From: Candidatus Kapaibacterium sp.
GTDB lineage: Bacteria > Bacteroidota > Ignavibacteria > Kapaibacteriales > UBA4661
NCBI GenBank assembly: GCA_004292595.1
Contig: RDXM01000118.1
Span: 1 to 64,000 of the forward strand
Length of the DNA stretch: 64,000 bases
Reading direction: 5' to 3'
In this document: piece after piece, positions 1-64,000 of the stretch
Position numbering within the stretch: position 1 is the first letter of the stretch
Layout of the letters: every line of letters starts with the position of its first letter
The notes under the pieces: model-generated
What the model was told of the DNA's origin: nothing
Databases searched by the model: none
What the model saw: only the letters and a program-made list of their open reading frames with translations
Translations under genes and position numbers: made by a program

Positions 1-198
1 GACGAACCAGTACTGTCAAAGAACGCAGAGTGCAAGATACTGAATTTGTAGAAAACAGCAAAACGGTATAAAAATCTACATTTGACTGTATTTGTCTATA
101 TTTGTCTATGAAATCATTGAAGTTATTTGATACTCAAAAAGTGTGGAATTTCCCTAGCGGGAAATCGGTACGAGGGCAGTAAAATTTATTCAGTTTCG

Positions 199-222
199 GT
201 AGCACGGACACTCTTGTCTGTG
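199..222 (+). repeat. REP-like unit, GTAG subfamily (single)
   Basis: The unit is the tetranucleotide GTAG followed by a hairpin of 8 bases, loop CTCT, 8 bases (CACGGACA / TGTCTGTG, one G-T pair). It matches the pattern of the other GTAG units near 49.17, 57.66, 57.70 and 58.54 kb and is related to the GTGG units found through the window. The rest of positions 1-262 shows no gene that I can support. Confidence 0.55.
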
Positions 223-262
223 CTGCTGCACGCGAACAAAACACACAGCATCAATCGCCTCT

Positions 263-302
263 AATGCCCTTCAAACCTTGTGTTTGAGGGGCATTTTTGT
301 TT
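263..302 (+). terminator. Rho-independent terminator
   Basis: A 13-base stem (ATGCCCTTCAAAC pairing with GTTTGAGGGGCAT, one wobble pair) with a short loop is followed by TTTTGTTT. It ends transcription arriving from the left edge and separates it from the Uma2 genes. An open frame that starts inside this hairpin at 278 was not used as a gene start. Confidence 0.75.
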
Positions 303-370
303 GGAATTGCGCGAAAAAGAGTGCAAATTATGGTTCACCCAGTCGCATTTTTGTAGAAAAGGAAATTGTT

Positions 371-988
371 ATGCTTTTGGAATATGAAACAACGATAGTG
401 GACGTACTTGAAAAATTTGAGATGCTACATTCTCCCATCGCAGATTTGCCTGCACCCCGCACTATTGCTGAATATCTAGCAATGCCAGACGGTCCGCCAT
501 ACTATCAATTTATCCATGGAGTTGTGAAAAAAATGCCTTCACCAACACGCATACATCAAACCCTTTTGCAGCGTCTTTTTTTGCGATTGCATATTTTTGT
601 TGAACAAAACGCGCTTGGTTGGACGTACTTTGCTCCGTTGGACGTGTATTTCGACGAAAAGAACTACGTGCAGCCAGATATTCTCTTTGTGTCGCATGAG
701 CGAGAATACATTTTGCAAACTCGCATCAAAGGCTCACCAGACCTCATTGTAGAAATACTTTCGCCCTCAAACATTGCTGATGACGTTGTTGATAAAAAAG
801 CACTCTATGAAGGCTTCGGAGTGCATGAATACTGGATTGTGAACCCAATGACCGAAAGCATTGAAGTATGGGCGAATGGTGAACATGGCTTTGTGTGCGT
901 GAGCCGCGCAGAAAACGGTACAGGTAGCGTGGAATCACGGCTTTTGCAGGGTTTTTCGGTGGATGTGGCAAGTATTTTTGCAGCGTAA
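371..988 (+). CDS. Uma2 family (DUF820) putative endonuclease
   Basis: A 205-residue protein of the Uma2/DUF820 family, whose fold belongs to the PD-(D/E)xK restriction-nuclease group; no cellular substrate is established. Visible family signatures are QPDILFV, then DLIVEILSPSN (the acidic and Glu positions), then a Lys-containing DKKALYEGFGVHEYWIV segment. The ATG at 371 follows an AAAGGA ribosome-binding site, so I prefer it to an in-frame TTG at 278 that lies inside a terminator. The next gene is a second Uma2 protein 21 bases downstream, probably in the same transcript. A close paralogue lies at 28074-28646. Family assignment is firm; the nuclease role is known only by fold. Confidence 0.85.
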   Translation: MLLEYETTIVDVLEKFEMLHSPIADLPAPRTIAEYLAMPDGPPYYQFIHGVVKKMPSPTRIHQTLLQRLFLRLHIFVEQNALGWTYFAPLDVYFDEKNYVQPDILFVSHEREYILQTRIKGSPDLIVEILSPSNIADDVVDKKALYEGFGVHEYWIVNPMTESIEVWANGEHGFVCVSRAENGTGSVESRLLQGFSVDVASIFAA

Positions 989-1009
989 TTTTTTTGAAAG
1001 GATACGTTT

Positions 1010-1624
1010 ATGATAACAACAGCCCAAACCCCTCACAAATACACCTTCTCCGACGATGAAGAAGATATTGTAAACGTCTCGCCCTTTCACGGTTTGCAGA
1101 TGCCCTTGGAGAATTTTCTTGACTGGGAGCCAGAAGCAGACGGCTGGAAATACGAGTGGGAAAATGGAACTATCATCGGAGAAGAGGAATCTATGAGAAC
1201 AAAACAAATCGGTATTCAACAACGAATTTTACGCGCCTTTGCGCAAACACAAGCCTATGCGCAAGGCGGCGAGCTACTTCCAGAAGTTGATTGCGAACTG
1301 AGCGAAGGAATATTGCGCCGTCCCGATATTGCGTACTTTACTGCCGAGCAGATTGCCGCTGCCGATGCGGGAGAATATCCCATTCCCGCATTTGTGATTG
1401 AGATTGTTTCGCCGAGTGATAAAATACTTCCTATGATGAAAAAGCTCGCGGATTACCATACGGCTGGCATTCAAACGATTTGGTATATCTATCCGAGTGC
1501 CGGAATTGTGGAAGTTCACACCGACCGCACAAAGCCGCTTCGCTGCTTCGACGATGACGTTTGCTCTGCTGCGCCCGCCATTACTGGGTTTCAGATGACT
1601 GCGCGTCAGGTTTTTGCGAAATAA
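1010..1624 (+). CDS. Uma2 family (DUF820) putative endonuclease, second copy
   Basis: A 204-residue Uma2-type protein, more distant from the first copy than the atp-operon copy is. It shows RRPDIAYFT, VIEIVSPSDK and a KKLADYHTAGIQTIWYIYP segment, which are the counterparts of the family's acidic, Glu and Lys positions. It has an extra acidic N-terminus of about 60 residues. GAAAGGA lies about 8 bases before the ATG. Tandem Uma2 genes that differ in sequence are common in bacteria that carry many copies. The function of the family in cells is unknown to me. Confidence 0.82.
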   Translation: MITTAQTPHKYTFSDDEEDIVNVSPFHGLQMPLENFLDWEPEADGWKYEWENGTIIGEEESMRTKQIGIQQRILRAFAQTQAYAQGGELLPEVDCELSEGILRRPDIAYFTAEQIAAADAGEYPIPAFVIEIVSPSDKILPMMKKLADYHTAGIQTIWYIYPSAGIVEVHTDRTKPLRCFDDDVCSAAPAITGFQMTARQVFAK

Positions 1625-1637
1625 ATTGCATACTTCC

Positions 1638-2051
1638 ATGAAAAACTTCCTTTTGAAACTCCTCGCCCTCGCCGCACTCAGTATTGGTGCGATGTTCATA
1701 CCGCTTTTCGCAGGTTCTTATGCGGCAGACTATATTGTCAGGGATAATGGGAAGTATTGCAAACCTACCATGAAAGTTGTGCATTATCAGCGTCGTAACT
1801 TGCTTCGAGACTGTTTATTTGGCACAAACGTCAAGAATGGCTATACCGACTGCAGTTTGATGGGTAAAATTACCAACTACAATGAGGAATTTCCTTGTCG
1901 AGGATTCCGTGATAATGCAGAGCGTTTTCACCGATTAGTTGCTATTACAAATCCCAATTTACTATCAAGTTCGCTGTTTTTTAGCGAAGATTTGTATCAA
2001 AGGAGCATTTCAAACCAGCGAGGTAATTTTTATTTTCCTCAGTATCCATGA
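1638..2051 (+). CDS. Small secreted or membrane-anchored hypothetical protein
   Basis: A 137-residue protein that I do not recognise. The N-terminus is a typical signal peptide or anchor (Met-Lys, then a run of Leu/Ala/Ile to about residue 25, then a small-residue stretch ending AGSYA). The rest is polar with several Cys residues, which suits an exported protein with disulfides. I chose ATG 1638 over 1614 because it places the basic residues just before the hydrophobic core. Its first 24 codons closely resemble the 32-codon open frame at 2727-2825, at DNA level as well, so the two derive from a common ancestor. It is followed 10 bases later by a PIN toxin gene. Confidence 0.5.
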   Translation: MKNFLLKLLALAALSIGAMFIPLFAGSYAADYIVRDNGKYCKPTMKVVHYQRRNLLRDCLFGTNVKNGYTDCSLMGKITNYNEEFPCRGFRDNAERFHRLVAITNPNLLSSSLFFSEDLYQRSISNQRGNFYFPQYP

Positions 2052-2061
2052 GCCTTACAGC

Positions 2062-2469
2062 ATGAATGTCGTCCTTGATACCAACGTACTTGTTTCCGCA
2101 ATGCGTTCTGAAGTTGGAGCGTCGTTTAGGGTGATGGAACTAGCATTGCAAGAAGCATTTACGCTCCATGTTTCACCGCCGCTCTTTTTTGAATACGAAG
2201 AAATTTTACAACGACAAACATCATTGCATAGCACAGAAGTCTCGGATTTTCTTGCGGCATTTGTGGAAATTATCGAGAAACACGAGATTTACTTTCTCTT
2301 TCGCGGTGTTCTGCCCGATGATGACGATGCAATGCTCTTGGAACTGGCTATCAAAGCCCAAGCTGTGATTGTTACGCATAACGTCAGGCATTTTGCCAAA
2401 GCAGTAGATTACGGTATTGTTGTCATGCAACCACAGGAATTTCTCCACCAATTACAAACAAGACTATGA
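2062..2469 (+). CDS. PIN-domain toxin (TIGR00305-like)
   Basis: A 135-residue PIN-domain ribonuclease-like protein resembling the family called putative toxin-antitoxin system toxin component, PIN family. It begins MNVVLDTNVLVSA with the first conserved Asp, has an acidic E-Y-E-E-I pair near residue 50, the DDDDAMLLELA acidic cluster, and ends with the HNVRHFA and GI.VM.P.EFL pattern typical of the family. The family's proposed role is Mg-dependent RNA cleavage. The start at 2062 matches family N-termini; the open frame upstream overlaps the preceding gene. Its stop overlaps the downstream antitoxin start as ATGA. Confidence 0.85.
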   Translation: MNVVLDTNVLVSAMRSEVGASFRVMELALQEAFTLHVSPPLFFEYEEILQRQTSLHSTEVSDFLAAFVEIIEKHEIYFLFRGVLPDDDDAMLLELAIKAQAVIVTHNVRHFAKAVDYGIVVMQPQEFLHQLQTRL

Positions 2470-2708
2470 TTATCACAATGGATGTTCCCGCTTCTATATA
2501 CAAGCACTTAGCCCGCATTGCCGAAGAAGAATATGGCGACAGCTCTCCGCAAACTATCGGACTACTTCTCAGTGAAAACCTGAATGAAGTGTTTGACCGT
2601 TCGCTCAAAAGACGCTTTCAAGACAAGAATGTATCGGCTGAGAAGGCGATTGCCATTATGCGCAAACACGGCGCAGGCAAAGAACCTGAAGAATACGACC
2701 GTTTGTAA
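2466..2708 (+). CDS. Antitoxin partner of the PIN toxin
   Basis: An 80-residue protein that starts MIITMDVPASIYKHLARIAEEEY and is translated from an ATG overlapping the toxin stop codon (ATGA), which indicates translational coupling. The N-terminal strand plus helix resembles small ribbon-helix-helix-like antitoxins; the C-terminal part is highly charged, as expected for a toxin-wrapping tail. The order toxin first, antitoxin second is less usual than the reverse but occurs in PIN modules. Assignment is by position and size, not by a recognised family. Confidence 0.65.
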   Translation: MIITMDVPASIYKHLARIAEEEYGDSSPQTIGLLLSENLNEVFDRSLKRRFQDKNVSAEKAIAIMRKHGAGKEPEEYDRL

Positions 2709-2726
2709 ACAACATTGAAAGAAAAT

Positions 2727-2825
2727 ATGCGAACACTCTTGCTTAAATTCCTCGCTCTCGCCGCACTCAGTGTATGTGCGCTGTTGGTGCCGCTTGTCGA
2801 ATATACTTTTTTGGAGGCAATATGA
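2727..2825 (+). CDS. 32-residue hydrophobic leader-like peptide coupled to the HicB fragment
   Basis: An ATG opens a 32-codon frame, MRTLLLKFLALAALSVCALL and onward, closely similar to the first residues of the protein at 1638. Its stop codon overlaps the next ATG as ATGA (2822-2825), so ribosomes reading it would finish on the HicB-like start. Either it is a real leader peptide that couples translation, or it is the stump of a duplicated gene whose remainder was replaced. Its strong similarity to the upstream copy over exactly the signal-peptide region favours the stump explanation, but the coupling geometry could still be used. Confidence 0.4.
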   Translation: MRTLLLKFLALAALSVCALLVPLVEYTFLEAI

Positions 2826-2977
2826 AACTCAATGTTGTGATACACCGCGCCGAAGAAGGCGGTTACTGGGCGGAAATACCTGCCTTGCCCGGATGTTTTT
2901 CACAAGCAGAGACAATGGATGAAATGCTGTTCAACATCAAAGAAGCGGCGGAAGCGTGCTTGGAAGTTGACGCATAG
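2822..2977 (+). CDS. HicB-like antitoxin domain, short
   Basis: A 51-residue protein with the HicB core: KLNVVIHRAEEGGYWAEIP, then ALPGCFSQAETMDEMLFNIKEAAEACLE. This is the partially degraded RNase-H-like fold used by HicB antitoxins to bind HicA. The C-terminal DNA-binding part found in full HicB proteins is absent, and I see no HicA toxin (about 60 residues, dsRNA-binding fold) within reach. GGAGG lies about 5 bases before the ATG. It could be a stand-alone HicB-like protein or a remnant of a lost module. Confidence 0.7.
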   Translation: MKLNVVIHRAEEGGYWAEIPALPGCFSQAETMDEMLFNIKEAAEACLEVDA

Positions 2978-3096
2978 CGTATCAGTGAAATTGAACTATG
3001 CAGACCCTGTAAATTTAAGAATTTTCAGACTAAATAAAAACTGCTAAAATTTTAATAAATAAAAACTTACTACATTTTTTTGATTCTCAAAATACT

Positions 3097-3993
3097 ATGC
3101 CACAAAAGACTGAAACTAAAACCCGCGTAAACAAGAAAAAACTTCTTGAAGATAGACAAATTGCATTTTTAATTGAGCAGTGGCAGTCTGAAAATTTTTC
3201 AGTTAAAATTTCCCTGCTTGAACAATTTGAATTTTTAGTAAGCGAATACAGCGAAATTGAAATAGGTAATTTTCGTTTAACAGAAAAAAAGTTGCCATTT
3301 TTTGAATCGAAATATACAATTGAGATTATTGATGATTCAAGAGACTTACATGATATGCCTATTGAAAATAATTTTAAATTTCTGAGACGATTACAGGATT
3401 TGTATGTAAGTGGAATTGAATATGTAGAAGAATCTGACCTAAAAAAGTATCTAATCAATCATAGAGCAGCGGAAGTAACGATTGGTAACATTTTATTACA
3501 ATGGAACAAAAAAGACAAGGTCTATGATATCTTGTTGGTTGATAAAGAAAAAAATATTGAAGGCAAGATTTCAACCTCTGAAATTAGCTACAAAAGACAT
3601 ATTCTTCCAGTTATTCATGAATTTTCCGTATCAAAAACAGAGTATTCCAAACTAACTGAGGTGCAGATAAATAAGAACCTTGAAACACATTTTAGACAAT
3701 TTTTTGAAAAAGCTCAAAAAAGTTCAGGTAATTTACGTGGTGCATATGATTTAGAATTGGGCGATTCAGATTTTGTTATAGAAATAAAATTAGCTTCATC
3801 ACTAAAAAAAACAGATCAAAAAGATAGAGCATCGGGTCAGATAAAGCGTTATCTTCAAGAAGTAAAAAGCAATAACTTTCTGCTTCTTGTCATTGGTTTA
3901 CAAAACGAAAAAAAAGAAAAAAATATTGTAGATATTGAAAAAGAGGTGGTCAAAGATTTCGACTGCTATTTTTGCTATATCACGGTTGAGTAG
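3097..3993 (+). CDS. AT-rich gene with a C-terminal PD-(D/E)xK-like nuclease domain
   Basis: A 298-residue protein that I do not recognise as a whole. The C-terminal third (about residues 200-298) has the outline of a restriction-type nuclease core: an Asp-containing LELGDSDFVIEIKLA segment (acidic residue, then E-x-K on a hydrophobic strand) followed by SGQIKRYLQEVKSNNFLLLV (Gln...Tyr helix and strand). The N-terminal 200 residues are charged and probably a recognition or regulatory domain. Base composition is far more AT-rich and Lys/Ile/Asn-rich than neighbouring genes, and the upstream 100 bases are also AT-rich, which suggests recent horizontal transfer. No methyltransferase gene is adjacent. 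Confidence 0.5.
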   Translation: MPQKTETKTRVNKKKLLEDRQIAFLIEQWQSENFSVKISLLEQFEFLVSEYSEIEIGNFRLTEKKLPFFESKYTIEIIDDSRDLHDMPIENNFKFLRRLQDLYVSGIEYVEESDLKKYLINHRAAEVTIGNILLQWNKKDKVYDILLVDKEKNIEGKISTSEISYKRHILPVIHEFSVSKTEYSKLTEVQINKNLETHFRQFFEKAQKSSGNLRGAYDLELGDSDFVIEIKLASSLKKTDQKDRASGQIKRYLQEVKSNNFLLLVIGLQNEKKEKNIVDIEKEVVKDFDCYFCYITVE

Positions 3994-4112
3994 ATTGATT
4001 AATCATGTTCAACAAAAGAACACAACATAAAATTGCTGCCATTTCATAACGACTGACTGGTTTAAGGGCGTATTTGCTGCCAACCCTTTTTAGGACGACT
4101 CAGACACAACCG

Positions 4113-4140
4113 AAAACTTAAAACTCAAAACTCAACACTT
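4113..4140 (+). repeat. Heptanucleotide tandem array just upstream of valS
   Basis: Four consecutive 7-base units: AAAACTT, AAAACTC, AAAACTC, AACACTT. The array ends 11 bases before the valS ATG, in or beside the position of the ribosome-binding site. It belongs to the same class of degenerate heptamer arrays as those at 6097, 28732, 40625, 53053 and 53430. Confidence 0.7.
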
Positions 4141-4151
4141 CTTCTAAAAAA

Positions 4152-6956
4152 ATGGAACTTCCCAAAGCATACAATCCCAGCGAAACCGAACAAAAATGGT
4201 ACGAATATTGGCTGAAAAACCGCTTCTTTGCTTCGTCCGACGTGTCGGAAAAGCCACCGTACAGTATTCTCATGCCGCCGCCGAATGTGACGGGCATTCT
4301 GCATTTTGGGCATATTTTGAACCACACCATTCAGGATATTTACATTCGCTGGCACAGGATGCGCGGCTATGAATCATGCTGGTTTCCTGGCACCGACCAT
4401 GCGGGAATTGCGACGGAATCGAAGGTGGTGCAGCAAATCAAAAAAGAAGGTTTGACGCGGCAGGATTTGGGACGTGAGAAGTTCACGGAGCGCGTCTGGG
4501 AGTGGAAAGAGCAGTACGGCGGCATTATTTTCGAGCAGTTGAAACGGCTTGGAAACTCCAGCGATTGGGACAGAATGCTCTTCACAATGGATGAATCCTC
4601 GCAAAACGCCGTGCGCGAAGTATTTGTGCGCCTTTTCGACGAAGGTTTGGTCTATCGCGGCAAGCGCATCATTAACTGGTCGCCGCTTGCGCAGTCTGCT
4701 CTGTCGGATGAAGAAGTGCAGTGGCGCGAGGTGAAGGAGTTCATGTACACGCTGCGCTATACGTTTGAAGGCGACGACACGATAGAATTGAAGCGGGTTC
4801 TCAAGGATATTGTGCAAAATGAAGATGGAACAGAAACAACCACAGAGCGCACCGTACTTGAGCGCGTGAACTATCTCGCCGTTGCCACTGCTCGCCCTGA
4901 AACGCTTTTTGGCGATGTTGCTGTTGCCGTGAATCCCAAAGACGAACGCTACAAACATTTAATTGGCAAGCGTGTCCGTGTGCCGCTTGCAGGGCAGTTT
5001 GTGCCGATTATTGCCGATGATTACGCCGAAGCAGACTTTGGAACAGGCTGCGTGAAAATCACACCCGCGCACGACCCGAATGACTTTATGGTGGGCGACC
5101 GCCACTCGCTAGAGCGCATCAATACTATGAATCCCGACGGTACGCTGAATGAATTGACGGGCGAATTCAACGGCATGGAACGCTTCAAAGCTCGCAAGGC
5201 AATCATGGACAAACTGAAAGAGTTAGATTTGGTCGAGGAAATCAAGGATTACACGCACAACGTCGGCTATTCCGAGCGCGGCGGCGAGCCGATTGAGCCA
5301 TACTTGTCCGACCAATGGTTTGTGCAAATGAAGCCGCTTGCCGCACCAGCACTCGCTTCGGTGAAAAATGGCGATGTAAAATTTTACCCCGAACATTGGG
5401 TAAAAACCTACGAACACTGGATGACGGGAATCAAGGATTGGTGCATCTCGCGGCAGTTGTGGTGGGGCATTCGCATTCCAGCCTTCTACGCGGAGGATGG
5501 GCGTGTTGCTGCGGCGCGTTCGGAATCAGAAGCGCGTCAAAAGCTGGGACTGAGCAATGATGCGCCTTTGCGCCAAGACGACGACGTGTTCGACACGTGG
5601 TTTTCCTCCAACATTTGGGCAATGACCACGATGGGCTGGGACGGCTCGGACGCATCGCATTCCACGCCGACGGCATTGAAATTTTCGCCTACAAACCTTC
5701 TCGTTACAGGTCCCGACATCATTTTCTTCTGGGTTGCGCGGATGATTATGTTCAACCTGAAATTCAAAGGCGTGATTCCGTTCAAAGATGTGTATTTCAC
5801 GAGCATCATCCGCGACGCAAAAGGGCGCAAACTCTCGAAGTCGCTTGGCAACTCGCCCGACCCGCTTTTGCTCATGGACAAGTACGGCGCAGACGCGATG
5901 CGCTTCACGATGATAAACGCCGCGCCGATTGGCACCGACGTAAAGCTCGACATCAACGACAAAACGCAAGATATTGCGTCGTTGGAATTGGGCAGAAATT
6001 TTGCGAATAAAGTCTGGAACGCCGCACGATTCCTGATGATGAAGCGCGAAGAAGCATACAACGACCTCGACCCAATGCAACGCTCACTGTCTTCCTTCAT
6101 CCTTCAGCCCTCATCCCTCACCCTTTCCGACTTGTGGATTCAAGCGCGTTTCCACCAAACAATCAAGGATTCGCAAGCTGCGCTGGAAGGCTACAAGCTG
6201 AACGAGTACGCGCAAATCATGTATCGCTTTATTTGGAGCGACTTCTGCGATTGGTACGTGGAAGCAGTGAAAATCAGGCTCTATGCTTCAAGCGATAAAA
6301 ACTACAACCGTGCGCTCGTGAACTTTGCGGTGAGTCTGTTTGACGGGGTTTTGCGGCTTTTGCATCCGATTATGCCGTTTGTAACGGAGCAGATTTGGCA
6401 AGCAATTACGTCACGTGCAGAAGGTGAAAGCGTGTGCGTCGCGCCCGTGCCGGAGTTTAGCGTGGAATTGGCTTCGGAGCAGGTTGTGGAGCGGTTTGCG
6501 CGGGTGCAATCGCTGACGGAAAGCATTCGTGCGCTTCGCGGGCTGATGAACGTGCCGCCGCATGAAAACTTGCCAGTGGTGGTGTCCTGTCCTGATGCTG
6601 CGTCGCATGAAATCTACGCTTCGGAAGAGCGCGTGATTCAAGCCATGACAAAAGCCTCCACGCTGGAAATCGCCGTAAACGCCGCAAAGCCTGATGGCGC
6701 GGTCTCTGCGGTGGTGCAAGGCGCGGAATTGTTCGTGGTGGTGAAGGGCGTGATTGACCCCGCGAAAGAGCGTGAACGCTTGCAGAAAGAGATTGCGCGT
6801 CTGGAAAACCTCGTCAAAACGACTGCCGCGAAATTGGCAAATGAGAAATTCGTTGCCAATGCCGCATTGGAACTGGTTGAATACGAAAAACAAAAGCTGA
6901 CGAGTGCGCAGGATTCTATTCTGAAAATTCAGGCGAATATTGCGGAATTGGCGTAA
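4152..6956 (+). CDS. valS: Valyl-tRNA synthetase
   Basis: A 934-residue class I aminoacyl-tRNA synthetase that charges tRNA-Val with valine and edits mischarged threonine. The HIGH-type motif is at residues 51-54 (HFGH, after PPPNVTGIL), the KMSKS-type motif is KLSKS at about 560-564, the editing (CP1) domain lies between, and the C-terminal 70 residues form the expected tRNA-arm coiled coil. The length fits the family. Between the catalytic core and the anticodon-binding domain (about residues 640-660) the protein contains SFILQPSSLTL, encoded by a heptanucleotide array like those found between genes here. The gene is followed by a toxin-antitoxin pair. Confidence 0.97.
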   Translation: MELPKAYNPSETEQKWYEYWLKNRFFASSDVSEKPPYSILMPPPNVTGILHFGHILNHTIQDIYIRWHRMRGYESCWFPGTDHAGIATESKVVQQIKKEGLTRQDLGREKFTERVWEWKEQYGGIIFEQLKRLGNSSDWDRMLFTMDESSQNAVREVFVRLFDEGLVYRGKRIINWSPLAQSALSDEEVQWREVKEFMYTLRYTFEGDDTIELKRVLKDIVQNEDGTETTTERTVLERVNYLAVATARPETLFGDVAVAVNPKDERYKHLIGKRVRVPLAGQFVPIIADDYAEADFGTGCVKITPAHDPNDFMVGDRHSLERINTMNPDGTLNELTGEFNGMERFKARKAIMDKLKELDLVEEIKDYTHNVGYSERGGEPIEPYLSDQWFVQMKPLAAPALASVKNGDVKFYPEHWVKTYEHWMTGIKDWCISRQLWWGIRIPAFYAEDGRVAAARSESEARQKLGLSNDAPLRQDDDVFDTWFSSNIWAMTTMGWDGSDASHSTPTALKFSPTNLLVTGPDIIFFWVARMIMFNLKFKGVIPFKDVYFTSIIRDAKGRKLSKSLGNSPDPLLLMDKYGADAMRFTMINAAPIGTDVKLDINDKTQDIASLELGRNFANKVWNAARFLMMKREEAYNDLDPMQRSLSSFILQPSSLTLSDLWIQARFHQTIKDSQAALEGYKLNEYAQIMYRFIWSDFCDWYVEAVKIRLYASSDKNYNRALVNFAVSLFDGVLRLLHPIMPFVTEQIWQAITSRAEGESVCVAPVPEFSVELASEQVVERFARVQSLTESIRALRGLMNVPPHENLPVVVSCPDAASHEIYASEERVIQAMTKASTLEIAVNAAKPDGAVSAVVQGAELFVVVKGVIDPAKERERLQKEIARLENLVKTTAAKLANEKFVANAALELVEYEKQKLTSAQDSILKIQANIAELA
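6097..6124 (+). repeat. Heptanucleotide tandem array inside valS
   Basis: Four units, TCATCCT, TCAGCCC, TCATCCC, TCACCCT, inside the coding frame. The same TCAGCCC-TCATCCC units occur between genes at 40625-40638, and the reverse complement occurs at 53060-53087. The array falls in the linker between the catalytic and anticodon-binding domains of ValRS, where an insertion would be tolerated. Confidence 0.7.
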
Positions 6957-6981
6957 TTATTCACGTATTTACAAAACAACA

Positions 6982-7191
6982 ATGCTTACTATTCACAAAC
7001 AAATCGTTCTCGGCGAAGATAATACGCCCGTTGCGGTGCAAATTCCGATTGCGGAATTTGCACACATCGAAGAGGTTTTAGAAAATTATGGCTTGGCAAA
7101 ACTCATGGAAGAATCTGCTAACGATGAGCGTTTAAGCGGCTTGGCAGCACGTGAATACTATAACTCGCTAAAAAATGCTGTACAAGATTGA
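6982..7191 (+). CDS. Antitoxin of the RelE-type module
   Basis: A 69-residue acidic protein: a short N-terminal beta region (MLTIHKQIVLGEDNTPVAVQIPIAEF) followed by a charged helical tail. It overlaps the downstream RelE-like toxin gene by 17 bases in another frame, the usual antitoxin-toxin order. I used ATG 6982 because the longer frame begins inside the end of valS. Small proteins of this pattern are Phd/YefM- or RelB-like antitoxins; I cannot tell which. Confidence 0.75.
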   Translation: MLTIHKQIVLGEDNTPVAVQIPIAEFAHIEEVLENYGLAKLMEESANDERLSGLAAREYYNSLKNAVQD

Positions 7192-7450
7192 ATATACCAA
7201 GCGTTTTTTGAAAGACTTGGCATCCTTACCAAATGACGTGCAAAGTCAGATAGAATCTATTGTTTTTGAAGAATTGCCAAAGCATAACATTTTCTCGCTT
7301 GGGTATCTTGAGAAGATGCATGGATACAAGGACAAATACAAAATTCGTGTTGGTATGTATCGTATTGGCATCACCATTTATACATCCGAGCGAACTGTTG
7401 TTGTAGAACGTGCTGCTCATCGGCGTGAAATCTATCGCTTCTTTCCATAG
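7175..7450 (+). CDS. RelE/ParE family toxin
   Basis: A 91-residue RelE/ParE-superfamily protein. It begins MLYKIEYTKRFLKDLASLPNDVQSQI, has the central LEKMHGYKDKYKIRVGMYRIGITI strands with the Arg typical of the RelE active site, and ends VVVERAAHRREIYRFFP. RelE-type toxins cut mRNA on the ribosome; ParE-type relatives target gyrase. The KIRVGMYRI pattern fits RelE better. It overlaps the antitoxin gene and is probably transcribed with it. Confidence 0.88.
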   Translation: MLYKIEYTKRFLKDLASLPNDVQSQIESIVFEELPKHNIFSLGYLEKMHGYKDKYKIRVGMYRIGITIYTSERTVVVERAAHRREIYRFFP

Positions 7451-7496
7451 CAATACCGACCTCTTGCGCCCAGAATTGTTCTTGATGAAATAATTC

Positions 7497-7524
7497 TTGA
7501 ATAGTTATGAAAAGCGTATATTTG
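7497..7524 (+). promoter_or_regulatory. Bacteroidota-type promoter upstream of the thiolase gene
   Basis: TTG at 7497-7499 and TATATTTG at 7517-7524 are separated by 17 bases, matching the TTG / TAnnTTTG pattern used by the primary sigma factor of Bacteroidota. The thiolase ATG is about 130 bases downstream, so the transcript would have a long leader. Confidence 0.5.
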
Positions 7525-7652
7525 TTGCTGTGTGAACAGAACCTTCCAGCAGAACGCTCGTCAAAACACTCGTCAATGCTTGTTTGTAGCATATCGCATT
7601 CTTTGTAATGATTGTATAACAATTTTTCAACGATTTTACCACGCACGGCTTT

Positions 7653-8837
7653 ATGAACACTTCTTCCGCACCGCTTATTCTCTCGGCGCAGCGCACCGCT
7701 ATCGGATATTTTCAAGGAACACTTTCCGCACAAAGCGCACCACAACTCGGCGCACAGGCAATCAAAGCTGCCGTAGAGAGCGCAAACATCGCGCCCGAAC
7801 AGGTGAGCGAGGTAATTCTAGGACAAGTATTAGCGGCAGGCGTGGGGCAAGCTCCCGCTCGTCAATCAAGTATTTATGCGGGTTTGCCGAAATCTGTTCC
7901 TGCACTTACTATCAACAAAATGTGTGGAAGCGGCTTGAAAGCTGTCATGCTGGGCGCACAGGCGATTTTAACAGGCGATTCGGACATTGTTGTTGCGGGC
8001 GGACAGGAATCCATGACGAATGCACCGTATTTGCTGCCGAAAGCGCGGGGCGGCTATCGCATGGGCAATGGTGAAATCCTTGATTCAATGATGTTCGACG
8101 GCTTAACCGATGCGTACGACAAAGGTCCAATGGGCGCGTATGGCGACCTCTGCGCCCGCGAGTACAAGTTCACCCGCGAGGCACAAGACGAATTCGCCAT
8201 TGCGAGCTACAAACGTGCGCAAGAGGCGCAGAAAAACGGCTTTTTCGATGCAGAAATCACCACCGTCACGCTTCAAGACAAGAAAGGCACAACCGAAATT
8301 CGCGTGGACGAAGGTCCAGGGCGGGCGCAATTTGATAAAATCCCCACACTAAAACCCGCCTTCAGCAAAGACGGCACGATTACCGCCGCAAACGCAAGTT
8401 CTATCAACGACGGCGCAGCCGCACTGGTACTTGCTTCGCCGCAAAAAGCCGCCGAACTTGGCGCGAAGCCGATTGCCCGTATTCTCGCACAAGCCTCACA
8501 CGCGCAAGAACCGCAGTGGTTCACGACTGCACCAGTAGGAGCAATCAAAAAAGCACTTGCCAAAGCGGGCTTGCAAGCGAGCGATATTGACCTCTACGAA
8601 ATCAACGAGGCATTTGCCGTTGTGCCAATGGCAGCAATGCACGACCTCGCAATTCCCCACGACAAAGTAAACATTCACGGCGGCGCGATTGCGCTTGGGC
8701 ATCCGATTGGTGCTTCTGGCGCACGTGTTCTCACCACGCTCCTCCATGCTCTGAAGCGCACGAACAAGCGGCTTGGCGTGGCGAGTTTGTGTATTGGTGG
8801 TGGCGAGGCGAGCGCAATTGTGGTGGAGATGTTGTAG
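7653..8837 (+). CDS. Acetyl-CoA C-acetyltransferase (thiolase)
   Basis: A 394-residue thiolase that condenses or cleaves acyl-CoA units (acetoacetyl-CoA thiolase or 3-ketoacyl-CoA thiolase). The nucleophilic Cys is in NKMCGSGLKAVMLGAQ (about residue 91). The conserved NEAFA segment, the His of GGAIALGHPIGASGAR (about residue 350) and the C-terminal CIGGGEASAIVVE with the second catalytic Cys are all present. The length is normal for the family. It sits alone; the fatty-acid CoA ligases at 10674 and 38719 and the ETF:quinone oxidoreductase-like protein at 17322 would fit the same beta-oxidation or acyl-CoA metabolism. Confidence 0.95.
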   Translation: MNTSSAPLILSAQRTAIGYFQGTLSAQSAPQLGAQAIKAAVESANIAPEQVSEVILGQVLAAGVGQAPARQSSIYAGLPKSVPALTINKMCGSGLKAVMLGAQAILTGDSDIVVAGGQESMTNAPYLLPKARGGYRMGNGEILDSMMFDGLTDAYDKGPMGAYGDLCAREYKFTREAQDEFAIASYKRAQEAQKNGFFDAEITTVTLQDKKGTTEIRVDEGPGRAQFDKIPTLKPAFSKDGTITAANASSINDGAAALVLASPQKAAELGAKPIARILAQASHAQEPQWFTTAPVGAIKKALAKAGLQASDIDLYEINEAFAVVPMAAMHDLAIPHDKVNIHGGAIALGHPIGASGARVLTTLLHALKRTNKRLGVASLCIGGGEASAIVVEML

Positions 8838-8880
8838 AGTTTGAGGAATGGGCGGAAAACTACGTTTCTAAAGTCATTCA

Positions 8881-8956
8881 GTGGCACAGACATTCTTGTC
8901 TGTGTTTGTCGCCTGAAACTGGCACCAATGCTCACAGACAAGAATGTCTGTGCCAC
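8881..8956. repeat. BIME-like inverted pair of GTGG REP units
   Basis: Left unit: GTGG plus hairpin CACAGACA-TTCT-TGTCTGTG. Right unit is its reverse complement ending CCAC. The two are separated by about 28 bases. This is the standard form of the family in this window. Confidence 0.85.
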
Positions 8957-9067
8957 TATGAGGTTAAAATTCTTCTCAATAACAGTCATTGAGAAGTTCG
9001 CAGAAAAATCACCACAAACACCGCATAAAACCTAACGTTTTGCATTTATTTCCCTTTTGCCTTTTTT

Positions 9068-10486
9068 ATGGAACGTGAAAAGCTGAATACTCACCAGAAA
9101 GCCTTACGTGTTAATCTCGACCCGCGTTGGTACGGAACATTTGCCGAAATTGGTGCCGGGCAAGAAGTAGTGCGCTGGTTCTTCCGTGTTGGCGGTGCGG
9201 CGGGAACCATTTCCAAAAGTATTTCTGCTTACGATATGACCGTGAGCGATGCTATCTACGGCGAGTGCGAGCGCTACGTTTCGCGTGCCCGCTTGGAAAG
9301 TATGTTGGAATACGAACACCGCCTGAACAGCGAGCGTTTGCAGGATTCTCGCGGCGACGACACCGCCTTTTTTGCCTTTGCCGATACCGTTTCCGCGCTT
9401 AATTTTCAAGGCACAAACGATTGCCATGGCTGGATGGGTGTGCGCTACCAAGCTCGTCCGCGCGACGAGGACAGCCAAATTATCATGCACGTCCGTATGC
9501 TCGACCGTGAAAATGCTTTGCAGCAAGAAGCACTCGGCATTGTGGGCGTGAATCTGCTCTACGGCGCATTCTACCTGCATCAAGACCCCGAAGCATTGCT
9601 CGAATCCTTGCTGGACGGCTTGACGACTGACCGCGTGGAAATTGACATGATTGAATTTTCTGGCATCGAATTCCGCAATGTCGATAATCGCCTTATGAGT
9701 TTGCGCCTCGTGCAGCTTGGTCTGAGCGAAGCGGCGATGTTTGCGGCAAATGGCGAAGTTTTACAGCCGTCGGAAGTATTGTACAAAAAGCCTGTCTTGG
9801 TCGAGCGTGGCAGCTTCCGTCCCGTCTGCTTTGTGAATATCGATATGCTGGAAGCCGCATCGGAGAAGTTCGCGCAGGAAGAAGGCGTGAAAGGCAAGCA
9901 AATTACGCGCCTCATGGAACTGACCATGCACAAGCTCATGGCGGACGATGGCGATGTGGACCCGCGCGATTTCTTGGCACGCGCCGATGTGCTTGCCGCC
10001 TCTGGCATGACCGTTCTTATCTCGGAATATTTCGAGTATGAAGGGCTTGTAAATTACCTCTCGCGCTGCACCAAAGAGCGCATCGCTATTACGATGGGCG
10101 CGGGTAGCCTCATGGAAATTTTCGATACGAAATACTATAAAAAGCTCGACGGTGGTATTTTGGAATCCTTCGGACGGCTCTTCAAAAGCGATGTGAAGCT
10201 CTACATTTATCCGCTCCGCGACCTGAAAACACAGGAGTTTTCGACCGTTGAAAACCTCAACATCGAACCGAGTTTAGAGCATCTCTACTCGCATTTGGTC
10301 AAGAATGGCTATATCGAACAGCTTGATAACTACAACGAGCAGTATCTGCATATTTTCTCCCGTGATATTTTGAAGAAAATCAAAAACCAAGACCCAACGT
10401 GGGAAGAAATGGTGCCGCCTGAAGTTGCGAAGGTGATTAAGCAGCGCGGCTTCTTTGGCTATAAGCGCAATGCAGTACGCTTGTAA
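9068..10486 (+). CDS. Conserved orphan protein, function unknown
   Basis: A 472-residue soluble protein. It starts MEREKLNTHQKALRVNLD, followed by the very distinctive YGTFAEIGAGQEVVRWFFRVGGAAGTISKSISAYDM. I recognise this as a widely distributed, strongly conserved protein that as I recall carries conflicting automatic names (a TonB-dependent receptor or a nucleotide adenylyltransferase); neither name is supported by what I see. It has no signal peptide, no barrel-like pattern and no recognisable nucleotidyltransferase motif. Both sides are flanked by REP pairs, and it appears to be a single-gene transcript. The role is unknown. Confidence 0.8.
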   Translation: MEREKLNTHQKALRVNLDPRWYGTFAEIGAGQEVVRWFFRVGGAAGTISKSISAYDMTVSDAIYGECERYVSRARLESMLEYEHRLNSERLQDSRGDDTAFFAFADTVSALNFQGTNDCHGWMGVRYQARPRDEDSQIIMHVRMLDRENALQQEALGIVGVNLLYGAFYLHQDPEALLESLLDGLTTDRVEIDMIEFSGIEFRNVDNRLMSLRLVQLGLSEAAMFAANGEVLQPSEVLYKKPVLVERGSFRPVCFVNIDMLEAASEKFAQEEGVKGKQITRLMELTMHKLMADDGDVDPRDFLARADVLAASGMTVLISEYFEYEGLVNYLSRCTKERIAITMGAGSLMEIFDTKYYKKLDGGILESFGRLFKSDVKLYIYPLRDLKTQEFSTVENLNIEPSLEHLYSHLVKNGYIEQLDNYNEQYLHIFSRDILKKIKNQDPTWEEMVPPEVAKVIKQRGFFGYKRNAVRL

Positions 10487-10525
10487 AAAAAAATCTCGAA
10501 ATTGATGAGCAGATAAAAATATTTA

Positions 10526-10600
10526 GTGGCACAGACATTCTTGTCTGTGTTCTCGCCTAAAACCCGCACTAACACTCACAGACAAGAATGTCTGTGCCAC
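10526..10600. repeat. BIME-like inverted pair of GTGG REP units
   Basis: GTGG-hairpin at the left and its inverse at the right, separated by about 27 bases, between the orphan gene at 9068 and the CoA ligase at 10674. The sequence is nearly identical to the copy at 8881. Confidence 0.85.
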
Positions 10601-10673
10601 TGAAGCCTAGTGCCATAATGAAAATTTGTGTGTGTGTTCCGTTTCAACCTTCATTTTTCCTTGATTTTATTCC

Positions 10674-12527
10674 ATGAAAACTATGCAAAAACGCTTCGTT
10701 ACCTTGCCGCAGATGTTTGTTCAAGTAACAAACCATTACAGCGCAAGCAATACCGCGCCCGACAGGGGCGATAGCAGCAAATATGTGTATATGCGCAAAG
10801 TCGGCAAAGAATATGTCGGCATGAATTACGATGAGTTCCGCACTCTCACCGAGAGCTTCGCGGCTGGGCTGGCGAAACTGGGCGTCAAGCGCGGCGACAA
10901 AGTAGGAATTGTTGCCGAGAACCGCATAGAATGGGTGATTTCAGACTTTGCCACGCTCTGCATGGGCGCAGTGAATGTGCCGATTTTCCCAACAATGACT
11001 TCCGCGCAGGAATCGTACATTTTCAATCATTGCGGCGCGAAAGTGATTATTGTCTCGAATAAATTTCAGTTGAATAAACTCCTGAAAGTGCGCAGTGAAA
11101 TCTCGACGTTGGAGCATATTATCGTGATGAACGACGACGTAGAAACCGATGCGCCTAACGTCATCAAGCTCACGGATGTCGTGAAAAATGGTGCTGCATC
11201 AATTGCCCGCGACGAGCGTAAAATCTGGTTTGAGCGCGAGGCAGCAGCTTCTTTGCCAGAAGATGTGGTAACGCTCATCTACACAAGCGGCACAACGGGC
11301 AATCCGAAAGGCGTAATGCTGACGAACACGAATCTTGTGAGCAACGTCGAAGGCGCGATGGATGCTATCAATCCAGGCGAAAAAGATATTTTCCTTTCCT
11401 TCTTGCCGCTCTGCCACGCCTACGAGCGCACTGCGGGCTACTACACGCTTTTTGCAAGCCATTCCACGATTGCATTCGCGGTCTCAATTGAGACCGTTGC
11501 CGACAACATGAAAGAAGTACGTCCAACTTACATGACCGCCGTTCCGCGCCTTTTTGAGCGCATTCAGGGTCGTATTCTCACAATGGTAGAAAAAGACACG
11601 CCCGCAAAACAAAAAGTTTTTCATTGGGCATTCGACATCGGCAAACGCTACGTGCGCACAAAACTCGCGGGTAAGAATCCATCACCCTTTCTGGCGGGTC
11701 AGTACGCGCTTGCAGACAAGTTAGTATTTGGAAAAATTCGTGAGCGGACGGGTGGTCGCTTGAAGGCATTTATTTCTGGCGGAGCAGCCTTACCAAAGGA
11801 GTTGGCGGAGTTTTTCATGGCGGCAGGTTTACTTATTCAAGAAGGCTATGGTTTGACGGAATCATCGCCTGTTTTGACCGTTACACGTGCGTCTGCGCCT
11901 GGTATCGGCAATGTTGGTAAGCCCTTTTTCAATGTGCAGATTAAAATTGCGGAAGACGGCGAAATTTTGGCAAAAGGTCCGAACATTATGAAAGGCTACC
12001 TGCACGATGAAGAAGCCACCCGCGCCGTTATCAACGAAGAGGGCTGGCTGCACACAGGCGATATTGGCGTGATAAATGAGCGTGGAAACCTCGTCATTAC
12101 TGACCGCAAGAAGAATATTTTTGTGTCGAGCGGCGGAAAAAATATTGCGCCACAGCCGATTGAAAATACCCTTACACCAAGCCGTTTTATTGACCAAATC
12201 GTGCTTATCGGCGACAAGCGCGAATATTGCACCGCGCTTATTGTGCCAGATTTTGAATACTTAAAAGAATTTGCTGCGATGAATGGTTTGTTATACCCTG
12301 ATTTGCCGTCCTTGCTGCAAAGCGACGCACTTTTGAAGGCAATTCAGATAGAAATAGACGCATTACAAGTGAACTTTGCAAAGTTCGAGAAGGTACGCAA
12401 ATTCACGCTTCTGGAGAAAGCCTTCACGGTGGAAGATGGTGAAATCACGCCGAAGCTCAATGTCCGCCGCCATGTGGTAGAGAAAAAGTATGCAGATAAA
12501 ATTGAGAAAATGTACGCGGAAGCGTGA
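10674..12527 (+). CDS. Long-chain fatty acid--CoA ligase
   Basis: A 617-residue member of the AMP-forming acyl-CoA synthetase family: fatty acid plus ATP and CoA gives acyl-CoA. The P-loop-like motif TLIYTSGTTGNPKGVML is near residue 205, followed by GYGLTESSPVL, then WLHTGDIG with the ribose-binding Asp, TDRKKNIFVSSGGKNIAPQPIE and a C-terminal domain. The extended C-terminus and the KKNIFVSSGGKN hinge place it with FACS/FadD15-type enzymes that have no membrane segment. It shares general function but little sequence with the CoA ligase at 38719. An in-frame ATG at 10683 is an alternative start. Confidence 0.93.
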   Translation: MKTMQKRFVTLPQMFVQVTNHYSASNTAPDRGDSSKYVYMRKVGKEYVGMNYDEFRTLTESFAAGLAKLGVKRGDKVGIVAENRIEWVISDFATLCMGAVNVPIFPTMTSAQESYIFNHCGAKVIIVSNKFQLNKLLKVRSEISTLEHIIVMNDDVETDAPNVIKLTDVVKNGAASIARDERKIWFEREAAASLPEDVVTLIYTSGTTGNPKGVMLTNTNLVSNVEGAMDAINPGEKDIFLSFLPLCHAYERTAGYYTLFASHSTIAFAVSIETVADNMKEVRPTYMTAVPRLFERIQGRILTMVEKDTPAKQKVFHWAFDIGKRYVRTKLAGKNPSPFLAGQYALADKLVFGKIRERTGGRLKAFISGGAALPKELAEFFMAAGLLIQEGYGLTESSPVLTVTRASAPGIGNVGKPFFNVQIKIAEDGEILAKGPNIMKGYLHDEEATRAVINEEGWLHTGDIGVINERGNLVITDRKKNIFVSSGGKNIAPQPIENTLTPSRFIDQIVLIGDKREYCTALIVPDFEYLKEFAAMNGLLYPDLPSLLQSDALLKAIQIEIDALQVNFAKFEKVRKFTLLEKAFTVEDGEITPKLNVRRHVVEKKYADKIEKMYAEA

Positions 12528-12575
12528 TAGACAGTGATGCACGATTATCAAAAACAATAAGTATTTATCAGCTTT

Positions 12576-14453
12576 ATGGAAATTTTTGGCGCAAGTGAAT
12601 TTGGTACAGCCCAGCGCAAACGCATTCTTTACGGCATTATTGCCTTGATTGCGGCTGCCTACACAGGACGTTTGGTGCAGCTTCAAATCATCGAAGGCGA
12701 TGAATACCGCTCTAAATCTGAGCTTCAGGCAATTAAACAAATCATCAAAGAACCCGTGCGCGGCGCAATGTACGACCGCACTGGTACGCGCATTGTGCGG
12801 AATACGCCATCGCTCTCGGTTACTATCACGCCCGCCGAGTTCGATATGCGGACGCTGCCGTTTCTCACAACAATTTTAGAGAGCGACGAAGAAGAAATCC
12901 GCACAAAAGTAGAACGCTATCGCCGCATTGCTGGAACAACGCCCATTAAAGTCTATCGTGATGCCGACCCGCGTATTGTTGCAGCATTGGAGGAAAATCG
13001 GAATGAACTGCCGGGCGTGGCTGTTGTGGCGGAATCCAAGCGCGTGTACGATTTTAGTGGTAATTCGCCGCATCTCTTCGGCTACACGAAAGAAATTGCC
13101 GAAGCGCAGCTTGCGCAAATGGGCGATTACTATCGCCCCGGCGATGCTATCGGACACTCGGGCATTGAAGCCAGCTACGAAAACTTCCTGCGCGGGCGCA
13201 AAGGCACGGAGTTCGTTGCGGTGAATGTGCTGGGGCAGCGTGTGGCGAGCTTCAACAACGGCAAAAGCGATATTAACGCAAATGACGGTTTCGACCTCAA
13301 ACTCGGCATAGATATTCGCCTTCAGGATTACATTGATTCTCTGATTCAACGGCGCGGCGCGGCAGTAGCGATTGAACCCGCGACGGGCGAAATTCTCGCG
13401 CTCGTCAGCAAACCCGACTACGACCTGCGTAAATTTAGCGGGCGCACGCCGAAAGCCATCTACGATTCTATCGCCAACGACCCCGAAACGCCGATGTTCA
13501 ACCGCGCCACACAAACCGCATATCCGCCGGGTTCGACATGGAAAATGCTCATGGCATTGGCGGGATTGCAGGAGGGAATTGTTACGGAAAATTCCACGTT
13601 TTTCTGCGCAGGTGTGTTCCGATATGGCAACAAATCGTTCAAGTGCCACGGTGGGACGCATGGAGCGATTAGTGTGCGTCGTGCTGTGCAGGTTTCGTGC
13701 AATTCATATTTTTATCAACTTGGCTTAAAGCTCGGTGTGAAACGCTTTGAGCAGTACGGAAAAATGTTTGGATTTGGCTCGCGCATGAGCAATGATGTGG
13801 TTGATGAAGGTGCGGGTATTCTCCCGACGGAGCAATACATGAACCGTCGCTTTGGAAAAAATGGCTGGGGGCAGGGTGTGTTGGTGAATTGGGGCATTGG
13901 GCAGGGCGAAGTTGGCGTTACACCGCTTCAAATGGCAACCTACGCCGCCACGCTTGCCAATAAAGGCTTGTGGAATCAGCCGCACGTTGTTCGGTCGCTT
14001 GTTGATAGAGTCTCCAGCCAAGAGCAGCCGTTATCTGTCGCCTCGAAGCAAGTTCCTATCAAGGCAGAATATTTCGACCTCATCCACGATGGTATGGCTG
14101 CTGTGGTGCAGGGTGCTGGAACAGCGACAAATGCTCGCATTGCAGGTATTACGGTCTGCGGTAAAACAGGCACAGCACAAAACACCCAAGAAAAAGACCA
14201 CGCATGGTTTATTTGCTTCGCGCCTCGGGAAAAGCCTCAAATCGCCCTTTGTGTGATGATTGAAAATGCAGGCTTTGGTGGTAGTGTGGCTTCTCCGATT
14301 GCACAAAAAATTATGGAAAAGTTTTTTGCGTTGCAACGCCTTGACAAAGAAAAACAAGAGCAATCAGCGGGCAAAGGCAACGAGAAAAGCGCACCGCAAC
14401 AAGATTCTACGCGCCCAAAAGCACAGGAAATTGCTCGGCGTAGCAACGACTAA
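12576..14453 (+). CDS. mrdA: Penicillin-binding protein 2 (elongation transpeptidase)
   Basis: A 625-residue class B penicillin-binding protein that cross-links peptidoglycan during side-wall growth. There is a short cytoplasmic tail, one membrane helix (about residues 19-38), and a dimerisation domain containing RGAMYDRTGTRIVRN. The transpeptidase domain has S-T-W-K at about residue 321, SCN in VQVSCNSYFYQLG, and KTGT at about residue 529. The Gln- and Lys-rich tail after residue 590 is probably disordered. No mreBCD or rodA is adjacent; the preceding gene is a CoA ligase 48 bases upstream, possibly in one transcript. Confidence 0.94.
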   Translation: MEIFGASEFGTAQRKRILYGIIALIAAAYTGRLVQLQIIEGDEYRSKSELQAIKQIIKEPVRGAMYDRTGTRIVRNTPSLSVTITPAEFDMRTLPFLTTILESDEEEIRTKVERYRRIAGTTPIKVYRDADPRIVAALEENRNELPGVAVVAESKRVYDFSGNSPHLFGYTKEIAEAQLAQMGDYYRPGDAIGHSGIEASYENFLRGRKGTEFVAVNVLGQRVASFNNGKSDINANDGFDLKLGIDIRLQDYIDSLIQRRGAAVAIEPATGEILALVSKPDYDLRKFSGRTPKAIYDSIANDPETPMFNRATQTAYPPGSTWKMLMALAGLQEGIVTENSTFFCAGVFRYGNKSFKCHGGTHGAISVRRAVQVSCNSYFYQLGLKLGVKRFEQYGKMFGFGSRMSNDVVDEGAGILPTEQYMNRRFGKNGWGQGVLVNWGIGQGEVGVTPLQMATYAATLANKGLWNQPHVVRSLVDRVSSQEQPLSVASKQVPIKAEYFDLIHDGMAAVVQGAGTATNARIAGITVCGKTGTAQNTQEKDHAWFICFAPREKPQIALCVMIENAGFGGSVASPIAQKIMEKFFALQRLDKEKQEQSAGKGNEKSAPQQDSTRPKAQEIARRSND

Positions 14454-14702
14454 TCACCAGTGCGCACGAACAAAGAGAAACAGACCGACTATGCACAGCG
14501 CAAAATATTGTCGTGCTAATTCACGGAGCTTTTGTAAATTGGCAGCCGCATTTCTTTTATCCACGGCGGGCGTGTGTGCTTGGTAGATGTTTTAGCACGT
14601 GCGTTCGCTGTTTTTTATCCCTGTACTGCCGACGAATCCTCGCTAACGCAAAGACTCACTCAAGCAAAACGATACGAAGACGGGCAAAAAATTTCTTGTA
14701 CC

Positions 14703-15593
14703 TCACGCTCCATGCGGACCGACACGCGGCAGAGGCGCACGGTCGCGCACGTAGAGGTTTGTCCATGCTCGCATATCGGCGTTACTTTCTTCGCGCCGTC
14801 CAGCCAGTACGTGGTCGGCATTGTCGTAGATAATGAGTTTGTATGGATGAAGAGATTTTTGCAATCCCTCACCCAAACGATAGGCGTGGTCGGCTTCCAC
14901 ACGACGGTCGCCGCTTCCGTGCAGGACAAGAAGCGGTGTTGTTTTGCAGAGTTTTTCTGTAAAAAATGCCACCGAGCGCTGGCGCAATTCTTCTTCTGAA
15001 AAAGGTTTTGGTAAAAACTTCTCTGCTAAACTCAGAATGTACGCCTCTTTCGGCAAGCCTATAAAATATGTTGGCGCACCAAAGGTAATAGCCGCTTTGA
15101 AAATATTAGTGCGCGTAAGCATCTGCAACGCCATCATGCCACCGCGCGAACCACCAATAATGCCAATGCGCTCGGTATCAACATATTCCAAACCTTGCAG
15201 CAGTGCCAGCGCGTTCAGCGCGTCATCCACATCGCCTGCGCCCCATTCTTCCGTGCCTTCCGAGCCGCCGCGCCCGCGATACTGGCTCGCTATCACCACA
15301 TATCCCCAACTTGCATACAAGCCCACAGTTGCCGCCGCCGTCATGCTCGAAAGGGCGCCTTTTTCACCCGTCCCACCAGCATTAAAGACGAGTGCGGGCA
15401 TTTTTGCTTCCGTTGCTTGTGGCAAGCCTAAGTACGCCTTAATGCGCAATCCCTCGCTCCAATACGTGAGTTCATGGAGTTGCACCGCAGAAAAGGACGT
15501 AAAATCTTCGCTCGTCATTGCGCGGCGCGACATGGAAAGAATGTTGTCGGGAATAGCAACGGGGCGAGAATCTATGAGTGTTCCGTTTATCAT
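14703..15593 (-). CDS. Alpha/beta hydrolase, S9/dienelactone hydrolase-like
   Basis: A 296-residue alpha/beta hydrolase. It shows the oxyanion strand ALVFNAGGTGEKG, the nucleophile elbow IGIIGGSRGGMMALQ (G-x-S-x-G), the acid in LHGSGDRRVE and the His in YDNADHVLAGR. The order and spacing fit the prolyl oligopeptidase/acetyl-esterase branch; the substrate cannot be told. I used the ATG at 15593. The open frame extends 30 codons upstream but that extension looks non-coding. No signal peptide. The 250 bases between its stop and the mrdA stop hold no gene I can defend. Confidence 0.82.
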   Translation of the reverse strand: MINGTLIDSRPVAIPDNILSMSRRAMTSEDFTSFSAVQLHELTYWSEGLRIKAYLGLPQATEAKMPALVFNAGGTGEKGALSSMTAAATVGLYASWGYVVIASQYRGRGGSEGTEEWGAGDVDDALNALALLQGLEYVDTERIGIIGGSRGGMMALQMLTRTNIFKAAITFGAPTYFIGLPKEAYILSLAEKFLPKPFSEEELRQRSVAFFTEKLCKTTPLLVLHGSGDRRVEADHAYRLGEGLQKSLHPYKLIIYDNADHVLAGRREESNADMRAWTNLYVRDRAPLPRVGPHGA

Positions 15594-15687
15594 GCTGTGA
15601 TTGTGAACATTGGTGGAGGTGTGGTGATAGCGAGGATTTTTGCAAACGATGTGGGTATTTTTCTTTTGGGTGATAGAATACACCAGT

Positions 15688-15716
15688 GTAGAGACAAGGC
15701 AGTACCTTGTCTCTAC
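15688..15716. repeat. Palindromic REP-like element
   Basis: GTAGAGACAAGG and CCTTGTCTCTAC form a perfect 12-bp stem around a 5-base loop. It begins with GTAG like one of the REP subfamilies here, and its inner arm resembles the palindrome at 38498. It sits between divergent-to-tandem minus-strand genes and has no T-run, so I read it as a repeat, not a terminator. Confidence 0.65.
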
Positions 15717-15771
15717 GTTTCAATCGCCAACAACATATGCAGTCTTATCGCCCAAAAGAGAAAAAAGTCAT

Positions 15772-17130
15772 TTACGCTTCGTCCTGCGGCGCGTAAATCA
15801 CGTAGCCACGCGGCGGTGCCCAGAACTCCCCGCGCCCGCTTCCATCGGTTACTTTGTCTTTTGGCGGCGTACCGTCGGGAAGTGCCGTCCACGCGATTGG
15901 CTTGAAGGCGGTGTTGCGCCAGCGCGTCTGCACCCGTGCGCCGTTCCAGCCTTTATGCTCATTGCCAACGTCATTGCCGCTATTGAGCACGTAGATTAAG
16001 CCGTGCTGCTCGCTCCAGCCGTTGCGCTGCATGATATAGACGCTGTTGTCCAAATAAATCACTGAACTCATGCCGCCAGCGTAGTTTTTATGGACATTTA
16101 CAAGTGCTTCAATGCCATTCGGTGTGCCTTCTTTCGCCAGTCCCCAGTTGAAATAATCTTGCCAGAACACGCAGGGATAGCCCTCGTGCGTCAAAATAAA
16201 GGAATACGCCAAGAGTTTATCGCTTACAATCGGATGGTCGCGGACAATATCATGATTCTCCACAAACGTCACCGCGTCATTCGGGCGGCTTGTCAGCAAT
16301 GTTCCTGGATGTGGCAAATTGCGCAAACTCCAGCCTGGAACGTCGCATAAATCCTTCAAGCGTCCGCGCAAAGGGAAGTCAAATGCCTGCACGGGATTGT
16401 CGCCCGTCGCGTTCACGCGGTTCAGCCAATCGTCAATCACCGCCTTGCTGTCCCAGCATTCGCCCACGCCGAAGGGCTTGTATGTCTCACCATTCCTTGT
16501 GTAGCGTAGTCCTTGAATGGCATCAATCAGCCACACGCCAAAACCTTTCACGAAGTCGTAGCGGAAGCCATCGAAGCCGATTTCCTCGACCAAATATTTC
16601 GCAAACTTCAAGAATTCACCATAGACGTAGGGATTGTAATGGCACAAATCAGGCATTCCGCCAAAAGGGTCTTCATCGTGAGCGCGGAATGTGGATGGGT
16701 GAAATGCCTCCCAATTACGCGGAAACTTGCCGCTTTTCGGCGCGAATTTCGTCCACACTTTTTCGCCCGTTATTGGATTAACTTCCTGCTCATCCGCGCC
16801 GTTATTGTGATTCAGCACCATATCGGCATACACCTGCATATCGTTTTCATGCGCCGTTTTGATGAGCGCGACGAGTTCATCTTTCGTGCCAAACCATGTT
16901 GGGATAGTGTCTTTCTGGTCGAATTCTCCCAAATCGTAGTAATCATACGGGTCGTAGCCCATCGACATTCCGCCGACGTTTCCAGCCTTGCTCACTGGCG
17001 GCAGCCAAAGCGCGGTAAAACCTTGCTTGCGCAGCGCGGGAATATTTTCCTGCACAAATTTCCACCACGCAAATTCTTTCTTTTCTTCTTTGGGACAATC
17101 CCAGTAAAATGCTTGCATGAGTACGCCCAT
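15772..17130 (-). CDS. Alpha-amylase, GH13, intracellular
   Basis: A 452-residue glycoside hydrolase of family 13 that hydrolyses alpha-1,4-glucans. The four conserved regions are present: VYADMVLNHNNG (region I), FDGFRYDFVKG with the nucleophile Asp (II), GVGECWD with the acid/base Glu (III) and FVENHDIVR (IV). There is no signal peptide (it begins MGVLMQAFYWDCPKEEKKE), so it acts in the cytoplasm, perhaps on stored glycogen. The length and the MQAFYWD start resemble the GH13_5 bacterial cytoplasmic amylases. No other glycogen gene is adjacent. Confidence 0.93.
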   Translation of the reverse strand: MGVLMQAFYWDCPKEEKKEFAWWKFVQENIPALRKQGFTALWLPPVSKAGNVGGMSMGYDPYDYYDLGEFDQKDTIPTWFGTKDELVALIKTAHENDMQVYADMVLNHNNGADEQEVNPITGEKVWTKFAPKSGKFPRNWEAFHPSTFRAHDEDPFGGMPDLCHYNPYVYGEFLKFAKYLVEEIGFDGFRYDFVKGFGVWLIDAIQGLRYTRNGETYKPFGVGECWDSKAVIDDWLNRVNATGDNPVQAFDFPLRGRLKDLCDVPGWSLRNLPHPGTLLTSRPNDAVTFVENHDIVRDHPIVSDKLLAYSFILTHEGYPCVFWQDYFNWGLAKEGTPNGIEALVNVHKNYAGGMSSVIYLDNSVYIMQRNGWSEQHGLIYVLNSGNDVGNEHKGWNGARVQTRWRNTAFKPIAWTALPDGTPPKDKVTDGSGRGEFWAPPRGYVIYAPQDEA

Positions 17131-17148
17131 AACACACTCGCTCCTTGC

Positions 17149-17182
17149 TTGGTTACTTAGTTCTTGGTTACTTAGTTCTTGG
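17149..17182. repeat. 15-base direct repeat, two copies
   Basis: The unit TTGGTTACTTAGTTC occurs twice in succession and is followed by the first bases of a third. It lies just upstream of the amylase start on the minus strand. The function is unknown. Confidence 0.6.
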
Positions 17183-17224
17183 TCATTTTGATTTTATATT
17201 GAGTCGAAAGTATAAAGAACAATA

Positions 17225-17300
17225 GTGGCACAGACATTCCTGTCTGTGTTTGTCGCCTGAAACCCGCGCTAACACTCACAGACAGGAAGTCTCAAGCCAC
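17225..17300. repeat. BIME-like pair, right arm degenerate
   Basis: The left unit (GTGG plus hairpin with loop TTCC) is intact. The right unit has lost its symmetry (AGTCTCAAG in place of the usual TGTCTGTG) but keeps CCAC. It lies between the amylase gene and the Fe-S oxidoreductase gene. Confidence 0.75.
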
Positions 17301-17321
17301 TACTGAAACTCTACCCTCTCC

Positions 17322-19331
17322 TTAATTCTTCAGCGATTCCAGCAAAATTTCCGATACGTCCCGAACCTTGACATCATCTGCTCTGTCGGCAGATTTCACG
17401 CCGTCGGTCATCATCGTCATACAGAACGGGCAATTTACCGCAATCGTGTTCGCGCCTGTTTTCATCAGCTCTTCGGTGCGCTCTTCGTTCACGCGCTTGC
17501 CGTCATGTTCTTCCATGAACATTCGTCCGCCACCCGCGCCACAGCAGAAACCTTTGTCTTTGCTGCGCGGAGCTTCGAGGATATTTAAGCCCGGCACGTT
17601 CAAAAGTGTGTTGCGAGGCGCTTCGTATTCGTTGTTGTAGCGTCCTAAGTAGCACGAATCATGGTAAGCGACGGCTTCTTTCGAGACCGAACCATTTGCT
17701 TTTTTCACGTTCAATTTGCCCGAAGCCGTGAGGTCTTGGATAAATTGCGTGTGGTGAACAACTTCGTATTGCCCGCCAAATTGCGGATAATCATTTTTCA
17801 GCGTGTTCAAGCAGTGCGGACAGGTTGTAACAATTTTTTTCACGTTGTAACCGTTCATCGTTTCGACGTTCATTTTCACGAGCGTATCTGCCAAATACTC
17901 GTTTCCAGCGCGGCGGGCCGTGTCGCCTGTGCAACGTTCTTCCGTGCCGAGAATGCTGAAATTTACGCCAGCAATTTGCATGAGTTCAGCAAAGGAGCGG
18001 GTTACACGCTTTGCACGCTCGTCGTAACTGCCTGCGCAGCCAACCCAGAACAGCACATCAAAATCTGCGTTTTCGGCAACGGTTTTTACGCCTGTGCCTT
18101 CTGCCCAATCCGCACGCTCGCTGGACGAGAACGCCCACGGCGTGTAGTTGTTTTCCATATTTCCGAAAGCGGGCTGCACTTCGGGCGGGAAGTTTGCTTC
18201 CATGAGAACGAGCGAGCGGCGCATTTCCACAATCGCTGGCACGTGTTCAATCATCACGGGGCATTCCTGCTGACACGCGCCGCAGGTGGTACATTGCCAC
18301 AGTGCTTCAACAGGGATATAATCGCCGATGAGCTTCTTGTCAATAATTGCTTGTTCGTCGGAGGTGAGTTCCTGTCCCGCTTTCTGCTTCAGCACGAGCG
18401 GAGCTTTGTCCATCGTGCGGTCGTGAATAGCGACGATAATTGCGCGTGGGTCGAGAATTTTTCCTGTTTGATTTGCTGGACACACGCTCGTACAGCGTCC
18501 GCAATGCGTACACGTGTAGCCGTCCATGAGCGTTTTCCACGTAAAATCTTCGATATCGGTCGCGCCAAATTTCTCAACGCCTTCTTCCTCGAAGTTGATA
18601 GGTTTTAAGCTGTTTGGATAGCCTAAATTGCCAAAGAACGTGTTTGGAAGCGAGGTAAGAACGTGCAAGTGCTTGGAATACGGCAAATAATTCATAAAGC
18701 CAAACACGAGCAACATATGGCTCCAGAAGAATACTTCAAAAATCGTATGCGCCGCCGAAACAGGAATGATGCCCGCGACAAGCGACGAGATAGGACGCAC
18801 CGCCCACGAAAAATCTGCAACCAAGGCAACACGCGCCGAGTTTTGAAGCAAAATAGAAGTAACAATGCTGAAAATGGTGAGCAAAATTACGCCCGCTTCA
18901 ATTTTCTCGCCTTCCACCTGCAAACGCGCGAGTTTGGTGATGTAGCGTCGCCAAATTGCCGCCATTGAGAGTATCATAATCACAGCGCAAAATACGTCAA
19001 TCAGCAAGGTCATTGCGGAGTAAATCGGACCCAGAAAATTCAGCGACCAACCGTCGTGCAAGCCTTCCAGAATGCCCTCTGCGGCGGAGGCGAGCAGCAC
19101 CAAAAAGCCCCAGAAAATACCAGCATGAATTGGTCCTGCGACTTTATCACGCAGAATTTTGCTTTGTCCAAATCCAACCTTCAGCAACAGTCCGATGCGC
19201 GCAGGGATATTATCCAAGCGGTCTTCGGGCTTGCCGAGCTGGAGATACGAAATAAGGCGACGCACGTTGAAGGCGATTCCGCCAAATGCCGCGCCTAAGA
19301 CCAGTAAAAACACGATGTTCTTGATTCCCAT
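17322..19331 (-). CDS. Membrane Fe-S oxidoreductase, ETF:quinone oxidoreductase-like
   Basis: A 669-residue fusion. The first 230 residues are membrane helices of the NarI/cytochrome-b-like type. Then come two 4Fe-4S clusters (CTHCGRCTSVCP and CTTCGACQQECP) and two CCG-type domains (VGCAGSYD, CPHCLNTLKNDYP, GFCCGAGGGR, CPFCMTMM). This architecture is shared with the membrane proteins proposed to pass electrons from ETF (acyl-CoA oxidation) to menaquinone, and is related to HdrD and GlpC. I infer the ETF link from architecture and from the CoA-ligase and thiolase genes in the window; no etfAB genes are adjacent. The start at 19331 gives a proper first membrane helix. Confidence 0.85.
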   Translation of the reverse strand: MGIKNIVFLLVLGAAFGGIAFNVRRLISYLQLGKPEDRLDNIPARIGLLLKVGFGQSKILRDKVAGPIHAGIFWGFLVLLASAAEGILEGLHDGWSLNFLGPIYSAMTLLIDVFCAVIMILSMAAIWRRYITKLARLQVEGEKIEAGVILLTIFSIVTSILLQNSARVALVADFSWAVRPISSLVAGIIPVSAAHTIFEVFFWSHMLLVFGFMNYLPYSKHLHVLTSLPNTFFGNLGYPNSLKPINFEEEGVEKFGATDIEDFTWKTLMDGYTCTHCGRCTSVCPANQTGKILDPRAIIVAIHDRTMDKAPLVLKQKAGQELTSDEQAIIDKKLIGDYIPVEALWQCTTCGACQQECPVMIEHVPAIVEMRRSLVLMEANFPPEVQPAFGNMENNYTPWAFSSSERADWAEGTGVKTVAENADFDVLFWVGCAGSYDERAKRVTRSFAELMQIAGVNFSILGTEERCTGDTARRAGNEYLADTLVKMNVETMNGYNVKKIVTTCPHCLNTLKNDYPQFGGQYEVVHHTQFIQDLTASGKLNVKKANGSVSKEAVAYHDSCYLGRYNNEYEAPRNTLLNVPGLNILEAPRSKDKGFCCGAGGGRMFMEEHDGKRVNEERTEELMKTGANTIAVNCPFCMTMMTDGVKSADRADDVKVRDVSEILLESLKN

Positions 19332-19417
19332 ACCAACTCCTCTTTTGAGAATTGAAATTAAAAAAGTTTATGTTGTCGATGTTTTAGAATGACGTATTCT
19401 GCGCATTCTGCCTTTCC

Positions 19418-19684
19418 TTAGCTTTCTGGGTCAATACCGAGTGCGCGAAGTTTTGCTGCGAGGCGTTCTATCCTTTCGCTATCTGTTTCAGCGTGTTTAT
19501 GCTGCTTTTGAGTGTGTTTATATTTTTCTTCTAAGCGTTTGCGCTCGGCTCTCAATTCTTCCAATTCTTCCAATGCCTTTTCGTACAGAAGACCGATTCT
19601 GATAAATTCCTCAGTATTATCTGGCTTTGCTGGCTTATCGGAATCGGGGTAAATAATCGGTGAAGTTTCGTTGTGAGACGGCAT
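19418..19684 (-). CDS. Small coiled-coil hypothetical protein
   Basis: An 88-residue highly charged protein with a long predicted helix (EKALEELEELRAERKRLEEK and onward) followed by His/Lys-rich sequence and a short ordered end, ERLAAKLRALGIDPE. The C-terminal pattern resembles the tail of proteins often encoded beside Uma2 genes, but there is no Uma2 gene here. Nine bases separate it from the cupin gene upstream on the same strand, so the two probably share a transcript. Confidence 0.55.
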   Translation of the reverse strand: MPSHNETSPIIYPDSDKPAKPDNTEEFIRIGLLYEKALEELEELRAERKRLEEKYKHTQKQHKHAETDSERIERLAAKLRALGIDPES

Positions 19685-19693
19685 AACAACTCC

Positions 19694-20059
19694 TTATGCC
19701 GCATCGCGGTGAACCGTTTCAGGCGCGAATGCGGGAAAACACACCGCAATATATTCCGCGCCATCGGGATGCGGCGTACTGTACCGAACCCACTCGTTTG
19801 GATGCGTGATAATTGCTTGCCCTGCCTTTGCAACAACCGTCCCCGTGCGTGATTCTACCTGCATTTCACCACGCAAAACTATCGTGAACTCAGTAAATTC
19901 AGGCGTTTGCCCAGGCTCGACCCAACCAGATGGACTGGTCATTTTTGCCACGCTTACGCCATCGGTTGTGGAATTTACCCGCCCGATGTATTCTTCGATG
20001 CGCTTTGGTTTATTGCCTACGGCGTGTATGATACTGGGTGCTTCGATGAGAGTTGGCAT
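19694..20059 (-). CDS. Cupin-domain protein
   Basis: A 121-residue single-domain cupin. The barrel is seen in SPSGWVEPGQTPEFTEFTIVLRGEMQVES, then VVAKAGQAIITHPNEWVRYSTP and EYIAVCFPAF. Only part of the usual metal-binding His/Glu set is visible (Glu and His, with the first GxxxHxH pattern replaced by E-F-T-E-F-T), so metal binding is uncertain. The ATG at 20059 matches the family start; the frame upstream is spurious. The substrate is unknown. Confidence 0.75.
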   Translation of the reverse strand: MPTLIEAPSIIHAVGNKPKRIEEYIGRVNSTTDGVSVAKMTSPSGWVEPGQTPEFTEFTIVLRGEMQVESRTGTVVAKAGQAIITHPNEWVRYSTPHPDGAEYIAVCFPAFAPETVHRDAA

Positions 20060-20305
20060 GATACCTTGCTTGCAGATAGATTGTGGGGAAGAATAGTTGA
20101 TATGCAAACTATTTTTGTAGAAGAAGTAATCTACGCAAAGACGCGGGAAAATCCAATGGGAAATGCAGAAAAAATATGCTAACAATGTACTTTTATCCCT
20201 AAATTCCCGTTACTTGTCCCATTTTCAACGCTATGTTGAGGCTTTTTCGTATTTTCTGTGCTGCGTTGTAGCGGCATCATGCGGCAATGCGTAGATTGTC
20301 ATTTG
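20060..20305. other. Non-coding stretch upstream of the foldback repeat
   Basis: AT-rich sequence between the cupin gene start and the repeat at 20306. I see no open frame worth calling. It should contain the cupin promoter, but I cannot place one with confidence. Confidence 0.4.
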
Positions 20306-20419
20306 AACGCAGATGAAGATGATTGAATTGATAAAGATGATAAAGACAAAACAGCTACACACTTGATTCTATACGCTCTTTCATCATCTTCATCAATATA
20401 ATCATCTTCATCTGCGTCC
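20306..20419. repeat. Foldback repeat core (AACGCAGATGAAGATGAT type)
   Basis: Two inverted arms, about 37 bases each, reading CGCAGATGAAGATGATTG at the left and AATCATCTTCATCTGCG at the right, enclose an AT-rich middle. The same arms occur at 38309-38434 and 42067-42173, where outer terminal repeats are also present. Here those outer ends are not recognisable, so this copy is eroded or a core only. Confidence 0.7.
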
Positions 20420-20499
20420 CAAAAAATCATAAAAATCTGCGCTCCGCTTCAAAAAAAACCGACCATGCTGCACTTTTGACCATTCTTTGCTCTGTTGTT

Positions 20500-23400
20500 A
20501 TGCTGTGTGTTTCTCTCTTTCGGAATTTGCTCGTGTTGATTCTCCTCCAAGCCGCATCAATCCTTGTTGCGGACGCACAATCCTTCACCGTATTTCAGCC
20601 TGACGCGAGTGCGTACCCGCTTGTGAAAGCACAGTTTTACGCGCTTTCCGCCGATGGTCGCCCGATGCTGAGTCTCACCAACAGCAATTTTTCCGTCCGC
20701 GATAACCGCACCGATGACCGCAAAATCGTCAGCATCGAATATCCGCCAGAAACAAGACTCCGTGCGGTCTCTGCGGTATTAGCTGTGGATGTTTCTGGGT
20801 CAATGGCGCAAGAAGAACGCATGACCTTTGCCCGCGATGCTGCTACGGACTGGGTTCGCACCATGCCACTCGACATTTCCGAATGCGCACTCACGAGCTT
20901 TGACGACGACAGCTACGTGAACCAAGATTTTACGCGCCTCCGACCGCGCTTGCTTTCCGCCGTGCAAGCTCTGAAGCCGCTCAACGGTACAAGCTACGAC
21001 AAAGGTTTTTTGCAAAAATTGACGGGATGCCTGAACGTGGCGCGGCGCGGTGCATTCAAGCGTGTGGTCGTGTTTTTAACCGATGGTTTAGGTGGCGGTG
21101 TGCAATCGAACATCGTCGAAGCGGCGCGGCGCGACAGCGTGAGTGTGTATTGCATCGCGCTTGGCTTGAAAATGCCACTTATTTTGAAGAATGTCGCCGA
21201 TAGCAGTGGTGGTGCGTGGTTTGAGAATATCACCTCGCGCGATGAGCTTATCCGCATTTATCGAAAAATTTTATACGAAACGCAAAATATCCAGCCAGCA
21301 ACAATCACCTGGAAAACAGATGTAGCCTGCTCTCCAAGCCGCACCACGCTTGTCAGTTTACGCTCGGCGGAAGGAGAATTGCAATCGACTGTGAAATACG
21401 ACACGCCGCCCATTTCGCTCGTCCGCCTTCAGGCGCAGCCGCGCTCGGTGGTGTTTCGGGAAGTGGCAATCGGCAATTCGCAAGGGCAGCGCATCACGCT
21501 TCGCGCCTTGTTCCAGCCCGTTACGATTACCGCGATTGAAACGAATAATCCTGAGTTCAAAATTGCTGGTGTGCAGCTTCCCATCACGGTTTCGGCAGGA
21601 ACGGTGACGACGTTTATTGTTGGATTCACGCCGCAAGATTCCACGCCGCAAGTAGGGCGCATTGATATTCGCACTGCCACCTGCGACCCCATTTCCCTCT
21701 ACGCCCGCGCCACGTACAGCAATAAACAAGCGGCAGCCACGCAAACACTCAGCATTACTGCGCCTTCTGAAGGTGATTTGCTCTACTCTGGCGCAGACAC
21801 CGTGCTGTCCTGGTCAGGAATTATGCCCTCCGAAGCCGTTGAGCTAGAATACAGCACTGATGCAGGTTCTACGTGGAAAAACATCACCGAAAGCGCGGCG
21901 GGATTGCGTACCATATGGCGTGTTCCGCCCGTTGCGTCGGGTGCGCTTGTAAATGGCGACCGCTCGCGTCCGATGCGCGTGAGGGCGCGTCAGGTCTGGC
22001 AAATGCCCGAAGGTTCGAGTGAACCTGATATGCTCTTGGATGCGCATTGGGGTTCGATTTTATCGGCGAAATTCAGTCCCGACGGTACGAAAATTCTCAC
22101 CGCCAGTGCCGATAGAACCATGCGGCTCTGGGATGCATACACAGGCGTTTCGCTTATCACCTACGAAGGGCATACAGGCTTGGTCGCCGACGCAGCGTTT
22201 AATGCCGATGGCACACGCATTATTTCTGCCAGCCACGATAACACGTGCCGCATCTGGGACGCAGAGACCGCACAAATGCTCGTTACAGGCTATGGTCAAG
22301 GCTTGAATCAAATATTTTTTTCGCAAATGAAAATGACGGGTGCAGAACGCTTGCAATTCGCCAGCACGGACAGCCGCAAGTTTTTCAGCGCAGTTTTTTC
22401 GCCGGACGGAAAAGAAGTAATGACGACCAGCGATATTGGAATGGCGGTGCAATGGAAAGCAGCATCAATGCGCCCTGTGGGGTTTGTTCGGCAGGTGGGC
22501 GGTTCTGTGTATTCGGTGCGGTACAATCAAGCAGGAAATAAAATTGTAACTGCTGGCGGCGACTTCTCTGCGCGGCTTTGGAGCGTACAAGGACGCTCAC
22601 CAGAGCAGTCTTTTTTCGGGCATACCGCGCAAGTTCTCCATGCTGCCTTTAGTCCTGATGAAAAAAACATTGTAACTGCCAGCGAGGACGGAACGGCGCG
22701 GGTCTGGGACATAAAAACGGCGCGTCCGCTCTTCACCATGGCACACCGCGCATCGGTCTGGTCGGCGGAGTACAGCCCCGACGGAAAGCGCATCGTTACT
22801 GCATCGCTGGATGCAACGGTACGGCTGTGGGACGCTCGCACGGGCAAGCAGCTCGCCGTTTTACGCAGCGCAAATAATGACAAACTGGGCTTTCAGTACG
22901 CGGAATTCAGCCCCGACGGCAGTCGCATTGTGGGTGCGGGCATCAACGCATTTGGAAATATCTGGGAAATTGGCGGCGGTTTTTTGCAAGAAGCGGAATC
23001 TAAAATCTTTCGCGTGATTGCGCCGCAAGCAACGGTGCGGGATGCAAGCATGGGCGGCGTAGCGGTGGGTGCGGTGAAAGATTCGCTCGTGGCAATACTT
23101 TCCAATCCCGACAAAGCCCTTGTCCGCGTGATGGATGCTCGTATTGTGGGCGCGAATGCAGAAGATTTTTCGCTCGTTTCGGGCATTCCACCTTTCGACC
23201 TTGCTTCTGGCACAACAAAATCCCTTGAAGTCCGCTTCCAACCTCGCGCGACGGGCAACCGCACGGCAACGCTGGAAATCATCACCTTGACAGACACACT
23301 CCGCGCCAAACTCACGGGCGAAGGACAGCAACGCCTTCTGCAAGCAGCACCATTACTGGAGTTTGGGAAAATTTTGGTAAATAAACGTAAAGATACCACG

Positions 23401-25014
23401 ATAACGCTTGTGCGCAACGTCGGTACGCAAAGCCTGACCATTACTCGCATTCAGGCATTGGGTCCGAATACGGAAGCCTTTAGCGCGTCGTTGGTGCAGA
23501 AGCGTCTGCCGTTTACGGTGCAAGCGGGCGATAGCGTGAGTGTTCAAGCGAGTTTCACGCCAAAGAGCAAAGGGCTTGCGAGCGGTGGCGTAAGAATTGA
23601 CGTAAAATCTGATGCACAAGAGAGCGGGAAGCCGCTTCAAGTCTTGTTTGTGGGCGATGGCGTTACGCGGGCAATGCAAGCGGAACTCGGTGCAGAGCTT
23701 CTTTCCTTGACCACTCTCGGCACTGCGAGCGATACCGTGAGCAACATGATAAAATCCAACAGCTTGCGCATTGAAGAACTCGAAACCGTGATGGTGCGTC
23801 CTGTGCTGAATTACCTCTTTTTCGATGAAGCAAGTGCCGAGATTCCCGCACGGTATCGGCGTTTGCTGGCAGATTCGACGCAGTTTTTTCAGGAAAATAC
23901 GAGCGATTCCCTTTTGCGAACATTGAACACCGCACAAAACCTACAAAACCAGCAACAAAGCGGCTCAGGAAGCGGCTTGGAAGGATATTACGATATTTTG
24001 AATGTCTTCGGAAAACGCCTCCGCGAGCGCGTGAATACGAGCCTCAAGGTTCTCGGCTGCAATAGCGACGACGGTGCGGAAAAAGGAAACACCGCACTTT
24101 CTCGCAAACGCGCCGAAGCTGTGCGCGACTATTTACAAGCAGTGTGGGAAATTGACGCACGGCGCATCAGCATTCAAGCCAGAAACAAGCCAGAACGTGC
24201 CTCGAACCCGCTTGACAGCGACGGCGCGGCGGAAAATCGCCGCGTGGAATTATTCCTTGAACCGCAAGAAGCAATGTCCCCGCAAGCAAGCAATGAAGCG
24301 ATATTTACCGCAGAACCAAGCGTGGTGAGGCTTTCACCGCGTGTGGTGTTTGCAAAAATGGAAACAAAAACGGAGGAGCAGGAAACGGATAAAGAAGAAA
24401 CTATCAACGAATGGTCAATAGATATGATGCTTGGACAGCGCATCATTACGACACTTTCAGGCACGGGCGCACTTCCGGCAACAATAGATTATCGCCCCAC
24501 AAGCGCGGAATTACGACGTTTTGCACTCAGTTTTCAACAAACACCTTCATCAAATTCCCCACTTCGTTTTCGCCTTCGTGCAAGCAATGGTGCGGGTGAG
24601 AGCGTTGCTGCGGAAAGCGCAATTATTCCCTTTAGCTTACATACACTGAAAAATAAACGCTTCGCAGACAGCACCAATACTCGTGTAGAGCGATTTGCCC
24701 TCACCTTTTTCGATTTCGACAAAGCAACCGTCAGCCCGCAAAATGCACTTATTCTCAATCTCGCCAAAAGCCGCATGAATGCTCGCACCGATGTCAGCGT
24801 TCTCGGCTACACCGACCGCATGGGCGATGCCGCCTACAACAAACGTCTCTCCAGCGACCGCGCCACTGCTGTCGCCGCGCTGATTCCTGCGTTGCCCTCG
24901 CAAAACAAGCAAGTACGCGGCATTGGGGAGTCTATTCTGCTGTATGACAATAGCTTGCCCGAAGGAAGGTTTTATTGCCGCATGGTGGAGATTTTTTTGA
25001 AAACGCACCCATAG
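20500..25014 (+). CDS. Giant secreted multi-domain protein: vWA, ASH, WD40, ASH, two OmpA-like domains
   Basis: About 1504 residues. The signal peptide ends near residue 26 (VADA-QS). A von Willebrand A domain (about 70-250) has the MIDAS motif DVSGSM. An ASH/HYDIN-like beta domain (about 308-407) and a second beta domain (about 420-510) follow. Then come WD40 repeats (about 512-825) with typical FSPDG...ASADRTMRLWD units, two more ASH-type domains (about 843-1053), an OmpA-like domain (about 1095-1257) and a final OmpA-like domain (about 1397-1504, with FFDFDKATVSP and LGYTDRMGD). It probably sits at the outer membrane, bound to peptidoglycan and displaying adhesive domains. The ATG at 20500 is preferred; an in-frame TTG at 20476 would add eight residues. 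It is transcribed alone. Confidence 0.88.
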   Translation: MLCVSLFRNLLVLILLQAASILVADAQSFTVFQPDASAYPLVKAQFYALSADGRPMLSLTNSNFSVRDNRTDDRKIVSIEYPPETRLRAVSAVLAVDVSGSMAQEERMTFARDAATDWVRTMPLDISECALTSFDDDSYVNQDFTRLRPRLLSAVQALKPLNGTSYDKGFLQKLTGCLNVARRGAFKRVVVFLTDGLGGGVQSNIVEAARRDSVSVYCIALGLKMPLILKNVADSSGGAWFENITSRDELIRIYRKILYETQNIQPATITWKTDVACSPSRTTLVSLRSAEGELQSTVKYDTPPISLVRLQAQPRSVVFREVAIGNSQGQRITLRALFQPVTITAIETNNPEFKIAGVQLPITVSAGTVTTFIVGFTPQDSTPQVGRIDIRTATCDPISLYARATYSNKQAAATQTLSITAPSEGDLLYSGADTVLSWSGIMPSEAVELEYSTDAGSTWKNITESAAGLRTIWRVPPVASGALVNGDRSRPMRVRARQVWQMPEGSSEPDMLLDAHWGSILSAKFSPDGTKILTASADRTMRLWDAYTGVSLITYEGHTGLVADAAFNADGTRIISASHDNTCRIWDAETAQMLVTGYGQGLNQIFFSQMKMTGAERLQFASTDSRKFFSAVFSPDGKEVMTTSDIGMAVQWKAASMRPVGFVRQVGGSVYSVRYNQAGNKIVTAGGDFSARLWSVQGRSPEQSFFGHTAQVLHAAFSPDEKNIVTASEDGTARVWDIKTARPLFTMAHRASVWSAEYSPDGKRIVTASLDATVRLWDARTGKQLAVLRSANNDKLGFQYAEFSPDGSRIVGAGINAFGNIWEIGGGFLQEAESKIFRVIAPQATVRDASMGGVAVGAVKDSLVAILSNPDKALVRVMDARIVGANAEDFSLVSGIPPFDLASGTTKSLEVRFQPRATGNRTATLEIITLTDTLRAKLTGEGQQRLLQAAPLLEFGKILVNKRKDTTITLVRNVGTQSLTITRIQALGPNTEAFSASLVQKRLPFTVQAGDSVSVQASFTPKSKGLASGGVRIDVKSDAQESGKPLQVLFVGDGVTRAMQAELGAELLSLTTLGTASDTVSNMIKSNSLRIEELETVMVRPVLNYLFFDEASAEIPARYRRLLADSTQFFQENTSDSLLRTLNTAQNLQNQQQSGSGSGLEGYYDILNVFGKRLRERVNTSLKVLGCNSDDGAEKGNTALSRKRAEAVRDYLQAVWEIDARRISIQARNKPERASNPLDSDGAAENRRVELFLEPQEAMSPQASNEAIFTAEPSVVRLSPRVVFAKMETKTEEQETDKEETINEWSIDMMLGQRIITTLSGTGALPATIDYRPTSAELRRFALSFQQTPSSNSPLRFRLRASNGAGESVAAESAIIPFSLHTLKNKRFADSTNTRVERFALTFFDFDKATVSPQNALILNLAKSRMNARTDVSVLGYTDRMGDAAYNKRLSSDRATAVAALIPALPSQNKQVRGIGESILLYDNSLPEGRFYCRMVEIFLKTHP

Positions 25015-25048
25015 TCCGCATTCGTCAGCATCCATGCACGGCGTACAA

Positions 25049-25066
25049 AATGAATAAAAATTCATT
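25049..25066. terminator. Short hairpin after the giant gene
   Basis: AATGAAT and ATTCATT pair around AAAA and are followed by CTTT. The stem is only A-T rich and the T-run is weak, so this is a possible rather than a clear terminator. Confidence 0.3.
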
Positions 25067-25240
25067 CTTTATACATTGATAAACCAGAAAACTTCATGCA
25101 ATTTTGCGGTATGTAATTTGCACCTAATTTTATACGCTTCTTGATTGCATCGTCTTTCGCAGGACGAGATATGCTGAAGAAACTCCTCAAAACATTCACA
25201 AACACAGTACACTGATACGACGTTTTTCCGCTTCAAAGCT

Positions 25241-26407
25241 ATGTCCACGCTTGCATCATCTTTGGGGGCGAATGCGCATCCCACGAAACAACGTTTTTAT
25301 ATCCTTGATTTTGTGCGTCTTATCGCAATGATAATGATGATGCAAGGTCATACCATGGACGCGATGGTTTCCGTGGAGTATTTGAATGTTGCCGAATTTC
25401 CTTGGAACATTTGGCACTTTTTGCGGGGCTTAACGGCGCCCACGTTTTTGATAATTTCTGGCGCAGTACAAATCTTTGCGACCAAGCGCGATGCAACGGG
25501 ACGTGTGCCGTTCAAAACGATTCAGAAGCGCGTTCAATGGGGACTTATGCTTATCGGAATGGCGTATTTACTTGTGTTTCCAGCAAATCGGTTGCTAGAC
25601 TTACCCTTTGTTTCCCACGAAGGCTGGCGGGCATTTTTTCAAACAAATATCCTGCACGTTTCTGGTGTAACGCTGATTTTCTCGGTGCTTCTTATGAGCG
25701 TAACACGCTCGAACCGAGCATTTGCTGGTGCTTCGGTTTGTGTTGGCTTGCTGATTCTCGCATTTGCTCCTATCGCCGATTCGATAGATTGGTTTGCTGT
25801 TGTGCCAGAATGGTTGGGTGCGTATTTTACGTTCAAGCATGGTTCATTGTTTGCAATATTTCCATTTTCAGCGTATATGTTTTTGGGTATTGGCATTGGC
25901 TATGCGCTTGCGGAAATGCCTGCGCGTGAGCGAGAACGCCGCTTTCCGCCGTTTGCATTTGTGGCAGGGAGCATTGCACTTCTGGCGGGAGTTATCGGCA
26001 CATATTCGCCTCTTACCCTCTTCCCAGCGCATGATTATTACTTGGCAAGCCCGTGCTTCGCGCTCATTCGTGTTGGCTGTGTGCTTGTGTTTATGGGCAT
26101 TCTGACGTACCTCTACGCCAAAACACGCCGTTTTGAGGAGTATTATTCGCGCTTAGGAAAAAAATCACTGTACATCTACACCTCTCATCTTATCTTGCTC
26201 TTCGGTACGCCGTGGTTTGGTGGCATTGCTCGGGCACATTATCGCTCAATGACGCTCATGGATGGCTGTATTGTAGCTCTTGGTGTTGTTGGATGTACCT
26301 TGCTTTCTGCCTATATTTTAGATTATTTTCAGCGCAACTCCCGCTCATTGCGCGAAGGCATCCGCATCTCTCTGGCGGCGATGCTGCTCTACGCCTTGTT
26401 GGTCTGA
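25241..26407 (+). CDS. Multi-pass membrane acyltransferase (DUF1624/HGSNAT-like)
   Basis: A 388-residue membrane protein with about ten hydrophobic helices. It starts with RFYILDFVRLIAMIMMMQGHTMD, the D-x-x-R...M-x-x-G-H pattern shared by acyltransferase-3 and DUF1624/heparan-glucosaminide N-acetyltransferase-like families. The following FLRGLTAPTFLIISGAVQIF fits DUF1624. Such proteins move acyl groups to sugars or lipids across the membrane; the substrate here is unknown. It is transcribed separately from the gene upstream. Confidence 0.78.
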   Translation: MSTLASSLGANAHPTKQRFYILDFVRLIAMIMMMQGHTMDAMVSVEYLNVAEFPWNIWHFLRGLTAPTFLIISGAVQIFATKRDATGRVPFKTIQKRVQWGLMLIGMAYLLVFPANRLLDLPFVSHEGWRAFFQTNILHVSGVTLIFSVLLMSVTRSNRAFAGASVCVGLLILAFAPIADSIDWFAVVPEWLGAYFTFKHGSLFAIFPFSAYMFLGIGIGYALAEMPARERERRFPPFAFVAGSIALLAGVIGTYSPLTLFPAHDYYLASPCFALIRVGCVLVFMGILTYLYAKTRRFEEYYSRLGKKSLYIYTSHLILLFGTPWFGGIARAHYRSMTLMDGCIVALGVVGCTLLSAYILDYFQRNSRSLREGIRISLAAMLLYALLV

Positions 26408-26500
26408 AACGGTGCGCTGGGGCTGCGCAATACTGGTGCTTATTTCTTGCTCTTCTGCTACACAATTCTTTGGAATTTTCAAGAGAAATTTCAGAGAAAC

Positions 26501-26531
26501 TTGCGCACAGGCTAAAAAAATCGTATATTTG
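26501..26531 (+). promoter_or_regulatory. Bacteroidota-type promoter
   Basis: TTG at 26501-26503 and TATATTTG at 26524-26531 are separated by 20 bases. The gene at 26619 starts 87 bases downstream. Confidence 0.55.
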
Positions 26532-26618
26532 TGGCTGTTTCATTCCGTATGCTGTTGAAGATATCTATAGAGTCGCCAATAGCATAATTTTCATACTCAA
26601 TCGTGGAGCAACTCGTCT

Positions 26619-27044
26619 ATGGCAGCAACAGCTACGGCAACACCTCGCAAACGTCGCAGTCGGAAAAATAAGTATATTACGCTCCATTCGCCCTTCCTGA
26701 TGAAGGAAACAAAGCATGAGTTGATAGGTGACCCGATAGAAAATAATGGTCGTCGGCAGCAATGGGCGCGGTGTACACGAACGCATCATTCGCAGTTGGT
26801 TGATTTAGACGAATTAGAGGCAAAAGCAAATAGCAAAGACGATGATTTTGTGATTTCCCGTGAGAATGCTGTTTCGTATAATCCACGCCACGAATACGGC
26901 ATCGGCGACACTATCTCTCACGAAGTGTGGAACGTGCTCGGGCGCGTTATCCGCAAAGAAATCACCAGTAATGGCAGCCACGCGATTGTGGTACAATTTG
27001 AGGACAAAACCGAAAAACGCCTTATTGAAAAATTAAGTATTTAA
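26619..27044 (+). CDS. Small basic protein with a tudor-like C-terminal domain
   Basis: A 141-residue protein. The N-terminus is rich in Ala/Thr and Arg/Lys (KRRSRKNK), compatible with nucleic-acid binding. The last 50 residues read YGIGDTISHEVWNVLGRVIR, then AIVVQFEDKTEKRLIEKLSI. This is the SH3/tudor-like pattern (GD.I.H..W..G.V...I.V.F....KRLI) also seen at the C-terminus of UvrD/PcrA helicases, where it contacts RNA polymerase, and in CarD-like proteins. The role is inferred only: DNA- or RNA polymerase-associated. It precedes rpsU on the same strand with about 90 bases between them. Confidence 0.6.
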   Translation: MAATATATPRKRRSRKNKYITLHSPFLMKETKHELIGDPIENNGRRQQWARCTRTHHSQLVDLDELEAKANSKDDDFVISRENAVSYNPRHEYGIGDTISHEVWNVLGRVIRKEITSNGSHAIVVQFEDKTEKRLIEKLSI

Positions 27045-27130
27045 GGCGAGTCTGTCGGCTTGTTTTCAGTAACATAACATTCTAGCGTAAATCACATTTT
27101 TTTGTTTTAATTATCTAAGGACCTTGCATC

Positions 27131-27325
27131 GTGATTGGTGTAACAATTCAAACTAGCGAATCTATTGATAAAGCACTCCGTCGTTTCAAGAAAAAATATG
27201 AGCGCAGTGGTGTCTTGAAAGAATTCAAAAAACGCGCATTCTTTACTAAGCCGTCAATTCAAAAACGCTTGTCGAAAATGAAAGCTGTGCGCCGCCAAAT
27301 GCGCCTCACTATGGAGCAAGAGTAA
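27131..27325 (+). CDS. rpsU: 30S ribosomal protein S21
   Basis: A 64-residue S21: it starts from GTG (MIGVTIQTSESIDKALRRFK) and has the family's basic core KKYERSGVLKEFKKRAFFTKPS and Lys/Arg-rich tail. S21 takes part in initiation on the 30S subunit. TAAGGA lies about 8 bases before the GTG. It is followed by a strong terminator. Confidence 0.95.
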   Translation: MIGVTIQTSESIDKALRRFKKKYERSGVLKEFKKRAFFTKPSIQKRLSKMKAVRRQMRLTMEQE

Positions 27326-27357
27326 GCATTTCCGCTCCCTCTTAATGGCAATAAGCA

Positions 27358-27399
27358 GACAAGGCGACTACATAATTTGTAGTCGCCTTGTCCGTTTTT
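27358..27399. terminator. Strong bidirectional terminator
   Basis: A perfect 15-bp stem (GACAAGGCGACTACA with its complement) encloses TAATT and is followed by CGTTTTT. It lies between the convergent rpsU and atpC genes and could serve both. Confidence 0.85.
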
Positions 27400-27448
27400 C
27401 TGTGTTCGCAACATTTTCGCAATGTGATACCACGTTGAATATCGCGGT

Positions 27449-27856
27449 TTATTTTCCTGAAATCTTTAAGCGATTGATAGAACGTGCGAGCGAGAGTTCT
27501 GCCCGTACTGCATCGTGATCGGAGCGTTTTGCAAGGCGTTCTTCGGCACGCTGCTTTGCTTCTTGAGCGCGTTGAGCATCAATGCTACCCGCTTCTTCTG
27601 CCGTCTCAACAACGCATGAAACCTTGTTCTTCAGCACTTGCACGAAGCCACCGCTTGTTGCATAAAAAGTATTTTTATTGGCACTGTCATTGAAAACGAT
27701 TGCGCCAATGCCTAATTCTGCCACAACAGGTGCGTGATTTGCCAAGACCTGAAACGGCTTATCTTTACCCGGAACCAGCACCGCTTCTACTTTGCCTTCA
27801 AATGCAAGTCCTGACGGCGTAACGATTTCCAAGTCGAATGGTTTTCCTGTGGTCAT
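27449..27856 (-). CDS. atpC: ATP synthase epsilon subunit
   Basis: A 135-residue F1 epsilon subunit. The N-terminal beta sandwich has the family pattern FDLEIVTPSGLAFEGKVEAVLVPG and FQVLANHAPVVAELGIG, followed by the C-terminal helical hairpin. It couples rotation and regulates ATP hydrolysis. atpD lies upstream on the same strand, but about 920 bases away, with a Uma2 gene, a REP pair and a heptamer array in between. In relatives atpD and atpC are normally adjacent. Confidence 0.94.
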   Translation of the reverse strand: MTTGKPFDLEIVTPSGLAFEGKVEAVLVPGKDKPFQVLANHAPVVAELGIGAIVFNDSANKNTFYATSGGFVQVLKNKVSCVVETAEEAGSIDAQRAQEAKQRAEERLAKRSDHDAVRAELSLARSINRLKISGK

Positions 27857-27940
27857 AGTTTTGTGAATACGAAACGAGAATGAAAGAAGATTTTTGATTT
27901 TGAATCATTGTTCAAAACAGAAGAGAAAACGTCCTCAATA

Positions 27941-28016
27941 GTGGCACAGATATTCTTGTCTGTGAGTATTGACGCGGACTTTAAGCAGGAAACACAGACA
28001 AGAATGTCTGTGCCAC
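27941..28016. repeat. BIME-like inverted pair of GTGG REP units
   Basis: GTGG plus hairpin (one base changed: CACAGATA) at the left; an intact inverse unit at the right. It lies between atpC and the Uma2 gene inside the atpDC unit. Confidence 0.82.
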
Positions 28017-28073
28017 CGAAGCTTGATTTTTTCTGCTTCTTTAAAGATTTTATCGTGTAGAAAATACACGTTA

Positions 28074-28646
28074 CTATTTTTTGTGCAAAGGCGCGAAAAT
28101 GTACGCCGCTTCCACGCTGAGTCCTGCCAGCACTTTCGATTCCACCGCCCCTTCGCCGTTGCGGGCGCGTGAATACAAGCGAAACTCATTGCCATACTTG
28201 CCGAGCGTATTTTCCAGCACATCAATACTTTTGCGCTCAGGGTCAAGTATCCAATACTCCTTCACGCCGAATGCCTCATAGACATCTTTTTTGTCCACCA
28301 AATCACGCTTGGCATTGCTGGATAATACCTCAACAACGAGGTCTGGTGCGCCTTGTATGTTTGTTTCGCCGATAATATCCAGCCGCTTGGTCGAAACGAA
28401 GACCACATCAGGCTGGTAGGCATTATCTTCATTGAAATATACGTCTATCGGGGAAGCGAACACTTCTCCGTGTTCGTTTCGCTCGACAAACTTTGCTATT
28501 TCATAAAACGTGTGCCCTAGAACTTTTTGGTGATAGACTGTTGGCGTGGGTGAAACAACGAGTTCTCCGTGAATAAGCTGATACGGTGCGCCTTCTGGAA
28601 GTGCCTCGTAGTCTGCAAGCGTGTATTTCTGCGCTATTGCAAGCAT
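28074..28646 (-). CDS. Uma2 family (DUF820) putative endonuclease, inside the atpDC unit
   Basis: A 190-residue Uma2 protein very similar to the one at 371-988: YTLADYEALPEGAPYQLIHGEL, then PIDVYFNEDNAYQPDVVFV, DLVVEVLSSNAKRDLVDKKDVYEAFGVKEYWIL, and the shared ending GLSVEAAYIFAP. The catalytic-type Asp, Glu and Lys positions are all kept. I used ATG 28646; a 31-codon upstream extension reads through repeat-like sequence. It lies between atpD and atpC on their strand, so it is probably co-transcribed with ATP synthase unless terminated. Confidence 0.87.
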   Translation of the reverse strand: MLAIAQKYTLADYEALPEGAPYQLIHGELVVSPTPTVYHQKVLGHTFYEIAKFVERNEHGEVFASPIDVYFNEDNAYQPDVVFVSTKRLDIIGETNIQGAPDLVVEVLSSNAKRDLVDKKDVYEAFGVKEYWILDPERKSIDVLENTLGKYGNEFRLYSRARNGEGAVESKVLAGLSVEAAYIFAPLHKK

Positions 28647-28731
28647 TATTTCACTACGTTTGATAGATAAGGTACTCTGTTGCTTGATACCAAAAAGTGT
28701 TGAGCCTTGAACGTAATGCTTACACCATAAA

Positions 28732-28773
28732 ACATTCAAAAATCAACACTTAGAACTTAAAGATCAACACTTC
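28732..28773. repeat. Heptanucleotide tandem array downstream of atpD
   Basis: Six 7-base units: AACATTC, AAAAATC, AACACTT, AGAACTT, AAAGATC, AACACTT. The array ends six bases from the atpD stop. Units resemble those before valS (AACACTT is identical). Confidence 0.7.
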
Positions 28774-28779
28774 ATTAGA

Positions 28780-30336
<1,557 letters not shown>

Positions 30337-30433
30337 TTATCCAAGACTTCAAAAGTACGGAATTTATGAGATTTGGCAAAAGAAAGTGCAAAAGAAAGTT
30401 TGAAGCGGGAAAAGTTTAGTTTAAAGGCGCAAA

Positions 30434-30465
30434 GTGAGAGCCTGAATCGGAATTCAGACTCTCAC
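30434..30465. terminator. Hairpin between the chemoreceptor gene and atpD
   Basis: GTGAGAGCCTGAA and TTCAGACTCTCAC form a near-perfect stem around TCGGAA. On the minus strand it follows the chemoreceptor stop by about 40 bases, but no clean T-run follows, so termination may be partial and some read-through into atpD is possible. Confidence 0.5.
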
Positions 30466-30506
30466 CCAGATATATTTTTGACAAGTTTTATGGCTTGCAC
30501 GGCGCA

Positions 30507-32174
30507 TCAAAACTGAAGGCGTGGCGTTTCATCCGCACGAAGGCTGTGCGTGTGCGCTGCGCCTGTGCGCTCTGTTTTGAAGCGTCCGACAAGGAATTGC
30601 AGATTGTCGGTAAGCTCGGTAAGGCGCACGGCTGCTTGTGCGATATAGTTCACCGATTGAAAGGTTTGCGAAGCAACGATGTTGATATCGCTGAGGCGTT
30701 TCGCCACTTCGTTTGCCGAACTGAGCTGCACACCGCTTGCCGACGACGAAATTTCCATGATAATATCCGCCACTTTGTGCGACGCGGTTTCAATGTCGCG
30801 CAACGACGTATTTGTGTCCTTCGCAACGCGAATACCATGCTCTGCTTTTTGCGTTGCGGCTTCGATGAGCGCGTTGGTCTCGCGGGCAGCTTTCGCGCTG
30901 CGCTGTGCGAGATTGCGCACTTCCTCAGCAACGACCGCAAAGCCCTTTCCGTGTCGTCCTGCGCGAGCCGCTTCCACAGCCGCGTTCAGGGCGAGAAGGT
31001 TTGTTTGAAAGGCGATGTCGTCAATAACTTTAATGATTTTGATAATGTTTCGGCTCGCATTATTGTTTTCAGCGAGAGCTTGCATCAGGTCGTCCATTGT
31101 GGAATTTCCTTTTTCTGCAAAGCCGCGTGATTGCTTTGCCAGAGCCGTTGCTTGGTTTGCATTGTCAGCATTCATGCGCATTTGGTCGGTGATATTGCTC
31201 ATTGTGCCAGAAATACGCTTTGTTTGCTCGGTTTGCGATTCCATTGCCGCCGAAACTTCTTCGGCATTCGAGGAAAGCTGCGTTGAGACGTTCACGGTGG
31301 TATTGACCGAATCAATCACCTGCAAGACGAGAGAGCGAATGTTGTTCACCGTGTCGTTGAATCCCTCGCAAAGCCGCGCAATATCGTCATCGCCCTGCAC
31401 GGGCAGATACGCCGTCAAATCGCCTTCCGAGAGCAAGCGCATTTGTTCCAAAATCACTTTCACGTTTGCCGAGAGCGTTTCTTTTTCGCTGTGCAAAGTT
31501 TGCGTGGTCGTTTGAATGGATGCGACCATTGCGTTGAATGCTTCGGAGAGTTCGCCAATTTCATCCTGTGTTTCCGCCCGTACGTGGACGCTTAAATCGC
31601 CATCCATCACGCGGCGCGAGGCATCGCGCAAATGCTGAATCGGACGTGCAACCTCGCGTGCAAGGAACGCTGCGCCCAAAATACCCAAAAGCATTGCCAA
31701 TGCTGCTACGCCAAGTGCAATTCCGCGCGAAACCCACACACTTTGTTTCATTGCCGATGTCGAGCAGCCGACAATCACCTCGCCCTTCACAACATCGGTA
31801 TCAAGTGCCTTGCGGGCAATGATGTAGCCTTCGTTTTCTAATTCTTTTTTGTAGGTGAAGCCTTTCGGGTACGCGGCAAACGTCTGTCCTTCGCTCTGCA
31901 CGGCAACAAAGCTCACGGCGGGGTCGTTTTTGGCAAAATCCAGCACTTTCGGAATGGACGACATATCGCCGCTTGACAAGCCAATCGCCATGCCGAGATG
32001 AATTGTTTCCACAAAAGAGTTTGTTTTTTGCGATAACTCGCTCGTAAGAACGCGCTGTTGCTGGTATGGGAAATACACAATAATCGCAAGCGAAATCACG
32101 CTGATAACCGCAACAGCGACCGAGCGAATTTTGCTTTGAAGCGAAAGACGCTGGAGAGAAAAACGTGGAAGCAT
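30507..32174 (-). CDS. Methyl-accepting chemotaxis protein
   Basis: A 555-residue chemoreceptor. A first membrane helix (about residues 17-38) is followed by a small periplasmic domain of about 110 residues, a second helix (about 150-172), a HAMP domain with a second HAMP-like segment around 230-280, and a signalling domain. Its tip, [22 protein letters not shown] followed by [16 protein letters not shown], is fully conserved for CheA/CheW contact. The small sensor domain has no recognised ligand. No che genes are in the window. The last residues lack a CheR-binding pentapeptide. Confidence 0.93.
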
Positions 32175-32711
32175 AACTCAGACCAAAAAGTGTAAAAAGA
32201 AAAAATACTTCGTCGGACGCAGACAAGCGCACACACGCTACAATTTCAACACAATTTCAACACAATTTCAACAGATAAAAAAGTCTGGGACAACGAATTC
32301 TGAAACAAGAATTGTCGCGGCAAATCTACTCTGAAAAAAAGCAGAAAACTACAAAAAAAGCCATGCAAACAAAAAAGGTTCGCATGGCTTCAAAGGTGCA
32401 TCAATACTGGATAAAAACGGATAAGAGTCAAAAAATAAAACAGATAAAAAGAGCATAAAACCCACATTTTTTTGCCTCTTTTTTGCTCTTTTTTTGCGCT
32501 TGTTTTGCAATGATACAGGAGAGATACAGGAGATTTTTTCTACAAAAAATGCTCACCGACCCCGACGCGAACAATGCTCAAACACCAGAGTATATCTAGT
32601 GTGCAGCAAATACATCTTCAAAGCGCAAAAAGTGAAAAACAGCACTCTAGGCTTGATAGAATCTGGCTTTGAGCGACTTCAAAGAATATTTAAATCATCT
32701 CACGGCAGACA
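32175..32711. other. Non-coding stretch between adk and the chemoreceptor gene
   Basis: This holds a 12-base tandem (AATTTCAACACA, about three units, 32243-32273), the adk terminator at 32352-32390, and T-rich sequence around 32460-32540. It should include the chemoreceptor promoter. I see no gene here. Confidence 0.5.
32352..32390 (-). terminator. Rho-independent terminator, probably for adk
   Basis: On the minus strand, AAGCCATGCGAAC pairs with GTTTGCATGGCTT (one mismatch) and is followed by seven T residues. It is about 320 bases after the adk stop and upstream of the chemoreceptor gene, so it insulates the two. Confidence 0.7.
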
Positions 32712-33263
32712 TCATGCCAGAAGAGCGGCAATTCGCGCTGTTATTTCTTCTACCTGTCCATCGCCATCAACATTTTTCACGAGATGTGGCGTTGCGAGGT
32801 AAAAGTCCAGAAGCGGCGCGGTTTCTTTCTCATAGATGTTGAAACGTTCACGAATCACATCTTCTTTGTCGTCCTTGCGCCCGCGCAAAATCAGGCGTTG
32901 GATAACTTTTTCTTTATCCACGGTGATATTGATAACCACAGCAACTTTTTTACCTGCTGCCTCCAAAAGCCCCGCCAAATCTCGTGCCTGACCGAGTGTG
33001 CGCGGATAGCCGTCCAAAATTGCACCTTTTTGGAATTTTTCTTGGTCCAGCGTTTCTTTCACAATCTGCGTCACAATTTCGTCCGATACCAAGCCGCCCG
33101 ATTCCACGATTTGCTGGGCGAGTTTGCCTACGTCGGTTTGTGCAGCAATCGCATTGCGCAATGCCTCGCCAGTGGAAAGATGACCAAAGCCCATTTGCTC
33201 GGCGATGAGTGCGGCTTGTGTGCCTTTACCGACACCAGGCGCACCAAAAAAAATGATAATCAT
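32712..33263 (-). CDS. adk: Adenylate kinase
   Basis: A 183-residue short-type adenylate kinase: ATP plus AMP gives two ADP. P-loop GAPGVGKGTQ is at residues 6-15. The AMP-binding LSTGEALRNAI, the DGYPRTLGQA segment and the RLILRGRKDD LID region (short form without a zinc site) follow. The family's first catalytic Arg of LSTGDMLR is kept although D-M is replaced by E-A. The ATG at 33263 gives the canonical start; the upstream extension is spurious. Confidence 0.94.
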   Translation of the reverse strand: MIIIFFGAPGVGKGTQAALIAEQMGFGHLSTGEALRNAIAAQTDVGKLAQQIVESGGLVSDEIVTQIVKETLDQEKFQKGAILDGYPRTLGQARDLAGLLEAAGKKVAVVINITVDKEKVIQRLILRGRKDDKEDVIRERFNIYEKETAPLLDFYLATPHLVKNVDGDGQVEEITARIAALLA

Positions 33264-33420
33264 AGACAAAATGATAAAGATGAAGAAGAAAGAATTTCGG
33301 GTACATTTTTTTAGACATAGCACAATTTTCAGCAATTTCCAAAAGAACGTGCCAAAATACGAAACCAAGCGGGTTTCGCCAGTATATTTTTTTTCGTAAG
33401 TGCAGATTTTATGAGAATTT

Positions 33421-33610
33421 TAGGACTTTCGCACAATGTACTTTTGAAGCTCACAGACAGGAATGTCTGTGCCACCAAAGCCAGTATCTATCAGTTTTGT
33501 AGTGGCACAGGCATTCCTGCCTGTGAGGTTTGCGAAAGTCCTAAAAGCCAGTATCTATCAGTTTTGTAGTGGCACAGGCATTCCTGCCTGTGAGGTTTGC
33601 GAAAGTCCTA
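33421..33610. mobile_element. 123-bp MITE-like element with a tandemly duplicated right end
   Basis: The terminal inverted repeats TAGGACTTTCGCA (33421-33433) and TGCGAAAGTCCTA (33531-33543) enclose two REP-type arms pointing outward. The right 67 bases are then repeated exactly (33544-33610). The flanks are AATTT on both sides (33416-33420 and 33611-33615), which looks like a 5-bp target duplication. A second copy of exactly 123 bp lies at 44767-44889. There is no coding capacity, so it would move with a transposase encoded elsewhere. Confidence 0.8.
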
Positions 33611-33737
33611 AATTTTCTTGCAACGCTATGAAACTTTTTTACCGTAATTTGCGTCTGGATGAAGAGCGTCCTTTTTCCAAATATATTCTTCAATTCCCCC
33701 AAGCCTTTCCTTCAATTTTTAACCATTTTCACTTCCG

Positions 33738-35357
33738 ATGAATCAGAAAAAAACATTGCTCGTCGCCGCAGCGTGTCTTGTCTTTGGCTTGATTGCTGGT
33801 GTTCTTATTCAGCCATTATCGTTGTCCTCGCAGGATGAATGGACGATGCAAGCGTATAAAATCAACAATGCGCTGGGTAGTATCGCCCGCTATCACGTGG
33901 ACAACAACGAAGCCACCAAGCTCGGCGATGCTGCCGTGCGCGGTATTCTCGAAAACTTGAACGACCCCTACGCTGAATACTTCCCGCCACGCCAAAAAGA
34001 AGCATTTGACGAAGCATTTCGCGGGAATTTTCAAGGTATCGGCATTCGTTTTCAAATTATCAAAGATACGATTACCGTGATTACCACTATTCTCGACGGA
34101 CCGAGCGAGAAGGTAGGCTTGCTGTTTAATGATAAAATTGTGAAAATTGACGGCGTAGATGCAATCGGCATGAAAACCGATTCCGTGCCGCGCAAACTCA
34201 AGGGTCCGCAAGGCACGAAAGTAACCGTTACCATCAAGCGCGAAGGCACAGCAAAGCCCTTCGATGTGGAAATTACGCGGAATCAAATCAGCACTACGTC
34301 TGTGCTGGCGCAGTATATGTTGAACAAAGATGTGGGCTATATTTTTGTGGATAGATTCGCCGCGACAACCACGCAAGATGTCGTCGAAGCTACGAAAAAC
34401 CTGAAGGCGCAAGGCATGAAAAAACTCGTGCTGGACTTGCGCAATAATCCGGGCGGCTACCTCGACCAAGCATGGCGTTTGGCGGATGAGTTTATCAAAG
34501 AAGGCTCAACGCTGGTCTATACCAAAGACCGCAGCGAGCAAATCCGCGAAAGCTATCCTTCGACCACAAGCGGCAATATCCAAAACGTCCCCGTTGTCGT
34601 GCTGATAAACGGCGGTTCTGCTTCGGCAAGCGAGATTGTTTCGGGCGCAATTCAAGACCTCGACCGAGGCTTGGTTGTCGGCGAAACCAGCTTTGGTAAG
34701 GGCTTGGTGCAACAATTTTTCCCGATTGCCAATGACGGTTCGTCTATCAAATTCACGACGGCAAAATACTACACGCCCTCTGGTCGCCTCATTCAACGGC
34801 AGTTCAAGGACAAAAAATCGTACTACGCACAAGAAGGACGCATCAATCTCCCCGAAGGTGCAAATTTCGACCACCTGCACGACACGCCCGATTCCTCGCG
34901 CCCAACCTTTAAAACGCCGTCCGGACGCAAGGTCGTTGGCGGCGGCGGCATTGTGCCAGATTATGTTGTGAAAAGCGATACCGTTGGAAAATTGTATCAA
35001 GCCATTGCGAAATCTGGTGCGTTTGGTGATATTTCGCAAAAATATATTTTGCAGTACGGCAACGATGTTCGCAAAAAATATGGTAAAAATTTGAAAGGCT
35101 TCGTGGAAGGCTACAAGGTTGATGAAACCTATATGAAACTCTTCAAAGATTACCTCGCAGAGAAAAAAGTAGAAGTAAAAGATGAGGACTGGAAAGCCGA
35201 AGAACGCATGATTACCACCACGATGAAGGGCTTGGTTGCATCGTACTTGTGGAACTGGTCGGACTTCGCTTTTATCTACGCTATGCAGCAGCCGAAGCAG
35301 TTGGAAAAAGCCTTGACGCTCTTCCCAGAGTCGGCGAAATTAGCGAAACTGCCGTAA
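33738..35357 (+). CDS. C-terminal processing peptidase (S41 family, CtpA-like)
   Basis: A 539-residue periplasmic serine protease. It has a signal peptide or anchor (about residues 7-28), a PDZ domain (GIGIRFQIIKDTITVI to VDGVDAIG), and the S41 core with LDLRNNPGGYLDQA, the Ser-Ala-Ser-Ala-Ser-Glu nucleophile segment near 293-299, and the general-base Lys in SFGKGLVQQFF. These enzymes trim or degrade envelope proteins from their C-terminus. The C-terminal 130 residues extend beyond the common core, as in Bacteroidota homologues. It is transcribed alone after the MITE. Confidence 0.94.
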   Translation: MNQKKTLLVAAACLVFGLIAGVLIQPLSLSSQDEWTMQAYKINNALGSIARYHVDNNEATKLGDAAVRGILENLNDPYAEYFPPRQKEAFDEAFRGNFQGIGIRFQIIKDTITVITTILDGPSEKVGLLFNDKIVKIDGVDAIGMKTDSVPRKLKGPQGTKVTVTIKREGTAKPFDVEITRNQISTTSVLAQYMLNKDVGYIFVDRFAATTTQDVVEATKNLKAQGMKKLVLDLRNNPGGYLDQAWRLADEFIKEGSTLVYTKDRSEQIRESYPSTTSGNIQNVPVVVLINGGSASASEIVSGAIQDLDRGLVVGETSFGKGLVQQFFPIANDGSSIKFTTAKYYTPSGRLIQRQFKDKKSYYAQEGRINLPEGANFDHLHDTPDSSRPTFKTPSGRKVVGGGGIVPDYVVKSDTVGKLYQAIAKSGAFGDISQKYILQYGNDVRKKYGKNLKGFVEGYKVDETYMKLFKDYLAEKKVEVKDEDWKAEERMITTTMKGLVASYLWNWSDFAFIYAMQQPKQLEKALTLFPESAKLAKLP

Positions 35358-35397
35358 ACAAATTGCCGTAACTAATACGTTCAAGACTTCCGACAAC

Positions 35398-35445
35398 GGG
35401 TAGTGTCAGTGGTAAGAAACCGACAAAACTTATCTGACACTACCC
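35398..35445. repeat. 48-bp inverted repeat
   Basis: GGGTAGTGTCAG and CTGACACTACCC are perfect 12-base inverted ends around 24 bases. It looks like the fused ends of an insertion sequence or a tiny MITE. No flanking direct repeat is visible, and there is no other copy in the window. Confidence 0.6.
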
Positions 35446-35758
35446 AATCATTCGCTGTATTTGCGTCCGAGACGCTGCACCGTTACAGACAATTTGGAAA
35501 AGTCCGTGTTTTCGTCGTAATTTTGCGGTCTCAGCAATTTCCCGTACAATTTTTGCTATATTCCGTGAGAGTAAAAACACTCACATCCTCCTCCCTTTCT
35601 GGCACGAAAGGCACCATTCGTGGCGGCTCGTTTCCGAGCGGCTTGCGTATTCGTGTTGCCTTGCTCCTGATTATCTCGCTTGCCAGCGCGATTCCTGCCG
35701 CGCACTAGATTTTTCCTTGAAGCATACAACCAAAGCATCGCAGTAAAGTTAGCTCGCA
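35446..35758. other. Non-coding stretch with no supported gene
   Basis: A short open stretch ending at 35708 would translate to a hydrophobic signal-like segment but has no ATG and no continuation, so it may be the stump of a lost exported protein. A small hairpin (GTGAG/CTCAC) lies near 35567-35586. Confidence 0.4.
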
Positions 35759-35834
35759 GTGGCACAGACATTCTTGTCTGTGAGCATTGGTGCTGGATTA
35801 CAACGGCAAACACAGACAGGAATGTCTGTGCCAC
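35759..35834. repeat. BIME-like inverted pair of GTGG REP units
   Basis: GTGG plus intact hairpin at the left; the right unit has loop GGAA. It lies about 70 bases upstream of the lysine aminotransferase start. Confidence 0.85.
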
Positions 35835-35906
35835 TGCATAATTTTTTCAATGATTTCTATAATCACCCACGAAATTTCTTCATTACGTTTATCACGGAGA
35901 ACTACT

Positions 35907-37325
35907 ATGTCCACAACTATGTCCACAATGACCGCTCCTCCACAAGCGAATGGCAACGGCACGCACAAAGGCGTAAAGATGCACCATTCCTCATTTTTAC
36001 CGAGCAATATCGAAGCAAAGCACGTTCACGAAACCTTGCGCAAACACATCCTTGCCGATGGGTTTGATATGGTGCTGGATCTGCACGGCAGCAACGGTTC
36101 GTACATGACCGATGCCGCGACGGGCAATACGTTCCTCGACCTTTTCACGTGCTTTGCATCTATGCCGATTGGTATGAATCACCCAAAGCTCACCGACCCT
36201 GAATTTATCTACTATCTGGGCATGGTTGCGCTGAATAAGCCGTCCAATTCCGACCTTTACACCGAAGAAATGGCGGCGTTTGTTGATACATTTTTCAACA
36301 TTGCCGTTCCACAGCATTTCAAATATGGTTTCTTTGTCGAAGGCGGCGCATTGGCGAATGAAAATGCGATGAAAGCTGCGTTTGATTGGAAAGTGCGCAA
36401 AAACTTCGCCAAAGGCTACAAATTCGAGCGCGGCGACAAAGTAATGCACTTCAAACAAGCATTTCACGGGCGTTCTGGCTACACGATGACGCTCACCAAC
36501 ACCGACGAGAAAAAAGTGAAGTATTTTCCGAAGTTTCAGAGCTGGCCTCGCATCACGAATCCTGCCATGCGCTTCCCCTTCACGAAGGATAATTTGGAAC
36601 TCGTGATTGCACTCGAACAGCAAGCAATCGCCGAGATGAAGCAAGCATTTTTCGAGCAGAAAGATGAAATTGCGTCGGTGATTATTGAGCCAATTCAAGG
36701 CGAAGGCGGCGACAACCACTTCCGTCCTGAATTCCTCCAAGCACTGCGCGACATTGCGCATGAAAACGAAGCATTGGTAATTTTTGACGAAGTGCAAACA
36801 GGCGTTGGCATCACTGGCACATGGTGGGCGCACGAGCAACTCGGCGTAGAGCCAGATTTGATGACCTTTGGCAAGAAAATGCAGGTTTGCGGTGTGCTGG
36901 CTGGCAAAAAACTGGATGAAATTCCAGAGAATGTGTTCCATGTTGCAAGCCGCATCAATTCTACATGGGGCGGTAATTTGGTGGATATGGTGCGTGTTGC
37001 TCGCTACCTCAGCATCATCCAAGAAGAAAACATGGTGCAAAATGCCGCAACCGTCGGCACGTACTTGGTTGAGCAGTTGAATCAGATGGTGGAGGAGTTC
37101 CCGCAGCACGTCTCGAACCCACGTGGACGCGGCTTGTTTGCTGCCTTCGACATGGTTTCGCCCGAAGCCCGCGACGCATTCCGCAGCCAATGTTACGACC
37201 ACAAAGTGATGTTGCTTTCCTGCGGTGTGCAATCAATTCGCTTCCGTCCACCGCTTAATCTCACGACCGCGCAGGTGGATGAAGGCATGAATGTGATGAA
37301 AACGGTTTTGAAAAACACGAAGTAA
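35907..37325 (+). CDS. lat: L-lysine 6-aminotransferase
   Basis: A 472-residue PLP enzyme of aminotransferase class III: L-lysine plus 2-oxoglutarate gives allysine plus glutamate. The characteristic Lat sequence LRKHILADGFDMVLDLHGSNGS and GNTFLDLFTCFASMPIGMNHP is clear, followed by EPIQGEGGDNHF, IFDEVQTGVG (PLP Asp) and the PLP-lysine region LMTFGKKMQVCGV. I used ATG 35907, preceded by GGAGA; the frame upstream runs through the REP pair. Second and third in-frame ATGs (codons 5 and 8) are possible. The neighbours do not show a lysine catabolic operon. Confidence 0.9.
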   Translation: MSTTMSTMTAPPQANGNGTHKGVKMHHSSFLPSNIEAKHVHETLRKHILADGFDMVLDLHGSNGSYMTDAATGNTFLDLFTCFASMPIGMNHPKLTDPEFIYYLGMVALNKPSNSDLYTEEMAAFVDTFFNIAVPQHFKYGFFVEGGALANENAMKAAFDWKVRKNFAKGYKFERGDKVMHFKQAFHGRSGYTMTLTNTDEKKVKYFPKFQSWPRITNPAMRFPFTKDNLELVIALEQQAIAEMKQAFFEQKDEIASVIIEPIQGEGGDNHFRPEFLQALRDIAHENEALVIFDEVQTGVGITGTWWAHEQLGVEPDLMTFGKKMQVCGVLAGKKLDEIPENVFHVASRINSTWGGNLVDMVRVARYLSIIQEENMVQNAATVGTYLVEQLNQMVEEFPQHVSNPRGRGLFAAFDMVSPEARDAFRSQCYDHKVMLLSCGVQSIRFRPPLNLTTAQVDEGMNVMKTVLKNTK

Positions 37326-37367
37326 AATAAGCTGCAAGCCTTGTCAAATCTTGTGTTTGAGAAAATT

Positions 37368-37409
37368 AAAGTGAGAGTCTCAATTCTTTTTCGAGGTTCT
37401 CACTTTTTT
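37368..37409. terminator. Bidirectional terminator between lat and the phzF-like gene
   Basis: AAAGTGAGA pairs with TCTCACTTT with inner pairs CTC/GAG and is followed by TTTTTTG. The two flanking genes converge on it. Confidence 0.75.
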
Positions 37410-37421
37410 GTTTGCAGCGTT

Positions 37422-38249
37422 TTACACCATAATTTCACCCTTCAAATACGGCACAACATTGCCCGCCATTGTTACGCGGTCGTTGCCGTTTTCTTCTGAA
37501 AGAAATGTGCAAAAAAGCTCTCCACCCCGCGCCGATGCTTGATAGGCAACAATATCTTTTTTACCCAATTTTTTCGACCAGTAGGGAACAATGCTGCAAT
37601 GCGCCGAGCCAGTAACGGGGTCTTCGGGAACGCCCGCCGTTGGCGCGAAATACCGTGAAACGCAGTCATAGCGGTCTGTTCCAGCCGCCGTTACGATAAT
37701 GCCCGTCATTTCTGGCAAGGTGCGCAAGCTGAGGAAATCAGGCTGCATCGCACGTACATCGTCCTCGCTGTGCATCACGAGAAAATAATTATTCACCGAA
37801 GCATAGATTTCAAGCGGCATTCTGCCCAGCGCAGACGACAGCCAGACGCGCAAATGCTCTTCTTTGTCGTGTGGCAAGGAATGGAGCGGTCTGGCGGGAA
37901 AATTGAGCATGAGTTTGTCGGCAGTTTTTTCAACGGTGAGTTCGCCGCTTTTGCTGTAAAATCGAATCATTTCGCCAGAATAGCCGAGATATTCGTATAA
38001 AACATACGCCGAAGCCAGCGTTGCGTGACCGCAGAGCGGAATCTCCAGCTCTGGCGTAAACCAGCGTAAATCATAGCTTCCGTCTGCGCGGCGCATAAAA
38101 TAGGCGGTTTCGGCAAGGTTGTTTTCCATGGCGATTGTTTGCATGAGTTCGTCGGAAAGCCAGTCTTGAAGCGGGATAATAGCTGCTGGATTGCCGCAAA
38201 AACGCTTCGTTGTGAAGGCATCTACTTGATAGATAGGGAGTGTTTGCAT
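37422..38249 (-). CDS. PhzF family protein (isomerase-like)
   Basis: A 275-residue PhzF/DapF-fold protein. It starts MQTLPIYQVDAFTTKRFCGNPAAII, then NLAETAYFMRRADGSYDLRWFTPELEIPLCGHATLASAYVL, with the catalytic-type Glu of NNLAETAY and the conserved CGHAT motif. The C-terminus has DYPVTGSAHC-like EDPVTGSAHCSIVPYW. Related proteins are phenazine isomerases or enzymes of unknown substrate. The frame extends 59 codons further upstream through the foldback repeat, so I placed the start at 38249 on homology. Confidence 0.88.
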   Translation of the reverse strand: MQTLPIYQVDAFTTKRFCGNPAAIIPLQDWLSDELMQTIAMENNLAETAYFMRRADGSYDLRWFTPELEIPLCGHATLASAYVLYEYLGYSGEMIRFYSKSGELTVEKTADKLMLNFPARPLHSLPHDKEEHLRVWLSSALGRMPLEIYASVNNYFLVMHSEDDVRAMQPDFLSLRTLPEMTGIIVTAAGTDRYDCVSRYFAPTAGVPEDPVTGSAHCSIVPYWSKKLGKKDIVAYQASARGGELFCTFLSEENGNDRVTMAGNVVPYLKGEIMV

Positions 38250-38282
38250 AGAGTATTCTCCGAATTGATTGATGAAATTGTG

Positions 38283-38464
38283 GTAACTGGTCAGGTCATA
38301 ATTTTTTTGGACGCAGATGAAGATGATTGGATTGATGAAGATGATGAAAACATCAACAATAGATGAAATCTGCATATATCCTCCTATTTTCATCAATATC
38401 ATCTTCATCAATTCAATCATCTTCATCTGCGTCCTTTCTTCATTGCTAAGACCTGACTAATACC
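38283..38464. mobile_element. Foldback MITE-like element, diverged copy
   Basis: The left end GTAACTGGTCAGGTC matches the element at 42037 exactly; the right end (near 38450) is GACCTGACTAATACC, with several changes. The inner arms, GGACGCAGATGAAGATGA (38309) and its inverse ending 38434, are nearly identical to those at 42067-42173. The middle differs. No clear target duplication remains. Confidence 0.7.
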
Positions 38465-38497
38465 GTTTTGACTATACTTTGAATACTTTGATTTTAG

Positions 38498-38517
38498 CAA
38501 GGCAGCATGCTGCCTTG
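38498..38517. repeat. 20-bp perfect palindrome
   Basis: CAAGGCAGCATGCTGCCTTG is its own reverse complement. It resembles the inner arms of the palindrome at 15688. It could be a REP-type repeat or an operator for the CoA ligase gene downstream. Confidence 0.55.
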
Positions 38518-38589
38518 TTTCGGAGAATTGAAAGTATTCATTTTACAATCGAAAATCGAAATTACGAACAAAGTACACTCCAAAACAGA

Positions 38590-38652
38590 TACAATTTTGT
38601 AAACTGTAAGGAGTACAGTTGTGTTTTTCAAAAAAACGATACCAAAATTGTA
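38590..38652. promoter_or_regulatory. Nested inverted repeats upstream of the CoA ligase
   Basis: TACAATTTTG (38590-38599) and CAAAATTGTA (38643-38652) are exact inverted copies. Between them AACTGTA (38602) and TACAGTT (38614) form a second inverted pair. The nested pairs lie 65-130 bases before the ATG at 38719, where a repressor could act. No regulator gene is adjacent. Confidence 0.4.
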
Positions 38653-38718
38653 CACGGCATTGTATCTTGTGTTTGAAAGTACTGTATCGGTAATCACAAA
38701 GAGCAATCAGCAATCATT

Positions 38719-40461
38719 ATGGCAGAGCAAACACCACCAGCGCATGAGCCACACGGCAGCAATGAAGAGATTCCACGCCCTTGGCTGCAATTCTACGAAA
38801 AAGGCGTACCAGAGCATTTGAACTACCCATCATTTGCCTTGTGGGAGCTTGTTCGCAACAGCGCGGCGGCGCATCCTGACAAAATTGCGACGGACTTTTT
38901 CGGACATACGCTCACCTACGCCGAATTGTGGGATTCCGTGCAGCGATTCGCCCATGCCTTGCAAGCTCTCGGCATCCGCAAAAGCGACCGCGTTGCGCTG
39001 ATGTTGCCGAATTGCCCGCAGTTCGTGATTGCCTTCTATGGCGTACAGTTAGCGGGCGCAACCGTGATTGCAGTGAATCCAATCTATACCTCGCGCGAAT
39101 TGGAACACGTCTTGAAAGACTCCGCCGCAGAAACCTTGATTGTGCTGGATTTGAAGTATCCCGCCTTCCGCGAAGTAGCAGCCATATCACAGGTGAAACG
39201 CACGATTGTAACGGGCATTCAGGACTATTTGCCGTTTCCAAAAAATCTTTTGTACCCATTCAAAGCAAAAAAAGAGGGAATGTGGGTAGAAGTGAAGCCG
39301 TCTCCAAGCATTTTCTTTTTTAAGCGGTTGCTGAAAAAATACAGCCCTACTCCCTCGAAAGTTACCACTAATCCTGAAGAAGATATTGCCATGCTGCTCT
39401 ACACGGGCGGAACGACAGGCTTTCCGAAGGCTGCCATGCTCACGCACCGCAATCTTGCAGCAAACGCGCTCCAAAATATGTCGTGGACTCCTGGCATCGA
39501 AACAGGCAAAGAAATCATTGGCTGTGTGCTGCCATTTTTCCACAGCTACGGGCTTTCTACTGCGCTGAATTACGGGATGCAGATTGCGGCAAAATTGGTG
39601 TTGTTTCCCAAATTTTCTGCCGCCGATGTCGTGAAAGGCATCGCGGACAAACATATAACGCTCTTTCCGGGCGTTCCGACAATGTTTGTGGCTATCAATA
39701 ATTACCCAGACCTCAGGAAATACGACCTTTCCAGCATTAAATGTTGTCTTTCGGGCGGCGCACCTTTGCCGCTTGAAGTAAAGCATCAATTCGAGAAAAA
39801 CATTAGCGGCAAGCTCTTGGAAGGCTACGGCTTATCCGAAAGTTCGCCCGTGCTGACGGGGAATGTGTTCAATGGCATGATACGCGACGGCAGCATCGGA
39901 ATCCCCTTGCCCGACACGGATATTTTGATTATGGATGAAGACGGCAAGCCCGTTCCCATCGGAGAAGTCGGGGAATTAGCCGCCGCCGGACCGCAGATTA
40001 TGAAAGGCTATTGGAATCGTCCCGAAGAGACCGCAAAGACGCTTCGCTCTTACGCTGGGCGCACGTGGCTCTTCACGGGCGATATGGCAAAAATGGACGC
40101 AGATGGCTATTTTACTATCGTGGATAGAAAAAAAGACCTTATTTTAGTGGGCGGCTACAATGTGTTTCCGCGCGAGGTCGAGGAAGTTTTGTACGAACAT
40201 CCTAAAGTCAAGGAAGCAGTCGTGGCGGGCGTTCCCGATACATTTCATGGCGAATTTGTGAAAGCATATTTGGTGCTGCACGACGGACAAACCGCGACGG
40301 AAAAAGAAATACAGCAATTCTGTAAAGAGCGTATTTCTGGTTACAAAGTTCCGAAAAGCGTGGAGTTCCGCAAGGATTTACCAAAAACAATTATTGGAAA
40401 AATTTTGCGCCGCGAGCTTTTGGAAGAAGAAAAACGCCGCGCGGTGGAACGCAAGGAATAA
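38719..40461 (+). CDS. Long-chain acyl-CoA ligase (AMP-forming)
   Basis: A 580-residue acyl-adenylate enzyme of the FadD type: fatty acid activation to acyl-CoA. Motifs: MLLYTGGTTGFPKAAMLTH, GYGLSESSPVL, WLFTGDMAKMDADGYFTIVDRKKDLILVGGYNVFPREVEEVL and the C-terminal Lys in PKTIIGKILRREL. The N-terminal 30 residues (PPAHEPHG) are polar. Compared with the enzyme at 10674 it has the more classical FadD layout. It follows a repeat-rich 470-base gap containing the foldback element. Confidence 0.93.
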   Translation: MAEQTPPAHEPHGSNEEIPRPWLQFYEKGVPEHLNYPSFALWELVRNSAAAHPDKIATDFFGHTLTYAELWDSVQRFAHALQALGIRKSDRVALMLPNCPQFVIAFYGVQLAGATVIAVNPIYTSRELEHVLKDSAAETLIVLDLKYPAFREVAAISQVKRTIVTGIQDYLPFPKNLLYPFKAKKEGMWVEVKPSPSIFFFKRLLKKYSPTPSKVTTNPEEDIAMLLYTGGTTGFPKAAMLTHRNLAANALQNMSWTPGIETGKEIIGCVLPFFHSYGLSTALNYGMQIAAKLVLFPKFSAADVVKGIADKHITLFPGVPTMFVAINNYPDLRKYDLSSIKCCLSGGAPLPLEVKHQFEKNISGKLLEGYGLSESSPVLTGNVFNGMIRDGSIGIPLPDTDILIMDEDGKPVPIGEVGELAAAGPQIMKGYWNRPEETAKTLRSYAGRTWLFTGDMAKMDADGYFTIVDRKKDLILVGGYNVFPREVEEVLYEHPKVKEAVVAGVPDTFHGEFVKAYLVLHDGQTATEKEIQQFCKERISGYKVPKSVEFRKDLPKTIIGKILRRELLEEEKRRAVERKE

Positions 40462-40501
40462 TGCGGCTTGTCGGTATTTGGACTATAAAATATACTCATT
40501 A

Positions 40502-40578
40502 GTGGCACAGACATTCTTGTCTGTGAGTATGAGTGCAGTATTTCAAGCGGGGAACACAGGCAAGAATGCCTGTGCCAC
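40502..40578. repeat. BIME-like inverted pair of GTGG REP units
   Basis: The left unit is intact; the right unit has two compensating changes (CACAGGCA / TGCCTGTG) that keep the stem. It lies between the CoA ligase gene and the CBS-domain gene. Confidence 0.85.
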
Positions 40579-40624
40579 TAAAACCCGATTCTGTTTTGTT
40601 GTTTCTGGGGCAAATGACCTAGTT

Positions 40625-40659
40625 TCAGCCCTCATCCCTCAAATTTCATCCCTCTCTTC
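40625..40659. repeat. Heptanucleotide array abutting a start codon
   Basis: Five units: TCAGCCC, TCATCCC, TCAAATT, TCATCCC, TCTCTTC. The ATG of the CBS-domain gene follows two bases later, so the array takes the place of a ribosome-binding site. Confidence 0.7.
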
Positions 40660-40661
40660 GC

Positions 40662-42029
40662 ATGGTACTTGGTTTATTTCTCACAATTTTACTCGTTTTC
40701 CTCAATGGCTTTTTCGTTGCGGCGGAATTTGCCATTGTGAAGGTGCGGATGTCGCAAATTGAAATGCGCGTCCAAGCGGGAAGCCGCATGGCGGGCTTTG
40801 CAAAAAACATTTTAGAAAATCTGGATGCGTATTTATCCGCCTCACAGCTTGGCATTACGCTCGCAAGCCTCGCGCTGGGCTGGATTGGCGAGGATGTTGC
40901 CGAAAAAATAGTTTTTGGCGCATTCCACCTTATGCAAATTAGCGTTTCGCCTGAATTAGCGCACCAAATCGCGGGTCCCTTGGCGTTTATCACTATCACC
41001 GTACTGCACATTATTTTGGGCGAGCAGGCTCCTAAGTGGTTTGCCATTCAGCGACCAGAGTCGGTTACGATGGTCGTTGCCTTGCCGATGCGCCTTTTTT
41101 ACCTTGTGTTCAAGCCGTTTATTTGGGTGCTGAACCATTTATCGAATACTCTTTTGCGCAGCTTGGGAATCGAACCCACGCATGAGGAAGTGCATAGCGC
41201 AGAAGAGCTTCAATACTTGCTTGAGCGCGGAAAAGAAACGGGCGCGATTGAATCGGGCGACCACGAACTGATTCAAAATGTGTTCAATTTGAGCGACATG
41301 ACGGCGCGGCAAATCATGGTTTCCCGCACGAAAATGAGCGCGATTGAGCTTTCTACGCCTGTGCCGGACTTGCTTGCGCGTGTGATTGAAGAAGGCTACT
41401 CGCGCCTTCCCGTCTTTCGGGAAACGGTGGATGATATTGTTGGTGTGGTTTATACAAAAGATATTTTGACGCTCGTGCAGCATCAGGAATTGATTGTGTT
41501 GCAAGATATTATCCGCCCTGCGTACTTCGTGCATGGCGGCAAAAGCGTCCGCGAGCTGCTCAGGGAATTTCAGAAACGGCGTATTCACGTGGCGATTGTG
41601 ATTGACGATTTCGGCGGCACCTCTGGCATGGTGACGCTCGAAGATATTTTGGAAGAAATCGTTGGCGATATTATGGATGAATTCGACGACGAACAAGCAG
41701 CAGTGCGGCGTGTGGATGAGTTTGAGTTTGAAATTACCGCACAAACCAACATTTCCGAGCTGAACGCAACCCTGCCCAAGCCTTTGCCCGAAGATGAGCG
41801 CTACGAAACGCTTGGCGGCTACATGAACGTTCTTTTTGGTAAAATTCCCAACGAAGGCGAACTGATGGCAAAAGATGGCTATATGTTTACGATTCTGAAG
41901 AAAAACAAACGTGCGATTGAACACGTGAAAATCACGTATTTGGAGCGCCCGCCCGAAGAGACATTGTTTGTGGCGATTGAGCCGCAAAGTCCAGCTTCGG
42001 CAAAAACTCAGGCGCAAACAATAGCGTAG
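40662..42029 (+). CDS. CBS-domain membrane protein (HlyC/CorC family)
   Basis: A 455-residue protein with an N-terminal DUF21 (CNNM) membrane domain of four helices (residues 1-180), two CBS domains (about 215-335, with ARQIMVSRTKMSAI and VGVVYTKDIL) and a C-terminal CorC/HlyC domain (from GRVDEFEFEITAQ-like sequence at about 350). Proteins of this kind are linked to Mg2+ export or sensing; the old name hemolysin is not well supported. The 3' end abuts the foldback element: the stop codon overlaps the first base of its target duplication. Confidence 0.92.
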   Translation: MVLGLFLTILLVFLNGFFVAAEFAIVKVRMSQIEMRVQAGSRMAGFAKNILENLDAYLSASQLGITLASLALGWIGEDVAEKIVFGAFHLMQISVSPELAHQIAGPLAFITITVLHIILGEQAPKWFAIQRPESVTMVVALPMRLFYLVFKPFIWVLNHLSNTLLRSLGIEPTHEEVHSAEELQYLLERGKETGAIESGDHELIQNVFNLSDMTARQIMVSRTKMSAIELSTPVPDLLARVIEEGYSRLPVFRETVDDIVGVVYTKDILTLVQHQELIVLQDIIRPAYFVHGGKSVRELLREFQKRRIHVAIVIDDFGGTSGMVTLEDILEEIVGDIMDEFDDEQAAVRRVDEFEFEITAQTNISELNATLPKPLPEDERYETLGGYMNVLFGKIPNEGELMAKDGYMFTILKKNKRAIEHVKITYLERPPEETLFVAIEPQSPASAKTQAQTIA

Positions 42030-42036
42030 TTTTGTC

Positions 42037-42199
42037 GTAACTGGTCAGGTCTCACCCATGAAGAGGGGACGCAGATGAAGATGATTGGATTGATGAAGAT
42101 GATAGTGATAAAAAAAATCAGAGCGTGAATGCATTCATCATCTTCATCCATTCAATCATCTTCATCTGCGTCCGAAAAAATCCTGACCTGACCAGTTAC
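42037..42199. mobile_element. 163-bp foldback MITE-like element with 8-bp target duplication
   Basis: Perfect 15-bp terminal inverted repeats, GTAACTGGTCAGGTC (42037-42051) and its inverse (42185-42199), are flanked on both sides by GTTTTGTC (42029-42036 and 42200-42207), an 8-bp direct repeat. The inner arms are the GGACGCAGATGAAGATGA type (42067-42173). No protein is encoded, so it would depend on a transposase elsewhere. This is the best preserved of three copies. Confidence 0.85.
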
Positions 42200-42263
42200 G
42201 TTTTGTCAATATCAGCACTCGTTTGCAATCACTCGTTTTCAATACTATTTCCTTCAAGCACCA

Positions 42264-42686
42264 ATGCGCGATACAGCACTTCTCGGCATACGTCCTCTCA
42301 TTCCTGCTGTGGAAGCACTTCGGCAGAATGACGTACTTCCAAAAGATTCGCAAGAGTTTTTCTTGCACACGGTTTTGCGTCCAATTTTGAAACTCCAAGA
42401 CCCAGTATTGGTAAGCCTTTGCGTTCTTTTTCTTGCAAAATATCGCAGCACATTTCTCCAAAAATCTCGTGCTGAACAAGAAGCCTTCCTGACAACGAGC
42501 ATGAAAAAAGATACTGCTCTGCGTTCTTTGCTCATTGGCGTGTGCGTTGGGCAGTTCACCACCGAAGAAATGGAGTATTACTCGCACTCGGAGCATCAAG
42601 CGGAAATGAACAAACGCATTATCGAACTTGCCGCTCGGCGCGTTGCAGATGCTCTGCCAGAGCTTATCGCAAGCAAGAAAATTTAA
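42264..42686 (+). CDS. Conserved all-helical hypothetical protein
   Basis: A 140-residue protein rich in Leu/Ala/Glu, with TVLRPILKLQDPVLVSLCVLFL, then FLTTSMKKDTALRSLLIGVCVGQFTTEE near the middle. I recall similar small helical proteins in Bacteroidota (the TLRPI.KLQ and G.C.GQFT.EE segments recur), sometimes labelled glyoxalase in databases without a visible glyoxalase fold. No function is assigned. The ATG at 42264 follows the MITE by about 60 bases; no strong ribosome-binding site is seen. Confidence 0.6.
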   Translation: MRDTALLGIRPLIPAVEALRQNDVLPKDSQEFFLHTVLRPILKLQDPVLVSLCVLFLAKYRSTFLQKSRAEQEAFLTTSMKKDTALRSLLIGVCVGQFTTEEMEYYSHSEHQAEMNKRIIELAARRVADALPELIASKKI

Positions 42687-42702
42687 CATCACAAAGAACG
42701 GC

Positions 42703-43161
42703 TTACGTTCTTGAACGAACTTTATCCAGCAAAAAATTAAGGAAGCGTAATTCCTCTTCCGTCAGAGCAGACATCATCTTGTCAATCTCATCTGCACGAG
42801 CATCTATGCGCTCAAGCAAAGCCAAACCTTGCTTGGTAATGATGACCTCCACAGCGCGGCGGTCGTATTCGCAGATGCTTCGCTCGACAAAGCCGCTCAG
42901 GCGAAGGCGTTCGACAAGGCGCGAAACATCGCTCATTTTATCCAGCATTCGCTCCTTGAGAAGATTGATAGATGCTGGTTTTCCGCCTTGTCCGCGCAAA
43001 ATACGCAGAATATTAAACTGCTGCTCGCTCACATTGAAATCCTTCAAAAACCGTGAATGCTCGCTTGTGAGCCAATTCCCCGTAAAAATAACGTTAATAG
43101 CAGCTTTGTGACACTCATTGCGGAATGTTGTTTGGTGGATTTCTTCTTGCAACGGCGGCAT
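42703..43161 (-). CDS. MarR family transcriptional regulator (linked to yceI genes)
   Basis: A 152-residue MarR-type repressor with a winged helix: NVSEQQFNILRILRGQGGKPASINLLKERMLDKMSDVSRLVERLRLSGFVERSICEYDRRAVEVIITKQG-type sequence from residue 43 on. MarR proteins usually repress their own gene and a neighbour and respond to small phenolic or oxidising ligands. The 15-base sequence GTTGCAACATTTATT lies 57 bases before its start and again before the yceI pair, so I infer that it controls both. Start at 43161 avoids a spurious 22-codon extension. Confidence 0.88.
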   Translation of the reverse strand: MPPLQEEIHQTTFRNECHKAAINVIFTGNWLTSEHSRFLKDFNVSEQQFNILRILRGQGGKPASINLLKERMLDKMSDVSRLVERLRLSGFVERSICEYDRRAVEVIITKQGLALLERIDARADEIDKMMSALTEEELRFLNFLLDKVRSRT

Positions 43162-43208
43162 ACAAAAGTGAAAAAAGTGAAAAAAAAGTGAAAAAAATGC
43201 ACGGTGCG

Positions 43209-43232
43209 CAAATAGGCGTTGCAACATTTATT
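43209..43232 (-). promoter_or_regulatory. Predicted marR promoter with GTTGCAAC operator
   Basis: The sequence CAAATAGG (a -7-like element read on the minus strand, 43209-43216) is followed by CGTTGCAACATTTATT. It aligns base for base with the yceI promoter at 44714-44738 (20 of 25 positions). The GTTGCAAC core (43218-43225) is palindromic. A further GTTGCAAC core lies at 43373-43380. Confidence 0.6.
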
Positions 43233-43290
43233 GCAGAGGTAATATCGTGAAAACTATTGTTGTATCAAAAGCACAGAAGGCAAAAAAAAA

Positions 43291-43319
43291 CGCGAACACC
43301 ATATTGCGTGTGTTCGCGC
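43291..43319 (-). terminator. Terminator downstream of the yceI pair
   Basis: CGCGAACAC and GTGTTCGCG form a perfect 9-bp stem. On the minus strand it is followed by nine T residues; on the plus strand by CTTTCTTTTT. It ends the yceI transcript before the marR promoter region. Confidence 0.82.
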
Positions 43320-43452
43320 TTTCTTTTTGGAGGAGTTACGTTGTTCCCCTTTGAACAATCACTAGCATAAACGTTGCAACACAAGTTTTATTGTTTTCCT
43401 GTTCGACTGAGGCTTTTGCCGATGTAAGTTCATTTTTTAGATACAAAGTACC

Positions 43453-43980
43453 TTACGCCGCTTTTACCATTTGAATATCCAAGTGTAGGCGAACTTCATC
43501 GCTGACGACAATGTTTCCAGCTTCCGTTGTCGCGCTCCATTGCAAGCCAAAATCTTTGCGATTAAGTTTACCCTGAAGCTCAAATCCTGCTTTTGTTTGA
43601 CCGTAGGGGTCTGTTACCGTGCCAGCGTAGCGTGTTTGCAAGGTGATAGGGTGCGTCAAATCACGAATGGTAAGATTGCCGTTCACAAGAAGCTCATCCT
43701 CACCTTTTTTCGTGATGTCGGTCGAAACAAAGCGCATAGTTGGAAATTTTTCTGCATTAAAAAAGTCGTCCGATTTCAAATGCCCATCGCGTTGTTCATT
43801 ATTGGTCGAGATGCTGTTTACATCCGCTTCAAACTCTATTTTAGCATCAGAAAAGTCTGCTGCGGAGCTTTCCATCTGAGCGGTAAATTTTTTAAAAACA
43901 CCTGTAACAGTCGTAATCATCAAATGTTTCACCTTAAAAGTGATTTCTGAGTGCATCGGGTCGATATTGTAGAGTGCCAT
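43453..43980 (-). CDS. YceI family protein, cytoplasmic form
   Basis: A 175-residue YceI-like lipocalin-fold protein: MALYNIDPMHSEITFKVKHLMI, then VTGVFKKFTAQMES, DVNSISTNNEQRDGHLKSDDFFNAEKFPTMRF and the final strands. The family binds isoprenoid-type lipids; no reaction is established. It lacks a signal peptide, unlike its upstream neighbour (about 45% similar by eye), so the two forms would work on either side of the inner membrane. It is the second gene of a two-gene unit, 84 bases after the first. Confidence 0.9.
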   Translation of the reverse strand: MALYNIDPMHSEITFKVKHLMITTVTGVFKKFTAQMESSAADFSDAKIEFEADVNSISTNNEQRDGHLKSDDFFNAEKFPTMRFVSTDITKKGEDELLVNGNLTIRDLTHPITLQTRYAGTVTDPYGQTKAGFELQGKLNRKDFGLQWSATTEAGNIVVSDEVRLHLDIQMVKAA

Positions 43981-44064
43981 AGTAATTGCTCAAAAAAATG
44001 CGTGAGAATGGTAAAATTAGGGGATTGTCAAGTAAATTTTTACGAAAAATTTTATGAAGAAGTG

Positions 44065-44658
44065 CTATGCTTTTGCCTTTGTAAGCTCAATATTGACAAC
44101 GATTTTCACATCTTTGCCAACAACCGCACCACCTGCTTCGAGCATGGTGTTCCATTTCAGGTTGTAATCAAGACGATTCACACTTGTGCTTGCCTTGAAA
44201 CCCGCTTTGGTATTGCCCCAGGGGTCTTTGACTACGCCACCAAAATCAACATCGAAGCTCACAGTTTTCGTTACGTCGCGCATGGTCAGGTCGCCGGTGA
44301 GCTTGTATTTGCCTTTGCCAGCTTTTTTGAAAGATTTACCAACAAATTTCATCTGGGGAAATTTTTCCGCATTGAAAAAGTCATCGGATTTCAAGTGACC
44401 ATCACGCTTTTCGTCGTCGGTATTGATGCTGGCTACATCGACAGTGAAATCAATTTGTGCATCAACAAAGCTATCGTCTTTGGCTTTGACGGTGCCAGAG
44501 AAGAGCTTAAATGCGCCCTCGGTCTCTGAAACAACGAGGTGCTTGACGGCAAATTTCACGCTGGAATGGCTTTTATCAACGTTCCACGTGTCTTGAGAAA
44601 AGACGGCTGTTGTGCTTGCAACAACGAAGAGAACAAGATTTACAAAGAAGCGTTTCAT
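44065..44658 (-). CDS. YceI family protein, exported form
   Basis: A 197-residue YceI protein with a signal peptide (MKRFFVNLVLFVVASTTAVF, cleavage near SQ) and the same core: WNVDKSHSSVKFAVKHLVVSETEGAFKLF, DVASINTDDEKRDGHLKSDDFFNAEKFPQMKF and VNRLDYNLKWN. It probably carries an isoprenoid or other hydrophobic ligand in the periplasm. Start at 44658 gives the signal peptide; the longer frame reads through the promoter. It is first gene of the unit and carries the predicted MarR operator. Confidence 0.92.
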   Translation of the reverse strand: MKRFFVNLVLFVVASTTAVFSQDTWNVDKSHSSVKFAVKHLVVSETEGAFKLFSGTVKAKDDSFVDAQIDFTVDVASINTDDEKRDGHLKSDDFFNAEKFPQMKFVGKSFKKAGKGKYKLTGDLTMRDVTKTVSFDVDFGGVVKDPWGNTKAGFKASTSVNRLDYNLKWNTMLEAGGAVVGKDVKIVVNIELTKAKA

Positions 44659-44713
44659 AGAAATACAAAAAAAGAGAAATGGAAAAATATTGTTTGTGAG
44701 CGAATGAACAACA

Positions 44714-44749
44714 CAAATATACGTTACAACATTAAATGTTGCAACATTT
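44714..44749 (-). promoter_or_regulatory. yceI promoter with overlapping palindromic MarR-type operator
   Basis: Read on the minus strand: TTG (44742-44744), 20 bases, TATATTTG (44714-44721). The perfect 16-bp palindrome AAATGTTGCAACATTT (44734-44749) contains the TTG, and a second, imperfect site GTTACAAC (44723-44730) fills the spacer beside the -7 element. A protein bound there would block RNA polymerase. The transcript would start about 50 bases before the yceI ATG. Confidence 0.68.
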
Positions 44750-44766
44750 ATTTTCACAAAAACAAC

Positions 44767-44889
44767 TAAGACTTTCGCAAAATATGCTTTTGAAGCTCAC
44801 AGACAGGAATGTCTGTGCCACCAAAGCCAGTATCTATCAGTGTTGTAGTGGCACAGGCATTCTTGCCTGTGAGGTTTGTGAAAGTCCTA
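44767..44889. mobile_element. 123-bp MITE-like element, second copy
   Basis: Ends TAAGACTTTCGCA and TGTGAAAGTCCTA (inverted, two differences) enclose two outward-pointing REP-type arms, identical in layout and length to the copy at 33421-33543. ACAAC flanks both sides (44762-44766 and 44890-44894), a 5-bp target duplication. The element sits between the yceI promoter and the lyase gene. Confidence 0.82.
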
Positions 44890-44899
44890 ACAACAATAT

Positions 44900-46381
44900 T
44901 TACTTCATCGAATTTTCACCCAGAAACCACGAGGCAAGCGCAGTAATTTCCGAAAACAATGCTCTGTCCTCGCGCACAGGTTCGATGAGGCTTGCAGCTT
45001 CTTTCAATGCTTCTGGCGGTGGGAAATATTTCCCTTGTGCCAAACCTTCTTGAATCAAAAAAGCAAGCTGCGTACAGCATAAAAGCTCGCAGGTAAGAAT
45101 TCCCGCCAAGCGTTCTGTTTGCGCATAGAGTGTTTGTGCGGCTTGGAAGCCCATTGGGACAATATCTTGATTTCCCGCATTCGTCGGCAAGCTGGAAGAC
45201 GCATAATTCCTCGCATTTGCCCGCATTTCTGCCACGAGTGCTGTTGCCGTAAGCTGCACACCCGCCATCCCGCTTGAACGCCCAGGATGGAAGGCAAGCA
45301 GCAATGGCGCATGGCTGGTTTCGGGATTGGTAAGCGCGAAAATATGCCGCTCGGCGAGGTTTCCAGCTTGTGTGAGCGCGTTATTCAGCATATCGGCAGC
45401 AAAGGCAATGTGCTGGGTCATAAAATTTCCGCCGTGCAAAACGGTTAATTCTCTGGAAGTACCGTCATTCCTTGTGTTGAACGGCATTCCATCAATAAAA
45501 GGATTGTCGTCAATACCATTCATTTCTTGTTGAATCATTTCTCGTGCAGAGCGCATCACATCTCGTACCGCGCCTAAAATTTGCGGCGCACAGCGAAGTG
45601 AGTATATCTCTTGCAATGGTCGCGTTTCATCTTCTGCAACCGCATATTTACTTAATTCTTCGGTAATTCTCCGTGCGGATGCTTCTTGCCCAGCGTGTCC
45701 TTTCGCGGCGTGCAGACGAGGATGGAGGCTTGTTTGGCGGCATTGCCACAAGCCCAGTATCCATGCGGTGAGGTCTTCCAAGCGAGCAATCATGCGCTCT
45801 GCGCGGACGAGTGCGAGTGCCGCAAACGCAGTGGAAAAGGATGTGCCATTTACAAGCGCAAGAGCATCGCGCCCCGAAAGCGAGCGTTGATGCGCCTCTG
45901 GCAGGGCTTGAAGCACGTGCGCAAGCGGAATGAGGTCGCCGCTCGCACCAAGCGAACCAACGGCTGGAACGTAAGGCGTGATGCGGCTTTGCAGCACGTC
46001 CGCCAGCAATTCCTTGTACCATTGCGCCGCTTCACGCGAAATTCCCGAATGCCCCTGTGCGACTGTGTGCAGGCGCAAGAGCATCGCAGAGCGCACCACT
46101 GCTTGCGGCAACGCCTCGCCAAATCCCGCGCCTAAGTGCCGAATTAAGCCAATTCCTTGCGCATCGTTATTGCTGGTATCGAAGCGGACGAGCGGTCCAA
46201 AGCCAGTTGTGATGCCGTACACAGGCTCGCCGCGCTCCAGAGCCGCTTGCAATGCGGTTGTGGAGCGTTCGATTGCCGCGAGCGCGTCGGGGCTGAATGC
46301 TACGGACGTCTTGTGCGAAAATGCGGCTTCGTGCAATGCCTCTGGCGTGAGTGTTGGAGCGGGTTTGAGGGTAATGAGCAT
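44900..46381 (-). CDS. Aromatic amino acid ammonia-lyase (HAL/PAL/TAL family)
   Basis: A 493-residue lyase that removes ammonia from histidine, phenylalanine or tyrosine. The self-formed MIO cofactor comes from Ala-Ser-Gly in GSLGASGDLIPLAH. Other family segments are GITTGFGPLVRF, ALVNGTSFS and RPLQEIYSLRCAPQ. The C-terminal active-site segment reads GNQDIVPMG. Histidase has Q-E-D at that place, whereas Phe/Tyr lyases and aminomutases have N-Q-D, so I lean away from histidase. No hut genes are near. The start at 46381 is the only good ATG. Confidence 0.86.
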   Translation of the reverse strand: MLITLKPAPTLTPEALHEAAFSHKTSVAFSPDALAAIERSTTALQAALERGEPVYGITTGFGPLVRFDTSNNDAQGIGLIRHLGAGFGEALPQAVVRSAMLLRLHTVAQGHSGISREAAQWYKELLADVLQSRITPYVPAVGSLGASGDLIPLAHVLQALPEAHQRSLSGRDALALVNGTSFSTAFAALALVRAERMIARLEDLTAWILGLWQCRQTSLHPRLHAAKGHAGQEASARRITEELSKYAVAEDETRPLQEIYSLRCAPQILGAVRDVMRSAREMIQQEMNGIDDNPFIDGMPFNTRNDGTSRELTVLHGGNFMTQHIAFAADMLNNALTQAGNLAERHIFALTNPETSHAPLLLAFHPGRSSGMAGVQLTATALVAEMRANARNYASSSLPTNAGNQDIVPMGFQAAQTLYAQTERLAGILTCELLCCTQLAFLIQEGLAQGKYFPPPEALKEAASLIEPVREDRALFSEITALASWFLGENSMK

Positions 46382-46412
46382 GGTGAGTAAAAAGATGTGC
46401 TACATTGCGCAA

Positions 46413-46420
46413 TATATTTG
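46413..46420 (+). promoter_or_regulatory. Possible -7 element for the RNA methyltransferase gene
   Basis: TATATTTG lies 37 bases before the ATG at 46457, which fits a short leader. I see no TTG at the expected distance upstream, so this call is weaker than those at 26501 and 54589. Confidence 0.35.
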
Positions 46421-46456
46421 CACAAATTTTTCATGGAAAAACGACGAGAGAAAACT

Positions 46457-47314
46457 ATGGATATATCGTGGAAGCCAGACGAAATCACGCTTGTAGAGGA
46501 TGTGCGTATCGCACCATACCGCGCAATGACAAAGGCAGCGCAGTTATATCAAGAGCAGCGCGTGGTCGTCTGCGAGGGCGCGAAAGTGGTGCGGCGCGTT
46601 TTGCAAAGTAGCCTTGCAATGGCTTCATTTCTTGCCACAGAGCGATATTACGAGGAAATGCATGACCTTCTTTCTGCGAAAATTGAGCGTGGCGAACTCG
46701 CCCCAGAGCGGTGTTTCGTCGCCGAGAGAAGCGTGATGAATGCTATTGTTGGCTACAAACTGCACGAGGGCGTTTTGGCAATGGCACACGCGCCCCAAGA
46801 ACAAAACCTGTATGATGAAAGCCGCACCATTGCTCTTCCGGCGGTTCTTTTGAATGGTGTGGTGGATTCGGAAAATATTGGCGCGATTGTGCGGAATTGC
46901 GTTGCCTTTGGGATTCCGTCGCTGATTATTGACGATACCACGAGCAGCCCGTATTTGCGCCGTGCGGTGCGGGTTTCGCTGGGCGCGGTGTTTGGTCTCT
47001 CTGTCTATCGCTCGTTTGATATTTTGACCGACCTCGCTGAACTCAAGCAAACACGCGGCGCACAGGTGATTGTTGCCGAAACGCATCCCAAAGCTCGAAC
47101 TGTGTCTGGGTTTTCATTTCCGCCAAACTATGTGCTGGTGCTGGGAAGCGAGGGCTACGGCTGCTCGGAGAATGTTGTGAGCATTGCCGATGAAATTGTT
47201 TCGATTGCCATGCAACCCAGTCTTCATGCGGACTTTGCGGTAAATTCCTTGAACGTTGCTGCGTCGTCGGCAATCATATTGCACGAGGCGCAAATGGCGC
47301 GAGGCAAGGAATAA
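46457..47314 (+). CDS. TrmH/SpoU family RNA 2'-O-methyltransferase
   Basis: A 285-residue SPOUT-class enzyme that methylates a ribose in rRNA or tRNA using S-adenosylmethionine. Motif 1 is LNGVVDSENIGAIVRNCVAFG, motif 2 VLVLGSEGYGCSENV and motif 3 SIAMQPSLHADFAVNSLNVAASSAIILHE; together they form the trefoil-knot cofactor site. The N-terminal 120 residues are an RNA-binding domain. The conserved motif-3 NSLNV is intact. The exact target cannot be told. It starts divergently from the lyase gene. Confidence 0.92.
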   Translation: MDISWKPDEITLVEDVRIAPYRAMTKAAQLYQEQRVVVCEGAKVVRRVLQSSLAMASFLATERYYEEMHDLLSAKIERGELAPERCFVAERSVMNAIVGYKLHEGVLAMAHAPQEQNLYDESRTIALPAVLLNGVVDSENIGAIVRNCVAFGIPSLIIDDTTSSPYLRRAVRVSLGAVFGLSVYRSFDILTDLAELKQTRGAQVIVAETHPKARTVSGFSFPPNYVLVLGSEGYGCSENVVSIADEIVSIAMQPSLHADFAVNSLNVAASSAIILHEAQMARGKE

Positions 47315-47342
47315 TCAGGCGCACAGACAGTTTTATGGGCGA

Positions 47343-47825
47343 TTATTGATACGGCTTCAAGTTACGATAATCTTTGCCCAGCACCACCGAACAGCGTACA
47401 TACAAGGTAGAATCTATGCGCAGCACCCGCAAGGAATCATCAATACCGAGAGCTTTTGCGGTTTTCATGGCGGAGAGAGAATCGCCAACGCGGTCAATCA
47501 CGAAAGAATGCTGCACGGAAAAGCGGGAGTAGTTGTCAATTTCAACCACGTCGAATCCCGCCGAGCGCAGATAATTCATGGTGCGCCGTGCTACGCCTTG
47601 GTCGCCGCAGCCGTTGAGCAAATTTAATTGGATTTGGTCGCCTTCGCGCACAAGGTCGTCCGACCGCTCAATGATAGGATTGATGGGCGGTGCAAGGCTT
47701 TTATAGACATTCGAGGCAATGAGCAACACCACAAAGCCCACTAGCACCGTCGCGCTGACGGCAATCGTGGTATTGCGCGTGGTAAAAAGCTGGTTCAGTT
47801 TTGTTTGGAGCTTCATAAACGGCAT
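47343..47825 (-). CDS. Membrane-anchored LytR C-terminal domain protein
   Basis: A 160-residue protein with one membrane helix (about residues 20-42) and a periplasmic LytR_C domain: LLNGCGDQGVARRTMNYLRSAGFDVVEID, then IDRVGDSLSAMKTAKALGI and the final strand RCSVVLGKDYRN. In other proteins this domain follows the LytR-CpsA-Psr transferase domain, which is absent here; its role alone is unknown, presumably envelope-related. The start may be three codons downstream (47816). Confidence 0.8.
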   Translation of the reverse strand: MPFMKLQTKLNQLFTTRNTTIAVSATVLVGFVVLLIASNVYKSLAPPINPIIERSDDLVREGDQIQLNLLNGCGDQGVARRTMNYLRSAGFDVVEIDNYSRFSVQHSFVIDRVGDSLSAMKTAKALGIDDSLRVLRIDSTLYVRCSVVLGKDYRNLKPYQ

Positions 47826-47870
47826 TTTCTGACAATGTTTTCCTCAATACCACACAAAGAACCTTCAGTA

Positions 47871-47946
47871 GTGGCACAGACATTCTTGTCTGTGAGCGTT
47901 AGTGCAGGATTCGGGTGGGAAACACAGACAAGAATGTCTGTGCCAC
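47871..47946. repeat. BIME-like inverted pair of GTGG REP units
   Basis: Both units are intact, separated by about 28 bases. It lies upstream of the LytR_C gene and downstream of the aspartic protease gene. Confidence 0.87.
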
Positions 47947-48004
47947 TGAAGCCTGTTTTTATGAGATTGACAGGAGTTCGGTATGGTGTTGAGAATGTGT
48001 TCAC

Positions 48005-48424
48005 TTATTTCAAAATCGTAACCGCAATGTTCGGATGCTTCGGATTGACCGTCATTTCTTGCGCTTTCGTGTCAATCACCACGTCCATTCCTTCGAGCGG
48101 AATCGCGCCCAAAAGAATCTGCTCATCGCCTGGAATCACGACCGCATCAACGGTTGTACGGCGATTCTTGAAGCGGACCTCGATTGGACCAACAATATCC
48201 ACAGGCAACTGCGAACCATCTGCCAAAATTGCAACTTCCTCATCGAGCTTCGGCACACCAAGCTGATGGCGCACGGTTTCGTTTATCGTGAGCATATACG
48301 CGCCCGTGTCCACGAGCGCGCGGACGTTCATGCGGCGCACGTCTGCCATCGGCAGTTGCTCAAAACGAGCGTTGCCCAAATCAATCGCATTGATAAGTTC
48401 AATGTCGGTAAAAATAAGTCCCAT
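48005..48424 (-). CDS. Retropepsin-like aspartic protease, clan AA
   Basis: A 139-residue single-domain aspartic protease-like protein: MNVRALVDTGAYMLTINETV contains the D-T-G catalytic triad, and ILLGAIPLEGMDVVID is the second conserved turn. Such proteins act as dimers, each giving one Asp. Substrates of these short bacterial forms are unknown. No signal peptide. It lies 43 bases downstream of the PPC-domain gene and is likely in its transcript. Confidence 0.87.
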   Translation of the reverse strand: MGLIFTDIELINAIDLGNARFEQLPMADVRRMNVRALVDTGAYMLTINETVRHQLGVPKLDEEVAILADGSQLPVDIVGPIEVRFKNRRTTVDAVVIPGDEQILLGAIPLEGMDVVIDTKAQEMTVNPKHPNIAVTILK

Positions 48425-48467
48425 TTCAGATTCCTTGAAAATTAGTACAAAATGGATTCTTCCGCCC

Positions 48468-49046
48468 TCAACGCGGCTTCACAACAAGCTCTTTGTAGCC
48501 GCTCGCGCTGTCCAATTCACGAGAAAAAACAGCATCTGGCAGCACAGCAAGCAGAATTTCCGCCGTTGTGAACACGCGGCAACCCTTTAACACATGACCG
48601 CCCACCGTGCGCCCTTCGCCATCGGAAACGGCGATATGCAAATGCGAGCCACTTTCCGAACCCAGCATTCCCGTCAACGACACGATTTCAAGCGGTCCTC
48701 GAATTCCTGTGCCATTCGGCTTATTGGCAAAGCGAATAACCGCGTCGCGCAAACTTCCCACGCACGTCAGTATTGATGCCGCTTTTATACCGCGCTCTTG
48801 TACAATCCGCTCCAATTCTTCCTTCACGTCCATATCTGGCGACAAGCGCAACGCAAGCATTTTTGCGGATGATTCGACCACACGCACCGTTGGACGCACG
48901 ATTGGCTGCGGACGAGGTGCCGCGCCTGTTTGTGGCGGTTCATCACTTTGTGCGTTTGCGGAATTGAGCATGATATTGAACATGAAATACAGTATTGCAA
49001 AGTCAGATACTATCAGCTTTTGAGAGGATGTTGTGCTGTTGTGCAT
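48468..49046 (-). CDS. PPC (DUF296) domain protein with a hydrophobic N-terminus
   Basis: A 192-residue protein. Residues about 60-190 form a PPC/DUF296 domain: ALRLSPDMDVKEELERIVQERGIKAASILTCVGSL, GPLEIVSLTGMLG, SHLHIAVSDGEGRTVGGHVLKGCRVFTTAEI. In bacteria the domain often binds a metal through the G-x-H-x-H-type His residues, which are kept here (SHLHI and GGHV). The N-terminus (IVSDFAILYFMFNIMLNSANAQS) looks like a signal peptide, unusual for this family, so the protein may be periplasmic. An ATG closer to the hydrophobic stretch (in FMFNIML) is an alternative start. Confidence 0.82.
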   Translation of the reverse strand: MHNSTTSSQKLIVSDFAILYFMFNIMLNSANAQSDEPPQTGAAPRPQPIVRPTVRVVESSAKMLALRLSPDMDVKEELERIVQERGIKAASILTCVGSLRDAVIRFANKPNGTGIRGPLEIVSLTGMLGSESGSHLHIAVSDGEGRTVGGHVLKGCRVFTTAEILLAVLPDAVFSRELDSASGYKELVVKPR

Positions 49047-49088
49047 GATTTCATCAAGGGTTTGAGAATGATGAGGAACGATGCTTTA

Positions 49089-49142
49089 CAAATATACAAC
49101 CCGCCGAACAACTTGCACAGTTCCAAGTTCTTCGGCGGGTTG
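49089..49142. promoter_or_regulatory. Hairpin next to a TATATTTG element
   Basis: CAACCCGCCGAA and TTCGGCGGGTTG form a 12-bp stem with inner pairs AACTT/AAGTT (49098-49142). On the minus strand it follows secA and is directly followed by TATATTTG (49089-49096), which looks like the -7 element of the PPC gene. It could terminate secA transcripts and at the same time form the upstream part of the promoter. Confidence 0.55.
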
Positions 49143-49157
49143 ATGAAATTGTAACGG

Positions 49158-49181
49158 CGCAGACAAGAGTGTTTGCGCTAC
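49158..49181 (-). repeat. REP-like unit, GTAG subfamily (single)
   Basis: On the minus strand: GTAG followed by CGCAAACA, loop CTCT, TGTCTGCG (seven of eight pairs). It lies between secA and the hairpin at 49098. Confidence 0.6.
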
Positions 49182-49193
49182 TTTCAAGACTTG

Positions 49194-52100
49194 TTATTGC
49201 CGAATACAGCTCTTATGACCCGCCGCACCGCAACAATTCTTGAACTTCTTTGCGCTATCATGCGGACAAGGGTCGTTGCGACCGATTTTTGGTGCCGTGT
49301 TCACGATGGGCGTAGCTTTTACGCCATTCTGCGCGCCGTTGGCAACGTTCGCGCTCACCGCATCCGCTACTTCGTTGATTGCCTCAGCGTTTGCGTAGGT
49401 GTACTGCTCGGCTGATGGGCGCGAGAAGCGCATTGCGTTGGAGCTAATCGTGGTGAAGTTCGGCAACGCGCCTGTTGGTGCGCTTACCGAGACGTTACCA
49501 TGACCGTTGCGACCTTGCTGCTGCTCTTGCGCCGGGAAATAGCGGAACGCGAAATTGAGTGATTCACGGTTGATTTCCTTGATAAGCTCCACGAACAGCT
49601 TGTACGCTTCGCCTTTGTATTCCAAAATCGGGTCTTTCTGCCCATAAGCGCGAAGGTGGATGCCTTCTTTCAATTCATCCATGCCGCGCAAGTGTTCACG
49701 CCACTTTTCGTCAATCGTTTGCAAAATTGCAATGCGTTCAACTTCTGCCATAAACTCGCTTCCGAACATCTGCTCTTTGCGATTATAGAACTCTTCAGCG
49801 ATTGCCAAAATTTTCTCCACGCATTCCTCGCGGCGCAAGGATTTAAGCTCGTTTTGCGTGATTTCAAGGTCAATCAGCAACGTTGTGCGGAGTTCTTCGC
49901 GGAAGTGTTCTACGTCGCCTTCGTCGTGGCAATCGTCGTAGATATCGCCGATAAATTCTTCTGCGTACTCGAAAATTTCACCGCGCATCCGTTCGCCCAA
50001 AAGCGCGTGGCGACGGCGGTCATAGACAACTTCGCGTTGCTGATTCATCACGTTGTCGTACTCCAACAAACGCTTGCGAATGCCGAAGTTATTTTCCTCA
50101 ACCTTCTTTTGTGCGCGTTCCACCGACTTCGTCACCTGATTATGCTCAATCGGTTCGCCTTCAGGAACTTTGAGAAATTGCATCACGCCCGCAATACGGT
50201 CGCCGCCGAAAAGCCGCATCAAATCGTCTTCCAACGACAAAAAGAACTTCGTCGAACCCGGGTCGCCTTGCCGTCCCGCACGACCGCGCAACTGGCGGTC
50301 AATACGCCGTGCCTCGTGGCGTTCGGTGCCAATAATCGACAAGCCGCCTGATTCCTTCACTTTCGGGTGCAGCTTAATGTCCGTACCGCGTCCAGCCATG
50401 TTCGTTGCAATCGTCACTGCGCCCGGCTGCCCCGCTTCTGCAACAATTTCCGCCTCGCGTTGGTGCTGCTTTGCGTTCAAAACGTTGTGCTTTACTTTGT
50501 CGCGGGTGAGCATTTTACTCAGCAATTCAGAAACCTCCACGCTTGTCGTACCAACGAGTATAGCGCGTCCTTTCTCAACTTCGCGCTTGATTTCATCAAT
50601 CACGGCAAAGAATTTCTCGCGTTTTGTTCGATAAATAAGGTCGTTCAAGTCATCGCGGATAATGGCGCGGTTCGTTGGAATCACGCACACATCGAGCTTG
50701 TAGATTTCGTAAAATTCACCCGCTTCGGTTTCCGCCGTACCCGTCATTCCAGCGAGTTTTTTGTAAATGCGGAAATAGTTCTGAAGCGTGATAGTTGCGA
50801 GGGTTTGCGTGTCGCGCTCGACATCCACGCCTTCTTTTGCCTCAATAGCTTGGTGCAAGCCGTCCGAGTAGCGGCGACCTTCCAAAATACGTCCCGTGAA
50901 CTCATCCACGATTTTCACTTTGCCGCCATCCACAACGTATTCCACATCTTTTTCGTAGAGCGAATAGGCGCGTAAAAGCTGCGTTACGGTGTGAATACGG
51001 TCGCTGCGTTCAGCATAGATGCGCATTGCAGAGTCTTTGCGTAAAACGCGCTCTTCGGCGGAAATTTCCTTATCGCCTTCAATCACGGACATTTCTGCCG
51101 CAATATCGGGAATAACGAAAAATTCTTTGTCCGATTGCCCTGAAGTCAAGAATTCACGCCCTTTTTCGGTGAGGTCAATCTGGTGCTGGCGTTCATCAAT
51201 CGAGTAAAAAAGCTCTTCGTCAATCTCACTCATGCGCGTCCCTTGGTCGCGGAGATATTCCAACTCAGTATCGCGCATAAGGCGCATATTATCTGGGTTG
51301 GAGAGCATTTTGGTCAATTTGTTATTCTTCGGCATTCCGCGATACGCACGAAGGAGCGCAATCCCTGCAAGGCGCGTATTTTCTTTGTCCTGCTTGTTGT
51401 CGCCTGTCGGTTGCAAGCCGCGCTCTGCCTCGCCGACAATTTTCGCCACCAAGCGCGATTGCGCATCCACCAAGCGGCGCATGGACGGGTTCATTTCTTC
51501 GTAGCGGTGGTCGCTCTGATGCACGGGACCCGAGATAATAAGCGGTGTTCGTGCCTCGTCAATCAAGACCGAATCCACCTCATCCACGATGCCGAAAAAG
51601 TGTGGACGCTGCACCATATCTTGTGCGTCGCCGACCATGTTGTCGCGGAGATAATCAAAACCAAACTCGTTGTTGGTGCCGTAGGTAATGTCGCACGAGT
51701 ACTCTTTTTGCCGCTCGTCGGGTTCCATATTCGAGGTGATGCAGCCTGTGGTAATGCCGAGAAAATCAAACACGGGAAGCATCCACTCGCGGTCGCGCTG
51801 GGCAAGATAATCGTTTACCGTAATCAGGTGAACACCGCGCTGTGGCAGGGCGTTCAGGTACATCGGCGCAACGCCCACGAGCGTTTTTCCTTCGCCTGTC
51901 GCCATCTCGGAAATTTTTCCTTCGTGAATCACGATTCCGCCCATCATCTGCACGTCGTAGGGAACCATATCCCACACAGCATCGCGCCCAACGATTTTGT
52001 ACTGCTTGCCTTGCATACGGCGGCAGACCTCTTTCACAACGGCGAAAGCCTGCGGCAAAAGCTCGTCCAATGTGTCTTGAATGGTTGCGTATTGCTCATC

Positions 52101-52376
52101 TTCAAGCGTTTTGATTTGGTCGTAGGCATCGCTTATTTCCTCGCCCGTAAGCTGCTCGGTGCGCAGGCGTGTGCGGAGCGCGTCCAATTCTTGCTTAAAT
52201 TCGCTTGTGCGCTCGTCAAGAATGGTACGGAATTCGGCGGTTTTCGCTTTCAATTCCTCGTCGGACAAGGATTTCAGCGTTTCATAGACTTCGTTGATTT
52301 CATCCACGATGGGAAGCATTCGTTTCACGTCTTTATCGTGCTTGCTTCCGAAGACTTTTTCGAGAAATTTTAACAT
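49194..52376 (-). CDS. secA: Protein translocase ATPase SecA
   Basis: A 1060-residue motor that drives proteins through SecYEG. Walker A is GEGKT at 161-165; this is about 55 residues later than in E. coli because of an N-terminal insertion (residues about 45-105, helical), typical of Bacteroidota. DEVDS and DEARTPLIISGP follow, the preprotein cross-linking and helicase-2 domains are complete (NMAGRGTDIKL, RQLRGRAGRQGDPGS). The C-terminus carries a SEC-C zinc-binding tail whose motif reads CPHDSAKKFKNCC, with His where the second Cys normally stands. Confidence 0.97.
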   Translation of the reverse strand: MLKFLEKVFGSKHDKDVKRMLPIVDEINEVYETLKSLSDEELKAKTAEFRTILDERTSEFKQELDALRTRLRTEQLTGEEISDAYDQIKTLEDEQYATIQDTLDELLPQAFAVVKEVCRRMQGKQYKIVGRDAVWDMVPYDVQMMGGIVIHEGKISEMATGEGKTLVGVAPMYLNALPQRGVHLITVNDYLAQRDREWMLPVFDFLGITTGCITSNMEPDERQKEYSCDITYGTNNEFGFDYLRDNMVGDAQDMVQRPHFFGIVDEVDSVLIDEARTPLIISGPVHQSDHRYEEMNPSMRRLVDAQSRLVAKIVGEAERGLQPTGDNKQDKENTRLAGIALLRAYRGMPKNNKLTKMLSNPDNMRLMRDTELEYLRDQGTRMSEIDEELFYSIDERQHQIDLTEKGREFLTSGQSDKEFFVIPDIAAEMSVIEGDKEISAEERVLRKDSAMRIYAERSDRIHTVTQLLRAYSLYEKDVEYVVDGGKVKIVDEFTGRILEGRRYSDGLHQAIEAKEGVDVERDTQTLATITLQNYFRIYKKLAGMTGTAETEAGEFYEIYKLDVCVIPTNRAIIRDDLNDLIYRTKREKFFAVIDEIKREVEKGRAILVGTTSVEVSELLSKMLTRDKVKHNVLNAKQHQREAEIVAEAGQPGAVTIATNMAGRGTDIKLHPKVKESGGLSIIGTERHEARRIDRQLRGRAGRQGDPGSTKFFLSLEDDLMRLFGGDRIAGVMQFLKVPEGEPIEHNQVTKSVERAQKKVEENNFGIRKRLLEYDNVMNQQREVVYDRRRHALLGERMRGEIFEYAEEFIGDIYDDCHDEGDVEHFREELRTTLLIDLEITQNELKSLRREECVEKILAIAEEFYNRKEQMFGSEFMAEVERIAILQTIDEKWREHLRGMDELKEGIHLRAYGQKDPILEYKGEAYKLFVELIKEINRESLNFAFRYFPAQEQQQGRNGHGNVSVSAPTGALPNFTTISSNAMRFSRPSAEQYTYANAEAINEVADAVSANVANGAQNGVKATPIVNTAPKIGRNDPCPHDSAKKFKNCCGAAGHKSCIRQ

Positions 52377-52480
52377 AGAATTTTTGAAGTGAGATGTTTA
52401 TTGTTGAATGCTAAATTTGATGAGAGACTCCTATCAAAGAATGGCCGTGCCACTGAAGACTTTTCTAATCGCTGAGGGCT

Positions 52481-53044
52481 TTACAAAAACGAAATACTCT
52501 GCAAAGCCGCATCAAATGTGTCGCGGAGAGCATCATACTCGTCGGGTGGCGCGGAAAAAGAGAACACAAATACATTTTGCGCATCTTTGGTTTTTCGTAC
52601 CGTAAAAATCTTGCGTATTTTCGTTGTGGAATTGCCCATCATTTGGCGCAGCAGGACATCTTTTGCGGGCGCACCCAAAAACTCGAAATCCCGTGTGGTT
52701 TCTATTGCCCAAGCATCTTCGTAGAATGCGAATGATGTTTGGAGATAGTCCTCCAGCGACGGCAAAAGCAGCATTCCGGCGGCAACTTTGATGTACGTTT
52801 TTGATTGTTTCCGCGCCGCATCATTGCTCAGTTTTGGCGTAATTCCAACACGCAAGGCAGGAAAGAAAACTGGCTCACGGTCAATATACCAATCTTTTGG
52901 CGCAGTGAGCGTGAAATGAAACTGCGCATCATTGAAAATCGTCGCGCTTTGCCCACCGTCAAGCCCCACGAAACCTCGCCCCCACGCCGAAAGCGTGAGA
53001 AGAAGCGTGTGCATAGTCGAGTGGACAATCGTGAGGAATGACAT
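52481..53044 (-). CDS. Hypothetical protein with a PsbP/DUF1795-like pattern
   Basis: A 187-residue protein that I cannot place firmly. After a weak signal-like start comes FNDAQFHFTLTAPKDWYIDRE, and the end is DEYDALRDTFDAALQSISFL. This beginning and end (a beta strand, an aromatic P-x-x-W, and a final T..A..SI.F) resemble the PsbP/MOG1-type fold of small exported proteins. The start codon is next to a heptamer array. The function is unknown. Confidence 0.55.
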   Translation of the reverse strand: MSFLTIVHSTMHTLLLTLSAWGRGFVGLDGGQSATIFNDAQFHFTLTAPKDWYIDREPVFFPALRVGITPKLSNDAARKQSKTYIKVAAGMLLLPSLEDYLQTSFAFYEDAWAIETTRDFEFLGAPAKDVLLRQMMGNSTTKIRKIFTVRKTKDAQNVFVFSFSAPPDEYDALRDTFDAALQSISFL

Positions 53045-53052
53045 ACGTCTAA

Positions 53053-53094
53053 GAAAGGATGAAGGATGAAGGATGAGGGCTGAAGGTTGAAAAT
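53053..53094. repeat. Heptanucleotide array beside a start codon
   Basis: Six 7-base units read on the plus strand: GAAAGGA, TGAAGGA, TGAAGGA, TGAGGGC, TGAAGGT, TGAAAAT. The minus-strand gene starts at 53044, eight bases away, so the array again takes the ribosome-binding-site position. On the minus strand the units match those in valS and at 40625. Confidence 0.7.
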
Positions 53095-53170
53095 CTCACG
53101 CGCTGCACGCGTAAAAAGACGCGCAATATACCATTTTTTGTAAACCTAACCAATTTCAAACCATTCCGTT

Positions 53171-53428
53171 ATGACCACCGCAACACCCGATATATACTTG
53201 TTTTCCGAAGAAATGCTCCGAAAACAACTCGAAACCGCCGATGAAAAACTTGGCTATAAAATTGTTCATTTCTACGTGGATGAGCATGGCGTACTTAGTA
53301 AGACTCCAACAAATGCCACAGAGGTTTTTTATCTCTCGCCGTCGGGCGGGACGCTGCGTGATAAGTCGTTTAATCTCGTAACATACAGTGCGCGGTATGA
53401 TATGTACAAAGGGCTGGGCAGGGCGTAA
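53171..53428 (+). CDS. Small hypothetical protein
   Basis: An 85-residue protein: MTTATPDIYLFSEEMLRKQL, then a strand-rich middle VHFYVDEHGVLSKTPTNATEVFYLSPSGG and a charged end. I do not recognise it. It is independent of both neighbours, and the heptamer array at 53430 begins directly after its stop. Confidence 0.4.
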   Translation: MTTATPDIYLFSEEMLRKQLETADEKLGYKIVHFYVDEHGVLSKTPTNATEVFYLSPSGGTLRDKSFNLVTYSARYDMYKGLGRA

Positions 53429-53429
53429 G

Positions 53430-53527
53430 AGAAGGATGAAATATGAATTTTGAGGAATGAATTTTGAGAGATGAATTTTGAGGAATGAATTTTGAGGAAT
53501 GAATTTTGAGAGATGAATTTTGAGAGA
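53430..53527. repeat. Long heptanucleotide array, 14 units
   Basis: Fourteen consecutive 7-base units, mostly TGAATTT alternating with TGAGGAA or TGAGAGA. It is the longest array in the window. It lies between the small gene at 53171 and the rpsD terminator. Confidence 0.82.
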
Positions 53528-53577
53528 TGAAGCGCGAAAGCGTTATCATTGCTTGCCTTCAAGGATTTCCCAATAGC

Positions 53578-53619
53578 AAAAAAGGCTGCTTTGCCAAAAT
53601 AGTGCAAAGCAGCCTTTTT
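53578..53619. terminator. Bidirectional terminator downstream of rpsD
   Basis: A stem of at least 14 pairs (AAAAAGGCTGCTTTGC with its complement) around CAAAATAGT has A- and T-runs on its two sides. rpsD and the gene at 53171 converge on it. Confidence 0.85.
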
Positions 53620-53640
53620 CTTGATTCAATTTCGCAAAGA

Positions 53641-54243
53641 TTAGCGTGAGTAGTATTCCACAACGAGGGGAATTTCACAGATAATCGGCACTTCTTCGCG
53701 CGGTGGAACGTAGAGCATTTTCACGCTGAGGCTTGATTTAGCCACTTCCAAGTATGCTGGCGGCGCAGAAGTGCGGATAGCTTCTTGGAAGCATATCAAT
53801 TTACGGCTTTTCTCACGGACGCTAATGGTATCATTGATTTTTACGTGATACGACGCAATATCCACTTGCTTGCCGTTTACTTCGATGTGTCCGTGGGTTA
53901 CATACTGGCGAGCCGCATAAATAGAGCGTGCCAAGCCTGCACGGTAAATAACCGCATCCAAACGAGCTTCCAAAATCTGCACGAGAATTTCACCCGTGTT
54001 GCCGAGCGAGCGTTGTGCTTTATCAACGTAGCGGCGGAGCTGACGCTCATGCACGTTATATTGCAAGCGCAAACGTTGTTTTTCAAAAAGCTGCTTACCG
54101 TAATCCGATACTTTTGCGCGGCGTTTGTTGCCACCGTGCTGTCCGGGAGGATTCGGCTTGCGCTCCATGAGTTTGCCCGCCTTCAACGTCATCGCAATAC
54201 CAAGTTTGCGCGAGAGGCGGACTTTTGGTCCTGTATAATTCAT
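53641..54243 (-). CDS. rpsD: 30S ribosomal protein S4
   Basis: A 200-residue S4, an early 16S rRNA-binding protein of the 30S subunit. It starts MNYTGPKVRLSRKLGIAM, has the NPPGQHGG loop and an S4 domain with RLDAVIYRAGLARSIYAARQYVTHGHIEVNGKQVDIASY. The upstream frame extends 29 codons but the family start at 54243 is clear. The gene stands alone, not in the rpsM-rpsK-rpsD-rpoA group usual for many bacteria. The 190-base leader contains a short CAAGG/CCTTG hairpin; autogenous control by S4 is possible but not shown. Confidence 0.96.
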   Translation of the reverse strand: MNYTGPKVRLSRKLGIAMTLKAGKLMERKPNPPGQHGGNKRRAKVSDYGKQLFEKQRLRLQYNVHERQLRRYVDKAQRSLGNTGEILVQILEARLDAVIYRAGLARSIYAARQYVTHGHIEVNGKQVDIASYHVKINDTISVREKSRKLICFQEAIRTSAPPAYLEVAKSSLSVKMLYVPPREEVPIICEIPLVVEYYSR

Positions 54244-54435
54244 AGAACAAAAAAGAAATGAAATGGAGAAGCGTTGAAAAATAAAGCCAGTGTGAAGGAC
54301 AAGCGCGTTTTTCTCCAAAAGCCGCATCAAAGCTCGCTTTCAAGGCGAAACCTTGCTAAAAAAATGTCCATCACAAACAAGCATTCAACGATGAGTTAGT
54401 GCCGATAAGCATTTCTGCGTGAATTCTGCATAAAA

Positions 54436-54475
54436 AAAGCCACATCGTGTACAGATTTCTGTATGGATGAGGCTT
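54436..54475 (-). terminator. Terminator of the tRNA-Thr gene
   Basis: On the minus strand, AAAGCC and GGCTTT with inner pairing around TACAGA/TCTGTA form a hairpin that ends in seven T residues. It lies about ten bases after the tRNA 3' end. Confidence 0.72.
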
Positions 54476-54485
54476 TGTATCGGTG

Positions 54486-54557
54486 AGCCACTTGTCGGAA
54501 TTGAACCAACGACCGACGGTTTACAAAACCGTTGCTCTACCGCTGAGCTAAAGTGGC
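54486..54557 (-). tRNA. tRNA-Thr (TGT anticodon)
   Basis: A complete 72-base cloverleaf. Acceptor stem is GCCACTT/AAGTGGC, D arm GCTC...GAGC, anticodon stem ACGGT/ACCGT with loop TTTGTAA (anticodon TGT, reads ACA and near-cognates), T arm GTTGG/CCGAC with TTCAATT loop and a discriminator T. CCA is not encoded. A strong promoter lies upstream and a terminator downstream, so it is an independent unit. Confidence 0.95.
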
Positions 54558-54588
54558 GTGTGATGAGCGAGTTGTCAAAAAGAGATTA

Positions 54589-54619
54589 CAAATATAATTG
54601 TTTGTCAAAAAAAAGTCAA
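54589..54619 (-). promoter_or_regulatory. Promoter of the tRNA-Thr gene
   Basis: Read on the minus strand: TTG (in CTTGAC, 54617-54619), 20 bases, TATATTTG (54589-54596), then about 30 bases to the tRNA 5' end. Confidence 0.65.
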
Positions 54620-54636
54620 GAATTTTATTTAAAAAA

Positions 54637-54677
54637 ATCGGTCAAATCGCATTACGATGCAAAAAGACTTGACCGAT
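54637..54677 (-). terminator. Terminator of the DUF1501 gene
   Basis: ATCGGTCAA and TTGACCGAT form a perfect 9-bp stem; on the minus strand it is followed by seven T residues. It separates the DUF1501 gene from the tRNA-Thr promoter. Confidence 0.75.
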
Positions 54678-54725
54678 AGCAGCAGATTCTTCACTATTTT
54701 TGAGCGCATTCTCAGCGCACAACCG

Positions 54726-56366
54726 TTAGCGAACGACGGTCAAAGGCAGCGTATAGCTTTTGCCATTCACACGCACCGTGCAGAGGAACACGCCTGTTTG
54801 TGCGGCATTCAGGGGAATTGAATGCTCACCTGCTTGTAACTGCCCGCTCCAAACATTCTGCACCACGCGCCCTGCCGTGCTGAAGAGCGTAATATCTGCA
54901 TCCGCCGCTTTTCGCAACGTGAAACGCAGTGTTGATGAGCCCGCCGAAGGATTTGGAAAAATAGAAAATGCTTCATTATTGCCAAGAAATGCGAGGTCGG
55001 ATTGAACGCTCGTTGTGCGTGCTTTCACCACGCCAAGCGGCGCAAGACGCTCGCCCAGAATCGCGGTCGTGTCGGCTTCGGTCGCACCAAACCACGCTTG
55101 TAGGACGTTGGTATAGATACGGCGGTAATCGTATTGATATTGCTGGTCGCCGTTGCGCGTGAGATTTTGCAAGTCTGGCACATTGCCGAAGGTATTGCCG
55201 TTCACATTTGTTCCGAAGACGAATTGCACCGAAGCCGCGCCGTGGTCGGTGCCGAGCGAGCCGTTTTCTTGCGGTCTTCTGCCAAATTCGGACAGCGTCA
55301 TGCCGATAACGCGGTCAGCAAACCCTTGTTGGAGCGCGTCGGTTTGGAATTGCGCGATACCTGTCGCCAAAGCGCGGAGCAATGCGGGATGCACACCGCT
55401 TCCGTCGGACTGCTGCTGCAAAACGTGCGTGTCGAAGCCGCCTAAATACACGAGATACACTTTCGAGCGCAAACCGCCTGAAATCAGGCGAGCAACCATG
55501 CGGAGTTGCTGCGCAAAACCTGCTGCGTAGTCTAGCGTGTTGCGTCCTTTGTCGAAGGCTTGTTTGACAAGCTGCGAGTAGGCATCAGACTTCTGGGCAA
55601 TCGTGCGGACGTAGTTGTATTCGCTTGCAAAGGTGGAAGCATCGGTGAGTGCTTCGTCGTCGGGCGATAAACCTTGTCCCAAGCGGAAAAATTGTTCGGG
55701 GTCGGCGAGCGCGATGCCCATATCGCCGCGTCGGTCGTCCTTCAGCAGCATAGAAAGTGTGCCGCCAATTTGCACCGAGAGCGGATAATCAGGGATTTGC
55801 GAGCCTTGCGGGGCGTGAAGGCGAGCAATAGAGCGTCCCATCCAGCCGTCGGTGAATTGCGTGTTTGGGAGCGAAGAATTGATGCCAGAGAGCCAAATAT
55901 CGGTCGAGCGGAAGTGGGATAAATTCGGGTTTTCGTAGCCCACGCCTTGAACGAGTGCCAAGCGTCCGTCTTCATACATTTGCTGCATTCCGCCAAACGG
56001 AACGCCCGTCGTCAGCGCAGGATGCAAATATACCCGCGAGCCGAAAAGCCGCGTGGCAGCTTCCTTGCGGACGGCGAGCTTGGGGCGCAAACGGTAGTAA
56101 TCCGCACTGTCGGCTGGAATGATAGTGTTTAAGCCATCATTGCCACCAAAAAGTTGAATAATGACGAGAATATTGTCGCTGTTATGCGCTTCGGAGCCGA
56201 ATTTATCTTGCAAGGGCGAGGCAGACAGCACGGGCATTCCGCCAAGCATCGTTGAGCCAACACCAAGCGACAAGCCCAGTGCTGACGAGCTTTTCAGGAA
56301 GTCGCGCCGAGAAGCATTGTCAATAATATTGTTGCCAAGAGCGGGAGCAGAAAACGATGGTTTCAT
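54726..56366 (-). CDS. DUF1501 protein with Tat signal and T9SS C-terminal domain
   Basis: A 546-residue protein. The N-terminus has a twin-arginine signal (SRRDFLK followed by a hydrophobic stretch), so it is exported folded. The DUF1501 domain (about 65-440) shows QLFGGNDGLNTIIP, YLGGFDTHVLQQ and MTLSEFGRRPQENGSLGTDHGAA, the Asp/His/Glu residues of an alkaline-phosphatase-like fold. The last 80 residues (FSIFPNPSAGSSTLRFTLRK and onward) are a type A sorting domain of the type IX secretion system. The protein should therefore be carried to the cell surface. The substrate is unknown. ATG 56366 is preferred. Confidence 0.9.
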   Translation of the reverse strand: MKPSFSAPALGNNIIDNASRRDFLKSSSALGLSLGVGSTMLGGMPVLSASPLQDKFGSEAHNSDNILVIIQLFGGNDGLNTIIPADSADYYRLRPKLAVRKEAATRLFGSRVYLHPALTTGVPFGGMQQMYEDGRLALVQGVGYENPNLSHFRSTDIWLSGINSSLPNTQFTDGWMGRSIARLHAPQGSQIPDYPLSVQIGGTLSMLLKDDRRGDMGIALADPEQFFRLGQGLSPDDEALTDASTFASEYNYVRTIAQKSDAYSQLVKQAFDKGRNTLDYAAGFAQQLRMVARLISGGLRSKVYLVYLGGFDTHVLQQQSDGSGVHPALLRALATGIAQFQTDALQQGFADRVIGMTLSEFGRRPQENGSLGTDHGAASVQFVFGTNVNGNTFGNVPDLQNLTRNGDQQYQYDYRRIYTNVLQAWFGATEADTTAILGERLAPLGVVKARTTSVQSDLAFLGNNEAFSIFPNPSAGSSTLRFTLRKAADADITLFSTAGRVVQNVWSGQLQAGEHSIPLNAAQTGVFLCTVRVNGKSYTLPLTVVR

Positions 56367-56520
56367 GGTGATTGTAAAGGAAATGGTGAAGTCGCGCCGC
56401 AGGAGGTAGCCTGTTCGGTCGCCGTTACGCGATGAAAAATAATTGCACGTGGTTGAATCTTTGAAATGACCATTTTCATACACGACAAAATCTGTAAAGA
56501 GCAGGTAAAATCAGGCTTCA
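56367..56520. other. Non-coding stretch upstream of the DUF1501 gene
   Basis: This holds the probable DUF1501 promoter region, which I cannot place. No gene is seen up to the REP pair at 56521, nor between that pair and the PAP2 stop at 56720. Confidence 0.4.
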
Positions 56521-56593
56521 GTGGCACAGACATTCTTGTCTGTGATTCTTTGTAACCCGCTCCAATACTCACAGACAAGAATGTCTGTGCCAC
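56521..56593. repeat. BIME-like inverted pair of GTGG REP units
   Basis: Both units are intact, separated by about 25 bases. The copy is one of the closest to the consensus. Confidence 0.87.
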
Positions 56594-56719
56594 TACTCAA
56601 GGAAGTTTTTCATGTCAGAAAATTTCTCAAAAATTCTTCTTGCAAACCCTCGAAAAGCGCATCAAACCTACAAAAAACGCTTTTATTCACCCACAAATAC
56701 GAACCACTTACCAGCAAAT

Positions 56720-57751
56720 TTACGGTAAAGAATAGACAAGTGCAAGACCATTTAGCGTCGGAAATATGCGCAGGGCGGGAACAGAAGGCGAAACGGAGGA
56801 ATGAGATGGGGAGTGAGATTCTGTGCTGTGTTCAGCACCGTCGCGGCGTTCTCGCTCGAACTGCACCACCGCCAAGCCCGCACCAATGCCGATAGCCGAC
56901 CCCAAGAACACATCCGAAGCCCAGTGAACATCGTGGTACATCCGTGAAAGCGCAGTGATTGCGGCAAGCGAATACAAGCCAATGCTCGCCCATGGCGTTT
57001 TGGTGCGCTCGTAAATGCGCTCGGCAAGCACTGTCGAAACAGCAAATGCGACCGTTGCGTGTCCAGAGGGGAAACTTGTGCGCTCATTGGTGAATTGCAA
57101 GGGCTGAAAGCGCATCGCACCTTCTTCGAGAAACGGGCGGCTGCGCCCAAAGGCAGACTTGAACACCAGATTTAACGCTCCGCCATAGACTAACGCCTCC
57201 AATGCCAAACGCCCTGTAACCCGCACGTGGTCTTCGTTCGCAAGCAGTCCGCCGCCATAAATTGCCGCCGCAATGCCGCCCGCAACGAGCGTTTCGCCGT
57301 AAATGCGTCCGACGGCTGCCACTGGCGCGACCACTACGTTTGCGGGCGACGCAGGAATCATCTGCATTTGCCGCCGAAGGATTTCATCATTGGGAAGAAA
57401 AGCAATGCTGCCCGCAATCACGCTCGAAGTCAAGAACCAATCGAACGTGGAAAAGCGCAACGGACGGCTCACGTAGCCGAGTCCGTCCTTGAAGGCATCG
57501 TTAAAATCATTGACAAAAATTTCTCCTGCCGTGCGCGAGGAAGAATCAGGCGCGACGGCTAGAGATGAGGTTTTATCGAAGGTGTAAGCGAATGATTGTT
57601 GAGAAAAGGCGGAGAAAAAAAGCAGAAAAAAAAGCGCGGTGAGTTTTTTTTGCGTAGACAAAAGTGTTCGCGCTACGGACAAACACTGGCTTTGGTAGAA
57701 CAGATACTCTTGTTTGTTCCGCAGGAATATTGTCGAAATACGGCTCTGCAT
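56720..57751 (-). CDS. PAP2 family phosphatase
   Basis: A 343-residue membrane or exported PAP2 phosphatase. The three motifs are complete: KSAFGRSRP, FPSGH and SRMYHDVHWASD. These enzymes remove phosphate from lipid phosphates such as undecaprenyl diphosphate or phosphatidate. A hydrophobic segment (ALFFLLFFSAFSQQSFA) near the start looks like a signal peptide. The ATG at 57751 overlaps the marR stop (TGATG), which suggests coupling. But the first 30 codons lie in REP-type sequence, and a TTG at 57661 just before the signal peptide is a good alternative start. The last 35 residues are Ser/His-rich. Confidence 0.88.
   Translation of the reverse strand: MQSRISTIFLRNKQEYLFYQSQCLSVARTLLSTQKKLTALFFLLFFSAFSQQSFAYTFDKTSSLAVAPDSSSRTAGEIFVNDFNDAFKDGLGYVSRPLRFSTFDWFLTSSVIAGSIAFLPNDEILRRQMQMIPASPANVVVAPVAAVGRIYGETLVAGGIAAAIYGGGLLANEDHVRVTGRLALEALVYGGALNLVFKSAFGRSRPFLEEGAMRFQPLQFTNERTSFPSGHATVAFAVSTVLAERIYERTKTPWASIGLYSLAAITALSRMYHDVHWASDVFLGSAIGIGAGLAVVQFERERRDGAEHSTESHSPSHSSVSPSVPALRIFPTLNGLALVYSLP
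57653..57676 (-). repeat. REP-like unit, GTAG subfamily, within the PAP2 N-terminal coding region
   Basis: On the minus strand GTAG is followed by CGCGAACA, loop CTTT, TGTCTACG (imperfect pairing). With the unit at 57695 it forms an inverted pair. Confidence 0.45.
57695..57718 (+). repeat. REP-like unit, GTAG subfamily
   Basis: GTAG is followed by AACAGATA, loop CTCT, TGTTTGTT; eight pairs, two of them G-T. It overlaps the start region of the PAP2 frame. Confidence 0.5.
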
Positions 57752-58215
57752 CAGGCTTCTTCCAGTTGTTTCATAATGCCAGAGCGCACTTTTTTGGTCA
57801 GCGAAATAAGCTGATGATGCTCTTCTTGGCTGAGCTCGCCCATGACCGACTGCACCGCAGAAACATAGCGTTTGTCGAGCTTGGTAACGATGCGCCGTCC
57901 TTCGCGGGTGAGTTCGACGTGATAGCTGCGGCGGTCGCCCTCGACGTTGGTGCGCACAAGAAAGCCTTGTTTTTCTAAGCGGTCGAGCAGCCCTGTGATG
58001 TTGGATTTGTCCACCAAGAGCTTGCGGCTGAGGTCGTTTTGCGTCATGGGTTTATTGCTCTCTTTGAGCAGCACAAGGACGTTGAACTGCGCTTCGGAAG
58101 CGAGTTCGGGCTGGAAAATTTTTGTGGAAATTTTCTTGAGCATCAGCGATGTCCACCAGACGCTCATCAAGGCTTCATGCGGCTCATCATTGAATCGAAT
58201 AGGAAGATCTACCAT
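57751..58215 (-). CDS. MarR family transcriptional regulator (upstream of PAP2)
   Basis: A 154-residue MarR-type regulator: SEAQFNVLVLLKESNKPMTQNDLSRKLLVDKSNITGLLDRLEKQGFLVRTNVEGDRRSYHVELTREGR is a full winged helix. It is distinct from the MarR protein at 42703. Its stop overlaps the PAP2 start by one base, so the two genes form an operon. By analogy it would repress this operon in the absence of a ligand. I used ATG 58215 on homology. Confidence 0.9.
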   Translation of the reverse strand: MVDLPIRFNDEPHEALMSVWWTSLMLKKISTKIFQPELASEAQFNVLVLLKESNKPMTQNDLSRKLLVDKSNITGLLDRLEKQGFLVRTNVEGDRRSYHVELTREGRRIVTKLDKRYVSAVQSVMGELSQEEHHQLISLTKKVRSGIMKQLEEA

Positions 58216-58528
58216 AGCAGAAACACACAAAAATTCAGTGGGTGGGAAATGGGGAGCGAAAAACTCAACGAAAGAACTCAACACGAGAATCCGGGACGAA
58301 CACTCAGGAGAAAACTCATTGACAAATTCACACGTGAGAAGCGATGACGTGTGCGGGCAAGCGTGATTTTATCACGACTTAAAGCACGATGCTCCGCAAT
58401 TCTCGCCGCACAATATACGCAAAACAGTTGAGCTATCAACAATCTTTTTTCAGAAATATCATTCGCTTGCATTGAACGATATGCAATGCAGACCAGAGTG
58501 CTGAGACCACTGATGAATACTTGATTTG
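58216..58528. other. Non-coding stretch upstream of marR
   Basis: Between the marR start and the TPR gene stop I see only the diverged REP unit at 58529. No gene and no clear promoter or operator palindrome can be supported. Confidence 0.4.
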
Positions 58529-58552
58529 GTAGAATAAGCACTCGTGTTTCTT
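58529..58552 (+). repeat. REP-like unit, GTAG subfamily (diverged)
   Basis: GTAG is followed by AATAAGCA, loop CTCG, TGTTTCTT with seven of eight pairs. It lies just downstream of the TPR gene stop. Confidence 0.45.
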
Positions 58553-58579
58553 CCAGTCAAAATGTACGTGCTTGGGCTA

Positions 58580-60130
58580 CTATTGCTTGCCTAATCGCGC
58601 CATTTCGCGCTGCGCCTGACGGCGGACGGTATCTTCATCGTCGTAATCCTTGTAGGCAAGCGCGTATTCGAGATTTTGTTTTGCTTCGGTTTTCTTTCCG
58701 GATTTTGCTTGTACTTGCGCCAAACGCAGATGAGAGCTGGGCGTAATCCACTTTTCTTCTTGCGGCTTTGCTTGAAGAGCTTGCAGAAAGCGTTGTTCGG
58801 CTTCGGCGGGCTTGCCAAGCTCCACAAGCGCACGACCGCAGAGATAGAGCGTTTGCCCGCGCACGTCATCGTTCAGTTGCTTTTTGAGGAGTTCCTCGGC
58901 AAGGCGCACTGTTTCTGCGTATTCCGCCCCACGAAACGACACCGAAACGCGCCGCGCTGCCGCTTGTTCGGGCGAAAGCGGCTTCTGGAGAAGGTCGGCG
59001 GCGGCTTTGTAAGGAAGTGCTTTTTGATAAAATTGCGTTGCTTGTGCATGGTTGCCGTCCATATCCTGCATCAAACCTTGCAAGTAGAGCGAATTGCGCA
59101 TATTGCTGGAATCGGCGGCAAGTGCGATACATTTTTGCAAATACTGATTGGACTCGGCAAACTTCAAGCGATACATCATGCACGCGCCCAAGAGCAGATT
59201 TCCGCGCGATTGTGCAGCTTTGTCGGGCATTTGCAGGACAGCTTGAAAATACGTGGCGGCTTCGTCGGGCTTGCGCACAACATTCATCAAAATCTGTCCC
59301 GAAACGAGCTTGTAAAAATAATTTTGCGGATATTGTGCAGAAAGATTTTTCAAGTGATAGAGCGCACGTGGCGCAGTTTCTTCCATTTCTTGATAAAACG
59401 TCGAGAGCCAATACTGCGCCTCAGCGCGAGTATAGATGCCGTTTACAGCCGCATTTTCTAACTGCTTCAAGCCCAAATTACGGTCGGTGGTGAATCCAGC
59501 GAGTTTTATTGCGGGTTTGATAACAGCAGGAGCTTGGGCGACAAGGCAATTAAACAGCCCGAAGCCCATTTGCGCGTCAGCGTTGTTCGGGTCGGCTTTC
59601 ACAGCATCATTCAAATAATCGTAGCCTTTTTTGCCATCCCACAGCGATTGCGTGATAGTTTTCATGCGTTCTTCAGCGTTGAAAAAGCGGCAAATACCGC
59701 GATAGCCATATGAACCGCCCAAATAAAACAAGGCTTTGGAGTCGTTTGGGGCTGATTTCAAGATATTCTCGCACACGGAAATCGTGTTCTGCTGCAACTG
59801 CATGAAGCGGTTGTAGTCGCTCTTATTTTGCTGCAAACGATATTTATAAAAGTAGGTCATGCCTTTCACAAAATGCCCACGCGGGTCGGCGGGAGCCATT
59901 GTAATGACTTCGTTGCAACGCTGTTCGGCTTCTTGATAGCGCAAATTATACAAGCTATTGATTGCCTCCATCGTCGTCGTATGCACTTTGTTCCAATCAA
60001 CGTTTGGCGGATTTGTCTGTGCTGTCAAAGGCAGAGAAACAAAGCAAAGAAAAAGCACACAAGCGAGAAACAACGCGGCATTGGAGACAAAAGAGACAAA
60101 CAAGCGAAAAAAAATAGGTATGCGGTGCAT
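58580..60130 (-). CDS. Exported TPR-repeat protein
   Basis: A 516-residue protein with a signal peptide (MHRIPIFFRLFVSFVSNAAL and following, cleavage near LTAQ) and tetratricopeptide repeats over most of its length (for example YQEAEQRCNEVITMAPADPRG, PDEAATYFQAVLQMPDKAAQ, PAEAEQRFLQALQAKPQEEK). TPR proteins of this layout bind other envelope proteins. The partner is unknown. The ATG at 60130 is the only Met start; a TTG lies just upstream. It is flanked by unrelated genes. Confidence 0.85.
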   Translation of the reverse strand: MHRIPIFFRLFVSFVSNAALFLACVLFLCFVSLPLTAQTNPPNVDWNKVHTTTMEAINSLYNLRYQEAEQRCNEVITMAPADPRGHFVKGMTYFYKYRLQQNKSDYNRFMQLQQNTISVCENILKSAPNDSKALFYLGGSYGYRGICRFFNAEERMKTITQSLWDGKKGYDYLNDAVKADPNNADAQMGFGLFNCLVAQAPAVIKPAIKLAGFTTDRNLGLKQLENAAVNGIYTRAEAQYWLSTFYQEMEETAPRALYHLKNLSAQYPQNYFYKLVSGQILMNVVRKPDEAATYFQAVLQMPDKAAQSRGNLLLGACMMYRLKFAESNQYLQKCIALAADSSNMRNSLYLQGLMQDMDGNHAQATQFYQKALPYKAAADLLQKPLSPEQAAARRVSVSFRGAEYAETVRLAEELLKKQLNDDVRGQTLYLCGRALVELGKPAEAEQRFLQALQAKPQEEKWITPSSHLRLAQVQAKSGKKTEAKQNLEYALAYKDYDDEDTVRRQAQREMARLGKQ

Positions 60131-60254
60131 AACACAAAGCAAAGAAAATGGTGTGGAGAGTGAAGCAATTATGCGCAGAGTAGCGTGGTGGAAAGGCGCA
60201 AATATTTCTTACGGCATTCTTTGGGAATTGTTACGGAGATTGTTGCGAAGATTG

Positions 60255-61199
60255 CTACGGGTGCGTCCGAAAAACGTCATCCAGCGCGTCGTGGAGCGGC
60301 TTGGGGAGCATTGCCCGCCAATACGGACGCTCTTTCGTCATAAAATTGCTCACTGCCTGCGCATCACTTCCTTTCGCCAGAAGCCGCACCGTTACAAGCG
60401 CGGAGGAATACACCTCGAACAGATTTTGCTGTGTGCGATTCGCTTTCAAGGCGTTTTGACGCTCTTTGTAGCGTGTTTGTGCTTTGTCGGCAGCATCGGC
60501 GAAATACCGCAAGCGTAGATTCTGTGCGCGTTCTGGCTGTGTGGCAAACACCACAAGCGAATCTGGCACGCTCACGACTTCATTCGGCGCAAGATATTCG
60601 GGATAATATTCGTCGTAGGCAAGCAGCGCGAGTGTGCTGTCTGGAAGCGTGATAAAATCTGGGTTGCCGACATCGAAACCCGCCGCAATGGTATATTTTC
60701 CTGCTCGCTTTTTCAAAACCGTCATGCCAATACTCGCCGTCGCGCTATTGCCGCCGCCATCGGTGCGGATGCAGATTTCGTTTGTGCCGTCGCGGTCGAG
60801 GTCGCGCAGGTCGAGCATTGTGCCGTAGTAGTATGTTCCTTCAAAGGCTTGCCAGAATTGTTTTTTTGTGCTGTCGTATTCGTAAATACGCAAGGTTTCA
60901 AAGCCAATTCGCGCACCCAATGAATCTTTTGGATAGATTGTTACCAGCGCGTCCTCGAAGCCGTCATTGCCAATGTCAGCGCGGCGCGTGTCAATTTTGC
61001 GCGAAGCTAATTCCGAGGGAACGGTAAAAGGAATACTGCGCGTTTCCGAAACCGCATGAATAGGCTTTTCTTCGGCGGGTTCATTGCACGAAACGCACAC
61101 GAAAACGCCCAGCACACAGCAAAACAACAATGAGCGTAATGAGCGCGATGAAGAATATTCCCAACGGGAACGGCGCAAAAAATGATGTGTGAAGAGCAT
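60255..61199 (-). CDS. Lipoprotein of unknown function
   Basis: A 314-residue protein. Its N-terminus is basic and hydrophobic with a lipobox ending in Cys (VFVCVSC-NEP at about residue 38), so it should be lipid-anchored. It contains ADIGNDGFEDALVTIYP and LRDLDRDGTNEICIRTDGGGN, which resemble Ca-binding Asp-rich loops of FG-GAP/VCBS-type repeats. The C-terminal half is helical (LKANRTQQNLFEVY). I do not recognise the family. Confidence 0.7.
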   Translation of the reverse strand: MLFTHHFLRRSRWEYSSSRSLRSLLFCCVLGVFVCVSCNEPAEEKPIHAVSETRSIPFTVPSELASRKIDTRRADIGNDGFEDALVTIYPKDSLGARIGFETLRIYEYDSTKKQFWQAFEGTYYYGTMLDLRDLDRDGTNEICIRTDGGGNSATASIGMTVLKKRAGKYTIAAGFDVGNPDFITLPDSTLALLAYDEYYPEYLAPNEVVSVPDSLVVFATQPERAQNLRLRYFADAADKAQTRYKERQNALKANRTQQNLFEVYSSALVTVRLLAKGSDAQAVSNFMTKERPYWRAMLPKPLHDALDDVFRTHP

Positions 61200-61287
61200 G
61201 AATGGTGCGAACGTAAATAGTGTGGACGTACATGAAAAAAATGCTGGTTCTTATTGGATTTAGTTGGAAAGAATCCCCAACCCATTA

Positions 61288-61311
61288 GTGGCACAGACAT
61301 TCTTGTCTGTG
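61288..61311 (+). repeat. REP unit, GTGG subfamily, unpaired
   Basis: GTGG plus the intact hairpin CACAGACA-TTCT-TGTCTGTG. The inverse partner expected about 30 bases further on is missing: the sequence continues as AACACATGCTTTA, so the right arm was lost near 61340. It lies 45 bases from the guaA stop. Confidence 0.8.
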
Positions 61312-61355
61312 AGTATTAGTGCGGGGTTTAGGTAAAAAACACATGCTTTACTTTT

Positions 61356-62915
61356 TTATTCCCATTCAATCGTTGCGGGCGGTTTGCTCGAAATATCGTA
61401 CACAACGCGGTTGATGCCACGCACTTCGTTGATGATGCGATTAGAAATGTTCGCCAGCACCTCGTAGGGCATCGGATACCAATTTGCCGTCATGCCGTCC
61501 ACGCTTGTAACGGCGCGGATTGCGCAGACGTTTTCGTAGGTGCGCTCGTCGCCCATCACGCCCACGCTCTGCACGGGGAGCAGCACAGCGAAGGCTTGCC
61601 AAATTTCATGGTACAATCCTGCCTTGCGAATCTCATCAAGATAGATTTCATCAGCCTCGCGGAGAATATTCAGCTTTTCGCGGGTAATTTCTCCCGGTAC
61701 GCGAATTGCCAAGCCCGGACCCGGAAATGGATGCCGGTCGATAAACCAATCTGGAATGCCCAGAAGCCGCCCCACTGCTCGCACTTCGTCCTTGAAAAGT
61801 TCGCGGAATGGCTCAATAAGGCGCAGATTCATCTTCTCTGGCAAACCGCCCACGTTGTGGTGCGTTTTGATGGTTGCCGACGGACCTTTGAACGAAACTG
61901 ACTCAATCACATCGGGATAGAGTGTGCCTTGAGCAAGGAACTGTGCGTCGTTGAAGCGTTGTGCTTCTTTCTCGAACACGTCAATAAACGTCGCGCCGAT
62001 GCTTTTACGCTTTTTTTCGGGGTCGCTGATGCCCGCCAAGCGGCTCAGGAACAGGTCGGACGCATCAACGCAATCAATACTCATGGAGAAATGTTTTTTG
62101 AACAGCTCAATAACGGTGCGGCTTTCGTCCTTGCGCATTAAGCCGTTGTCAATATGAATACAATGAAGCTGCTCGCCCAATGCTTTGTGCAATAAAACCG
62201 CCGCAACCGTAGAATCCACGCCGCCAGAGAGGGCGCAAATCACGCCGCCCGTGCCAACCTTTGCGCGAATATCTTCGATTGCTTGCTCCATAAACGAACC
62301 CGCATTCCAATCAGCGTTGCAGGAGCAAATTTCTGTCAAAAAATTCGCCAACATCCGCTTCCCATCAAGGCTGTGATGCACTTCGGGGTGAAATTGCATT
62401 CCGTAAATATTGCGCTTGGTGTTTTGCAAGACGCAGTACGGCGCGTTTTCGGTCGTGGCAACAACCTCGAAGCCCTGCGGAATGGCGGTAAGCGAGTCTC
62501 CATGCGACATCCAGACCTGCGACTCATCGGGAACGCCTGCAAGCAATTTCGATTCTCCCACAATACGCAACTGCGCCCGCCCAAATTCACGCTTTGTGGC
62601 TTTATCCACCGCGCCGCCTTGTGTGTGGGCGATAAGCTGCAAGCCATAGCACAGTCCCAGAATGGGCGTGGTGCGGGCTTCGGCAAAAGCAAATACGTCG
62701 AAGGCGGGTATTGGTGCGCCTTCGGCATACACGCTAAACGGACTGCCCGATAAAATAATACCTTTGGGCTGCAAATCTGCCAGCGTTTGTTCAGAAATGG
62801 TATAGGGGTGCAATTCCGCATAAACACCGCATTCCCGCACACGCCGTGCGATAAGCTGCGAAAATTGCGACCCAAAATCAATAATAATAATGCGTTCTGT
62901 GTGCGACATAGACAT
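61356..62915 (-). CDS. guaA: GMP synthase (glutamine-hydrolysing)
   Basis: A 519-residue enzyme: XMP plus glutamine and ATP gives GMP. The N-terminal class I amidotransferase has its catalytic Cys in GLCYGLQ (residue 89) and the His/Glu pair in MQFHPEVHH. The ATP pyrophosphatase domain has [15 protein letters not shown]. The C-terminal dimerisation domain ends in [18 protein letters not shown], the usual GuaA terminus. No guaB or xanthine riboswitch is adjacent. A start two codons later (MSHTER) is possible. Confidence 0.97.
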
Positions 62916-63004
62916 AATGTTTCTTCGTTACGGAGGTTGTGTGCTAGAATGGGACAATGACAATATTAACCGTTTTTGCGAAATAAATCTTGAGGAATCA
63001 ATCA

Positions 63005-64000
63005 TTAGAAACCAATTTCTACGCCAAAATTCACCATGCGGGCTTGCATCACAGCGAAAATATCGCTGGACTGCGCAAAGGAGCGAGAAGGAATATTTGC
63101 TGGCGAATTCATCTCGGTTTCTACGCCAGAGTAGTTCGTCCACAAAAAGGCATTGCGAATAGATACGCCGAGCGTGAAGGTGCGGATATGCTCTGGCAAA
63201 AGAGCGGCTTTCTGCAAGGTGTGGCGGGCATCCCAGCGCACACTCAGTTCGCGCAGACGCACCCAATCGCCATTTTCCAAATAATTTGCCACGTCGCCAA
63301 AGCGTGTGTCCATGCGCATAAATTCTGTTGCTGCTGCCTGATATTCTGGCGTGTTTGGGGCGAGTACTTGCACTCCGTCTGCCGCGCGAATGCCGAGTTG
63401 TGCATCGGCGATTTGCCCTTGTGCCAAGCCAAGCTGCGTCAGAAGGCGATTGAAACGAGGATTGCCGCCAGAGCTAGAGGTTTGCTCGCGAGTGCCATTG
63501 AAAATATATCGCCCAAACCCCGCATCAATCAAGCCATAGAAGGTAACATCGCGGAAGAGCGTGAGCGTCCACGAGAACGACCCCGTGACAAGCGGTACGC
63601 TCGAACCAAGTGCGCGTAAGACGGAATCTCGCACCGGACCTCGCGCCCAGTCGTAGTAGCCGCTTGCTTGAAAGCGGGGCGCGAGAACAGGACGGTCCAT
63701 AAACACGCCGCGCCGTTGTCCTTTTTCGATGTAATTTGAATTGCCAAGCAAGCCAGAACCCGCATAAAAGCTCCGCTCGCGGAAGTTTGTTGTGCCTGAA
63801 CCCAGACTATCGACGATATTATCGGCATAGCCAGCCAAAAGATTCAAGCGCAAGACCGCATTTTCTGTATTCAGCACCGAGCCGTATAGCTGCGCTTCTG
63901 CGCCCCAACTGCGCGTTCTGCCTGTGTTTTGTGCGTTTGTCGCTTCGCCCGTCGAAGGAGCTTTATTGCCGTCTAAAATTGCATCGTTCGCAAATTGAAC
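63005..64000 (-). CDS. TonB-dependent outer-membrane receptor, SusC/RagA-like (partial, N-terminus beyond the window)
   Basis: The frame is open from the stop at 63005 to the right edge (over 330 codons), so only the C-terminal barrel is seen. It shows alternating beta-strand sequence (FSWTLTLFRDVTFYGLID, FTLGVSIRNAFLWTNYSGVETEMN) and ends with a strand finishing in Phe (MVNFGVEIGF), as outer-membrane barrels do. The ENGDWVRLRELSVRWD and RTFTLGVSIRNAFLWTNYSGVETEMN segments are typical of SusC/RagA proteins that import oligosaccharides or peptides. A SusD partner, if present, lies outside the window. Confidence 0.85.
   Translation of the reverse strand, partial: VQFANDAILDGNKAPSTGEATNAQNTGRTRSWGAEAQLYGSVLNTENAVLRLNLLAGYADNIVDSLGSGTTNFRERSFYAGSGLLGNSNYIEKGQRRGVFMDRPVLAPRFQASGYYDWARGPVRDSVLRALGSSVPLVTGSFSWTLTLFRDVTFYGLIDAGFGRYIFNGTREQTSSSGGNPRFNRLLTQLGLAQGQIADAQLGIRAADGVQVLAPNTPEYQAAATEFMRMDTRFGDVANYLENGDWVRLRELSVRWDARHTLQKAALLPEHIRTFTLGVSIRNAFLWTNYSGVETEMNSPANIPSRSFAQSSDIFAVMQARMVNFGVEIGF

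Follow-up and report, generated by a model that had tools for sequence, protein, structure and literature searches.

PorE (PG1058), a periplasmic lipoprotein of the type IX secretion system (T9SS) of Porphyromonas gingivalis, is the closest known analogue of the protein described here. It comprises a TPR, a five-bladed propeller, a CRD, and one OmpA domain, in which the side chains of an Asp/Asn/Arg triad contact peptidoglycan (PMC7192894). As reported, this propeller and OmpA protein has an outer-membrane partner and acts in the periplasm, between that partner and the wall (PMC7192894, PMC9143113). The motif TD(x)7NxxLSxxRA has been described for OmpA-like domains in general (PMC5104382). A second point of comparison is Tp0624 of Treponema pallidum, which has another overall architecture, with a single OmpA-like domain and a shifted triad motif, TAD(x)6.

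In this study, we analyzed one gene in a 64,000-nucleotide stretch of a Candidatus Kapaibacterium genome (hereafter, the window). Similar to PorE, the window protein combines an extracytoplasmic beta-propeller with a C-terminal OmpA-like domain that carries the Asp/Asn/Arg peptidoglycan triad. In contrast, it lacks a lipobox, its propeller is a seven-bladed WD40 propeller, and it contains a vWA domain, ASH domains, and two OmpA domains; neither TPR nor CRD is among the families shown for it. Membership of the PorE family was rejected, since the PorE model NF052230 scores 24.5 bits at this locus, far under its cut-off of 600 bits. A search of open-licence papers returned nothing relevant on such an architecture or on double-OmpA proteins of Kapaibacteria, which is not proof of absence.

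Gene and overall architecture

The open reading frame is intact from the ATG at 20500 to 25014 on the + strand, which also carries all domains described below, and encodes 1504 residues; orthologue matches span residues 1–1504. An in-frame TTG at 20476, eight codons upstream of the ATG, merely opens a 1512-aa frame. The domains are arranged in the order signal peptide, beta region, vWA, ASH, Ig-like, WD40, ASH, ASH, OmpA-like 1, Ig-like, and OmpA-like 2, with approximate borders. Curated family models back the vWA, choice-of-anchor D, and WD40 regions as well as both OmpA domains, and two AlphaFold models are consistent with the architecture given by the family searches. A first-pass annotation had proposed a giant secreted protein with vWA, ASH, WD40, and two OmpA-like domains at this position. 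Its coordinates and domain list hold, as profile searches and models recovered every named domain, including the vWA and OmpA folds, and the repeat is indeed WD40. The architecture is also unusual, as that annotation suggested, at the level of databases; it is no oddity, since the combination is conserved lineage-wide.

Structure of the N-terminal region and the vWA-WD40-ASH core

The N-terminus, MLCVSLFRNLLVLILLQAASILVADA|QSF, was judged by eye to be a Sec/SPase I-type signal peptide (residues 1–27, 20500..20580), and orthologues also have hydrophobic N-termini. The same inspection revealed no lipobox, and a lipoprotein reading was abandoned for this reason. A beta region (residues 28–92, 20581..20775), recognized from strands in the AlphaFold model, precedes the vWA domain (residues 93–262, 20776..21285; PF13519, E=1.2e-10). 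The MIDAS is intact, as had been claimed, and follows the DxSxS...T...D pattern: Asp97-x-Ser99-x-Ser101, Thr164, and Asp195 are invariant in 12 relatives save for one Thr-to-Phe replacement.

The choice-of-anchor D model NF012200 matches the chain with 103 bits in three stretches, which gives the "several" expected ASH-type domains a number. The first (residues about 305–410, 21412..21729) is supported by NF012200 and a weak ASH match. The second (residues about 845–945, 23032..23334) is also matched by PF15780 at 855–936 in the numbering of the 1512-aa frame, and the third (residues about 946–1055, 23335..23664) contains the best NF012200 stretch as well as a PF22073 match. Additionally, model strands indicate an Ig-like domain at residues about 415–495 (21742..21984), where no Pfam family exceeds its cut-off.

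Between the Ig-like domain and the second ASH domain lies the WD40 region (residues about 509–825, 22024..22974), with a closing strand just before it. PF00400 scores 141 bits, the AlphaFold model has 28 strands forming seven blades, and Foldseek aligns the propeller with the seven-bladed designed propeller 7big at a target TM of 0.96. Collectively, these results narrow the six to seven blades first suggested to seven, in a closed propeller. The accompanying remark that WD40 propellers are rare outside the cytoplasm needs qualification: extracytoplasmic WD40-type propellers are not unprecedented, PorE being a periplasmic propeller and OmpA lipoprotein (PMC7192894). The core model has a pLDDT of 83.6 and a pTM of 0.48, at which the mutual arrangement of the core domains is unreliable.

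The two OmpA-like domains differ in the peptidoglycan triad

Searched alone, each OmpA-like domain passes the PF00691 cut-off of 27.2 bits, domain 1 (residues about 1085–1265, 23752..24294) with 36.6 bits and domain 2 (residues 1393–1504, 24676..25011) with 41.5 bits. The AlphaFold model of the tail (pLDDT 86.7, pTM 0.82) shows an OmpA-like fold for both, with Foldseek matches to solved OmpA-like domains. The gap of about 140 residues noted between them corresponds to a spacer of about 125–140 aa, which models as an Ig-like beta-sandwich (residues about 1270–1390, 24307..24669) and has no Pfam match.

To compare the triads, we counted residues in 81 tail sequences. In domain 2, the triad Asp1439/Asn1447/Arg1454 is intact, and Asp, Asn, and Arg are retained in 81, 80, and 81 of the sequences, respectively. 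In domain 1, Ser1189 takes the place of the triad Asp, and Asn1197 and Arg1204 are kept. Across the alignment, the Asp column of this domain contains Ser in 61 sequences, Ala in 11, and Asp in only three. The Arg of domain 1 is conserved throughout (81/81), and the Asn is present in 67/81. Moreover, domain 1 has a signature of its own, Glu1245, Asn1246, and Arg1248, all invariant in the 81 sequences. Because the Asp is lost and Arg, Asn, and this signature are kept, domain 1 appears constrained and yet is probably not a canonical wall binder.

The first-pass annotation had offered two possibilities, namely, that the protein binds two peptidoglycan sites or that one OmpA domain is degenerate. 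Degeneration as stated was discarded in view of the strongly conserved signature, and on these residue counts domain 1 is better called specialized than degenerate. The first possibility, in which both domains bind peptidoglycan and crosslink two wall sites, draws on the well-modeled fold of domain 1 and its retained Arg and Asn, but the near absence of the triad Asp makes it quite unlikely. Furthermore, the motif NSD(x)6N of domain 1 is comparable to the shifted motif of Tp0624, whose D3 is reported to be unable to bind conventional peptidoglycan (PMC5104382). These findings point to the tail as a double-OmpA module found throughout the lineage, with a first domain that appears to have been repurposed.

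Distribution of the fused protein and its parts

Full-length searches found orthologues with the complete architecture in 7/8 genomes of the genus, including the source genome, and in one of the two other genera of the family. No orthologue was found in G002, which is fragmented (680 contigs), or in G008, which is 70% complete. The proposed check across genomes therefore shows that the architecture is not a one-off. The named relatives are MAGs of Ignavibacteria or Kapaibacterium. Only the closest relative has the same upstream genes, so the conserved neighborhood says little. Among the matches listed for 113 genomes of the order outside the family, there were no joined ASH and OmpA regions, a test by which the fused paralogue described next would be undetectable.

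This second fused vWA-WD40-ASH-OmpA protein is encoded in the source genome by a 1621-aa frame (L038, C138:7000-16000) and was confirmed in six other genomes of the genus, G002 to G007, which were those fetched for it. In this paralogue, an insertion interrupts OmpA domain 1, and OmpA domain 2 is intact. The parts are more widespread. The core, of about 1040 aa, is found order-wide. The OmpA-Ig-OmpA tail, of about 430 aa, occurs in whole or in part at about 25 loci of the source genome, mostly in frames of 700–900 aa, and is present in 12/12 sampled genomes of the order (source included) and in one further genome of the class. At E<=1e-15, the remaining 135 genomes sampled from the phylum gave no match.

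Core and tail are also encoded as separate, often paired genes

The usual carriers of the tail are outer-membrane barrel proteins, which have a beta-barrel (PF13568) where the window protein has its vWA-WD40-ASH core. These barrel-OmpA-Ig-OmpA proteins, about 25 in the source genome, share a homologous C-terminal tail with roughly 27–39% identity, and the libraries searched hold no dedicated model for them. Conversely, the vWA-WD40-ASH proteins of the C130 (source genome) and L106 type have a homologous core, about 27–32% identical over about 1040 aa, and end in a T9SS type A sorting domain (TIGR04183), whereas the window protein ends in OmpA domains. Several unfused core proteins end in this way. 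The source genome encodes SprA and has 85 TIGR04183 matches, two of them on vWA/WD40-core paralogues (C130 and C28). One further match in the window (54747–54962, - strand, 35.9 bits) forms the end of another protein.

At the loci from named genomes, a core gene lies less than 1 kb from 15 of 75 separate tail genes, on the same strand in all 15 cases, and the sole further unfused core gene near a tail gene lies further off. These loci were picked for holding the tail, and the counts reflect association, not genome-wide frequency. Six further clusters from relatives pair a core gene with a tail gene likewise. Because core and tail genes pair and unfused cores carry T9SS sorting domains, it is likely that two functionally linked proteins were fused. 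The sequence comparisons indicate that the window protein is likely a fusion of the core with its barrel-OmpA-Ig-OmpA partner in which neither the barrel nor the sorting domain was kept; the direction of the fusion is one we infer. A quick tree of the tails, with two labeled fused groups, is compatible with one fusion or two.

One and the same extracytoplasmic vWA-WD40-ASH core is found with either of two C-terminal ends: a T9SS sorting domain in some proteins and a wall-binding OmpA tail in others. We tentatively suggest that the separate genes may form a two-gene display, in which a T9SS-exported vWA-WD40-ASH protein would be held by its cognate, wall-gripping barrel-OmpA-Ig-OmpA partner, the window protein being a derived, barrel-free periplasmic fusion. 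The recurrent pairing of core and tail genes yields a direct, testable prediction on how these bacteria hold surface proteins.

Location and proposed role

Family searches and AlphaFold models show a signal peptide, vWA, ASH, and propeller in place of any beta-barrel segment, which sets the protein apart from OmpA porins. None of the 85 TIGR04183 matches of the source genome falls at this locus, and the chain accordingly lacks the C-terminal sorting domain of T9SS type A cargo. The label "surface protein" given to it earlier is unsupported: barrel, lipobox, and sorting domain are lacking, and the periplasmic wall is where OmpA-like domains act. With these signals absent and a wall-binding tail present, the periplasm, with attachment to peptidoglycan, is the simplest location. 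A surface-exposed adhesin that is exported to the outside by an unrecognized pathway and uses the vWA MIDAS to bind ligands would fit the core relatives of like layout, which carry T9SS sorting domains and so are probably surface proteins; the absence of all three signals and the OmpA C-terminus of periplasmic-wall type make it very unlikely.

On balance, we consider it probable that the window protein is a soluble periplasmic scaffold, exported by Sec and anchored to peptidoglycan by the double-OmpA tail at its C-terminus. After export, OmpA domain 2 would grip the wall via the canonical diaminopimelate triad, while domain 1 may pack beside it or bind something else. The ASH and Ig domains would serve as spacers, and the vWA MIDAS and WD40 propeller may be docking faces for partner proteins, plausibly outer-membrane or T9SS-related ones, although sequence conservation cannot tell which face of the protein binds what. 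Such a scaffold would have arisen when a core that is elsewhere T9SS-exported was fused with the tail of a barrel-OmpA-Ig-OmpA partner, often encoded adjacent to it.

A narrower version, which overlaps this reading and specifies the partner, casts the protein as a PorE-like accessory that serves the machinery of type IX secretion or surface anchoring and couples an outer-membrane partner to the wall. PorE itself has a periplasmic propeller joined to an OmpA domain, and the barrel that it binds, PorP, holds a T9SS cargo (PMC7192894, PMC9143113), and the genome has SprA and its many sorting-domain matches. We regard this version as unlikely, given the low NF052230 score of the window protein, its lack of TPR and lipobox, and a much better PorE candidate elsewhere in the source genome. 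The latter, a PorE-like propeller and OmpA protein at C194:27268-28488 (L151), scores 177 bits with NF052230, the best in the genome.

Inverted repeats in the window

An imperfect inverted-repeat element of roughly 100–120 bp was observed at window positions 20302–20422, 38312–38431, and 42070–42170. The end of the repeat arm, CGCAGATGAAGATGATT, has 136 occurrences in the genome with at most one mismatch (76 forward, 60 reverse), and its reversed control has 0. Six occurrences lie in the window, against 0.01 expected. The element looks like a dispersed palindromic repeat family, and one copy is located about 80 bp ahead of the ATG of the window gene.
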